DNA of 42,473 nt from Lachnospiraceae bacterium (GTDB lineage: Bacteria > Bacillota > Clostridia > Lachnospirales > Lachnospiraceae). Below are positions 1-42,473 of the stretch, in pieces. Each line of letters begins with the position of its first letter. Position 1 is the first letter of the stretch. The notes beneath the pieces are model-generated. The model searched no databases and had not been told where the DNA came from. It saw nothing but the letters and a program-made list of their open reading frames with translations. A program made the translations under genes and the position numbers. The stretch lies in assembly GCA_017556805.1 (NCBI GenBank), contig JAFYMC010000025.1, forward strand, positions 1-42,473, written 5' to 3'.

Positions 1-347
1 TGCAGCACCTGTGAAAAATTCACCCCTTTTGCTATGGCCCTTTCATTGAGCCATGCCGGAATCGTCAAAGTCTTCTTTACCGCTTTCGTCTCCTTATACT
101 GGTCAATATTACACGACACCAACGAAGCAAATCCGTCCTCTGCGGAAAGTGTCTCTATATCGGACGGTACCGCAATCGGTCGCTCCTGTTCCAGCAGCGT
201 TAAAATATAACCCGCCAAAGCTTCCTGGGCACACGCCATAGTCTCCGCCACAGAAGAACCATAACTGTGACAGCCCGGTAAATCCGGAAACTCCACCCAA
301 TAAGAATCCTCTTCTTTATGAAACACCGCCGGATAAACAAACAACAT
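1..347 (-). CDS. hicB: HicB-family antitoxin, C-terminus cut by window edge
   Basis: Read on the minus strand from the ATG at 347, this gives about 115 codons and runs off the left edge. The N-terminus (MLFVYPAVFHKEEDSYWVEF, then PDLPGC) is the partial RNase-H-like fold typical of HicB, and the end (KKTLTIPAWLNERAIAKG) is the start of a ribbon-helix-helix/HTH DNA-binding tail. HicB neutralises the HicA mRNA-cleaving toxin and represses its own promoter. A good ribosome-binding site (AAGGAGG) sits 8 bases before the ATG. The same reading frame is open upstream into a hicA remnant, so a fused protein starting at 446 is also possible. Confidence 0.85.
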   Translation of the reverse strand, partial: MLFVYPAVFHKEEDSYWVEFPDLPGCHSYGSSVAETMACAQEALAGYILTLLEQERPIAVPSDIETLSAEDGFASLVSCNIDQYKETKAVKKTLTIPAWLNERAIAKGVNFSQVL

Positions 348-446
348 AAATCTCGCCTCCTTTTTGAGAATATGATGACTCCCCGTTACTCGAATCAACT
401 TCCATCCGTTCTTCATTAGAAGCTTTAGTAAATCTTTATCCCTCAT
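348..446 (-). pseudogene. hicA: hicA toxin remnant, N-terminal half only, in frame with hicB
   Basis: The ATG at 446 opens a frame beginning MRDKDLLKLLMKNGWKLIRV and continuing TGSHH. This is the N-terminal half of HicA, including the conserved G-S-H-H motif with the presumed catalytic histidine. Family members are about 60 residues; here the second half (the remaining beta strands and helix) is missing. After 33 codons the frame reaches the hicB ATG at 347 without a stop, because 99 bases separate the two starts. The simplest inference is an in-frame internal deletion that inactivated the toxin and kept the antitoxin with its ribosome-binding site. Confidence 0.75.
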
Positions 447-460
447 AACTCACCCCTTTC

Positions 461-489
461 ATTATAATACGTATAACACGTATAGTCAA
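461..489 (-). promoter_or_regulatory. hic promoter with operator-like dyad in the spacer
   Basis: Minus-strand TTGACT (484-489), 17-bp spacer, TATAAT (461-466), a near-consensus housekeeping promoter. The spacer (467-483) is itself an inverted repeat, ATACGT-N5-ACGTAT, the expected position for autorepression by the HicB DNA-binding tail. The assignment to HicB is inference. Confidence 0.75.
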
Positions 490-699
490 GATTATAAAGT
501 AACAATATTCTTCCCCTACTCTTAATGGAACCTGCGGTGTGAAACCACCGGAAATCAGATGACAGATAAAGAACACAGATTTGTATATATGGGATATGAA
601 AACGGTTTTATCTGTCAGAATCAGTATAGCACGGTTTATTAATAATAGCAACCATCATTTTACTACCCTGCATTTCCGAAATCACATTCCGTGATATTC
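490..699. other. non-coding stretch, nothing recognised
   Basis: Between the hic promoter and the terminator of the XRE gene I see no gene. One 27-codon open frame on the plus strand (559-642) has no ribosome-binding site and no recognisable motif. Confidence 0.5.
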
Positions 700-730
700 A
701 AAAAAGCCCGTCGCATTCCGCGACAGGCTT
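700..730 (-). terminator. intrinsic terminator of the XRE gene
   Basis: Stem 704-714 with 720-730 (AAGCC-type arms, one mismatch, 5-base loop), followed on the minus strand by a run of T. It lies just after the stop of the XRE-family gene. Confidence 0.8.
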
Positions 731-748
731 CTTCCTCTTTCAATAATG

Positions 749-1450
749 TTACCTTTTTTCAATGACTTTTGAAAACAGTATTCCCAACAGGCATCCTACA
801 AATCCTCCGCCAATCGGGATACAAAGAACCATTGCAAAATACTGATTCTCAGCTACCACACTAGGAGAACTCATCCCAAAGGCTCCCAGATAAGTCACCA
901 AGCAAAACAGTAAGCCTGCAATCGTAATTGCAATCGGCACATACTTCACCGCAAAACTTTTTACCTTCGACATAACCATCTGAATCACGCCAAAAAACAA
1001 CGCAAAGCCAAGAAAAATCATTACACTTGCCATAAAACCACCTCCTTCAAATTGAATTTGAGCGTTGCCGAGCCATGTCGCCTGCACAGCGGAAACACGC
1101 AACGAGAGGTATGCACCGATACAAACCACAAGGACAGTTGATACGATACTTAACACAGCTATGCATAACATCCTTCTATAATGTCTCTTCAGTAACGCAA
1201 GCATATTTTCCTCCGCCTTATCCTTATACTCCTTATCAAGAAGATTCTCTCCCGAAAGTAATTCGTTTACGGAAATCGTCAGAATCTCACATAACGGCAT
1301 CATCAAAGAAACATCCGGAAGTCCGTTACCGGTTTCCCACTTACTGATTGTCTTATCACTGATTTCAAGAATATCAGCAAGTTGACGTTGTGTTAAATTC
1401 TTTTCCTTTCGCATTCTCGCAATAAATTGACCAATCTTGACTTGATCCAT
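749..1450 (-). CDS. XRE-family regulator with four membrane segments
   Basis: 233 residues. Residues 5-60 are a Cro/CI-type helix-turn-helix (LTQRQLADILEISDKTISKW, then ETG). A linker is followed by four hydrophobic segments at about 93-116, 138-160, 170-193 and 204-226, so this is a DNA-binding protein anchored in the membrane. Such XRE-plus-membrane proteins are common in Lachnospiraceae; their signals are mostly unknown. The start is supported by AAAGGAGG 8 bases upstream. The gene has its own terminator and shares an upstream motif with the ECF sigma gene at 8191-8730. Target genes cannot be told from sequence. Confidence 0.85.
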   Translation of the reverse strand: MDQVKIGQFIARMRKEKNLTQRQLADILEISDKTISKWETGNGLPDVSLMMPLCEILTISVNELLSGENLLDKEYKDKAEENMLALLKRHYRRMLCIAVLSIVSTVLVVCIGAYLSLRVSAVQATWLGNAQIQFEGGGFMASVMIFLGFALFFGVIQMVMSKVKSFAVKYVPIAITIAGLLFCLVTYLGAFGMSSPSVVAENQYFAMVLCIPIGGGFVGCLLGILFSKVIEKR

Positions 1451-1480
1451 AAGTGCACCTCCTTTCTCTGAGGTTATTCT

Positions 1481-1504
1481 AAAGCAGGATACCCCTGTTT
1501 CACA
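1481..1504 (-). promoter_or_regulatory. TGAAACA-type promoter/operator motif before the XRE gene
   Basis: On the minus strand the sequence reads TGAAACAGGGGTATCC then TGCTTT, about 50 bases before the ATG. A matching motif lies upstream of the ECF sigma gene (8768-8792). TGAAAC resembles the -35 element of ECF sigma promoters, but no shared -10 is obvious. Confidence 0.45.
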
Positions 1505-1783
1505 CCCACGCTCCGTAGAATCTGCCTAAAAATGCATATCCACGTATCGTAGATAAGAAATACACTACACCAGGTTCATATTTCCTCTCTCCTTGTTTTA
1601 GCATGTGCAGTCAAGACTACGTGATATAAGCAACCTTTTCTCTCTTCTCCATTCTTCAAGTCTTCGCGAAATCAATGGGCTATCGCACCGCTTTGTGCGG
1701 CGTTCCTCTTCCATATTTGCATGTGCCTTCTTCCTTTGCCACAGAAAGTGCGTATGTGCATGATCCCTTTTGAATTCAGCGTA

Positions 1784-1919
1784 GGATGTTAGTCATTCTT
1801 ATTACTCCGTTGGTCAATCAGTAACGCTCAGACAGGAGGTCTGAGCGAGGTCGCCACACAACAAGGAGGTTGCGTCACTCTGTAACACACTTCCCGGAGT
1901 AATTAGAAAGACTTCATCC
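1784..1919. other. large structured inverted repeat (ncRNA or MITE candidate)
   Basis: Arms 1784-1809 and 1895-1919 pair along about 24 positions (GGATG, AGTC and CTTATTACTCCG against their complements, with few mismatches). Inside are a perfect 9-bp stem (1825-1833 with 1839-1847, loop AGGAG) and a second stem (1856-1862 with 1869-1875, loop AAGGAG). G-U pairing makes the second stem better on the minus strand. The flanking gene-free DNA (1505-1783 and 1920-2000) shows nothing else I recognise. Confidence 0.55.
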
Positions 1920-2000
1920 GAAGCTCATGACAAATCGGTTTTATTCCACGGGGCGGTTCTGATACTTACATAATCCTTTTGACACTCGAATCCACTACAC

Positions 2001-2029
2001 AAAAAAACCCGCCGGTTTCCCGACGGGTT
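2001..2029 (-). terminator. intrinsic terminator of rplJ-rplL
   Basis: Ten-bp GC-rich stem (2006-2015 with 2020-2029, loop TTTC) followed by seven T on the minus strand, 15 bases after the rplL stop. It separates rplL from whatever lies downstream. Confidence 0.9.
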
Positions 2030-2043
2030 CTGGTTTGCAAATC

Positions 2044-2409
2044 TTACTTTAAGGTAACCTTTGCGCCAACTTCCTCAAGCTTCTTCTTGATGTCGTCAGC
2101 TTCTGCCTTGGAAGCGCCTTCCTTAACCATCTTCGGAGCGCCCTCTACAAGATCCTTAGCTTCCTTTAAGCCAAGGCCGGTGATCTCACGAACAACCTTG
2201 ATAACCTTAACCTTCTCAGCGCCAGCCTCAGTAAGCTCTACGTTGAACTCGGTCTTCTCTTCCTCTGCTGCTGCAGCCGGACCAGCTGCTACAACTGCTA
2301 CGCCTGCTGCTGCGGAAACACCAAACTCTTCCTCGCAAGCCTTTACTAAATCGTTTAACTCTAATACGGTCATGCTCTTAATAGCATCGATAAATTCCTG
2401 AGTCGTCAT
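2044..2409 (-). CDS. rplL: 50S ribosomal protein L7/L12
   Basis: 121 residues, the normal length. The N-terminal dimerisation helices ([20 protein letters not shown]), an Ala-rich hinge at about 33-50 and the C-terminal factor-binding domain (the conserved [15 protein letters not shown] stretch) are all intact. L7/L12 forms the flexible stalk that recruits EF-Tu, EF-G and other translation GTPases. It is the second gene of the rplJ-rplL transcript, preceded by a GGAGG site. A strong terminator follows, and rpoB, the usual neighbour, does not appear in the 2 kb downstream. Confidence 0.98.
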
Positions 2410-2536
2410 TTTACATTACCTCCATAAAAATTTAAATAGTATTTTTGTATTGCGGCTTTGCCGCGTTTGTATCTGCGTTACGCCGCAGGTGCGATTGCGC
2501 TTGTCACATTGACCGGGGCAATACCCTTACGCTGCA

Positions 2537-3031
2537 TTATGCTGCCTCGCCGTTCTTCTCTGCAATCTGCTTGAGCACTCTTGCCATGTTGGAGATCGGG
2601 GACTTCATGCTGCCGAGAAGCTTGGAAATAAGTACTTCTCTGGACGGGATGGTAGCAACCTTCTGAAGACCTGCTACATCGTAGTAAACGCCTTCTACAA
2701 CACCGCCCTTGAACTCGAGCTTCGGAGCCTTCTTTGCGAACTCAGCAAGAATTCTTGCCGGAGCCACTGCATCTTCGATACCGAAAGCAACTGCGGTCGG
2801 TCCTTCTAAGTGCTTAGCAAGCTCTGCATACTGGGTGCCTTCGAATGCGAAGTTGAGGTATGTGTTCTTGTATACCTTGTATACAACACCGGCCTCTCTT
2901 AATGCCTTACGAAGTGCGGTGTCTTCCTCTACGGTAAGACCACGGTAATCAACTAATACCGCTGCACCGGCCTTCTCTACGTAGCCCTTAATCTCGTCTA
3001 CGATCGGCTTCTTGATTTCAACCTTTGCCAT
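2537..3031 (-). CDS. rplJ: 50S ribosomal protein L10
   Basis: 164 residues. The N-terminal rRNA-binding domain (KKPIVDEIKGYVEKAGAAVL, then VDYRGLTV) and the C-terminal helix that carries L7/L12 dimers are present. L10 anchors the stalk to 23S rRNA and, when in excess with L12, binds its own leader RNA. The gene is preceded by an L10 leader with an attenuator (3139-3262) and followed after 127 bases by rplL. Confidence 0.98.
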   Translation of the reverse strand: MAKVEIKKPIVDEIKGYVEKAGAAVLVDYRGLTVEEDTALRKALREAGVVYKVYKNTYLNFAFEGTQYAELAKHLEGPTAVAFGIEDAVAPARILAEFAKKAPKLEFKGGVVEGVYYDVAGLQKVATIPSREVLISKLLGSMKSPISNMARVLKQIAEKNGEAA

Positions 3032-3138
3032 TTTTTTACCTCCTTATAGAATACGGCTTACGCCGGAATCCAAAGACGAAAAAACAAGCAATTTATATAA
3101 ACTCAATCCTCGCGGAATGCTTTCGTTCACCAAGGAAC

Positions 3139-3170
3139 AAAAAAGACTCTCTGCGAAGACGCAAAGAGTC
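3139..3170 (-). terminator. attenuator of the L10 leader
   Basis: GACTCT-type stem, 3145-3170, followed by six T on the minus strand (3139-3144). It is the expression platform of the leader, about 110 bases before the rplJ start. Confidence 0.85.
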
Positions 3171-3262
3171 AAACAAATCATAAACGCTTGATTCCTCGGC
3201 AGGCGGTTTCTCTTACGCCGGTATGTCCGGCACCTGCTGTCTTCGGTCTGACTGGGGGGGTT
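3139..3262 (-). ncRNA. ribosomal protein L10 leader
   Basis: On the minus strand upstream of rplJ the RNA carries the L10-leader hallmarks: CCGAAGACAGCAGGTGC, then TAAGAGAAACCGCCTGC and CCGAGG pairing with it as in the 23S rRNA L10 site. An intrinsic terminator follows. Excess L10(L12)4 is known to bind this leader and favour termination in Firmicutes. Confidence 0.9.
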
Positions 3263-3280
3263 AGCCACAGTCCATTTGAT

Positions 3281-3309
3281 ACTATACCATGGATTTAATT
3301 ACTTGTCAA
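3281..3309 (-). promoter_or_regulatory. promoter of the L10 leader-rplJ-rplL transcript
   Basis: Minus-strand TTGACA (3304-3309), 17-bp spacer, TATAGT (3281-3286). A TACCATG sequence (3285-3291), similar to the array sites at 3431-3824, overlaps the -10 end of the spacer; this may be chance. Confidence 0.85.
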
Positions 3310-3430
3310 CAACAAATTTGTTTTTCTTGCATATCTTTTTTCTTGTATTTTTTCTTTGAGACCTTTGTCTGTAAAACCTCTATCTTTGTGCTTATCGGTT
3401 CATGTTATCATCCGTCCAAGAATCACATAA

Positions 3431-3824
3431 TACCATGAGCAGCACAAATCCTCTATTTTTCATAGTATCCGCCCAACACCTATTTTTCATTTTACCATGA
3501 TACATAATCCCTTTCTTGATTTTCATGGTACAAATTTCTCTTTCATTTTCTTCTTTACCATGATAGAATTCTCTTCCGGCATCTCTCATGGTACAAATCC
3601 GCTCATTTTCTCTCTAAACCGATATATTTACAGTTCATCTTCTCTGATTTCCGCCATTTTATACCATGAGAAATTTCCTCTTGCACTTCCTTCATGGTAA
3701 TCAAAGTTTCTTCAACTAATTTTGTACCATGAGAATATCTTCAAATCTTCTCTCTCATGGTAAATCTTAATTTCGAATTAAAACCCGTACCATGACACAC
3801 ACTCTTATTTCTTTTATCATGGTA
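3431..3824. repeat. phased array of alternating TACCATGA / TCATGGTA sites
   Basis: TACCATGA occurs at 3431, 3493, 3556, 3662, 3725 and 3788. Its reverse complement TCATGGTA occurs at 3523, 3586, 3692, 3755 and 3817, with one variant (TCATAGTA) at 3460. Start-to-start distance within a pair is 29-30, and between pairs 33, giving a 62-63-bp period; one gap of 76 breaks the array in the middle. A further one-mismatch site (TCATGTTA) lies at 3400. DNA between sites is not conserved but is rich in pyrimidine on the plus strand. The region 3310-4011 has no gene. No cas gene or long repeat is present, so this is not CRISPR. Confidence 0.9.
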
Positions 3825-3906
3825 TTTTTGCATGGGGGTGGTATGTTTTTTCAAGCCGCTTAGACACCCGAATTCCCCTGGAATGAAAAATTTTGCCTGC
3901 ACGCAA

Positions 3907-3941
3907 GAACCGCCACGGTTGCGAAGCAACTGTGGCGGTTC
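3907..3941 (-). terminator. strong hairpin downstream of rplA
   Basis: Sixteen-bp stem (3907-3922 with 3926-3941, one mismatch) with a 3-base loop, about 70 bases after the rplA stop on the minus strand. No T-run follows at once, though T-rich sequence lies about 15 bases further. It probably ends or protects the 3' end of the rpmG-to-rplA transcript. A weaker T/A-rich hairpin lies at 3977-4000. Confidence 0.6.
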
Positions 3942-4011
3942 CGAACTAACACATTTATCTTTGTGTCAACCATTAAAGGACTTTTTTGATATGCCTAATC
4001 AAAAAACTAAG

Positions 4012-4704
4012 TTAGCCTAACTTTGCGGTGTTCACCTTAACACCCGGGCCCATAGTGGACGCAAGTGTTACACTCTTTAAATACTGACCCTTCGCAGATG
4101 CCGGCTTTGCCTTAATGATTGCACCCATAATCGTCTGGAAGTTGTCTGCGAGCTGTTCCTCGGTGAAGGATACCTTACCTACCGGAACGTGAATAATGTT
4201 GGTCTTGTCAAGACGGTACTCAATCTTACCAGCCTTGATATCGTTAACAGCCTTGGTTACATCCATGGTAACAGTACCAGCCTTCGGGTTCGGCATTAAG
4301 CCCTTCGGTCCGAGAACACGACCGAGACGACCAACAACACCCATCATATCCGGGGTAGCTACTACTACGTCGAACTCAAACCAACCGTCATTCTGAATTC
4401 TCGGAATGAGGTCCTCTGCACCAACGTAATCAGCGCCTGCTGCCTCTGCCTCGTTTGCCTTATCGCCCTTTGCGAAAACTAATACTCTAACAGTCTTACC
4501 GGTACCGTGCGGCAGAACTACTGCACCACGTACCTGCTGATCTGCGTGACGACCGTCTACACCGAGTCTGATGTGAGCCTCAACGGTCTCATCGAACTTT
4601 GCGGTAGCGGACTTCTTTACTAAAGCAATTGCTTCATTGGAATCGTACTGTGCTGCCTTATCAAAAGCCTTCACAGCATCGGTATACTTCTTTCCTCTTT
4701 TCAT
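4012..4704 (-). CDS. rplA: 50S ribosomal protein L1
   Basis: 230 residues, the usual length. The domain I/II signature ([20 protein letters not shown]) and the RNA-binding N-terminal part are intact. L1 binds the mobile stalk of 23S rRNA near the E site and is a translational repressor of its own operon in several bacteria. The ATG is preceded by an AGGAGG site. It follows rplK after 175 bases, a spacer that holds an L1-stalk-like sequence. Confidence 0.98.
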
Positions 4705-4780
4705 TGTATTAACCTCCTAGTGGTATTTGCGGAATGAGGTACTCATATACGTTGACGCAACCTGTTTTTGTATGGGTTTT

Positions 4781-4840
4781 ATGTCAGCTCTCCATACGAA
4801 CTCGCTTGCGGACCATATGAGAAATTCCTCCCACATCATC
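4781..4840 (-). promoter_or_regulatory. candidate L1 operator between rplK and rplA
   Basis: Minus-strand RNA here contains GATGTGGGAGG, then a short hairpin, then TATGGAGAGCTGAC. This resembles the 23S rRNA L1 stalk, where GGTGGGAGG and CATGGAGCCGACC flank a hairpin. Ribosomal-protein operators often copy the rRNA site, so an autoregulatory L1 site is a reasonable inference. A GCGGATA hairpin (4850-4866) lies just upstream. Confidence 0.5.
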
Positions 4841-4879
4841 TTACAATCTGCGGATATCTTATCCGCACCCTAACGGGAC

Positions 4880-5308
4880 TTAGTCATCAACTACGGTGAT
4901 ACCCATGCTTCTTGCAGTACCGGAAATCATGCTGATAGCAGACTCGATATTTGCTGCATTTAAGTCAGGCATCTTAAGCTCTGCAATCTTCTGAACTTCG
5001 CTTCTCTTAATGGTAGCAACCTTGGTCTTGTTCGGGGTTGCGGATGCGCTCTTCAAATTGCAAGCCTTCTTTAACAGAACCGGAGCCGGCGGAGTCTTCG
5101 TGATGAAGCTGAAGCTCTTATCCGCATATACGGTAATAACTACCGGGATGATCATGTCGCCCTGATCTGCGGTTCTTGCGTTGAATTCCTTCGTAAACTG
5201 TACGATATTTACACCGTGCTGACCGAGAGCCGGTCCAACCGGCGGTGCCGGAGTTGCCTTGCCGGCAGGAATCTGTAACTTAATGTAACCAGTAACTTTT
5301 TTTGCCAT
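4880..5308 (-). CDS. rplK: 50S ribosomal protein L11
   Basis: 142 residues. The N-terminal domain ([20 protein letters not shown], then HGVNI) with its proline-rich turn and the C-terminal rRNA-binding domain (GTARSMGI near the end) are complete. L11 binds the GTPase-associated region of 23S rRNA and takes part in stringent-response sensing. It lies 143 bases after nusG and upstream of rplA, the standard order. Confidence 0.98.
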
Positions 5309-5451
5309 TGTTGTATACCTCCTAAAATGTGGTGTTATCGGGGTTAGGCATCCCTCTTACGAAATCCGTGATTTCCGGAGCGCCCTTCAGCCTTCGGCTT
5401 TTGGCTGATTCCTCCCACTGCGCGGACTATTTCCGCATTGTACTTTTGTAC

Positions 5452-5973
5452 TTACTTGTCGACTCTTACGTCTTCAAACCCAATCTCAACAGGTGTTTCA
5501 CGACCGAACATGTCGATACTGATGGTGAGACTCTTCTTCTCGTGATTAATTACACGTACAACACCCTCCGTATTTTCCCATACGCCGGATACAACCTGTA
5601 CCGTGTCACCAACCTCGAATTCATAAACAACCTCTTGCTCACGTTTCAGTCCCATGTTATACATTTCATCCTCCGTGAGCGGTACCGGCTTGCTTCCCGG
5701 ACCTACAAAGCCCGTTACACCTCTGGTATTACGCACCACGTACCATGTGTCATCGTTCATAATCATGTTGAGTAACACATAACCCGGGAACATTTTTCTC
5801 TGTACCGTCTTCTCTTTGCCGTTCTTCACTTCCACTACATCCTCAAGCGGAACGGACACTTCGAGAATCTGGTCCTGAAGCTTTCTGTTTTCGATTGTTT
5901 TTTCGATGTTTGCTTTTACCTTATTCTCATAACCGGAATAAGTATGCACAACATACCATCTTGCCTCTGCCAT
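5452..5973 (-). CDS. nusG: transcription termination/antitermination factor NusG
   Basis: 173 residues: NGN domain at about 4-110 (ARWYVVHTYSGYENKVKANI near the start, then the FPGYVLL strand and TRGVTGFVG) and a C-terminal KOW domain at about 122-170 (GDTVQVVSGVWENTEGVV). NusG clamps RNA polymerase and links it to the leading ribosome. It is translated 19 bases after secE, in the conserved rpmG-secE-nusG-rplK-rplA order. Confidence 0.98.
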   Translation of the reverse strand: MAEARWYVVHTYSGYENKVKANIEKTIENRKLQDQILEVSVPLEDVVEVKNGKEKTVQRKMFPGYVLLNMIMNDDTWYVVRNTRGVTGFVGPGSKPVPLTEDEMYNMGLKREQEVVYEFEVGDTVQVVSGVWENTEGVVRVINHEKKSLTISIDMFGRETPVEIGFEDVRVDK

Positions 5974-5992
5974 ATCATCACCTTGTCCTTAA

Positions 5993-6205
5993 TTAGAGAA
6001 TTAAGTCTACGCCACTGTTCACTGCCATGTCTACCAAAGCAATTACAAAGCCGAGAACCACGGTAATGACGATAACAGCTGCCGACTCTTTTACAAGGGT
6101 ATCCTTGTCAGGCCAGGTAATCTTCTTGAACTCAGACTTCAGGCCCTTAAACCAGCTCTTCTTAGGAGCCTTTTCCTGTGTAGTGTTTGCAGTAGTTTCT
6201 CCCAT
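5993..6205 (-). CDS. secE: preprotein translocase subunit SecE
   Basis: 70 residues, the single-span form usual in Firmicutes. A basic cytosolic part with the conserved amphipathic helix (KSEFKKITWPDKDTL) is followed by one membrane segment at about 43-65. SecE clamps SecY in the Sec channel. The gene lies between rpmG and nusG on one transcript. Confidence 0.96.
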   Translation of the reverse strand: MGETTANTTQEKAPKKSWFKGLKSEFKKITWPDKDTLVKESAAVIVITVVLGFVIALVDMAVNSGVDLIL

Positions 6206-6268
6206 GTTTCACTTTCCTTCCTGTCTGTCCCGCATCTTTCGATACGAACAAACTGCGCTTTGACCGAA

Positions 6269-6418
6269 TTACTTGGTTTCCTTATGCAGCGTGTGACTCT
6301 TACAGAACTTGCAGTACTTCTTGGTTTCCATTCTGTCAGGATGATTTTTCTTTTCCTTCATGGTGTTGTAATTACGCTGTTTGCACTCAGTGCATGCTAA
6401 TGTAATTTTTACTCGCAC
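6269..6418 (-). CDS. rpmG: 50S ribosomal protein L33, zinc-binding form
   Basis: 49 residues beginning [20 protein letters not shown] and ending SHTLHKETK. Two CxxC pairs (CTEC at 9-12 and CKFC at 36-39) mark the zinc-binding paralogue. The start is GTG at 6418, chosen because GGAGG sits 9 bases upstream and the family starts here. It opens the rpmG-secE-nusG-rplK-rplA operon. Confidence 0.96.
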
Positions 6419-6475
6419 GACAATCCACCTCCGTAAATTTTTTTAGCTCTAATGGCTAAGTCTGTTTTTAGGCAT

Positions 6476-6503
6476 AAAAAAAAGACCGCTTCCATAGCCA
6501 GTC
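6476..6503 (-). terminator. terminator overlapping the rpmG transcription start
   Basis: GACTGGCT and AGCGGTC arms (6496-6503 and 6484-6490, one bulge), then eight T on the minus strand (6476-6483). It fits as terminator of the DUF951-DUF6171 transcript. The 5' arm begins 1-2 bases after the rpmG -10 box, so RNA from that promoter should lack part of it. Confidence 0.7.
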
Positions 6504-6504
6504 T

Positions 6505-6534
6505 AATATAGCATAGAAGAAAGCAGTCTGTCAA
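6505..6534 (-). promoter_or_regulatory. promoter of rpmG-secE-nusG-rplK-rplA
   Basis: Minus-strand TTGACA (6529-6534), 18-bp spacer, TATATT (6505-6510), about 90 bases before the rpmG start. Confidence 0.8.
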
Positions 6535-6583
6535 GCATTTTCTGTAATTTTTTGATTCGCGCGCAAAAGTGGTGAAACTCTTC

Positions 6584-6913
6584 CTACATTATTTCAGCTT
6601 CCCACCGCTTTGGTTCTGCCGGACACGCATTTGCCTTTCCCGCAGCCCGGGATTCCACAAAGCAACCGCAAAGTCCGCACATGGCTTCCGCAAAATACTC
6701 ACATTTCTTACAGGCAGTAAGACGTTCCTCGTATACATCTTTCGAACAACGTAATTCCGGATCCATGTTCTCGATGCGCTCTAACATCGCCCGGTAGGTT
6801 TCTTCCGAAATCCCCTGTCGCTTCATTTCCGCGACAAAGCATTTTCTGCAAAACTTCGGCAACGGCGGTTCCGATGCCTTCTGCGATTCTCCGTCTCCGA
6901 CATACTGCTGCAT
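6584..6913 (-). CDS. DUF6171 family cysteine-rich protein
   Basis: 109 residues. Cysteines come in clusters: CRKC at about 22-25, CKKC at 68-71, and CGLCGC near 79-84 followed by VESRAA and a late CP. The CxxC spacing suggests a small metal-binding (zinc ribbon-like) protein; I match the pattern to the DUF6171 family, of unknown function. Its ATG overlaps the stop of the DUF951 gene (TAATG), so the two are translationally coupled. A terminator follows at 6476-6503. Confidence 0.8.
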   Translation of the reverse strand: MQQYVGDGESQKASEPPLPKFCRKCFVAEMKRQGISEETYRAMLERIENMDPELRCSKDVYEERLTACKKCEYFAEAMCGLCGCFVESRAAGKANACPAEPKRWEAEIM

Positions 6914-7146
6914 TACGCTTGCCCTCCGGACATTTCGCCCTTTAACTGCGCCGGTGTCAGGCTCTCTCCGTTCCGTACAATCCCGCGGATATTTTTCTCT
7001 ACCTGCACCCGGGGCAGCATCACCTGATGCTCACAGCCCACGCACTTCATACGAAAATCCATGCCTACCCGCAACAGCTCCCATTCCTTGCTTCCGCACG
7101 GGTGAGGTTTCTTCATCTTTATAATATCTCCGACTAAGAGGTTCAT
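6913..7146 (-). CDS. DUF951 family protein
   Basis: 77 residues. The GDIIKMKKPHPCGSKEWELL stretch and the CVGCEHQVMLPR segment are the signature of DUF951, a small conserved Firmicutes protein with one CxxC and an upstream PCG motif, probably metal- or nucleic-acid-binding; function unknown. Family members end soon after the VEK motif; this one carries about 25 extra residues. First gene of a two-gene unit with DUF6171, with its own promoter at 7212-7240. Confidence 0.88.
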   Translation of the reverse strand: MNLLVGDIIKMKKPHPCGSKEWELLRVGMDFRMKCVGCEHQVMLPRVQVEKNIRGIVRNGESLTPAQLKGEMSGGQA

Positions 7147-7165
7147 ACAAAAATCACGTTCCTTT

Positions 7166-7214
7166 CAAAACAAACTGTGTGCAGGCACCGTTTTACGCTT
7201 TGCCTACACACAGT
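7166..7214 (-). terminator. terminator of the anti-sigma gene, overlapping the DUF951 promoter
   Basis: Thirteen-bp stem (7202-7214 with 7174-7186, one G-U) and a 15-base loop, followed by TTTGTTTTG on the minus strand. The 5' arm overlaps the -10 box of the DUF951 promoter, so only readthrough RNA from upstream can form the whole hairpin. Confidence 0.75.
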
Positions 7215-7240
7215 GTATCATGATTTTTCTTTTGTCGCAA
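7212..7240 (-). promoter_or_regulatory. promoter of the DUF951-DUF6171 unit
   Basis: Minus-strand TTGCGA (7235-7240), 17-bp spacer, TACACT (7212-7217). Confidence 0.65.
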
Positions 7241-7262
7241 GAAGATTCTTTTACATACGCTA

Positions 7263-8177
7263 CTACTCCAGCTCAATCTCGGAGACTGTAAAGTTTCTGT
7301 ACTCTACACTCATATCCCGGTAAGTAGCATTTAAACTACCAAAATCCGTTACCTCAATCAAATACGTTCTCGGTATACCGCCCTGAGCCTCCACCATAAA
7401 TTCCGTCGTACCGTTCTCTTCGTATTCCTTCTTCCAGTCCTCCGGATGGATAACCACATAGGAATCTTCGATCACATCATAAATATCGCCGTCCCCGTCC
7501 GTATCATAGTAATCGATGACCGGAATTGCAAGCACCTTCGTCTTCTTCTCCGACGCCAAATCATCCATAAACCACTGAATTCCCTGCGCACAAGCCCTTT
7601 GAAACGCATTCTCGGTATCGAGCTGCTCCACGCATTGTTCCAGTTCGGATAAGAATTCTTCGTGACCGGACGTCCCTTTCCGAAAACGGTCCGAATAACA
7701 CCTGCTCAGGCATTCGTATAAGCTCCATGCATAGTCCTCTTCCGTATCACATCGTTCAAATGTATTTTGAAATTGATTATACGACGTGGTACCGATTTCA
7801 AAATACCATGCAAAGATCGGTGCATCCGACGTGGAACTGATTTCACATGTCATTTTTCCGTTTTCGTCTTTTCTGATATTTACCTGACTCCAATCATCCT
7901 CCTCTAAGCGCTCTTTCGATACCGATACCATTTCCGCACCGATTACGACAGACTCGCCCAGTCCGAACAGCTTCCGTACCGCGCCATCCGTCGCCGCATC
8001 CACCGCCACGGTACTGCCCGCAAGCACTACAAGGCCGCACAGCACCGCCGCTGCCACCTTCACCGCCTTCGGAAGCATAACGCACTTTCTTTCCTTACTC
8101 TGCTCTACCATCCTCTCCACCAAAGTTGCGTCCGGTCGAACCTCCTGCATCAACTCTTTATAATCCTGTTCTAACAT
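7263..8177 (-). CDS. predicted membrane anti-sigma factor
   Basis: 304 residues from the ATG at 8177, chosen for its AGGAGG site 7 bases upstream; a longer frame reaches 8228 without support. An N-terminal cytosolic part of about 35 residues is followed by one membrane segment (VAAAVLCGLVVLAGSTVAVD) and an extracytoplasmic region rich in acidic and aromatic residues, including a DTDGDGD calcium-loop-like motif near 215. No zinc-binding anti-sigma motif is seen. The position 13 bases after an ECF sigma gene is the main ground for the call. The extracellular domain is not recognised. Confidence 0.65.
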   Translation of the reverse strand: MLEQDYKELMQEVRPDATLVERMVEQSKERKCVMLPKAVKVAAAVLCGLVVLAGSTVAVDAATDGAVRKLFGLGESVVIGAEMVSVSKERLEEDDWSQVNIRKDENGKMTCEISSTSDAPIFAWYFEIGTTSYNQFQNTFERCDTEEDYAWSLYECLSRCYSDRFRKGTSGHEEFLSELEQCVEQLDTENAFQRACAQGIQWFMDDLASEKKTKVLAIPVIDYYDTDGDGDIYDVIEDSYVVIHPEDWKKEYEENGTTEFMVEAQGGIPRTYLIEVTDFGSLNATYRDMSVEYRNFTVSEIELE

Positions 8178-8190
8178 ATCATTACCTCCT

Positions 8191-8730
8191 TTACACACGC
8201 AAAAGCTCCAACGCACCGTCTTCTTCAAACTGCGCCCTTAGCTTTTCTCTGGCTCTTGCTAACTGTACCCGCACCGTAGACTCCTTCCGATGCATCAGCT
8301 TTGCAATCTCCGCTGTCTTTAACTCTTCAAAATAGTATAAGTGCAACAGCAGCCTTGCATCCAATGGAAGCGTCTGCAACGCCCGGTACAACTCCTCCTT
8401 GCTTTCATCCGCAAAGATACGCGCCTCCGGGGTTACGCATATCCCACGGGATCCTTTTTCTTCCGCATCCATGTCGGTCTCGGTCAACCATTCCCCGGGC
8501 ACTTCCTTTTTCTTAAACGTGCCTCCGAGAAATTTCCTGGAACAATTCATCGCCACCTTGATAAACCAAGCCTTGGCATGCTCCTCATCCCGAAACTCCG
8601 GCGTCTTCCTTATATAACGAAGAAACACCTCCTGATAAATATCATCCGCATCCTCCTTTGTCCCGGCCCTGGCAAAGGCAATCCGGTACACCATATCGGA
8701 ATACGCACGTATTCGATTCTCCGGAGTCAT
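8191..8730 (-). CDS. ECF-type RNA polymerase sigma factor
   Basis: 179 residues from the ATG at 8730 (GGAGGAGGG upstream). Sigma region 2 lies at about 8-75 (ADDIYQEVFLRYIR, polymerase-binding and -10 recognition) and region 4 at about 120-165 (LPLDARLLLHLYYFEELKTA, then EIAKLMHRKESTV, the -35 recognition helix-turn-helix). Regions 1 and 3 are absent, as in ECF factors. It forms a pair with the membrane anti-sigma gene that follows, so it is probably released by an envelope signal. A TGAAACA-type motif upstream suggests self-control. Confidence 0.92.
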   Translation of the reverse strand: MTPENRIRAYSDMVYRIAFARAGTKEDADDIYQEVFLRYIRKTPEFRDEEHAKAWFIKVAMNCSRKFLGGTFKKKEVPGEWLTETDMDAEEKGSRGICVTPEARIFADESKEELYRALQTLPLDARLLLHLYYFEELKTAEIAKLMHRKESTVRVQLARAREKLRAQFEEDGALELLRV

Positions 8731-8767
8731 GAACCCTCCTCCTCTCTGCCACCTATATGTTCGCAAA

Positions 8768-8792
8768 CAAAACTCGGATATCCTTGTTTCAC
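8768..8792 (-). promoter_or_regulatory. TGAAACA-type motif before the ECF sigma gene
   Basis: Minus strand reads TGAAACAAGGATATCC then GAGTTTT, about 60 bases before the ATG. It matches the motif upstream of the XRE gene (1481-1504) at 14 of 16 core positions. It may be a promoter read by this sigma factor itself; inference. Confidence 0.45.
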
Positions 8793-8929
8793 CTATAACA
8801 CCCTATAACCGTAAAAATGTTACAAGGAAATAATAAAAACTTTTATCTTCCCTCGGAACTGCTCTCTATAAGCACTCTCATCCGGAAGAAAATTTTACAT
8901 ATAGTAAATGTCGGGAAGCCGTTGGAAAA

Positions 8930-9186
8930 GGCCCCTATCTTGTCACCTTCACAATCTTGTACAAAAGACATCACCTGCTTATATATTCTGTTTTTGCATT
9001 TCCCGAAGGGGCGCGTATTTAGCGCAGTCGAAATCACCTCTTACCGGTTCTAAGTCTCGAAGCCACACCTGAGAGACGTTTAGAACCGGTTAGAGGAAGT
9101 TTGACGGAGCGTTGCGCTCAGCAAAAAAGGAATATATAAGCAGGTGATGTCTTTTTCATATCTGTCTGGTGACAAGATAAGGGGCC
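8930..9186. other. 257-bp nested inverted repeat (rod-like RNA or MITE candidate)
   Basis: Outer arms 8930-8947 and 9168-9186 match over 18 of 19 bases. Middle arms 8967-8988 and 9130-9151 are a perfect 22-bp inverted repeat. Inner arms 9037-9053 and 9080-9096 match at 16 of 17. Short complementary pieces (GCGCA and GTC-AAA) lie between. The whole gene-free region folds as one rod with internal loops. No ORF is supported inside. A 12-base word at 9105-9116 recurs inverted in the element at 12536-12623. Confidence 0.65.
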
Positions 9187-9207
9187 GCACCCTCTGTGCA
9201 CGGCCCC
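9181..9207 (-). terminator. GC-rich terminator-like hairpin after the histidine kinase
   Basis: GGGGCCG and its complement form a stem immediately after the kinase stop, followed on the minus strand by TTATCTTG. It overlaps the end of the large inverted repeat, so its role as a terminator is only likely. Confidence 0.55.
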
Positions 9208-9213
9208 CGACTT

Positions 9214-10701
9214 TTACAGTTCAAAATTTTCTTCCATCTCCGGAAAGGTGAAGGTAATCTCCGTTCCCTTCCCGACCTCGCTCTGAATATCAATGGTTCC
9301 GCCGTGCTTAATCGCAATTTGCTTTGCAATGGCAAGCCCCAGACCGGAGCCTTTCGCATTCTGACGAAGTCTGGATTTGTAAAACTTTTCAAAAATATAT
9401 TTTTGTTCCTCTTCGCTGATACCGATCCCTTCGTCCCGAATGGAAACCGTAATCTGTTCGTCACAGGTAATCCGGATGTGCACTACCGAATCCTCCGGCG
9501 AAAACTTTATGGCATTATCCAAAATCACCAGAAACATCTGACGCAAACGGTCGTAATCGCCTAACATCATAATCACCGGCAACTCCGTATAAAGGTCCGC
9601 CGTAATATTCTTCTCTTTTCCGATGGCCCCGGCACTTTTTCTCAAATCCTCGAAAATCTGCACCAGATTCACCGGTTCCTTCTCTACCGTAAAATCCGGA
9701 TTCTGCATTTTAGAAAGAAGAAGCAGGTCTCCCACCAGACGCTCCATTCCCTGGCACTCTCCCAGCATACGCTCATAGGAATGCTGAATCTTCTCCGGCT
9801 TGGTTACCACGCCGTCCACCAGACTCTCCGTATAGGCACGCATCACCGTAATCGGAGTACGAAGCTCATGGGATACATTCGCAAAGAAATCAAACCGCAT
9901 CTGTTCCAGGTTCTTCCGTTCAATCTCGCTCTCCTGCAGTTTTTCCGACAAAAAGTCCATGGTATAGGCCAGCTCACCGATTTCATCTTTTTGATACACA
10001 TTTGTCGTCACCTCATAATTACCGTCCGCCAGTTCCAGTGCGGTACGTCGGATTTTCAAAATCGGATTCGACAAGGCTCTTGCGTAAATCAAAGCTGTAA
10101 CAAACGCAATCCCCAGCGCAATGCCACCACTGATAAACATCAAACGCCGGCTGCTGTCCACCACATCTTTTCGGCTCTCCGCCTTTACATTCATAATAAT
10201 TCCGCCGGCCACTTCTCCGTTTACCCCCAGCACCGGCATACCGATGGTAATAATATTCATCTCATGGGCTTCGCTGAACCAATTTTTGGAAGACGGAATA
10301 TTATGAAATACGTTATTTAAAATATCCCGATACTCGCTTTGATACGTCCCCTGCTGGGAAAAATACTCTCTGCTGATGGCATACTCGTCCGTCAACGGAA
10401 AGAAAGCTTCATCATTGGAAACCAACCAAATTTCCGTCTGCTCAACCTCCATCAATACCGTCAGATACCGTTTCAATCCCTCTGTATCCCCCTGCAAAAA
10501 GAAGGTGGAACAACTCCTTGCCACACGTTCTGCCTTTGCCTTTGTCTGTTCCCTGTAATCATCCATAATGGTCTGTTCGTACAACCGCATATAAATCAGG
10601 CCCAGCACCACCGCAAACATAATCATAATGACCGCAAACCAAAAGCAGGTCTTTACAAATAACAGCTTATGAAATTTTTTCTTTTCCGCCTGTTTTGCCA
10701 T
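9214..10701 (-). CDS. sensor histidine kinase, HAMP-HisKA-HATPase
   Basis: 495 residues from the ATG at 10701 (GAGGAGG upstream; an ATG 21 bases earlier has no good site). Membrane segments at about 13-38 and 187-208 enclose a 150-residue extracellular sensor. A HAMP linker (about 209-262) leads to the HisKA domain with phospho-acceptor His278 (FFANVSHELRTP), then the HATPase domain with the N box (DNAIKFS), G1 (DEGIGI) and G2 (GSGLGLAI). Lies 34 bases after its response regulator. The family resembles PhoR/VicK-type kinases; the stimulus is unknown. Confidence 0.95.
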   Translation of the reverse strand: MAKQAEKKKFHKLLFVKTCFWFAVIMIMFAVVLGLIYMRLYEQTIMDDYREQTKAKAERVARSCSTFFLQGDTEGLKRYLTVLMEVEQTEIWLVSNDEAFFPLTDEYAISREYFSQQGTYQSEYRDILNNVFHNIPSSKNWFSEAHEMNIITIGMPVLGVNGEVAGGIIMNVKAESRKDVVDSSRRLMFISGGIALGIAFVTALIYARALSNPILKIRRTALELADGNYEVTTNVYQKDEIGELAYTMDFLSEKLQESEIERKNLEQMRFDFFANVSHELRTPITVMRAYTESLVDGVVTKPEKIQHSYERMLGECQGMERLVGDLLLLSKMQNPDFTVEKEPVNLVQIFEDLRKSAGAIGKEKNITADLYTELPVIMMLGDYDRLRQMFLVILDNAIKFSPEDSVVHIRITCDEQITVSIRDEGIGISEEEQKYIFEKFYKSRLRQNAKGSGLGLAIAKQIAIKHGGTIDIQSEVGKGTEITFTFPEMEENFEL

Positions 10702-10735
10702 CCCTGCCTCCTCGCATTCCACTCATTTCCCCGTT

Positions 10736-11443
10736 TTACTTATTATCGGTCAATTCAAACTTATAACCCACACCCCATACGGTCGCAATATCCCAACCCG
10801 TATGCTCCGCCTTGTCCAGTTTTGCACGGAGACGTTTCACATGGGAATCCACCGTCCGGGTGTCTCCCACATAATCATAGCCCCACAGGCTATCCAGCAA
10901 ATTATCTCTGGTAAACACCTTCTTCGGATTGCTGGCGAGGGTCCACATGGTCTCGATTTCCTTCTTGGTCAATGCGATTCTCTGACCGCCGATATGCAGG
11001 GTATATTCCTCCAGATTAATTTCCAGATTCCCTACGGTAAGTACATTCTCGTTCTTCTCGCTGATTTTCTCCCGATCCGCCCGGGACATACGGCGAAGCA
11101 CCGCACGCAGGCGTGCCATCACCTCATTCGGCGAAAACGGCTTTACAATATAATCATCCGCACCGATATCCAGTCCCATCACCCGTTCAAAATCCTCCCC
11201 TCTGGCGGTAATCAAAATCACCGGAGTATCCGAAACCGCACGAATCTTACGGCATACCTCATACCCATCCTCCTTCGGCATCATCACATCCAATAAAACC
11301 GCCGCCGGCTCATGCTGACGAAACAAGCGAAGCGCTTCCTCTCCGTCTGCCGCGATGAGCGGTTCATATCCTTCTTTTCTCACATATGCTTCCAAAACAT
11401 CCGTAATATCTACATTATCATCCGCTATCAAAACGTACTGCAT
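10736..11443 (-). CDS. OmpR/PhoB-family response regulator
   Basis: 235 residues from the third of three consecutive ATG codons (11443), which has the best spacing to AGGAGG; 11446 and 11449 are alternatives. The receiver domain (acidic pair DD at 8-9, phospho-acceptor Asp52 in LLDVMMPKEDG, Lys in IVKPFSPNE) is followed by a winged-helix DNA-binding domain (the TRTVDSHVKRLRAKL recognition region). It is the first gene of the two-component operon and is predicted to be phosphorylated by the following kinase. Confidence 0.95.
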   Translation of the reverse strand: MQYVLIADDNVDITDVLEAYVRKEGYEPLIAADGEEALRLFRQHEPAAVLLDVMMPKEDGYEVCRKIRAVSDTPVILITARGEDFERVMGLDIGADDYIVKPFSPNEVMARLRAVLRRMSRADREKISEKNENVLTVGNLEINLEEYTLHIGGQRIALTKKEIETMWTLASNPKKVFTRDNLLDSLWGYDYVGDTRTVDSHVKRLRAKLDKAEHTGWDIATVWGVGYKFELTDNK

Positions 11444-11509
11444 CATCATTCCTCCTTACGCATTCGGGATGAAAATCCCCTTTATCCTGCGAGTTACCCT
11501 TCTCTTTCT

Positions 11510-11538
11510 ATTATACTTTTTTTCCTTCCTCAACACAA
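11510..11538 (-). promoter_or_regulatory. promoter of the two-component operon
   Basis: Minus-strand TTGTGT (11533-11538), 17-bp spacer rich in A, TATAAT (11510-11515), about 67 bases before the regulator start. Confidence 0.65.
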
Positions 11539-11675
11539 GTCGAATTTTGAGGAATCCCTTGGAAAATCTTATAAATTTCTTAAGAAATGCCATCATTCTG
11601 ACAAAAACAGATGGTAAAATGAAGCACAGGATGTGACGCAAGGATTTCCGTAGTAATCAGTTGGAGGGCAATGCC

Positions 11676-12470
11676 ATGAAACAAAGACGTTTCTCAAAAG
11701 GTATCATTACCCTTGTCTTTTTGCTTTCCGTCAGCCTCTTTACTTTATTCGCAAACGCTTCTACGGCGTATGCGGCAGGTACTCCGAAGCTGAACGTAAA
11801 GACGAAGGCAATTGTAAAAGGTAAGGACTATGCCCTTAAGGTTTATAATTTATCAGAAACACAGACCGTTACGTTTACCGTTAAAGACGAGGACATTGCC
11901 TCTGTTGACGAAACCGGTGTTGTGACGGCTCTTTCTATTGGCACCACGGTTGTTACTGCAGTTATCGAGGATTCCGAATCGGCCGAGCCGGTCGTTCTGG
12001 AGTGTAAGGTTACCGTCGGACCGCCGGCCTTATTCATTCTCTTCTCCCGTCTTGAGAGAGAGATGGTAGTCGGTCAGCGTTCCCTGATGTCCTGGATGAT
12101 TGCTCCGTTAAACACAGTAGAGCTTCCGAAGTTTTCCAGTTCTGCTCCGGAGGTAGCATCTGTCAGTGCCGGTGGTATTGTAACCGCGAAGTCCGCCGGT
12201 ACCGCTTACATATTTGCCCAGCTTGACAACGGTCATTTCGGGGCATGCCGTATTACGGTATCCGAAGCGCTCGAACTCATCGACGAACCGGAAGAAGCAT
12301 CTGTTACCGATGTAGCAGAAGCATCGGAAATCGAAGATGCCACCGAGCCGGTCGAGGTAGAGGAAGAAAAGTCTCCAAGTACCTTTGCGGATTTTCTGAT
12401 TAATTTAAACGCAAACTTTACAAACGGTGATAATACCTCCGAAAATACGGGTGCTGATACAGCACAATAA
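11676..12470 (+). CDS. secreted protein with two BIG2-type Ig-like domains
   Basis: 264 residues from the ATG at 11676 (TTGGAGGG 7 bases upstream). A signal peptide of about 34 residues (core TLVFLLSVSLFTLFANA, then STAYAAG) precedes two bacterial Ig-like (BIG2) domains. The first is at about 37-115 (KDEDIASVDETGVVTALSIG), the second at about 128-200 (SAPEVASVSAGGIVTAKSAG, then TAYIFAQ). The C-terminal 65 residues are acidic and Ser/Thr-rich, with no membrane anchor or LPXTG. Probably secreted or wall-associated. It is divergent from the two-component operon, which could control it (inference). Confidence 0.85.
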   Translation: MKQRRFSKGIITLVFLLSVSLFTLFANASTAYAAGTPKLNVKTKAIVKGKDYALKVYNLSETQTVTFTVKDEDIASVDETGVVTALSIGTTVVTAVIEDSESAEPVVLECKVTVGPPALFILFSRLEREMVVGQRSLMSWMIAPLNTVELPKFSSSAPEVASVSAGGIVTAKSAGTAYIFAQLDNGHFGACRITVSEALELIDEPEEASVTDVAEASEIEDATEPVEVEEEKSPSTFADFLINLNANFTNGDNTSENTGADTAQ

Positions 12471-12485
12471 TCTTTGGCACAAGCT

Positions 12486-12524
12486 AAAGGGCTTCGCAGT
12501 TTATCTGTGAGGCCCTTTCCTTTT
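12486..12524 (+). terminator. intrinsic terminator of the BIG2 gene
   Basis: AAAGGGC (12486-12492) pairs with GCCCTTT (12512-12518), with an inner CAG/CTG stem, followed by CCTTTT. Confidence 0.75.
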
Positions 12525-12535
12525 GTCCCCTTATT

Positions 12536-12623
12536 GTGGGAAGTCGAGCGTATCGAACCCCGTTTTGCAAGTCGCAACGCTCCGGGAAAAGCAAAACAAG
12601 GTTCGATAATCCCGACTTCCCAC
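12536..12623. other. nested inverted repeat between convergent genes
   Basis: Arms GTGGGAAGTCG (12536-12546 with 12613-12623), TCGAACC (12553-12559 with 12600-12606) and GTTTTGC (12562-12568 with 12591-12597) are all perfect, separated by short internal loops. The loop holds CGCAACGCTCCG (12573-12584), which recurs inverted in the 8930-9186 element. It lies between the BIG2 terminator and the end of dapB. Confidence 0.6.
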
Positions 12624-12707
12624 TTTCATGTGCCCAACAAGAAAAGAAGTGGCTCGCATTTTGTACGAATACCACTTCTCTTTACACATCTAAAAGAAAA
12701 TCAAATA

Positions 12708-13463
12708 TTATCCGATTACATCACTCATATTGTACATTCCGGCCGGTTTGCCTGCCAGGAATTTTGCTGCCTGGAGGGCACCGTTTCCGAAGATTGCCTT
12801 GGAGTATGCGGTGTGCTTAATTTCAATGACCTCGTCGGCGCCCGCGAAGATAACTTCATGCTCGCCAACGATGGTTCCGCCACGGACTGCGGAGATGCCG
12901 ATTTCCTTTTTCTCACGCATCTTGCGCTCCTGAGAACGGTCGAATTTATAGGCATACTCGTTGTTTAATACCTCGTTCATGGCATCCGCAATGGCCAGAG
13001 CCGTTCCGGACGGTGCATCTACCTTGCGGTTGTGATGCTTCTCCACGATTTCCATATCAAAGTCTGCTGCCGCAAATACCTGAGCCGCGGCTGCCACCAG
13101 CTTAAGCAAAGTATTCACACCGAGAGACATATTTGCGGAGCGAAGGATCGCTACCTTCTTAGATGTCTCCTGCACCTGTGCAAATTCTTCCTCGGAAAGT
13201 CCCGTGGTACAAAACACCATCGGCATCTTCTTCTCTACGGAAAACGCCAAACGCTCGGAGAGCTTTGCCGGAGAGGAAAAATCGATCACCACATCTGCTT
13301 CTTCCTTCACATCCAAAATGCTCGGATAAACCGGATAATCATAATACTGCTCCGTTACAAAATCCACACCCGCTACAATTTTTGCCTGTGTATCTTCTGC
13401 GGCTAAATCGGAAATCACACGTCCCATCTTTCCGTTGCAACCACACATAATAATGCGTACCAT
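12708..13463 (-). CDS. dapB: 4-hydroxy-tetrahydrodipicolinate reductase
   Basis: 251 residues, the family length. The N-terminal dinucleotide-binding motif (GCNGKMGR at 8-15) and the catalytic segment (EKHHNRKVDAPSGTA, with the H-H-x-x-K-x-D-A-P-S-G-T signature) are intact. DapB uses NAD(P)H to reduce the DapA product in diaminopimelate and lysine synthesis, in the cytosol. The ATG has GGAGG 6 bases upstream. It follows dapA by 92 bases on the same strand and probably shares its riboswitch-controlled transcript. Confidence 0.97.
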   Translation of the reverse strand: MVRIIMCGCNGKMGRVISDLAAEDTQAKIVAGVDFVTEQYYDYPVYPSILDVKEEADVVIDFSSPAKLSERLAFSVEKKMPMVFCTTGLSEEEFAQVQETSKKVAILRSANMSLGVNTLLKLVAAAAQVFAAADFDMEIVEKHHNRKVDAPSGTALAIADAMNEVLNNEYAYKFDRSQERKMREKKEIGISAVRGGTIVGEHEVIFAGADEVIEIKHTAYSKAIFGNGALQAAKFLAGKPAGMYNMSDVIG

Positions 13464-13555
13464 AGCATACCTCCTGCATGTAATATACCGGAAACGCCCG
13501 GCTTGCCGACATTACCGGCCAAACCGGACGTTTTACGTTTTTTCGCTTCTCTTAA

Positions 13556-14443
13556 TTACTGAATGATACCAAGATTCTTCATCACAGCCGCAAGCTTAGC
13601 CTTGTTAGCCTCTTCCATCTCGGTTAACGGCAGACGAAGCGGACCAACCTCCATACCCATCAGGTTCAGGGCAGCCTTTACCGGAATCGGATTTACTTCG
13701 GAGAACAGGTTGTCAACTAACGGCAAGTACTTTAACTGAAGGTCAAGACTTCCCTTTACATCGCCCTCAAAGAACTTTGCACAGATGTCGTGGGTCTCCT
13801 TCGGTACTACGTTAGACAGCACGGAGATAACACCCTTACCGCCCGCGGATAATACCGGAACAATCTGGTCGTCGTTACCGGAATACAAATCAATATCACC
13901 CTGACACAGATACATGGTCTGCATGGTGGTGCTGATATTACCGGTTGCATCCTTAATACCTACAATGTTATCTACATTCTTTACCAACTCCGCCACGGTT
14001 GCCGGCTGAATCGTACATCCCGTACGGCTCGGTACGTTGTAAAGAATCGCCGGAATATTTACTGCCTTTGCAGTCTCCGTAAAATGAGCAATGAGTCCCT
14101 TCTGGGTAGCCTTGTTATAATACGGGGTAACCAGTAACAGTCCGTCTGCTCCGGCCTTCTCTGCTTCCTTGGACAAGTAAATCGCAGTCTCGGTACAGTT
14201 GGAACCGGTACCTGCAATAACCGGAATTCTCTTTGCCACCTTATCCACCGTATAGCGGATACACTCCAAATGCTCCTCATGACTCAATGTGGAAGCCTCA
14301 CCGGTGGTTCCGCAAATAATAATAGAATCCGTACCGCCTGCAATCTGGAACTCCAACAGTTCGCCCAGCTTCTCAAAATTAACCTCTCCGTTTGCCTTCA
14401 TCGGCGTTACAATCGCAACACCTGCACCTGTAAATAATGCCAT
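13556..14443 (-). CDS. dapA: 4-hydroxy-tetrahydrodipicolinate synthase
   Basis: 295 residues from the ATG at 14443 (MALFTGAGVAIVTP; AGGAGG upstream); the frame continues to 14521 but that part is riboswitch leader. The TIM-barrel signatures are present: GTTGEASTLS near 45, YNVPSRTG near 135, and the Schiff-base lysine in GIKDATGN near 162. DapA condenses pyruvate and aspartate semialdehyde, the first committed step to lysine and to diaminopimelate of the cell wall. A lysine riboswitch upstream controls it. Confidence 0.97.
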   Translation of the reverse strand: MALFTGAGVAIVTPMKANGEVNFEKLGELLEFQIAGGTDSIIICGTTGEASTLSHEEHLECIRYTVDKVAKRIPVIAGTGSNCTETAIYLSKEAEKAGADGLLLVTPYYNKATQKGLIAHFTETAKAVNIPAILYNVPSRTGCTIQPATVAELVKNVDNIVGIKDATGNISTTMQTMYLCQGDIDLYSGNDDQIVPVLSAGGKGVISVLSNVVPKETHDICAKFFEGDVKGSLDLQLKYLPLVDNLFSEVNPIPVKAALNLMGMEVGPLRLPLTEMEEANKAKLAAVMKNLGIIQ

Positions 14444-14462
14444 ATCGCACCTCCTAAAAAAT

Positions 14463-14488
14463 GAAAAGAACCCTCTGACGACGGTTCT
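14463..14488 (-). terminator. terminator of the lysine riboswitch expression platform
   Basis: AGAACC (14467-14472) pairs with GGTTCT (14483-14488), followed on the minus strand by TTTTCATTTTTT. It lies between the aptamer and the dapA ribosome-binding site, where lysine binding should favour termination. Confidence 0.65.
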
Positions 14489-14544
14489 CGAAGAATACCT
14501 GATTCGGTAAGTACCCCGCAACCTTCCCGGCGCGGAAATTTCTT

Positions 14545-14710
14545 CGATAGCCCTCCATCAAATGAATGATGACAGTCCCGCGGCTGTTAACCCCGGCCCC
14601 AGCAAGTAACTCTCAGGAAGCTACTTACTTCGGCATCTCATCCTTTCCCCTACGTTCTCTTATGCCCTGACATATCCCGCAGTGTACTGATAATCAATGC
14701 GCCTCTATCA
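14545..14710 (-). ncRNA. lysine riboswitch (L box)
   Basis: The minus-strand leader of dapA carries lysine-aptamer hallmarks in order: GATAGAGGCGCA at the 5' strand of P1, GGGGAAAGGATG, ATGCCGAAGT, GCTGGGG, ACAGCCGCGGGACTGTCATC, and the closing TGGAGGGCTATC. P1 forms between GATAGAGG and the last segment. Lysine binding is known to shut off downstream biosynthetic genes. Confidence 0.92.
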
Positions 14711-14731
14711 CAATACTTATTGTATATCCAT

Positions 14732-14760
14732 AGAATATACTAGAAGGCCTGTCTTGTCAA
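14732..14760 (-). promoter_or_regulatory. promoter of the dapA-dapB leader
   Basis: Minus-strand TTGACA (14755-14760), 17-bp spacer, TATTCT (14732-14737), just before the riboswitch aptamer. Confidence 0.8.
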
Positions 14761-14787
14761 CTGTTTTTTCAAGAAACTTTGAAAATA

Positions 14788-14820
14788 GAAAAAGAAAAGG
14801 TCGCAACAAATGAACCGACC
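14788..14820 (-). terminator. terminator-like hairpin after the small membrane gene
   Basis: GGTCG (14799-14803) pairs with CGACC (14816-14820), followed on the minus strand by TTTTCTTTTTC. It sits about 115 bases after the stop at 14937; I see nothing else in that interval. Confidence 0.55.
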
Positions 14821-14936
14821 CCCAAAAGCCAGACCTAAATTCTAACAATTGGAAGGACACTTCAAACGCCACGGCCTTTTTTACCTACTTTTCATAATCC
14901 TCTAATCGTCCGATACGAGAACTATACTGCTTTGTT

Positions 14937-15314
14937 TTACTGTACACTACTTTTTATATCTGTCGATTCCTGTAGCTGCTTATTTTCCCATTCTTGTTGC
15001 TGTCTATGAAACTCTTCTATTTCTTTTTTCGGTGTTATTAACGTCATCAACATTAATGCCGAGAACAACAAAACCGATACAATATTGATTGTAAGCTTCA
15101 CACCAGCTTTCAGCTTCTCTGACTTGTGTGTCACAATAATGATTGGCATCGCTGCGCCAACTCCTGAAATAAGTATACCAATAAAAAAAGCTAAAAACGC
15201 ACTCCCTGTTATACCATCAATCAGATATATTATTAGTAAACCAATTATTCTAGACACATAATAGGTTAGCACACACAACGGTATTAACCACCATTTCCTT
15301 AACATTATCTTCAT
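14937..15314 (-). CDS. small membrane protein, candidate partner of the vWA-lipase protein
   Basis: 125 residues from the ATG at 15314 (AAGGAGGAATGCT upstream). Three hydrophobic segments at about 9-31, 36-63 and 74-97, then a hydrophilic Glu/Gln-rich tail. No family recognised. It starts 11 bases after the stop of the large secreted protein and must share its transcript and c-di-GMP control. Position and membrane character would fit an immunity protein for the lipase-like domain or a helper for its export; both are inference. Confidence 0.75.
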   Translation of the reverse strand: MKIMLRKWWLIPLCVLTYYVSRIIGLLIIYLIDGITGSAFLAFFIGILISGVGAAMPIIIVTHKSEKLKAGVKLTINIVSVLLFSALMLMTLITPKKEIEEFHRQQQEWENKQLQESTDIKSSVQ

Positions 15315-15325
15315 AGCATTCCTCC

Positions 15326-18300
15326 TTATTTTGCCCAATATAAAAAGTTATGTGGGCTTGTATAAAACAAATCAAAATCATCATGAAAAAATTTGATTCC
15401 ATGATAATGACTATCAGGAAGAAGTTCCTCCAAAAAATTTTCATCCTCTCTTAACAGCTTTCCCAAACTATTTTTTCCATACAACATGACATCTGTCCCA
15501 CTCCGCACAAATGCCGAACTCGCGCCTAATGTATCACCAACTAAATCTTTCCAATAATAAAAGTTGATTAATCTTATATTATATTTAGAAATAACATCCC
15601 TTTCTAATGTAGCATATACTATATTGTTATACCCAAGACCATTAAAGGTTGCATTATGAACAGGTGTTGGTATGTTTGCTTTCTTTTTAAAGAATCCTCC
15701 TTCATTAGCATTATATAGTTTATATAATACATCTTGAGCCAACCTTCCACCTAACGAATGCCCTACAACATAATAATCATAAGACTTATTTTCAGAGGAT
15801 ATCTCTTTATACTCTTTAAAAGCTGTCCTTGACTGTTTCGTATCCCAGCCTATACCCAAATCCAAATCTGCACCAAAATCATTTCCTCCATCATCTATAA
15901 ATTCAGTTCCTCTTAATGCATAAATCACCGATGTAGACTTGTTACTTCTTATAAACTTCACTGCCACACTCCCCAGACCTTCATCCCAAAAATCAGCCGC
16001 AAATTTACCAGCGGAATCATTTGCAGCAACAATAATTGCCTCATCGAGATAAAAACTGTCCTTCGGATTCACGTTTTTGAAATATACCCCCGCCTCTCTG
16101 GCTTCCCGCACCGTACAGCCAACATATTTCTCAAGATTAGTATAACTCATTCCTTCCACCAGTGCAAGTGTACGGTCAGTAATCGTATATTCCATCGGAT
16201 TCGGGTCGTCATGGTCTGAAATTCCATCCATATCCGAATCTACTCTATCCGGATATGAAATCAATTTCCCCTGAACATACATTTTGGATTTATCTTCGTT
16301 ATACTTCAGAACAATTTTAACCTCTTGGTCATCTGGCACTGTATCTCCATCGCTATCTTCTTTTTCCGTGCTTAACCAAATTCGTCTTCCATTAAATGCA
16401 TACAAATTTTCTTCGTAATAGTCCGGTATACTATCTCCGTCACTGTTCAATTCCAAATCAATGCCTTTCTGAATATCTTTATAAATATCAGCTAGTTCAT
16501 ATGCATTATTTGCAAGATAGAACGCTGCTCCTGTTCGTTCCGCTAAAGGGCGCATATAATTATTAAAATATGATGTACTGTTTCCAAGACCAACGGTATA
16601 AATTTTAATCCCTTTTTCCTGTGCCATCAGAATACAATTTGTATGCTGTCCGGTATCGCTTGTACTACCATCGCTTAAGACAACCATCACTCTAAGTGTT
16701 GCCTCGTCTGGGGCAGAAAACAAACCAAACGCACTATTTATTGCACTATACATATAAGTTCCACCAGATGCATTAAAATACCCTGGTGATAGTAATTGTT
16801 TTGCGGTAAATTTATCTGCTGTCAACTCAGATGTTAATAATTTCGTTGATGACGCAAACCACACAATTCCTATTTTACTTTTCTCCGGAAGTTCTGAAAT
16901 CAAATCACTCGCTACCCTTAATCGCGTATAATTCGGGTCATTGGAAACCATACTTCCCGAATCATCCACTACGAAAACAATCTCTACCGAATCATATTTC
17001 CCTGTATCATCCCATGTATCTGTCCATTCAAATGCTTCGTTATATCCCGTACTATCTAAAAGAATATATGTCGAAAAATGCTCCACAAATGCCGATGCAA
17101 TATTTCCATCTAACGTCGTTTCCAACGCTTCTAATTCCTGCTCTGTCTCATTAAAATAGTAAATGGTCGGTACAGCATTCTCCTGCAACTGCGTCGGGTC
17201 AAATTCGAAAAAAATCCTCGCCGTATCAAATTCTCCTTCGACACTAAAGTTATAAGCCGCACCGATATATCCAGGCATATCCTCCGGGAACAAATAGTCA
17301 CCCAATACCGGGTCAACTGCGAGTGTCTCTACCTGCTCTCCGGTTAATTCTAATTCCACCGAAGCTTTTACTGTATCCTTATATGATGATGTATATGTTA
17401 CGTCAATCGTTTCTTCCGCAACCGAAGGATTGGTTCCGTTACGCACTTCCCAACCGTCCGATGCTCCATCACCATCTGTATCATAATTTAACGGATCCGT
17501 GCCTAACTTTAACTCCTCTGCATCCTTTACCAAATCACAATCCGTATCGTCATCGCCCGGGTCTAATCCCAAACGGATTTCTTCTCCATTACTGAGCCCG
17601 TCCTCGTCAGAGTCAAGTGTAACATCCGGTACTCCTTCGGTTGTTTCAGGTGTTAAAGGATTCGTTCCCAGTATAACGATTTCAATATAATCAGATAAAC
17701 TGTCACCGTCCGTATCAGGGTTGTTTTTGTCGGTTTTGTAATACATTTCCAGTGCATCCGTCAAATAGTCACCATCCGTATCAGTCTCATCTTCAAAGTC
17801 TACCTCGGTTTCAATGCTCCCCATCGTATAGGAACTCAATATACAATTCTCCGGTACATCCTCCGTCGTACCACCTTCTCCGTTAAACCCAAAGGAAATC
17901 GCACTTCCCGAAACAACATTCGCATTGTATCCGGCATTCTTAATCACATAATGATTTCCTTCATGCGCTTCAATGACACCGTTCCAGATGTTTGTAATCT
18001 CTCTGTCAAAGTCAAACTCCAGCGTCCAGTCCTCCAACACATCCTCTGTGTGATTCGACAGAAGCATTCTTGCAGTAAAGCCGGTTCCCCAATCATTGTC
18101 CAGAATATACTCTACAGAATACGCCTCTTCCTGTACCTGCGTGCTTTCTCCCAGAAGTTTGTACTCTTCCGGGAATCCTGCAAAGGTCTCGTTTACACTG
18201 ATTCCAAACTCGACACAGCCACCTATTGGAATATCCGCATTCCAGGTTGCATTCTTTACCACATACTGACCATTCTCATTGCTTACCACCTCTGCGTTCC

Positions 18301-18604
18301 AGATAGAAGAGAAGCTGTTGTCTAATGCAAAACTCAAATACCAGTTTTCAATCACACTGCTACCGGTATTCTCTACCTTTACATTTGCATTATAACCACC
18401 TTCCCAGTAGTTTGCAAGAGAAAACACCACATTAAAGTTTTCTCCGGTGTAGTTATTTACCATGGTAACACTGTCCCATCCGCTTTCCGTAGTTACATTG
18501 TCCGTAACTACAGTTTCCTCTGCATAAGCAGCCACTCCGGTCGTGCTTACACACATCGCTAACGTCAATAAAAACGCCAGCATTCTTTTGATACTTTTCT
18601 TCAT
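15326..18604 (-). CDS. secreted CBM2-CBM2-TSP3-vWA-lipase-like protein
   Basis: 1092 residues. Signal peptide at 1-28 (cleavage after AYA). Two CBM2-like beta domains at about 43-155 and 158-262 share the pattern W-x-x-G-(F/Y)-x-A with N-x-W/Y-N-A. Calcium-binding thrombospondin-type-3 repeats (DTDGD, DSDEDG, DTDGDG) fill about 270-400. A vWA domain at about 535-720 has an intact MIDAS (VVDDSGSM). More DSDGD/DSDMDG loops follow. A C-terminal alpha/beta-hydrolase of lipase_3 type (about 840-1080) has the nucleophile elbow GHSLGG (Ser near 949) and late Asp and His candidates. No sortase motif or C-terminal anchor. A c-di-GMP-I riboswitch lies upstream. Probably a surface or secreted polysaccharide-binding hydrolase; substrate unknown. 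Confidence 0.88.
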   Translation of the reverse strand: MKKSIKRMLAFLLTLAMCVSTTGVAAYAEETVVTDNVTTESGWDSVTMVNNYTGENFNVVFSLANYWEGGYNANVKVENTGSSVIENWYLSFALDNSFSSIWNAEVVSNENGQYVVKNATWNADIPIGGCVEFGISVNETFAGFPEEYKLLGESTQVQEEAYSVEYILDNDWGTGFTARMLLSNHTEDVLEDWTLEFDFDREITNIWNGVIEAHEGNHYVIKNAGYNANVVSGSAISFGFNGEGGTTEDVPENCILSSYTMGSIETEVDFEDETDTDGDYLTDALEMYYKTDKNNPDTDGDSLSDYIEIVILGTNPLTPETTEGVPDVTLDSDEDGLSNGEEIRLGLDPGDDDTDCDLVKDAEELKLGTDPLNYDTDGDGASDGWEVRNGTNPSVAEETIDVTYTSSYKDTVKASVELELTGEQVETLAVDPVLGDYLFPEDMPGYIGAAYNFSVEGEFDTARIFFEFDPTQLQENAVPTIYYFNETEQELEALETTLDGNIASAFVEHFSTYILLDSTGYNEAFEWTDTWDDTGKYDSVEIVFVVDDSGSMVSNDPNYTRLRVASDLISELPEKSKIGIVWFASSTKLLTSELTADKFTAKQLLSPGYFNASGGTYMYSAINSAFGLFSAPDEATLRVMVVLSDGSTSDTGQHTNCILMAQEKGIKIYTVGLGNSTSYFNNYMRPLAERTGAAFYLANNAYELADIYKDIQKGIDLELNSDGDSIPDYYEENLYAFNGRRIWLSTEKEDSDGDTVPDDQEVKIVLKYNEDKSKMYVQGKLISYPDRVDSDMDGISDHDDPNPMEYTITDRTLALVEGMSYTNLEKYVGCTVREAREAGVYFKNVNPKDSFYLDEAIIVAANDSAGKFAADFWDEGLGSVAVKFIRSNKSTSVIYALRGTEFIDDGGNDFGADLDLGIGWDTKQSRTAFKEYKEISSENKSYDYYVVGHSLGGRLAQDVLYKLYNANEGGFFKKKANIPTPVHNATFNGLGYNNIVYATLERDVISKYNIRLINFYYWKDLVGDTLGASSAFVRSGTDVMLYGKNSLGKLLREDENFLEELLPDSHYHGIKFFHDDFDLFYTSPHNFLYWAK

Positions 18605-18675
18605 CCTTTGTCCCTTCTTTCTCTTTTTTTACTCCCACGAAAGCAAATCCGAAAGGCATTCATATCTTTCCCCTC

Positions 18676-18715
18676 AAAATAAAGAAAGCCGCAAAGAAAG
18701 TAATTCCTTGCGGCC
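18676..18715 (-). terminator. terminator of the c-di-GMP riboswitch expression platform
   Basis: GCCGCAA (minus strand, near 18712) pairs with TTGCGGC (18688-18694) with an added GAA/TTC part, followed by TTTCTTTATTTT. The 5' arm overlaps the 3' strand of the aptamer, which gives the ligand-dependent choice. Confidence 0.75.
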
Positions 18716-18795
18716 GAACTATCATGAGGTTTCCCTGTTAGATTTCTAGCTTTGCGTCCCATTGTTTCCAGTGGTTTGCCCCTATTAACCCTAAA
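18709..18795 (-). ncRNA. cyclic di-GMP-I riboswitch (GEMM-I)
   Basis: Minus-strand RNA reads GGGGCAAACC, a GAAA-capped hairpin, GGGACGCAAAGC, then a second helix with GGGAAACCT and ATGATAGTTCGGCC. These are the invariant parts of the c-di-GMP-I aptamer, including the GNRA tetraloop and its receptor strand. It lies about 105 bases before the secreted vWA-lipase gene. Confidence 0.9.
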
Positions 18796-18798
18796 CTC

Positions 18799-18827
18799 AT
18801 GATATCACAGGTTTACACACGTGTCAA
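18799..18827 (-). promoter_or_regulatory. promoter of the c-di-GMP-controlled operon
   Basis: Minus-strand TTGACA (18822-18827), 17-bp spacer, TATCAT (18799-18804), immediately before the aptamer. Confidence 0.85.
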
Positions 18828-18885
18828 CCCGTTTTTTTGCAAAATAAACATTTATATAAAAAAACGAACATGTTTTATCTCATTA

Positions 18886-20580
18886 TTATTCCCCCAACAA
18901 CTTCTTCGTATATTCCTCTTGCGGTCGTAGGAACAAGTCCTCCGTGGCACCGCATTCCACTACCTTGCCGTCTTTCATGACCAGTACACGGTCGCAGATT
19001 TTCCGCACCACCGCCATGTCGTGGGACACAAATACATAGGTCAGGCCATGCTCCTTCTGAAGTCTCAGTAACAGCTCCAGGATCTGGGCCTGCACCGTAA
19101 CATCCAGTGCCGATACCGGCTCGTCAAGGAGCACCAACTCCGGATTGGTAATCAGAGCCGCCGTAATGGCCACACGCTGGCGCTGACCGCCGGAAAGTTC
19201 CGCCACATACCGGTCAATGACATCAAGGGGTAGCTCCGTCTCTCTTAAAATAGTTTGCACCAAAGGAAGACGTTCTTCCTTGGTCAAAGTCGTATTTAAA
19301 CGAAGCGGCTCCTCTAAAATCCAGCCCACCTTCTTGGCAGGATTTAAGCTGGTGTATGGGTCCTGAAATACCATTTGTACCCCTGCTTCTTTTTTCTTTC
19401 CGTCAGGGGATTGTTCCCACATCTCCTCTTTATTCGCACAAGGCGCACTCACCTGCAAGGACACCTCTCCCGTATACCCGGTAAGGAGGCCGGACACTGC
19501 TTTTAGGAGCGTGGACTTTCCGCAACCGCTTTCGCCCACAATCCCGAATATCTCACCTTTTTGTACCGCAAAGGACACCTCGTTTACTGCATGTTTTTCC
19601 GTCGGCTTCTTAAAAAGACCGGCCCGCTGCTTATACACTACGGAAAGGTTCTCTACCGAAAGTACCGTTTCTCCGTCTCGTGCTTCCGCATCGGATACAG
19701 CACCGTTCACTGCACTCACCGTCTCCTTCGGCCCCTTTACCGCCGCCTTCATCAAACTCTTTGTATAGGTACGCTCCGGATGCTCGAATACCTGCTCCGT
19801 CTCGCCTTCTTCCACCACTTTTCCGTCCTTCATAATCATAACTCGATCGCAGAGGTCCCGCAGCACGTACAAATCGTGGGAAATAAAAATCACCGCCGTG
19901 TTCTGTTCCTTTGCCAACTTCCGGATAAGAGACACAATCTCCCGCTCCGTTACCGCATCTAACGCCGTTGTAGGCTCATCACAGATAAGCAGCCTCGGCT
20001 TATTAATCATTGCCATAGCAATCATGACACGCTGCCGCATACCGCCGGACAAATGGTGTGGATACTGGGAAAGAAGCTGTTCCCCGTTCTTTAACTCTGC
20101 GTTAGAAAGCGCTGTAAGCACCGCCGCCTTCCGCTCCTCTGCCGTCAGAGACGTATGCAGTAACAACGGTTCCTCCATCTGGGTTCCGATGGTCTGCACC
20201 GGATTTAAGGAAGTCAGCGGCTCCTGAAAAATCATAGCCATTTCTTTTCCGGAAAGGCCGAGACGAAGCGCCTCCTCCTGCTTCTTTGCTTTTCTTGCCG
20301 TTCGTTTTGTAGCCGGCACGCACAGACTCATCCCATCAAACAGCATCGCTTCGCAGGTACGCTTGGCATTTTCCGGCAGTAATCCCATGACCGCCAACGC
20401 CGTCATACTTTTTCCCGAACCGGACTCTCCCGCAATTCCGAGAATCTCCCCCTCCGCCAATTGAAAGGACACCTTTTTTACAACTGTTTTATCTCCTCTG
20501 CCGTACCGCAGAAACGCCACGGACAGATCTTTCACCGTCAAAAGCGCACGATCCTTTGACAACTTCGCTTCGTTAGTCAT
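18886..20580 (-). CDS. fused DppD-DppF ABC transporter ATPase
   Basis: 564 residues from the ATG at 20580 (AGGAGG upstream). Two complete ABC domains lie in one chain. The first (about 14-265) has Walker A GESGSGKS at 51-58, LSGGMRQR and Walker B LLICDEPTTALD. The second (about 315-560) has GESGCGKST, LSGGQRQR and LVLLDEPVSALD. This fusion energises peptide/nickel-type importers in place of separate D and F subunits. It overlaps the upstream permease stop by 8 bases and is the last gene of the operon. Confidence 0.95.
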   Translation of the reverse strand: MTNEAKLSKDRALLTVKDLSVAFLRYGRGDKTVVKKVSFQLAEGEILGIAGESGSGKSMTALAVMGLLPENAKRTCEAMLFDGMSLCVPATKRTARKAKKQEEALRLGLSGKEMAMIFQEPLTSLNPVQTIGTQMEEPLLLHTSLTAEERKAAVLTALSNAELKNGEQLLSQYPHHLSGGMRQRVMIAMAMINKPRLLICDEPTTALDAVTEREIVSLIRKLAKEQNTAVIFISHDLYVLRDLCDRVMIMKDGKVVEEGETEQVFEHPERTYTKSLMKAAVKGPKETVSAVNGAVSDAEARDGETVLSVENLSVVYKQRAGLFKKPTEKHAVNEVSFAVQKGEIFGIVGESGCGKSTLLKAVSGLLTGYTGEVSLQVSAPCANKEEMWEQSPDGKKKEAGVQMVFQDPYTSLNPAKKVGWILEEPLRLNTTLTKEERLPLVQTILRETELPLDVIDRYVAELSGGQRQRVAITAALITNPELVLLDEPVSALDVTVQAQILELLLRLQKEHGLTYVFVSHDMAVVRKICDRVLVMKDGKVVECGATEDLFLRPQEEYTKKLLGE

Positions 20581-21397
20581 GCTTTGCGCCTCCTTCCAGG
20601 CTGAGCAGCCCCACGCCCAACACACTGAACAAAATCATCAGGCCCGGCGCTACCGCATTCCACGGAGCCCGGAACAGATACGGCTGTGCCTCGGACAGCA
20701 TTCTTCCCAGACTGGCATCCGGCGGCTGTACGCCGAGACTCAGGTAGCTCATGGCTGCCTCCGACAATACCGCATTGTTAAAGCCGATGGCCAGTGCAGA
20801 AAGCAGACTGCCCTTGATATTCGGCAAAATGTGCACAAACATAATCCGGAGATGACTTGCCCCCATCAGCCGCGCATTTTTCACATAATCCAGTTCCTTT
20901 TGTACCACAAAACCGCTACGCACCACGCGGGCAAAGCTCGGGATGAACAAAATGCCGAGAGCCGCAATCAGTTGCACCGTGCCGCTACCGAATACTCCTA
21001 CAAACACCAGTGCCAGCAAAATGCTGGGAATCGCTGCCACCGCATCGTTAAACCGCATCAAAATCAAATCGGCCTTTCCACCGAAATAGCCGGTAAAGGC
21101 ACCTACAAGACAACCGCCCACGGCGCCGATGGTCACCACAGAAAGTCCCACCGCAAAGGTGGTTCCGGCACCCTTCATCACACGGGAAAGCACATCCCGG
21201 CCGAAATTGTCCGTACCGAAGAGATGCGCAAGGGAAGGAGAAGCGTTCTTTAACGTCGCATCCATGGCATTCGGGTCGTAAGGCGTATAAAAACAGCCTA
21301 CCAGCGAAACAAGCGCTGCCAGTACCACTAACATAAGGCCCACCACCCGGTTCATCTTCCATTTTCCGTCCTTCTTTAACCAGCCGACTACGCTCAT
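20573..21397 (-). CDS. peptide/nickel-type ABC permease, DppC-like
   Basis: 274 residues, five to six membrane segments. The N-terminus ends with the FGTDNFGRDVLSR motif characteristic of DppC/OppC/NikC, and the EAA loop contacting the ATPase is present (ARLMGASHLRIMFVHILPN). Downstream of the DppB-like permease by 109 bases, and overlapping the ATPase gene. Substrate (peptide, nickel or other) cannot be told from sequence. Confidence 0.94.
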   Translation of the reverse strand: MSVVGWLKKDGKWKMNRVVGLMLVVLAALVSLVGCFYTPYDPNAMDATLKNASPSLAHLFGTDNFGRDVLSRVMKGAGTTFAVGLSVVTIGAVGGCLVGAFTGYFGGKADLILMRFNDAVAAIPSILLALVFVGVFGSGTVQLIAALGILFIPSFARVVRSGFVVQKELDYVKNARLMGASHLRIMFVHILPNIKGSLLSALAIGFNNAVLSEAAMSYLSLGVQPPDASLGRMLSEAQPYLFRAPWNAVAPGLMILFSVLGVGLLSLEGGAKHD

Positions 21398-21506
21398 CCG
21401 ATCCCTCCTTTCCGTGTTTGCCTCAAATTTTCTGCTCCGTTTTCTAAACTAATTCTATTCAAATAGGTAGCCACTCTGTATGTCCCGGCTTCCTTTTCTT
21501 TCATCG

Positions 21507-22448
21507 TTACAATTCTTTTATACGCGGGTCCATAAACCTACAGATTAAGTCCGCCCCGTAATTTAACAACACCACCACCGCCGTGGTATACAGCACAATA
21601 GCCCGCACCACCGGGAAATCTCTTGCGGAAATGGATACCGCCAAAAGGCGTCCCACACCGGATAAATTAAACACCTGCTCGATTACAATACTTCCCGCTA
21701 AGATTTCCGCCATTACCATAGTAAGAAACGTAACCACCGGCACCAATGCATTCCGCAGTACATGCCGCCACAACACCCGGCGATTCGTACATCCCTTACT
21801 TCTTGCGGTCCGCACATAATCGGCTCCCATCTGCTCCTTTAAAGAGCCTTGCAAAAATCGTACCGACATACCGATTTTCGGCACAGCCACCGCAATGGCC
21901 GGGAATATCATAAAACCTAAAAATCCAAAGAAATCCTCCCCCGCCGGTACATAAGCTCCCGGGGTAAACCATCGGAGCACGATACCGAAGAGAAGGGTAA
22001 TCAACATGCCCAGAAAAAACGGCGGTACCGCCATCATTGTCTGGGTCAGAAATGCCACAAAACCCTCGCCTGCTTTTGATTTTACCCGCGCCGCAAAAAT
22101 GCCGAAGGGCACGGAAATTCCCACAATCAGCACAAAGGATAAAAGAGCAAGACTAACCGTAACCCCGAACCGGTCGGAAAGAAGCTCCGACACCGGGATT
22201 CGATACTGGGTGGACTCACCGAAGTCTCCGGTCAATGCTCCCAAAAGGAAGCTTCCGTATCGCACCATAAGCGGTCGATTCAGTCCCATGGCCTCACGGA
22301 GCGCCTCAATTTCTTCGTCCGTAGCATCAATACTCAAATTGGCCACCGCCGCATCCGACGGGATGACTTCAAAAGCAAGGAAGGTCAGAAATGCCGCCAA
22401 TAAAAGCGTTACCACTAATGCAATTGTCTTTTTCATAAAATAGCGCAT
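21507..22448 (-). CDS. peptide/nickel-type ABC permease, DppB-like
   Basis: 313 residues. N-terminal membrane helix, the LGLNRPLMVRYG-type segment (here EAMGLNRPLMVRYGSFLLG), five further membrane segments and the EAA loop (DYVRTARSKGCTNRRVLWRH). Forms the channel with the DppC-like protein. AGGAGG lies 7 bases before the ATG, and the gene follows the binding protein by 47 bases. Confidence 0.94.
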   Translation of the reverse strand: MRYFMKKTIALVVTLLLAAFLTFLAFEVIPSDAAVANLSIDATDEEIEALREAMGLNRPLMVRYGSFLLGALTGDFGESTQYRIPVSELLSDRFGVTVSLALLSFVLIVGISVPFGIFAARVKSKAGEGFVAFLTQTMMAVPPFFLGMLITLLFGIVLRWFTPGAYVPAGEDFFGFLGFMIFPAIAVAVPKIGMSVRFLQGSLKEQMGADYVRTARSKGCTNRRVLWRHVLRNALVPVVTFLTMVMAEILAGSIVIEQVFNLSGVGRLLAVSISARDFPVVRAIVLYTTAVVVLLNYGADLICRFMDPRIKEL

Positions 22449-22495
22449 CTCTGATCCTCCTTTCTAAGATTCGCCACACCCGGGCCACCGCACCT

Positions 22496-24019
22496 TTACT
22501 CGGCCGGCTTAATGGATGCCAAGTCTAATACATATACCGGGTAAAATAAGAAGTTCGTATACTTCTTGTTTACCGCCACCAGCTTTGCACCGTCCTGCAA
22601 GTATACGCTGGCGGCGTCCTCGGTTAAGATTTTCTGAATGTCCTTATATAAGGTAATCTTCTCGTTCTCATCGGTGCTTGCTAATGCCTTTGCGAAGGTT
22701 TCGTCGAACACCGGGTTTTCATAGTTCACAAAGTTGTTGCTTGCGGTGGAGGTATAACGCTTCACCACATCACTCGGTGCCAAAGCAGCATCCAGTCCTA
22801 CGATGGTTGCTTCATAATCTCTTGCGCGATATACATCCGTCAGCCATGCGGACCATTCGATTAACTGAATTTCCGCCTGCACACCGACTTTCTTATACTG
22901 TTCCGTGAGTACCTGAGCCGTTGCCACATGCATATCGTAGTTGGACGGCACCTTTACCACAAACTTTAACGGATTGCTTTCATCATAGCCTGCTTCTTTT
23001 AACAGTTCCTTCGCCTTCTCCGGCTGATAGGTGTAATAGTTCTCCAACGACGCATCATAATATACACCGAAGTTCGGGAACATATTACTGCCGATGACAT
23101 GGCCTCTGCCACCGGATACAATGTTTAACAATTCTTCCTTATCCACCGCATAACAAAGTGCCTGACGCACCTTAAGGTCGGCAAACGGTCCGAAATCGTT
23201 ATTTAAGAACATTGCCTGCACTACATTTGTAGAACCAATCGCCAGATTATAATCTGCGGTCAGCTGTGCCGCCTGCTCATCCGTCAGGTACGGGAAAATA
23301 TCGATGCTTCCCGATAACAGTTCCATAAAGGCCGCATCGTTGCTGGCACAAATCTTAAAGGTTACATTTTCCAAGTACGGCTGTTCTCCGTAATAATCGC
23401 CAAACCGCTCTACCACAAAACTGGTTAACGGTGTGTAGGAGACAAACTTATACGGGCCCGTTCCTACCGGCGCACTTTCCTGATTCTCATAATCCTCCGG
23501 GATAATGAAGCAGGTTAAAAATCCCAAAAGCTCCGTATTCGGCTCGGAAAGAGAAATCACAACGGTATCCTCTCCTACCTTTTCCACGGCAGAAATAACA
23601 GAAAGCGCCGATTCCACAACGACCTCAGGATCTTTATCGTCGAGTAAACCGGCGCAACGCTTAACCGAATAAATCACATCATCCGCAGTAACTACCTCGC
23701 CGTTGTGAAACTTCACATTTTCGCGCAAGGTAAAGGTATATGACATGCCGTCCGGGGCAATCGTATACGCTTTTGCTACCGCAGGAACCAATGCTCCGTC
23801 TGCGGAAGGCTTTACTAATCCTTCGAAGACGTTAAACAAGACTTCATCGGTTCCTGCCGCCACTGCTTTGTGAGGGTCAAGACTGTCCAAATCCTGTGTT
23901 ATTCCTACTACCGCGGAAACTGCATCCTCCGAACCTTTCTTTCCCGTCTTGCCGCCGTTGCATGCGCAAAGTGCGGTAACGAAAACAAGTAGTGCAAGAA
24001 ATATTGCTTTCTTTTTCAT
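22496..24019 (-). CDS. family 5 extracellular solute-binding lipoprotein
   Basis: 507 residues. Lipoprotein signal with the lipobox LCAC (lipidated Cys near 20), so it is anchored on the outer face of the membrane. SBP_bac_5 features include DSLDPHKAVAAGTDEVLFNV, KFHNGEVVTADDVIYSVKR and GTGPYKFVSY. It captures peptide or a similar ligand for the permeases and ATPase encoded just downstream. It is the first gene of the operon, with a promoter at 24074-24102. Confidence 0.94.
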   Translation of the reverse strand: MKKKAIFLALLVFVTALCACNGGKTGKKGSEDAVSAVVGITQDLDSLDPHKAVAAGTDEVLFNVFEGLVKPSADGALVPAVAKAYTIAPDGMSYTFTLRENVKFHNGEVVTADDVIYSVKRCAGLLDDKDPEVVVESALSVISAVEKVGEDTVVISLSEPNTELLGFLTCFIIPEDYENQESAPVGTGPYKFVSYTPLTSFVVERFGDYYGEQPYLENVTFKICASNDAAFMELLSGSIDIFPYLTDEQAAQLTADYNLAIGSTNVVQAMFLNNDFGPFADLKVRQALCYAVDKEELLNIVSGGRGHVIGSNMFPNFGVYYDASLENYYTYQPEKAKELLKEAGYDESNPLKFVVKVPSNYDMHVATAQVLTEQYKKVGVQAEIQLIEWSAWLTDVYRARDYEATIVGLDAALAPSDVVKRYTSTASNNFVNYENPVFDETFAKALASTDENEKITLYKDIQKILTEDAASVYLQDGAKLVAVNKKYTNFLFYPVYVLDLASIKPAE

Positions 24020-24073
24020 GGTACTACCTCCGTTCGCGGAATCAATTCCGCTTTATTAAATTTTTACGTACCT

Positions 24074-24102
24074 ATCATAAACTATTTTTTTTAAAATTAC
24101 AA
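24074..24102 (-). promoter_or_regulatory. promoter of the ABC transporter operon
   Basis: Minus-strand TTGTAA (24097-24102), 17-bp A/T-rich spacer, TATGAT (24074-24079), about 55 bases before the binding-protein start. Confidence 0.7.
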
Positions 24103-24234
24103 GAAAAAAATTTGTGAGTTTTTTATGAATTTCTTCAAAACCTCTTTATTCTTGTCCGAAAATAGTGTAAAATAGGGGCAGACAAATTTTAAAGGAGGGT
24201 ATCGCAGAAGGTTCTCTTTCTGTGAAAAAGTAAC

Positions 24235-25380
24235 ATGGGAAATAACGAAAAGAACATGACCAGCTATGAACGTAAGGTCTTAGCAAAAGAAGAAGCGGCA
24301 AAGCGCGAGAAAAGAAAGGCAGCCCTTTCCATTATCGCTACCGTAGCCATTGTAGCATGTCTCGCTGCACTGCTTATTGTAGTACCGTTTGTAAAGAGCA
24401 GAGAAAAGTTTAAGGAATACTTCCGGATTAATAACGAATCCGTATCCGAGTTGGAGTTCAATTTCCACAAAACTACAATTATCAACACAAACGCAACCTA
24501 TTTACAGTATTTCGGCATAAGCTCCATGGATGCTCTCGATACTACCGTTTATGACGAAAGCACCGGTCTTACCTGGGGAGAGTACTTCACCGAACGTGCG
24601 GCAGAGTCTATTAAAGAAAACAGAGCGTTAATCGCAGACGCAAAGGCGAAGGGCGTCGACATCGACGTAAAGGACGAGTACAAGACTTACATCGCCGAAA
24701 TCGAAACTCTTGCCAAGCAGAACGAAATGTCTACCGATTCCTATCTTACCGCTTTATTCGGCGCAAAGGAAAGCGAATTGAAGGACATCATCAAGGACAA
24801 CCTTGCAGCAGTAAAGTATTCCGAGTATTTGTATGAGCAGAAGGAAGCTACCGAAGCAGACGCACAGGCTGAGTACGATGCAAATAAAGATCTTTACGAT
24901 TCCGTTGATTATCGTGTACTTGCATTTACCCCGGAGATTCCGAAGGATGCAGATGAAGCTACCATCCAGACCATTAAGGATGAGAACAAGGCAAAGGCTC
25001 AGGAAATGTTAGATAAGATTAAGGCCGGCGAAGACTTCGAAACTCTTTGTGCTACCTATGCTCCGGAAGACCAGCGTACCAACTACGCCGATTCCGAGAC
25101 CGATGCTTCTCTTGTAACCGGTGAATCTTCCAGCTTTGCTTACGGACCGTACAGCAAGTGGTTATTCGAAGCAGCACGTACCGAAGGCGAGATGGACATC
25201 TACACCGATGAAGCTACCGATACGCATTATGTATTGAAGTTTATCAAGCGTTACATGCCGGAAAACATCTTAGAGAGCATTAAGCAGGATTTAACCTACA
25301 ATGCAGTCATGGATTACGTTTCCGAAGTATCCAAAGACTACACCATTTCCGATCCGGATGACAATCTTCCGACGATGTAA
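24235..25380 (+). CDS. membrane-anchored PPIase/SurA-like foldase
   Basis: 381 residues. A basic, Lys/Glu-rich cytosolic N-terminus (1-30) precedes one membrane segment at about 31-51 (ALSIIATVAIVACLAALLIV), then an extracytoplasmic helical SurA-N-like region and a parvulin-like part (KAKAQEMLDKIKAGEDFETL, then CATYAPEDQRTNY; later FEAARTEGEM and HYVLKFIKR). This is the PrsA-like layout without a lipobox. It likely aids folding of secreted proteins. The start is uncertain: the only strong ribosome-binding site (AAAGGAGGG, 24191-24199) lies 36 bases before this ATG. Confidence 0.8.
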   Translation: MGNNEKNMTSYERKVLAKEEAAKREKRKAALSIIATVAIVACLAALLIVVPFVKSREKFKEYFRINNESVSELEFNFHKTTIINTNATYLQYFGISSMDALDTTVYDESTGLTWGEYFTERAAESIKENRALIADAKAKGVDIDVKDEYKTYIAEIETLAKQNEMSTDSYLTALFGAKESELKDIIKDNLAAVKYSEYLYEQKEATEADAQAEYDANKDLYDSVDYRVLAFTPEIPKDADEATIQTIKDENKAKAQEMLDKIKAGEDFETLCATYAPEDQRTNYADSETDASLVTGESSSFAYGPYSKWLFEAARTEGEMDIYTDEATDTHYVLKFIKRYMPENILESIKQDLTYNAVMDYVSEVSKDYTISDPDDNLPTM

Positions 25381-25399
25381 ACTGTCGCAACAACTCAAA

Positions 25400-25432
25400 A
25401 GAGCAGGTTCCAAATGAACCTGCTCTTTTTTT
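25400..25432 (+). terminator. intrinsic terminator of the PPIase-like gene
   Basis: Perfect 11-bp stem (25400-25410 with 25416-25426, loop CAAAT) followed by seven T. Confidence 0.92.
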
Positions 25433-25480
25433 GTAAGAACGGGACCGCGCATTTGTCATGCGACGGTCCCGCCTTCTTAC
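25433..25480 (-). terminator. hairpin overlapping the MgtC-like stop codon
   Basis: Perfect CGGGACCG/CGGTCCCG stem with inner GCAT/ATGC and outer GTAAGAA/TTCTTAC pairs. On the minus strand no T-run follows, so termination is uncertain; it may protect the 3' end. Confidence 0.5.
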
Positions 25481-26169
25481 AATTCTTCTACGTAACGTAC
25501 CCGATCTACCTCACTGAGCATCTGCAATATCTCCGCATGAGGCTTCTTCTTCGGCAACCGCAGCGTACATAAAATCGCGGTACCGCTATCCTCTACTCCG
25601 TTAGCCCGTGTCATCTCCAAGTCACTGATGCGGAAGCCCTGGTCCTTGGCAAACCGGATAAACACGCCCACATCCGACATTTTCTCGAACTCTACGTATA
25701 AATTTATCACCTTTGTGGATGCCATTACCCAGTCGTCCAAACGTTGTAACAAGGCCATAACCACAAATATCAGCACACATCCTACCACAGCTCCCGTGTA
25801 AAAACCGATGCCCAGGGAAAGTCCCACACAGGCCGCCGCCCAAAGTCCGGCTGCGGTAGTCAGACCCTTTACCCGGTTCCGTCCCGTTACAATAATAGTT
25901 CCCGCGCCCAGGAAACCGATTCCGGAAATCACCTGAGCGCCCATTCGTGCCGGGTCCGTTCCTTCATACAATTCCGTTATATACAGATTCGTAATCATAA
26001 CCAACGCCGCTCCCATACACACCAGCATATACGTACGGAAGCCTGCCGGACGTTTCTTACGTCCCCGCTCCACTCCTAAAATTCCACCGCACAAAAGGGA
26101 CAACACCAATCGGACCGTTACCGATACCGAATTCAATTCCTTTAAAATACTCGGGATATATTCTTCCAT
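25477..26169 (-). CDS. MgtC/SapB family membrane protein
   Basis: 230 residues. The N-terminal 145 residues form the MgtC fold: four to five hydrophobic segments with LLCGGILGVERGRKKRPAGF and RTYMLVCMGAALVM, ISGIGFLGAGTI and GLTTAAGLWAAACVGLSLG. A cytosolic ACT-like C-terminal domain (about 155-230) follows. Family members affect Mg2+ homeostasis or ATP synthase in pathogens; the role in commensal Clostridia is not known. It starts 13 bases after the stop of the short solute-binding gene. Confidence 0.93.
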   Translation of the reverse strand: MEEYIPSILKELNSVSVTVRLVLSLLCGGILGVERGRKKRPAGFRTYMLVCMGAALVMITNLYITELYEGTDPARMGAQVISGIGFLGAGTIIVTGRNRVKGLTTAAGLWAAACVGLSLGIGFYTGAVVGCVLIFVVMALLQRLDDWVMASTKVINLYVEFEKMSDVGVFIRFAKDQGFRISDLEMTRANGVEDSGTAILCTLRLPKKKPHAEILQMLSEVDRVRYVEEL

Positions 26170-26182
26170 ACCGCTTCCCCCT

Positions 26183-27433
26183 TTATTCTATATACCAGCA
26201 TTCCGGATGTGCCGCTCCTATTCCTCTTATCTTCTCCTCGTACGGACACCGCTCCGGGAAGTTTTTCAACGTATTCTTTACTGCGTAAGCGGAGGAATCC
26301 GTCCAAGTAATTACCCGGTACTCTCCTCGCTCCGCACCGCTCTGTGCCTCCGGCACCTGCTCCGCCGTCAGCAGACTTACACTTAAAAAGCCCTCCGTTG
26401 TCAAAAGCATCTTCTGGGATTCATCGGAAATTCTTGTGAAACCCAGACGGTCCATATACGGCAACTGCTTTCCCGCCGCATCAATCTTCCAGTAGTACGG
26501 ATTGCGTACAAACTCGTAATAATTTCCCTTCACATCGCTCATGCCTTCTTCTGTAGAAAGCACATAGGAATTCAAAGTCGGCACTCCCGGCGTATTCCAT
26601 GCACTTACTACCGTTTCCCGCAACATCTCGGCAGTATCCGCATAGCCCATGTCCTTGGCTTTGGCCTTTGCCGCATCCTCTCCCATATATTCCGGCAGAA
26701 GGTTCACATGATAATGTTCCGGCGCAAAGCAAATGCCTCCCTGTACCAACAGCTCATTCAAAAACTCCGGCTTTGATACCGGAAATGTCACTTCAAAGCT
26801 GTAGGCATCCAGCTTTTTCATAACCGCCCGCTCCTTTTTAGAGCCGTTTGTCACAGTAAAACACTGCCATAAATCCTCCCCAAAAGTCTCCGGCAAGCAC
26901 ATCTCTTCGTAAAAAAACACGCAATCATCTGCCGTAAACAGCACACCGTCCGACCAACGCAACCCTTCTCTGAGATAAATCGTATAGTTCGTAAAATCGG
27001 AATTCACCGTATAAGACTTTGCGATATTCGGTGCAATCGTGCCGTCTTCCGCATAGTAAAATAACCCTTCGGACACAAGAGCACCGGTTAAGGTATCCGC
27101 ATTCACCGTAGCAAACTGTACCTCCGCTCCGTATACTCCCAACGTTCCGTTCTCCACAATTACAACATCCTCTGCTTTCGGAAGACGCCGCTCCACCGCC
27201 GGTAATATTCTTGCTTCCACCGCTTGCTGTAACATCACCGCCTCCGAATAAGTATCAAAACCGTTTACCGGGGCCTTGGTCCCTTCCGGAGTATTCGCTC
27301 CTCCCTGCACTTGGCTTGCTCCCGATGTAGGCGTAGTCCCTTCCGGCACCTCGCCGCCTTCTTTACAACCGGAACATACACACAGCGCAAAAAGCGTCAA
27401 CATTAACATCCCGGTGCGATACCATTTCCTCAT
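26183..27433 (-). CDS. short family 5 solute-binding lipoprotein
   Basis: 416 residues. Lipobox SGC with lipidated Cys near 23, then a Gly/Thr/Pro-rich linker. Residues about 60-345 match the first part of SBP_bac_5 proteins (LVSEGLFYYAEDGTIAPNIA, then YTIYLREGLRWSDGVLFTAD; YYWKIDAAGKQLPYMDRLGF). Members of this subtype normally run beyond 500-600 residues, but here the chain moves from the first lobe to a terminal segment (GIGAAHPECWYIE) after about 60 residues. The second lobe appears deleted. No permease genes adjoin it. Confidence 0.78.
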   Translation of the reverse strand: MRKWYRTGMLMLTLFALCVCSGCKEGGEVPEGTTPTSGASQVQGGANTPEGTKAPVNGFDTYSEAVMLQQAVEARILPAVERRLPKAEDVVIVENGTLGVYGAEVQFATVNADTLTGALVSEGLFYYAEDGTIAPNIAKSYTVNSDFTNYTIYLREGLRWSDGVLFTADDCVFFYEEMCLPETFGEDLWQCFTVTNGSKKERAVMKKLDAYSFEVTFPVSKPEFLNELLVQGGICFAPEHYHVNLLPEYMGEDAAKAKAKDMGYADTAEMLRETVVSAWNTPGVPTLNSYVLSTEEGMSDVKGNYYEFVRNPYYWKIDAAGKQLPYMDRLGFTRISDESQKMLLTTEGFLSVSLLTAEQVPEAQSGAERGEYRVITWTDSSAYAVKNTLKNFPERCPYEEKIRGIGAAHPECWYIE

Positions 27434-27510
27434 TTCAGCCTCCTACTATTTATTTCAATGGACATTATATCATATTTTTTCCCAAATGTCCTCATTTTTT
27501 AAACGTATGC

Positions 27511-27550
27511 AAAAAGAAATGTCCCAAAAGTCCATGGACTCTTGGGACAT
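27511..27550 (-). terminator. terminator of the chemoreceptor gene
   Basis: Near-perfect 32-bp palindrome (27519-27550, one mismatch pair, CATG centre), followed on the minus strand by TTTCTTTTT. It lies 14 bases after the stop at 27565. Confidence 0.85.
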
Positions 27551-27564
27551 CCGAATCGTTTCTT

Positions 27565-29925
27565 TTAATAACGGAACGCCTGCAATGCTTCCTGAAGCTT
27601 TCTTGCTTCGTCGTTTAATACCGTGGATGCATCCGACAAATCCTCTACTGCCTTTAACTGAAGATCAACCATGTTCTGTACTTCCTCGGAAGCCGCGGAG
27701 GTCTCCTCGGATACCGCGGAAATACTGCTGATTGCATCTACCGTTATATTCTGTGCTTCACTGATGCTCTCTACACCATTGGAAATGTTTGCCAGGCGTG
27801 CTGTCATCTCTTCTACGTTCTCACCGATATTCTTAAACAGCGATATCGCATTCTGCAACGCCACGCTCTGGGAAGCAACAACTTCTTCCGCCTGAGCCAC
27901 GGTCTGAGCGGTTCCCTCGGTCTGCTTCTTGATACCGTTTACAATACCTGCAATCTCGTTTGCCGCCTCTACGGATTGCTCCGCGAGTCTTCGAATCTCA
28001 TCCGCAACCACCGCAAATCCGCGCCCTGCCTCACCGGCGCGGGCTGCCTCAATGGAGGCATTGAGGGAAAGTAGATTCGTTTGCTCTGCAATATCATTAA
28101 TAACGCCGATAATCTTTCCAATGGACAGAGATTCTTCCGCAAGCGCATCCATATCCACAGTAATCCGTTTTGTAATGGAGGCGGTCTCTTCTCCCTTCGT
28201 TTCCAGAACGCCGATCGCTTCCATACCGTTTTCTACCGCCGTCTTGGCACCCTTAGCAAGCTCATCAATCGCTACGGCATCTGCCTTAACCTCATTGATC
28301 CGGTCCGCAAGCTCCTCACTCTGAAGCAGGCAACGTTCGGAATCCTCCGCCTGCTGCACAATACCGTTTCGAATCTCCATAATGGAAGTCGTAATATTCT
28401 GTGTAGCCGTCAACAGCTTCGTAGAAGTATCCTCTACACCTGCCGCGGAACTTCCTACCTGCTCCGCCGCCACGGAGGTCTGCTCTACCATACCCTTCAT
28501 ATTGGTAACGGTCTTATTGGCACATGCAACCAATGCACCGAACTCATCTCTGCGCTTGGTCCTCATCTTCGCCGTCAGATCCCCTCGTGCCACCTTATCA
28601 AGACCAGCCATGGTACGCTTCATTGCCTTTGCGTAAGAAGTGGCTACCCAGATACCAAGCAATACAGAGCATGCTGCGGAAAATACCACAACCACAACCG
28701 CAAGAATCTTAATGGAATTGGCACTGGCAATAATCTCGCTCCGCGGAATCGCGCCGCAAAGGAAAGCACCGCTGTCACCGATCGGAGCACAAATAATCAA
28801 ATACCGGTCTCCGTCAATCTTTGCATAACCGCTGGCCATGTTATACTCACCGGCGGCTGCCTCATATACCTTTTTATCTACAAAATAGGACTTTTCGGAA
28901 AGCCCCTCCGAAGTAACACTAAGCTCCGTACCATCCGGAGAAACAATACCGAATATACTTCCCTCCGCAAGCTCGATTCCCATCAAGGTATCCACAAGCA
29001 TTGAGGTCTGAATATCGGCAGACACATAACCGATTTCTTTTCCCATGGCGTTTACCATCTTTGTGGTAACTGCCATAAAATAATTGTCCTTGGAAAGTCC
29101 CATCTGACTATCTACAAACTCATGCCGCGCAGTCCAGTAATACTGCTTTCCGGAGGCCAGAAACGCTGTTCCGTCCGCACTGGCTGCAAACGCCGCAGCA
29201 CGGTCCTCGCCCTCAATCTTACCGTCGGATGCGTAGGACTGTCCGTACCCGGAAATCACTGCAATGTTTCCGATAATGGACTCATTCTCACCGCCCAAAG
29301 TTCCAACCAATGCCTTAATCGCACTGATGGCGTCACTTTCTGCCTTAGAGGCCGGTTTTAAATTACCTGCATAATACAGGGAAATGTCGCTGCTGGCATT
29401 GATCTGGTCCATTTTCGACTCAACCGTATCAAGCACCAATGCCAAATGTTCGGCTTTGGCATCAATGGTGGAACCTGCCGCCTCCTCGTAGTTGGACTGC
29501 AGCGCCTTGGAAGCACTGGAAGAACATACAACACCGAGAACAATAATAAAAACAAGCGGAATACAGAACATGGTAATGAGCTGTGTACGGATACTCTTCA
29601 TCTTCTTTCCCTTACCGCCGCTTCCGAACTCCGGTAATTTTGCTATCAGATTCTTAATAAAGGCAATACACTTCTCTCCATACTCCCGGAACTTTATTTT
29701 CTTCACTTTCGAAAGAAGATTCGTCATCACATTGGTCTTCGTTGCTTTTACCTCAGGCTCTTTTTTCTCCTCCGGTTCTGTTGTCTCCGAAGCCTTCTCC
29801 TTCTTTTCTTTCGGTTCCTTCTCTTTCTTTACTTTGGGTTCCTTCGCCTTCTTTTCTTTTTCCTTGGCCTTTTCTTCCCGTTCCTCGGCCCGAAGAAACT
29901 CCTGTATATCCTTATCTTTTTCCAT
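27565..29925 (-). CDS. methyl-accepting chemotaxis protein with charged N-terminal extension
   Basis: 786 residues. Residues 1-60 are almost wholly Lys, Glu, Ala and Pro, and 61-110 form a basic amphipathic part; such a cytosolic leader is not usual in MCPs. Membrane segments at about 117-135 and 400-425 flank a sensor of Cache type. A HAMP domain follows, then a methyl-accepting coiled coil and the signalling tip ([20 protein letters not shown], then [20 protein letters not shown]). It should control CheA. Single gene with its own promoter and terminator. Confidence 0.93.
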
Positions 29926-29997
29926 TTCGTAAACCTCCTTGCTACATTCGGTATGCGATTTCTCTCTCCGTCAGACACTCCTTCCAATCATACTCCA

Positions 29998-30026
29998 ATT
30001 ATACTCTATTTTGTCAGAAACTTCAA
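29998..30026 (-). promoter_or_regulatory. promoter of the chemoreceptor gene
   Basis: Minus-strand TTGAAG (30021-30026), 17-bp spacer, TATAAT (29998-30003). No flagellar-sigma consensus is seen. Confidence 0.7.
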
Positions 30027-30158
30027 GATAAAAATAGAATTGTTATAACATTTCACCTAAAAAAAGAAAGAAAAAAATTAATTATTTTTCAAAATAGGCT
30101 TTTCTTTTTCATTAAAACACCGTATAATAGAATCAGTATCATAGAAAGGAGCATTCCA

Positions 30159-30419
30159 ATGAAAAAGGTATTTAAATTCTTTGCTGCATTAGCTTCCCTG
30201 GCTGCGGTTGCAGGCGGCGCTTATCTCGTTTATAAAAACTTCTTCGCAAAGGAAGAAGAGGACTTCGATTTCGAGGACAGCTTCGACGACGAGGACACCA
30301 TGGCTTCCCGTGAGTATGTTTCCATTAACATTACTACCGATGAGACTGAAGAAGAAGAGGAGACTGTGGATACAGAGGCTTCCGATGAAGTATCTGTTGA
30401 TGCAGTAGATGCAGAATAA
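30159..30419 (+). CDS. small acidic single-span membrane protein
   Basis: 86 residues. A short basic start (MKKVFKFF), a membrane segment at about 9-25 (ALASLAAVAGGAYLVY), then an almost purely acidic tail (EEEDFDFEDSFDDED and EETEEEEE-type runs; about 25 Asp/Glu). AAAGGAG lies 7 bases before the ATG, and a TATAAT box lies at 30123-30128. The N-terminus resembles small YtxH-like proteins; function unknown. A terminator follows. Confidence 0.8.
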   Translation: MKKVFKFFAALASLAAVAGGAYLVYKNFFAKEEEDFDFEDSFDDEDTMASREYVSINITTDETEEEEETVDTEASDEVSVDAVDAE

Positions 30420-30437
30420 TTTTATCACAAGCAAATG

Positions 30438-30483
30438 AAAAGGATGTTGCGACACACCGACCGGTGCACACAACATCCTTTTT
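30438..30483 (+). terminator. intrinsic terminator of the small acidic protein gene
   Basis: AAAAGGATGTTG (30438-30449) pairs with CAACATCCTTTTT (30471-30483); the loop holds an inner ACCG/CGGT pair. The A- and T-rich ends would serve genes on both strands. Confidence 0.85.
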
Positions 30484-30513
30484 GCAATATAAAATTAACC
30501 TTCTCTCGATTCT

Positions 30514-31386
30514 CTACTCCGTATAAAAACGGGCCTTCTCTCCCAAAAGTCCCCAAAGGACTCCCTTACTCGTCTCAATCCGGACAATTCCATCCAACGG
30601 ATACTCGCAATAAATTGTTTTTCCGTTGCCGTTTGCACATTCCAGACTGTAGCTGTAGCTCCCGTTCTCCGGAAGCGTTTCACCGAACACGTCCATAGCG
30701 GCCGCAAGCTCCCTGAAAAGCTCCTTCTCCCAGGTCGTATCTTTCTGTACAAACTCCCAGTATTCTGCCTCGCCCGGTTTTGCTCCTACTGCGGTTAAGG
30801 CTTCTGCCAGTTCCGTAGACACTACCGTTGCAGTACCCGCTAACACATTTTCGTTTTTATCGGTCGCTTGCGGTCTGCCACGATCTCCCTGCACCACAGC
30901 TTCCCCTTCCGGCGCAACCTCTGCGTTATCGCTCATATCCTCTGCGACATTGCTCATATCCTCTGCCCCGTTGGTACTGTAGTAATGATACTGCGCGGTT
31001 CCGTCCGCACTGTCTGCCACAGAAAGACCCGCACTTTCGGTCTCATCCGCCGTCAACAAACCTTTTCTTCCGGCTGCATTATCATAAACAGCCTCCATCT
31101 GAACCGAATCCCCGGCAGTCACTCCCCCGCGTAATACGCCTACGCCTAACACTACCACAAATAATGCCGCTGCCGCCGCACTGACATACTTCACTGCCGG
31201 AAGTTTTCTCTTTGCAGCCTTCTCAAAGGAAATCACCTTGGAGTTATCTTCCTCCGCCACACGTTTCAATGTCTTCTGTATCAACGCTTCGCTGACACAA
31301 AGGCGCTCTGCACCAAGAGCTTTATCCAAAAGTGCATAGAGTTCCTCATCCTGCATCTCGTCCTGATTCTGCAATAAATTGTCCAT
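30514..31386 (-). CDS. predicted membrane anti-sigma factor
   Basis: 290 residues from the ATG at 31386 (AAAGGAGG upstream). A cytosolic N-terminus of about 80 residues (EELYALLDKALGAERL, then CVSEALIQKTLKRVAEE) is followed by one membrane segment at about 82-100 (AAAAALFVVVLGVGVL) and an extracytoplasmic domain with a low-complexity Ala/Asp/Glu/Gly middle. The start lies 1 base after the ECF sigma stop (TAG-G-ATG), so translation is coupled. No HxxxCxxC zinc motif is seen. Call rests on context and topology. Confidence 0.7.
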   Translation of the reverse strand: MDNLLQNQDEMQDEELYALLDKALGAERLCVSEALIQKTLKRVAEEDNSKVISFEKAAKRKLPAVKYVSAAAAALFVVVLGVGVLRGGVTAGDSVQMEAVYDNAAGRKGLLTADETESAGLSVADSADGTAQYHYYSTNGAEDMSNVAEDMSDNAEVAPEGEAVVQGDRGRPQATDKNENVLAGTATVVSTELAEALTAVGAKPGEAEYWEFVQKDTTWEKELFRELAAAMDVFGETLPENGSYSYSLECANGNGKTIYCEYPLDGIVRIETSKGVLWGLLGEKARFYTE

Positions 31387-31387
31387 C

Positions 31388-31948
31388 CTATGCACCTCCT
31401 TTCCATTCTCTCTCAAGAATAACGCGAAACTTATCCCTCGCCCGGGACAACCGACTCTTTACCGTGCCCTCACTAAGGCCCAATACCTTTGCCGTCTCTG
31501 CCACCGACCGCTCTTCAAAATAGAGACACACCAGCACTTCCCGATACTTTTCCGGAAGCAGAAGTAATGCCTTTCGAATTTGCTCGCCGTCCTGCTTACG
31601 CTCAATTTCCGTTGTGGTATCCTCTGTCGGAATCTGAGTTTCTTCCTCTTCGGAAAACATGGTTACACGTCTGGAATACGCACTCTTTAAATAATCCTTG
31701 CAGGCATTCACCGTAATACGCAAAATCCACGTTTTCACGGAACTTTCTCCGCGAAACTCCGCCAGATTCGCATTTACCTTAATAAACACCTCTTGGAAAA
31801 TATCCTCCGCCGTATCATAATCTTTCACATAGCTGTAAGCCATACGAAGTACGTCATTACCGTAGGTGCGCATCAAATATTCCAGGTCGTATTCCTCTGT
31901 TTGCCCGGTAGGCAGCGACCGGATTTCCGGGTCTGCTTTTCTGTTCAT
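31388..31948 (-). CDS. ECF-type RNA polymerase sigma factor
   Basis: 186 residues. Region 2 at about 25-95 (TAEDIFQEVFIKVNANLAEF, then RGESSVKTWILRITVNACKDY) and region 4 at about 130-180 (LPEKYREVLVCLYFEERSVA, then ETAKVLGLSEGTVKSRLSRAR). The pattern is close to SigW/RpoE-like factors. A GGAACC-N16-CGTC promoter lies just upstream, the classic ECF consensus, so the gene probably drives its own expression. It is partnered with the anti-sigma gene that follows. Confidence 0.94.
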   Translation of the reverse strand: MNRKADPEIRSLPTGQTEEYDLEYLMRTYGNDVLRMAYSYVKDYDTAEDIFQEVFIKVNANLAEFRGESSVKTWILRITVNACKDYLKSAYSRRVTMFSEEEETQIPTEDTTTEIERKQDGEQIRKALLLLPEKYREVLVCLYFEERSVAETAKVLGLSEGTVKSRLSRARDKFRVILEREWKGGA

Positions 31949-31968
31949 ACGTTACCCCCTATCAGAAA

Positions 31969-31994
31969 GACGAAATTCCCTTGCCTTCGGTTCC
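31969..31994 (-). promoter_or_regulatory. ECF-type promoter of the sigma/anti-sigma pair
   Basis: Minus-strand GGAACC (31989-31994), 16-bp spacer, CGTC (31969-31972), followed by TTT. This matches the ECF consensus in sequence and spacing; start of translation is about 20 bases downstream. Confidence 0.75.
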
Positions 31995-32001
31995 GTTTTT
32001 C

Positions 32002-33879
32002 TTACTCATTTTTTTCTTTCTTTTTACGAACGTTCCAAATCACTATCGCAATGCCGATGATAGCTACGATGCCAAGGAGTATTTTATGCCCCGTTTTTAA
32101 CACCGGCGAACTTACTGCATTGTCATGCAGTTCTTCCTCCAGCGCCCATTCCAGACAGCTTACCATAATATTCGTCCGGAGTGCGGCAAAATCCCGCACC
32201 GTAGTCATATTCCGTTCCACCGGATGCAGTTCTCCGTATTTCAAATACTTTTCCGCCACCAACGGACGATATACCTCCGCCAACCGGTCCACTCTGTCCA
32301 CCACCGCAGACGCCTTAAAATTGGTCCGCAAAAGCTCCAAAAAACGATTCTTAAATTGCGTTTTAAACTCCTCGTTCTTTAAAAAGGAACGGAACAAATC
32401 GGTCAGTACATCCCGGTAGGGTTGTTCTCTTCTTTGGTCTGCCACCATGGACGGAAGTACCTGATTCTCCACGGATCGTCCGTATAGGCCGAAGCCGAAA
32501 TCCAAATCGAACAACAACCAGCGAATCTTTCCGTCCAGCCCGTATTCCTCCGACGGCTCGCCGATATAACGCCACGCCTCGCAGTTATTATGGGGCCAGT
32601 CCGTATTTCCGCAATACAATTCCACGCAAAGGTAATCGATAAAATTCTCAATATCGAAATACTCCCGGGCCTTTGCATACATAGCCGGATCACTCATATC
32701 GTTTGTCGTAACAAAGTCGTAGGCCTCCTCAAAAAAGCTCACTTCCTCTGCCGGCCCTTCCTCTGCCACCACCGTAAAGACCTCCTGTCCCTCCGGCGGC
32801 AATATCACCTTTCCGTCACTGTCTTTGTTATAGTCAAAGCCGTAGATTACCACATCCTCTTTCGCACAATTATAGTGTGACGCCAGATAGCGGTCATCCA
32901 TACGCTCTCTGATATTTAAAATGCCGTAAAACTCTCCGTTTAAAAACACCACGGCCGGCTGATAGGCTTGTACATCCAGAGAAGTTCCGACCATCAGGGA
33001 CTGGGCCAGAATATCCCTGAAAAAGGTAACCTCCCAGGCATCGCTTTCGTTTCCGCCCCCCCGTAATACCAGACGCTTAAACTTCTCAATATTCTTCTGC
33101 TCGCCGTTTTTTTCCACGGCCGGAATCAATCCGTTCGAAAAGAAATCATACTCAAAGTTTTTCTGCGTATCATATTCCTCTCTGGCATACAAGCGGAAGG
33201 ACTTCATCTCAAACCGTCTGGAGTAAGCCCCGTTGATGCGAATTCCCACATTCATGGAAATCTCCCGTACTCCTTCCGGAAGAAAATATTCAAAATGGGC
33301 CGGACGTTCCCACTCACGGCCTCTTTCCTCGTAATTGGTCACGATACCGGTTTCTTCGCTGTACAAATTTTCCGGGTCCGACACCAATGAAATCACCGGC
33401 ACTTCATACCATTCGGTCATTTTCCTTGCCGCAAAATACGAGTTTGTCACAATATCACTGCAGGCTCCGTCCTCCGTCACCGCCACAGCCCGTACCACCG
33501 TAGCGGAAGGCAACCCGCTTCCTTTGCTTCCGTCACATAACTCTACCGAAATCGGTTCCGAATAAAATATCGTGGTCTGCCCTCCCGGCGTCGGTACGGA
33601 ACCGTCCAAGGTATAATACACCTCCGTGCCCTCCGGAGCTGTCAATGCCAAATCAAACGCTTTTTCGTAAAATCCTGCGTCCACAGAAAACTCCGGTGCC
33701 GGCACCTCACTGGGTACAAACACCGCTTCCTCCGCCCCATAGGCCACCTCGGTTGCAGACATACCGACCGACACATTCGGGATTCCAATGCTTATTCCCC
33801 CGACCAATAATACACCGATTGCCACCTTACGTAACAATCTGCACCGTATTTCTTTGCTACGCTTCCCAATCTCTCGCAT
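32002..33879 (-). CDS. CotH kinase family protein, membrane-anchored
   Basis: 625 residues. N-terminal signal/anchor at about 16-35. A chitobiase C-terminal-like beta domain (about 60-150, YYTLDGSVPTPGGQT). A CotH domain at about 185-520 with RLVLRGGGNESDAW, the AVVFLNGEFYGILNIRERMD strand, DWPHNNCEAWRY, and WLLFDLDFGFG. A C-terminal membrane segment at about 595-615 ends in a basic tail. CotH domains are secreted protein kinases in spore coats and occur in cell-surface proteins of plant-degrading Clostridia. Starts 20 bases after the prfC stop. Confidence 0.9.
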   Translation of the reverse strand: MREIGKRSKEIRCRLLRKVAIGVLLVGGISIGIPNVSVGMSATEVAYGAEEAVFVPSEVPAPEFSVDAGFYEKAFDLALTAPEGTEVYYTLDGSVPTPGGQTTIFYSEPISVELCDGSKGSGLPSATVVRAVAVTEDGACSDIVTNSYFAARKMTEWYEVPVISLVSDPENLYSEETGIVTNYEERGREWERPAHFEYFLPEGVREISMNVGIRINGAYSRRFEMKSFRLYAREEYDTQKNFEYDFFSNGLIPAVEKNGEQKNIEKFKRLVLRGGGNESDAWEVTFFRDILAQSLMVGTSLDVQAYQPAVVFLNGEFYGILNIRERMDDRYLASHYNCAKEDVVIYGFDYNKDSDGKVILPPEGQEVFTVVAEEGPAEEVSFFEEAYDFVTTNDMSDPAMYAKAREYFDIENFIDYLCVELYCGNTDWPHNNCEAWRYIGEPSEEYGLDGKIRWLLFDLDFGFGLYGRSVENQVLPSMVADQRREQPYRDVLTDLFRSFLKNEEFKTQFKNRFLELLRTNFKASAVVDRVDRLAEVYRPLVAEKYLKYGELHPVERNMTTVRDFAALRTNIMVSCLEWALEEELHDNAVSSPVLKTGHKILLGIVAIIGIAIVIWNVRKKKEKNE

Positions 33880-33899
33880 TACCTTCCCCTTTTTCTTCC

Positions 33900-35486
33900 T
33901 TAGTTTCTTGCAAACTCCGTCAGCTTCAAGCCTTCGTTACGCTCCAATACGGTACGGATACTCCACTCGTGTGTAAAAAGCAACAACGGTCTGTCCTTTA
34001 AATCCTTTACTCTCTTGGAGTCCGTCGTAATATTTAACTTTGCCACATCGATACCATCGTTTTCAATCCAGCGGATATATTCATACGGAAGCGGATCCAT
34101 ACGGATTTCCACACCGTATTCGGACTCCAAACGGAAGCGCAATACGTCAAACTGCAGCACACCGACCACGCCTACGATAATCTCCTCCATACCGGTGTTA
34201 AACTCCTGGAAAATCTGGATGGCACCTTCCTGGGCAATCTGGGATACGCCCTTAATAAACTGCTTTCTCTTCATGGTATCCACCTGACGAATCTTTGCAA
34301 AATGCTCCGGTGCAAAGGTCGGGATACCCTCAAACTCAATCTGCTCTCCCGGGGCACATACCGTATCTCCGATGGAGAAAATGCCCGGGTCAAATACACC
34401 GATAATATCGCCGGCGTATGCTTCTTCCACAATCTTTCTGTCTTGGGCCATCATCTGCTGCGGCTGGGACAGACGAATCTTCTTTCCGCCCTGCACATGA
34501 TTTACTTCCATGCCTGCCTCAAACTTACCGGAACAAATACGCATAAAGGCAATACGGTCACGATGGGCCTTGTTCATATTCGCCTGAATCTTAAACACAA
34601 ATGCGGAAAAATCGTGCTCCAAAGGCTTTATCACACCGCTCTTTGCGTTACGCGGAAGCGGAGAAGTGGTCATCTCTAAAAAGTGTGCAAGGAACGTCTC
34701 CACACCGAAATTGGTGAGAGCGGAACCGAAGAACACCGGGGTCAGTTCGCCGGCGCTGACTCTTTCCAAATCAAACTCGCTGCTGGCACCGTCCAAAAGC
34801 TCAATCTCATCCACCAGATTCTGATGATTCTCTCTTCCGATGATATCGTCTAAGTTCGCATCACCGAGAGTTGCCTCAATCTTTTCTACTTCGTTCTGAC
34901 CGTTATTTGCCGCAATAAAACGGGTAATGGTCTCCGTATCTCTGTGGTACACGCCCTTAAAATTCTTGCCGGACCCGATCGGCCAGTTCATCGGGCAGGT
35001 GCGGATTCCGAGAACATTTTCAATTTCATCCAAAAGCTCGAAGGTATCTCTTGCCTCACGATCCATCTTGTTCACAAAGGTAAAAATCGGGATATGACGC
35101 ATGACACAAACCTTAAAGAGCTTCTTGGTCTGTGCCTCAACACCCTTGGACGCATCGATAACCATGACCGCAGAATCCGCCGCCATAAGAGTACGGTAGG
35201 TATCCTCGGAGAAGTCCTGATGGCCCGGGGTATCCAGAATATTGATGCAATAACCGTCATAATTAAACTGCATTACGGAAGAGGTAACGGAAATACCTCT
35301 CTGTTTCTCGATTTCCATCCAGTCGGAAACCGCATGCTTCGCGGTCTTCTTTGCCTTTACGGAGCCCGCCAGATTAATGGCGCCTCCGTATAACAAAAGC
35401 TTCTCCGTCAGCGTCGTCTTACCGGCATCCGGGTGGGAAATAATCGCAAAGGTGCGTCGTTTATTTATTTCATTGCTATGGTTCAT
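33900..35486 (-). CDS. prfC: peptide chain release factor 3
   Basis: 528 residues from the ATG at 35486 (CAGGAGG upstream), the same length as E. coli RF3; the frame stays open to 35555 without a better site. G-domain motifs: SHPDAGKTTLTEKL (P loop), DTPGHQDFSEDTYRTL (G3, RF3-type), FVNKMDREARDTFELLDE (G4). RF3 releases RF1/RF2 after peptide release. It heads a possible prfC-cotH transcript with a promoter at 35602-35630. Confidence 0.96.
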   Translation of the reverse strand: MNHSNEINKRRTFAIISHPDAGKTTLTEKLLLYGGAINLAGSVKAKKTAKHAVSDWMEIEKQRGISVTSSVMQFNYDGYCINILDTPGHQDFSEDTYRTLMAADSAVMVIDASKGVEAQTKKLFKVCVMRHIPIFTFVNKMDREARDTFELLDEIENVLGIRTCPMNWPIGSGKNFKGVYHRDTETITRFIAANNGQNEVEKIEATLGDANLDDIIGRENHQNLVDEIELLDGASSEFDLERVSAGELTPVFFGSALTNFGVETFLAHFLEMTTSPLPRNAKSGVIKPLEHDFSAFVFKIQANMNKAHRDRIAFMRICSGKFEAGMEVNHVQGGKKIRLSQPQQMMAQDRKIVEEAYAGDIIGVFDPGIFSIGDTVCAPGEQIEFEGIPTFAPEHFAKIRQVDTMKRKQFIKGVSQIAQEGAIQIFQEFNTGMEEIIVGVVGVLQFDVLRFRLESEYGVEIRMDPLPYEYIRWIENDGIDVAKLNITTDSKRVKDLKDRPLLLFTHEWSIRTVLERNEGLKLTEFARN

Positions 35487-35601
35487 ACTTGCCTCCTGCA
35501 TATTGATGTCTCTGGTTTTCCTTTTTGTTACTTCTTTTTGGTTCTCTTTATACATGCCCGATTCTTTGCTTTTCTTATTTCAGGGCATAACACGACATCT
35601 T

Positions 35602-35630
35602 ATTTTACATGATTTTCCATAGATATGCAA
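35602..35630 (-). promoter_or_regulatory. promoter of prfC
   Basis: Minus-strand TTGCAT (35625-35630), 17-bp spacer, TAAAAT (35602-35607). Confidence 0.65.
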
Positions 35631-35667
35631 GGGGAAGAATCCCGGGACAGCGGATTCTTTCTTCTCC

Positions 35668-35696
35668 TTGTTATTTTTCCTCCCATGTGCTAGTAT
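35668..35696 (+). promoter_or_regulatory. promoter of the glycosyltransferase gene
   Basis: TTGTTA (35668-35673), 17-bp spacer, TAGTAT (35691-35696), about 20 bases before the ATG at 35718. Divergent from the prfC promoter. Confidence 0.55.
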
Positions 35697-35717
35697 AAAA
35701 AGGAAAGGGAGGTGCCT

Positions 35718-36977
35718 ATGAAACGTCTTTTACTTTTTCAACCAAGTGTGGAAACCCTACATTTTTTCTCCGACCGTCTGGCCGAGGAATATGTAAATCT
35801 GGGCTATGAAGTGCGCCTGATACGCATTCACGAGCCTTTTTTCGGCACGAAAAAAATTATCGATTTCATTCAGGGTCATGAGACCGTTATGATTACCTTT
35901 AACTTTCACGGCATCCAACGGGAGGCCATTTTCCATACGCCGGAGGGCGAACTCCTCTGGGACAAATACGATGTGGCCTGCATCAATATCATTGTGGACC
36001 ACCCGTTTTATTACTATGAAGAGTTACAGTATCTTCCGAAGCGCTATCTGCAGATTTGTATCGACGGCGACCATACCGATTATATGCGGCAGTTTTATCC
36101 GGACATTGCTCTGGGCGAAACCATGCCGCTCGCCGGTTGCTGCTACCGGGATTCCTTCGGAGGCGGCAGTCCGCTTTCCTTACGGGACGATGTCATCGAT
36201 CCGTCCCTCCTGATTCCGAACCTGACCGGCACTACCATACCGTCTCTTCCGATTGCACAACGTTCTACTCCTGTCGTCTTTACAGGATGTTATACACAAC
36301 CGGACTTTTTTCTCCCTTATATGAGCCGTAACGGAGCGGAGTACGATGCCTTTTATCATGGGATTTTAGACGATTTGCTGGCAGAGCCGGACCAATGTAT
36401 CCATACGGTTTACCTACGTCATCTGAATCGAGAACTGCCGGAGCTGACCCAAGAAGATTTAAGAAATGTCATGAACAAAATGATTTTCCTTGACTTATGG
36501 ATACGTTTTACCTTCCGGGGCAAAGCAATCCAAACTCTGGTAGATGCCGATGTCCCGGTCCACTGCATCGGCGCCGGTTGGGAAACATTATCCGTCAAAA
36601 ATAAAAACAGACTCTCCTATACGGAATACTCCGATACCGAAGTCTGCCTAAAAGCAATTTCGGAGGCAAAGCTCTCCTTAAATGTTATGCCTTGGTTCAA
36701 ACGCGGTTCCCACGACCGCATCTACAGCTCCATGTTAAACGGCACCGTATGCGTCACCGACAAAAGTCAATACTTAACGGAACACTTTGCGGACGGAGAC
36801 CTGCTCCGCTACTATGATTTAAAGAACCTTTCCTCGCTGCCGGACATCGTCACAGGCCTTTTGGAACACCCGGATAAGATGCAACAGATAGCCGACCGTG
36901 CCCGGTCCTACGCAAAAGAGCACCTGACTTGGAAACAGTATGCACAACAGCTGGTGACCTACTTTCCAATCGTTTAA
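35718..36977 (+). CDS. CgeB-like glycosyltransferase family protein
   Basis: 419 residues from the ATG at 35718 (GGGAGG 5 bases upstream; GTG at 35712 is an alternative). An N-terminal Rossmann-like half (residues 1-120, LLLFQPSVETLHFFSDRLAE) is followed by a C-terminal GT-B half with the typical segment KRGSHDRIYSSMLNGTVCVT and then DKSQYLTEHFADG, where the family has G-x-x-x-R-x-x-x-x-x-x-x-G. No signal peptide or membrane segment. Probably a cytosolic sugar transferase; donor and acceptor unknown. Confidence 0.75.
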   Translation: MKRLLLFQPSVETLHFFSDRLAEEYVNLGYEVRLIRIHEPFFGTKKIIDFIQGHETVMITFNFHGIQREAIFHTPEGELLWDKYDVACINIIVDHPFYYYEELQYLPKRYLQICIDGDHTDYMRQFYPDIALGETMPLAGCCYRDSFGGGSPLSLRDDVIDPSLLIPNLTGTTIPSLPIAQRSTPVVFTGCYTQPDFFLPYMSRNGAEYDAFYHGILDDLLAEPDQCIHTVYLRHLNRELPELTQEDLRNVMNKMIFLDLWIRFTFRGKAIQTLVDADVPVHCIGAGWETLSVKNKNRLSYTEYSDTEVCLKAISEAKLSLNVMPWFKRGSHDRIYSSMLNGTVCVTDKSQYLTEHFADGDLLRYYDLKNLSSLPDIVTGLLEHPDKMQQIADRARSYAKEHLTWKQYAQQLVTYFPIV

Positions 36978-36996
36978 TTACATCACTTAGTTGCAT

Positions 36997-37123
36997 AGGG
37001 CTGTCGCCCGGAAGTTGAATGCGCTGTTTTTACGCTTTCTATTTCAACAAAATATTGCCATAATAGTTAGTGCACTCCGTAGCGTAAAAACAGGGCTATC
37101 ACATTTCATCATGCGACAGCCCT
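36997..37123. repeat. inverted-repeat terminator cassette, copy 1
   Basis: AGGGCTGTCGC (36997-37007) is the perfect complement of 37113-37123, and CTGTTTTTACGC (near 37024-37035) that of 37082-37092. On the minus strand CAGGGCTGTC plus GATAGCCCTG followed by TTTTT makes an intrinsic terminator for the CheY gene. The plus-strand half is less regular. It is related to the copy at 39878-39999. Confidence 0.75.
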
Positions 37124-37133
37124 GCTAATACTC

Positions 37134-37508
37134 TTACTTCTCAATTTTTGAGGATATCTCAGTAATTACTCTGCGAATTTCTTCTTCCTCCAACGGCTTG
37201 GTTAAGAACTCTTCCGCTCCGGCCTTTACCGCCTGCATCAGATTGTTCTTCTGACCTGCCGCCGTAATCATAACTACCTTTGCATTCGCATCTTCATGCT
37301 TAATCAAAAGCAAAGACTCCAAGCCGTTCATCACCGGCATGGTAATGTCCATGGTAACAATGTCCGGACGCAGTTCCTTGTACTTTAAGAAGCCTTCTTC
37401 GCCGTTTACTGCCTCACCGATGACTTCAAGGCCCATTCTGGTTAACACATCAGACAACATCTTTCTCGAAGTTTTGGAATCATCTACCACTAATACAGTA
37501 ATCGCCAT
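37134..37508 (-). CDS. CheY-like single-domain response regulator
   Basis: 124 residues from the ATG at 37508 (GGAGG upstream). One receiver domain: acidic pair DD near 9-10, phospho-acceptor Asp in MDITMPVMNG near 54, Thr/Ala switch in MITAAG, and Lys in FLTKPLEEEE near 104. No output domain, as in CheY. It starts 4 bases after the stop of the CheX-like gene, so both are translated together and probably act as regulator and phosphatase. Confidence 0.93.
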   Translation of the reverse strand: MAITVLVVDDSKTSRKMLSDVLTRMGLEVIGEAVNGEEGFLKYKELRPDIVTMDITMPVMNGLESLLLIKHEDANAKVVMITAAGQKNNLMQAVKAGAEEFLTKPLEEEEIRRVITEISSKIEK

Positions 37509-37512
37509 GTCA

Positions 37513-38391
37513 CTACCTCCAACCATTCTTATTTGTTACAACAAAATTCACTATCACATCGCCGATACCGAACGGCATTACCAAAATTTCCGTTCCGGAT
37601 ACAGAAGCATCGTCCCCCATTTCCGGCGGCATCAACTCCAAGGTAATCCCCTTGTTGCTCTGTGCGGTTGCGAACACACCGCTGATGCAGTTCAGCAATT
37701 CTCCCACCGCATCCTGTACATCCTCATCCACAACGTTAAACTCTTCTTTTGCAAAACCGGAACCGAGACGACATAAACCGTTCTCTCCGTCGGCAAAGCC
37801 TACCTTCCAGTTTTCCGTTCCTTCCAATACCTGAGATACCGGCTTAACCAAATCTGCCTTATCGGCCAATACTCCGTACATCGGATATGCGTGACGATCG
37901 ATACAACGAATAATCATCTTCAAAGCAACCGAAACGATATCCGCATATGCATCTGCTCCCTTCGGAAGGAATAACGGAACAATCTTATCAACCTCGCCGC
38001 TCTTAATTGCCTCAAGCTCCGTATTGGTGAAACCGTTCTCCACCTGATAGCTTCTGAGCACCAGCTGAATCTTATCCATGGTGATAATATCTTCATCTAC
38101 CAATGTCTGCGCAAATGTTAAAAACTCATTTCCCTGCATCTTTAATAGACTATCCACCTGCGCTTCTGTCAGATATCCCTTCTCCACAGCAATATCACCG
38201 AACCGCTTGTCCATCGTCTGCTGCAAACGATTAATTGTATCCGCCTGGTCAATCGTCAACATTCCCTCGGACACTGCAATCAAACCAAGTTTTACACGAA
38301 TCTTTTCCTGCACGGAAAGCACATGCACCAATTGTTCCCTGGTCATAAATCCTTCATCTACCAAGTAATTACCTAACAAATAACTTATCAT
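37513..38391 (-). CDS. CheX-like phosphatase with MshEN-like N-terminal repeats
   Basis: 292 residues. The first 115 residues hold four repeats of the type L-G-x3-V-x2-G-x-(L/I/M)-T-x2-Q-x6-L-x2-Q (LLGNYLVDEGFMTREQL; KLGLIAVSEGMLTIDQ; RFGDIAVEKGYLTEAQV; LVDEDIITMDKIQ). This resembles the 24-residue motif of MshEN domains, known c-di-GMP binders. The C-terminal half (about 140-292) is CheX-like, with the active-site pattern D-x3-E-x2-N (DAVGELLN). CheX removes phosphate from CheY. The c-di-GMP link is inference; the repeats lack some canonical residues. Confidence 0.75.
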   Translation of the reverse strand: MISYLLGNYLVDEGFMTREQLVHVLSVQEKIRVKLGLIAVSEGMLTIDQADTINRLQQTMDKRFGDIAVEKGYLTEAQVDSLLKMQGNEFLTFAQTLVDEDIITMDKIQLVLRSYQVENGFTNTELEAIKSGEVDKIVPLFLPKGADAYADIVSVALKMIIRCIDRHAYPMYGVLADKADLVKPVSQVLEGTENWKVGFADGENGLCRLGSGFAKEEFNVVDEDVQDAVGELLNCISGVFATAQSNKGITLELMPPEMGDDASVSGTEILVMPFGIGDVIVNFVVTNKNGWR

Positions 38392-38438
38392 CGAATGCCC
38401 CCTTTAACAATTTTCAAGTTCCTTTACTGCTTTCTATC

Positions 38439-38460
38439 ATTATACACTATTTTTTGACAA
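38439..38460 (-). promoter_or_regulatory. TTGTCA-AAAATAGTG-TATAAT promoter-like motif
   Basis: Minus-strand TATAAT (38439-38444) preceded by TTGTCA and AAAAATAGTG. The spacing is short for a standard -35, but nearly the same sequence lies upstream of the PPIase-like gene (24153-24173). Probably the promoter of the CheX-CheY pair. Confidence 0.5.
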
Positions 38461-38514
38461 ATTTCCACTATAATTTCAAATTAATTTATAATTTTATATT
38501 TTCCATCATTTATC

Positions 38515-38543
38515 TTGCACTTTCCTCAAAAAAAAGGTATACT
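38515..38543 (+). promoter_or_regulatory. promoter of the DUF1015 gene
   Basis: TTGCAC (38515-38520), 17-bp spacer, TATACT (38538-38543). Confidence 0.7.
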
Positions 38544-38544
38544 T

Positions 38545-38568
38545 CTTTTAAAAGCACTTTTAAAAGCA
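38545..38568 (+). promoter_or_regulatory. tandem palindromic operator before DUF1015
   Basis: Two perfect 12-bp direct repeats, CTTTTAAAAGCA at 38545 and 38557. Each starts with the 10-bp palindrome CTTTTAAAAG. They lie directly after the -10 box, over the transcription start, where a repressor would block initiation. The regulator is not known. Confidence 0.6.
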
Positions 38569-38595
38569 TTGGTATGATACCGGAAAGGATATTTT

Positions 38596-39837
38596 ATGGC
38601 GACGATAAAACCGTTTTATTGCATCCGTCCGACCGCAGAACTGGCCCACCGGGTTGCCGCATTACCTTATGATGTGTACAACCGTAGCGAGGCAAAGGCT
38701 GTTGTTGCAAAGGACACACTCTCTTTCTTAAACATTGACCGTGCGGAAACCCAGTTTCCGGACGATGTGGATACGTATGCAGACTGCGTTTATGCAAAGG
38801 CTGCCGAGCTTTTAAACGCCCGCATAGAGGACGGTACTTTTGTTACGGATACAACAACCAACTACTATATTTATGAGCTTACCATGGACGGTCGTACCCA
38901 AACCGGTATTGTGGCATGCGCTTCCATTGACGATTACATGAACAATGTGATTAAAAAGCACGAAAATACCCGTGCCGATAAAGAAGAAGACCGTATCCGC
39001 CACGTAGACACCTGTAATGCACAGACCGGACCGATTTTTCTGGCATATCGCAGAAACGAAACCATTTATACTGTGGTTGCAAAAACAAAGGGAAACGCTC
39101 CGCTTTATGATTTTACCTCTGAAGACGGCATCTCTCACAGAGTATTTGTAATATCCGATCCTGCAGATGTTGCTGCCGTGTCCGATGCATTCGATTCCAT
39201 AGACAGCATTTACATTGCAGACGGTCATCACCGTGCGGCTTCTGCTGTAAAAGTCGGATTGAAACGCCGTTTGGAGAACCCGGGCTTTGACGGCACAGAA
39301 GAGTTTAACTTCTTCCTCTCCGTTCTTTTCCCGGAAGACGAGCTGAAAATCTTACCGTATAACCGCGTAGTAAAAGACTTAAACGGATTGACCAAGGATT
39401 CTTTCCTTGCCCGCATCACGCAGGAGTTTACCGTAGAAGAATTAGGAAAGGATGCCTTCCAGCCGGAACAGAAGGGTACCTTCGGTATGTATCTTGACGG
39501 CACCTGGTACCGTCTGACTGCTAACAACACCTTACAGCAGATTACCGATCCGGTGGAGTCTCTGGATGTTTCCTTATTACAAGACTATTTACTGGCACCG
39601 GTTCTTGGTATCGGAGACCCGCGTACCGATAAGCGTATCGACTTCATCGGTGGTATCCGTGGCCTCGGCGAACTGGAACGTCGCGTAGCGGAAGACATGA
39701 CCGTAGCTTTCTCCATGTATCCGACCTCCATCGGCGAATTATTCGCCGTATCCGATGCCGGTCGTCTGATGCCTCCGAAGTCCACCTGGTTCGAGCCGAA
39801 GTTGCGTAGCGGTTTATTTATTCATAAATTGAGCTAA
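38596..39837 (+). CDS. DUF1015 family protein
   Basis: 413 residues. Starts MATIKPFYCIRPTAELAHRV, then AALPYDVYNRSEAK, the N-terminal signature of DUF1015. The motifs HVDTCNAQTGPIF, YIADGHHRAASA and a C-terminal SMYPTSIGELFAVSDAGRLM with PPKSTWFEPK are conserved. In many Clostridia this gene stands beside serine-biosynthesis genes, but here it does not. The ADGHHR motif recalls ParB/nuclease-like or phosphotransfer folds; function uncertain. Preceded by an operator-like repeat. Confidence 0.92.
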   Translation: MATIKPFYCIRPTAELAHRVAALPYDVYNRSEAKAVVAKDTLSFLNIDRAETQFPDDVDTYADCVYAKAAELLNARIEDGTFVTDTTTNYYIYELTMDGRTQTGIVACASIDDYMNNVIKKHENTRADKEEDRIRHVDTCNAQTGPIFLAYRRNETIYTVVAKTKGNAPLYDFTSEDGISHRVFVISDPADVAAVSDAFDSIDSIYIADGHHRAASAVKVGLKRRLENPGFDGTEEFNFFLSVLFPEDELKILPYNRVVKDLNGLTKDSFLARITQEFTVEELGKDAFQPEQKGTFGMYLDGTWYRLTANNTLQQITDPVESLDVSLLQDYLLAPVLGIGDPRTDKRIDFIGGIRGLGELERRVAEDMTVAFSMYPTSIGELFAVSDAGRLMPPKSTWFEPKLRSGLFIHKLS

Positions 39838-39877
39838 ATTTTCAATTTTTCTTCTTTCATACGAACGATGAACAAAA

Positions 39878-39999
39878 CAGGGCTGTTGCACTGATACGAA
39901 GTGCACGGTCCTGTTTTTACGTCTTTCATGTTCCCGAAACATTTGGAGTAGCACCCAGCAAGACGCAAAAACAGGGCCGCCACATACGCGACAGCCCTG
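39878..39999. repeat. inverted-repeat terminator cassette, copy 2
   Basis: Two facing terminators. On the plus strand CAGGGCTGTTGC pairs with GCACGGTCCTG then TTTTT (39878-39918). On the minus strand CAGGGCTGTCGC pairs with GGCGGCCCTG then TTTTT (39967-39999). The two halves are mutually complementary, so the whole forms a cruciform. It serves both convergent genes, DUF1015 and the deacetylase, and is related to 36997-37123. Confidence 0.8.
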
Positions 40000-40015
40000 C
40001 CTTGTTCATCTTATT

Positions 40016-42473
40016 TTAGTCGTAAACGCTGGACCAAATCTTATAGTCTACGTTTGCATTCTTTCCCTTGTACTGGAAAAGCTGGCTCATGGTTACAAAC
40101 TGATAACCCTGGTTCTTTAAGCTCTCGATAATGGTCGGAAGCGCCTGAACGGTAGCGGAATTGCCCTGGAAATCATGGAGCAAAATAATCTGACCGTCCT
40201 TTACACCACGAGTTACGGAATTTGCAATCTGGCTGGAGGAGCTGCTACCATCCCAATCGTTATGCATGGTACCCTGGATGAATGCCATGTCGATTGCGCT
40301 GTACATTGTATTGTTTACAGAGATGTACGGCGGACGGAAGAACTTCGGAGTCTGGCCGGTGTACTGCTTAATCAGGTTATTGGTCTGATTAATCTCATTC
40401 TGGATAGCACTATAGCTCATGGTGGTCATATCGCTATGTGTATAAGAATGATTTGCAAGCTCATGACCGGAAGCATTCTGTCTCTCAAGGATAGAACGGG
40501 TATTGCCGTTAATGTTCTGACCAATTAAGAAGAACGTAGCCTTAACATCATATCTGTCAAGAATATCCAAAACCTGAGAGGTAGTGGAAGTCGGGCCATC
40601 ATCAAAAGTCAATGCAACCATCTTACCGTTCGGATTGATGGAGCTACCGCTGTTGCCGGAATTTCCGCCGTTGCCACCGTTACCTGCATTGCTGCCGTTG
40701 TCGGTACTTACGGAGCCTGCCGGGCTGATGGTTAAGCTGTCGATGTAAGCATCCCACTGACCATCATCTGCGGTTACTACAAGCTTAACGGTCTGGTTAC
40801 CGGTACCGTGAGATACGTTGGAAATGGTGTACTCAGCAACGTTTGCATCACCAAAGTAGAAGGTTCCCTTCGTCTGGTTACCGATTACAAGATCAACTCT
40901 TGCCATGTTGTCACCGTTAGAAGCACCTCTTAAGGTGAAGTCATGGGTGCCGTTAGCAAAGTTCTGGGTATAAGATACCGCATCGTCATTTGCATATAAT
41001 GCCACACCGTTGAACGGATTGCTTACGTTACCGGTGTACTGACCGGACTTGGTCATGTTCTCACACTGGGTAGTGGTAACGGAAGAACCGGTGTTTCCGC
41101 CGGAGGTGTTACCGCCCTGGTTCCCACCGGAGGTGTTTCCACCCTGGTTTCCACCCTGGTTGCCGCCGGAGGTGTTGCCACCCTGGTTGCCACCGGAAGT
41201 GTTGCCGCCGGAAGCTGCTCCGCCACTGATGGTTAACTTATCAACATATGCATCCCACTGACCGTTATCGGTAGTTACCTTTAACTCAACCTTCTGGTTG
41301 CCGGTTCCGGTAGATACGTTGGAAATCGTAGAATCAGATGCGCTGGAACCGCTGAAGGTAAAGGTACCCTTCTTCTGACCGCCAACATATAAATCAACAG
41401 ATGCCTTATTATTACCGTTGGATGCACCTCTTAAGGTAAAAGTGCTGGTTCCGCTGGTGAAATTCTGAGTATAAGATACTGCATCATCGTTTGCATATAA
41501 AGCTACGCCGTTGAACGGAGAGCTTACGTTACCGGTATACTGACCGGACTTGGTCATGTTCTCACATTCCATGGTTGCACCGGTATTGGTGGTGCCACCA
41601 CTGGTGTTTCCACCCTGATTGCCGCCCTGGTTGCCACCGGAGGTGTTTCCACCCTGGTTGCCTCCCTGGTTGCCGCCACTGGTGTTTCCACCCTGGTTAC
41701 CGCCCTGGTTGCCGCCACTGGTGTTGCCGCCGGAAGCTGCGCCGCCGCTGATGGTTAACTTATCGATATAAGCATCCCACTGACCGTCATCTGCGGTTAC
41801 CTTTAACTCTACCTTCTTGTTACCCGTTCCGGTAGATACGTTCTCAATTACATAATCTGCTACATTTGCATCGCCGTAGTAGAAAGTACCCTTATTCTGG
41901 CCGTCGATGAAAAGATCAACTTTTGCCATGTTGTCACCGTTGGATGCACCGGTCAAAGTGAAGGTGCTGGTTCCGCTGGTGAAGTTCTGGGTGTAAGATA
42001 CTGCGTCGTCGTTTGCATATAAAGCTACGCCGTTGAACGGAGAACTTACGTTACCGGTGTACTGACCGGACTTGGTCATGTTTTCACATTCCATGGTTGC
42101 ACCGGTATTGGTGGTGCCACCACTGGTGTTTCCACCCTGGTTTCCACCCTGGTTACCGCCCTGGTTTCCACCCTGGTTGCCGCCCTGGTTTCCACCCTGG
42201 CTGCCGCCGTTTACGGATACACCGTTACCACCGATAATAAGTGCATCTGCATATAAATCCCAGCTGCCCTCATCTGCGGTCATTCTTAATTCAACCTTCT
42301 GGTTACCCGTTCCGGTAGATACATTCTTAATGGTGTATTCTGCTACATTTGCATCACCGAAATAGAACGTACCCTTATTCTGGCCGCCGATATACAAATC
42401 AACCTGTGCCAGATTATCTCCGTCGGATGCTCCTCTTAAAGAGAAGTCATGGGTTCCGGAAGAGAAGTTTACA
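40016..42473 (-). CDS. multi-CBM polysaccharide deacetylase, N-terminus outside window
   Basis: At least 818 codons, open at the right edge, so the signal peptide is not seen. Four beta-sandwich carbohydrate-binding modules (the first partial) share the pattern ECENMTKSGQYTG, SPFNGVALYAND and a closing D-x-x-D-x-L-x-I strand after W-D-A-Y. They resemble CBM35/36/60 families. Glycine/asparagine-rich linkers (GGNQ, GGNTS repeats) separate them. The C-terminal NodB-type CE4 domain (about 600-785 of the visible part) has TFDDGP, HSYTHSD, RPPYI, DWDG and LLHD motifs, all catalytic. Probably a secreted acetylxylan or chitin/peptidoglycan deacetylase; CBMs favour plant polysaccharide. Confidence 0.92.
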   Translation of the reverse strand, partial: VNFSSGTHDFSLRGASDGDNLAQVDLYIGGQNKGTFYFGDANVAEYTIKNVSTGTGNQKVELRMTADEGSWDLYADALIIGGNGVSVNGGSQGGNQGGNQGGNQGGNQGGNQGGNTSGGTTNTGATMECENMTKSGQYTGNVSSPFNGVALYANDDAVSYTQNFTSGTSTFTLTGASNGDNMAKVDLFIDGQNKGTFYYGDANVADYVIENVSTGTGNKKVELKVTADDGQWDAYIDKLTISGGAASGGNTSGGNQGGNQGGNTSGGNQGGNQGGNTSGGNQGGNQGGNTSGGTTNTGATMECENMTKSGQYTGNVSSPFNGVALYANDDAVSYTQNFTSGTSTFTLRGASNGNNKASVDLYVGGQKKGTFTFSGSSASDSTISNVSTGTGNQKVELKVTTDNGQWDAYVDKLTISGGAASGGNTSGGNQGGNTSGGNQGGNQGGNTSGGNQGGNTSGGNTGSSVTTTQCENMTKSGQYTGNVSNPFNGVALYANDDAVSYTQNFANGTHDFTLRGASNGDNMARVDLVIGNQTKGTFYFGDANVAEYTISNVSHGTGNQTVKLVVTADDGQWDAYIDSLTISPAGSVSTDNGSNAGNGGNGGNSGNSGSSINPNGKMVALTFDDGPTSTTSQVLDILDRYDVKATFFLIGQNINGNTRSILERQNASGHELANHSYTHSDMTTMSYSAIQNEINQTNNLIKQYTGQTPKFFRPPYISVNNTMYSAIDMAFIQGTMHNDWDGSSSSSQIANSVTRGVKDGQIILLHDFQGNSATVQALPTIIESLKNQGYQFVTMSQLFQYKGKNANVDYKIWSSVYD
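41085..42215 (-). repeat. tandem CBM-plus-linker repeats inside the deacetylase gene
   Basis: CBM-encoding units starting near 42094 and 41577 are almost identical at their 5' ends at nucleotide level, and the one starting near 41070 is close. Linkers at about 42110-42213, 41592-41735 and 41095-41212 are built of GGNQ and GGNTSGGNQ units. The number of linker units differs, as expected from slippage or recombination. Confidence 0.85.

Follow-up and report, generated by a model that had tools for sequence, protein, structure and literature searches.

Helically phased arrays of alternating sites at many chromosomal loci in one genus of Lachnospiraceae

What is the function of a dozen copies of one short word set out in alternating orientation, at nearly constant distances, between two ribosomal protein genes? 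In the 42,473-nucleotide stretch of Lachnospiraceae DNA analysed here (the window), the rplA-rplJ spacer holds twelve strictly alternating sites, eleven of them exact (TACCATGA or, in the other orientation, TCATGGTA) and one a single-change variant, TCATAGTA (Table 1). Their start distances form a mirror-symmetric series (29, 33, 30, 33, 30, 76, 30, 33, 30, 33, 29), in which 29 or 30 separates the members of a pair, 33 separates one pair from the next, and a single gap of 76 divides the array. A recount reproduced the sites, orientations and distances given by an earlier, sequence-only reading of this DNA, as well as its estimate of their rarity: the exact 8-mer is expected 0.93 times over the full window (sd 1.08; maximum 4 in 100 shuffles), and the only other exact matches lie at 24016 and 34271. 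Tandem Repeats Finder detected no tandem repeat within the array, its one weak row (3316-3353) lying outside. A one-mismatch site that the same reading had placed at 3400 was excluded, being 29 bp from its neighbour in terms of the hexamer described below, as against the usual 31-32.

Table 1. Coordinates of the array, its sites and the neighbouring features in the window
Feature	Position	Strand	Remark
Whole array	3431..3824		12 alternating sites, two blocks of six, mirror-symmetric spacing
Site 1, TACCATGA	3431..3438	+	exact
Site 2, variant TCATAGTA	3460..3467	-	in register
Site 3, TACCATGA	3493..3500	+	exact
Site 4, TCATGGTA	3523..3530	-	exact
Site 5, TACCATGA	3556..3563	+	exact
Site 6, TCATGGTA	3586..3593	-	exact
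Central 68-bp gap	3594..3661		between site 6 and site 7
Site 7, TACCATGA	3662..3669	+	exact
Site 8, TCATGGTA	3692..3699	-	exact
Site 9, TACCATGA	3725..3732	+	exact
Site 10, TCATGGTA	3755..3762	-	exact
Site 11, TACCATGA	3788..3795	+	exact
Site 12, TCATGGTA	3817..3824	-	exact
rplJ (L10), gene downstream of array	2537..3031	-	named by eye; L10 leader upstream supports
L10 leader RNA (RF00557), array-rplJ interval	3131..3264	-	60.8 bits, cut-off 44
rplA (L1), gene upstream of array	4012..4704	-	named by eye

The sequence-only reading had also linked a TACCATG at 3285 with the array. This occurrence, TACCATGG, overlaps the promoter of rplJ, which by eye reads TTGACA-N17-TATAGT on the minus strand. 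Since ATGGTATAGT of that promoter is retained at rplA-rplJ in two relatives that lack the array (G002 and G005), the word belongs to the promoter and is no array site. The rplA-rplJ spacer of G005 also carries an insert flanked by GAATTCGGGTGTC and its inverted copy, one end of which is present in G002 and in the window (about 3860-3880 of the window; L046 and L048, near rplA); the pattern suggests a small mobile element inserted at one and the same position.

The core shared by all arrays of this design is the hexamer TACCAT, the direction of which flips every 31-32 bp, or 3.0 helical turns. The claim that every site faces the same side of the helix stands as regards this alternation of about 3.0 turns, with the correction that even spacing holds for the hexamer and not for the 8-mer. 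Distances between hexamers fall into classes of 31/32, 43, 62-64 and 73-75 bp, which at 10.5 bp per turn make 3, 4, 6 and 7 turns; the mean phase cosine at 10.5 bp, 0.948, is not counted as evidence, the chains having been picked within distance windows. Two site types were found, TACCATGA (A) and TACCATTG (B), and mixed arrays exist. The 362 lattice sites comprise 238 of type A (KTRCCATGANAA) and 124 of type B or other (about TTACCATTGRAA), with a pseudo-palindromic consensus of 11-12 bp in which a constant half, TACCA, is joined to a variable second half, reading on the other strand TTNTCA in type A and about TTCCA in type B. In G003 C37 and G004 C50, B-like sites occupy one strand and A sites the other throughout.

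Distances between neighbouring sites of the A-type loci lie on the lattice in 200 of 215 cases, at 29-30 (plus to minus) or 31-34 (minus to plus). Ten of the remainder measure 45, 65 or 75-77. The last five (11, 12, 18, 18 and 32) are irregular and arise from extra one-mismatch sites within spacers or, once, in G003 C4, from neighbours 32 bp apart that point the same way. The pseudo-dyads of type A, unlike the hexamers, are unevenly spaced, at about 27.5 and 35.5 bp. Arrays range from 4 to 18 sites, many of them without the plan of six plus six. Twenty A-type arrays were compared, and a gap of 67-69 bp is present in nine of them, with A/T tracts similarly placed by eye; the nine are partly non-independent (three at rplA, two at pheT). 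The spacing of 29 is enriched at array ends, occurring in 27 of 36 terminal pairs versus 17 of 74 inner pairs (Fisher p=2.7e-7) and, with one array per locus, in 17 of 24 versus 10 of 47 (p=7.8e-5); the effect is uneven, with 17 of 18 first pairs and 10 of 18 last pairs, and some ends are contig ends.

The DNA between sites is patterned in composition. Within type A pairs, the spacer centre has an AT fraction of 0.76-0.94 and GC-richer shoulders, while between pairs the centre falls to 0.40-0.44 and the shoulders are AT-rich, a pattern that none of 1000 within-spacer shuffles matched in any of the four spacer classes. Type B within-pair spacers have the same central AT peak (0.89-0.97), and between-pair spacers are similar but less clean, with a centre of 0.71 flanked by 0.33 in one class; p is below 0.01 in three type B classes and 0.13 in the smallest, of nine spacers. 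The shuffles treat the spacers as more independent than they are, since some come from duplicated units or from orthologous arrays. DNA bent round a protein would account for such phased A/T stretches.

Searches of ten draft genomes of the genus, in which several arrays lie at contig ends and orthologous arrays are non-independent, revealed at least 35 array loci in six genomes (at least 2 in G000, the window's own genome, 2 in G001, 14 in G003, 10 in G004, 5 in G007 and 2 in G008). The total consists of 34 loci with flanking ORFs compared plus G007 C39, which matches G008 C33 by array sequence. The second array of G000 has 14 sites and lies downstream of ilvE (C19:85566-85980), and a lone site pair is found at C14:66251. 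The A-type pair pattern occurs in four of the ten genomes (8 pairs in G000, 2 in G001, 41 in G003 and 40 in G004) and its reversed control in none; for the core, such a control is uninformative, TACCAT being its own mirror image. Off the arrays, type A sites are near chance, with 16 in 421 kb versus 10.2 expected, four of the 16 forming two lone pairs.

The three-site core pattern had no match in the remaining four genomes (G002, G005, G006 and G009; drafts 72-90% complete), so that the absence of sites from relatives, which the sequence-only reading had named as an argument against a binding role, was observed in four genomes of the genus and their presence in six. Because four genomes lack a match, and rplA is about 98% identical in two of them, the function of the arrays is dispensable. 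A tree of ilvE plus rplA splits G006-G009 from the others with support of 100, its inner branches being unresolved; array loss and repeated gain would both be compatible with it.

Outside the genus, no array was found in the collections scanned, apart from three-site matches of a chance-like kind. The three-site pattern in its A-type form yielded 19 stretches in 84,980 species genomes, all in the Lachnospiraceae metagenome assemblies RGIG4203, RGIG5355 and SIG307 (G003, G004 and G001), a scan that may omit the window's own records, and had zero matches in viral contigs. A family scan of 397 genomes for the A-type pattern at up to 3 mismatches, blind to B-type arrays, recovered G000 only, its control giving a single hit in G230 and another in G359; a core-pattern scan of 299 family genomes recovered G000, G008 and one three-site match in another genus. 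A phage origin was considered and rejected, the 12 viral stretches matching the core pattern having exactly three lattice sites each and looking like chance. No description of such an element was found in the open-licence papers and abstracts consulted.

Several arrays occupy the same position in different species: rplA-rplJ in four, ilvE in six, pheT in two, and, in two each, a sigma-factor/PadR locus, G003 C11/G004 C9 and G007 C39/G008 C33 (by array sequence). Across 11 orthologous pairs of A-type arrays, identity is 93-100% in site columns, counted wherever one or both arrays have a site, and 55-65% in spacer columns; the words are thus preserved and the intervening DNA drifts. For comparison, spacer identity between non-orthologous arrays averages 47% (sd 5, highest 58%) over the 145 pairs, out of 179, that offered more than 100 spacer columns, and gene identity is 98-99% for rplA and 92-94% for ilvE. 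The ilvE arrays fall into two groups by site type, those of G001, G007 and G008 using the other second half (TACCATTG) and those of G000, G003 and G004 not, and spacers align poorly between the groups. Relatives that have an array keep its sites and phase, and at least 35 loci share the design, which upholds the view of a phased array of protein sites under selection.

The genes beside the arrays, called mechanically and named by eye except where a search is given, vary without a common theme, and by this ORF calling at least seven of the arrays have convergent genes on their two sides. Among 34 arrays, no gene family was convincingly recurrent beside unrelated loci, some ABC-transporter and sigma-factor families being shared. 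The particular link to the rplJ promoter and the tie to origin-proximal ribosomal genes, both suggested from the window, are not supported, nor is control of rplJ as the general role of the arrays.

Taken together with the drifting spacers, the layout is probably best read as a scaffold on which a dimeric, sequence-specific protein would assemble in an ordered and cooperative way, bending or wrapping the DNA. Each pseudo-palindromic site would offer this protein a constant half, TACCA, and a type-specific second half. Because direction alternates every 3.0 turns, the constant halves would all be presented on one face of the helix, and the phased A/T and G/C stretches between sites would fit DNA that bends or wraps round the protein complex. 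Some of the arrays follow a mirror plan, with a seven-turn gap between two sets of three pairs, which suggests a finite complex with two-fold symmetry. We infer binding, dimer state and wrapping from these features of the DNA, and such a scaffold would most likely serve local DNA architecture, or allow a single lineage-specific protein to tether many loci of the chromosome.

A stronger form of the scaffold proposal, which we put forward tentatively as a possibility, is a lineage-specific chromosome organiser: one or two related binders, recognizing one half-site in common and either of two interchangeable second halves, would form wrapped complexes of two-fold symmetry and defined size on some ten or more coded scaffolds per chromosome. 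If so, homotypic or heterotypic assemblies would read type A, type B and mixed arrays as addresses, and could bring distant loci together. The arrays present a strong cis signature (half-site, helical lattice, mirror symmetry and conservation against drifting spacers) with no known trans partner. Such a partner could provide a natural DNA-wrapping scaffold with its stoichiometry written in the DNA, and could make it possible to test how bacteria use ordered arrays beyond plasmid centromeres; the presence and absence of arrays among close species enables a genetic comparison.

The geometry appears closest to that of Lrp-type operators and of plasmid centromeres such as parC, by likeness rather than demonstrated membership in either class. 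That the arrays are operators at which an Lrp/AsnC-type or other ring-forming regulator wraps DNA and controls the neighbouring genes is a somewhat doubtful alternative, which the phased A/T pattern of the spacers favours. In the Sulfolobales, Sa-BarR and St-BarR are described as recognizing a 15-bp semipalindromic motif with spacers of 15-17 bp, and wrapping round an octamer was proposed (PMC10201364); summing motif and spacer gives a period of 30-32 bp, where the source speaks of two helical turns. The pseudo-palindromic array sites, with their period of 31-32 bp, come near to this. The period near 31 bp is, however, a property of the hexamers, the pseudo-dyads alternating between about 27.5 and 35.5 bp. 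Lrp/AsnC arrays have a semipalindrome of about 15 bp; the pseudo-palindromic consensus of the arrays covers 11-12 bp. BarR has 4-5 sites beside the regulator's own gene (PMC10201364), whereas here up to 18 alternating sites recur at many loci, no regulator gene was recognized as a common neighbour, and the lack of a shared theme among adjacent genes, together with the convergent settings, argues against gene control. The regions bound by RemA in Bacillus subtilis offer a similar likeness: their repetitive, poorly conserved DNA has been proposed to wrap round an oligomer of ring-like form (PMC8481266), as array DNA might do here. They consist, according to the same account, of 7-bp AT-rich protected regions at 3-bp intervals in direct repeat, in contrast to a strict word every 31.5 bp.

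Several arrays scattered over one genome would also be compatible with chromosomal centromere-like sites for a partition or anchoring protein, akin to parC or sopC, an explanation we consider unlikely. The sopC locus of the F plasmid is made up of twelve 43-bp repeats, each repeated as a whole unit, while the chromosomal parS site of ParB is a 16-bp palindrome, TGTTTCACGTGAAACA, from which the array consensus differs. In the arrays, by contrast with sopC, spacers are unrelated and whole sites alternate; the likeness lies in longer units that contain short inverted repeats and that may be gathered at one locus or dispersed, as outlined for such centromeres in PMC5016525. The split, ordered layout resembles R1 parC, the repeats of which can be split by a promoter and the ParR superhelices of which wrap DNA; with it and the pSK41 centromere, the arrays share an ordered row of sites, possibly in two blocks, and conceivably DNA wrapped by an oligomer (PMC5016525). 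The iterons of parC, however, measure about 10 bp and belong to a plasmid par cassette, whereas the arrays follow a 31.5-bp lattice in many chromosomal copies; no par genes were recognized near them, and by eye no partition gene recurs among the flanking ORFs of the 34 arrays. Type II centromeres of the parC kind adjoin genes for an actin-like motor and an adaptor; the ORFs nearest the 34 arrays, set against one another with names given by eye and 14 different proteins run against Pfam, yielded no partition family in common. An essential centromere is disfavoured because four of the ten genomes, as drafts, show no three-site match.

Regular spacing, alternating orientation and extragenic position are likewise features of BIMEs, rows of REP sequences that are mostly extragenic (PMC2817692), and at pheT the array, with some 70 bp more, is present in G003 and G004 and absent between the same flanks in G005. 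That the arrays are selfish repeats of REP/BIME type spread by a transposase is nevertheless improbable. REPs are imperfect palindromes with a GT(A/G)G head and a cognate RAYT (Y1) transposase in the genome; the conserved stretch of the arrays, about 11-12 bp, has no such head and forms no hairpin of its own. The Y1 transposase (PF01797) was found in two of the ten genomes, G000, the window's own, and G009, and in none of the array-rich G003, G004, G007 and G008, incomplete drafts that hold 31 of the 35 arrays. No 9-mer is common to four or more array flanks, and non-orthologous arrays lack clear spacer similarity.

Neighbouring sites are complementary, and in 9 of the 13 loci read as lying between co-directional genes the sense strand of the spacers is rich in purines, so that a transcribed array might fold into a row of hairpins acting as RNA; this reading is likewise improbable. 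In 114 site pairs, 17 one-sided A-to-G changes and 2 matching double changes were counted, the latter close to the number expected under independence (near 1) and hence no excess of compensation, and 7 of the 17 would create A-C mismatches. In mixed arrays pairing ends after six bases, the window array has no Rfam match, and hairpins would not need a fixed 31.5-bp lattice.

Recent 63-bp unit duplications are visible in some arrays, and because of them the regular spacing and the spacer statistics are partly inherited; yet neutral tandem duplication with decay, named by the sequence-only reading among the findings that would speak against a binding role, is scarcely credible as the sole cause, sites being far more conserved than spacers in 11 of 11 orthologous pairs and no tandem repeat being left in the window array. 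A CRISPR locus, with longer direct repeats and cas genes, was rejected on the alternating 6-12-bp word and on the nearest ORFs, among which no cas gene was seen by eye. The type B array at G003:C48:49583-49996 (L069:5584-5997) contains several nearly identical 63-bp units and is apparently a product of recent growth by unit duplication, illustrating how arrays may grow.

A 268-aa protein adjoins the ilvE array in G000, G001, G003, G004 and G007 (the G008 contig ends within the array), its gene lying at L032:6558-7361 (G004), L072:5058-5861, L150:4049-4849 and L143:5605-6402, with its frame broken in the window's genome. It gave no Pfam match above cut-off and no PDB match, and its invariant YPDF and EHFG stretches look by eye like those of a PD-(D/E)XK nuclease. 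As a candidate binder it was set aside: strong copies occur in five of the six array genomes, none was found in G008, and distant copies exist in the array-less G005 and G009, a weak link. A HEPN AbiU2-like gene (PF18734) adjoins ribosomal protein genes at L073:11739-12362 (G004, after rplL by eye), and in L067 (G003 C17), from past 12218 to the contig end, another repeat, unlike the array, abuts the phased sites.
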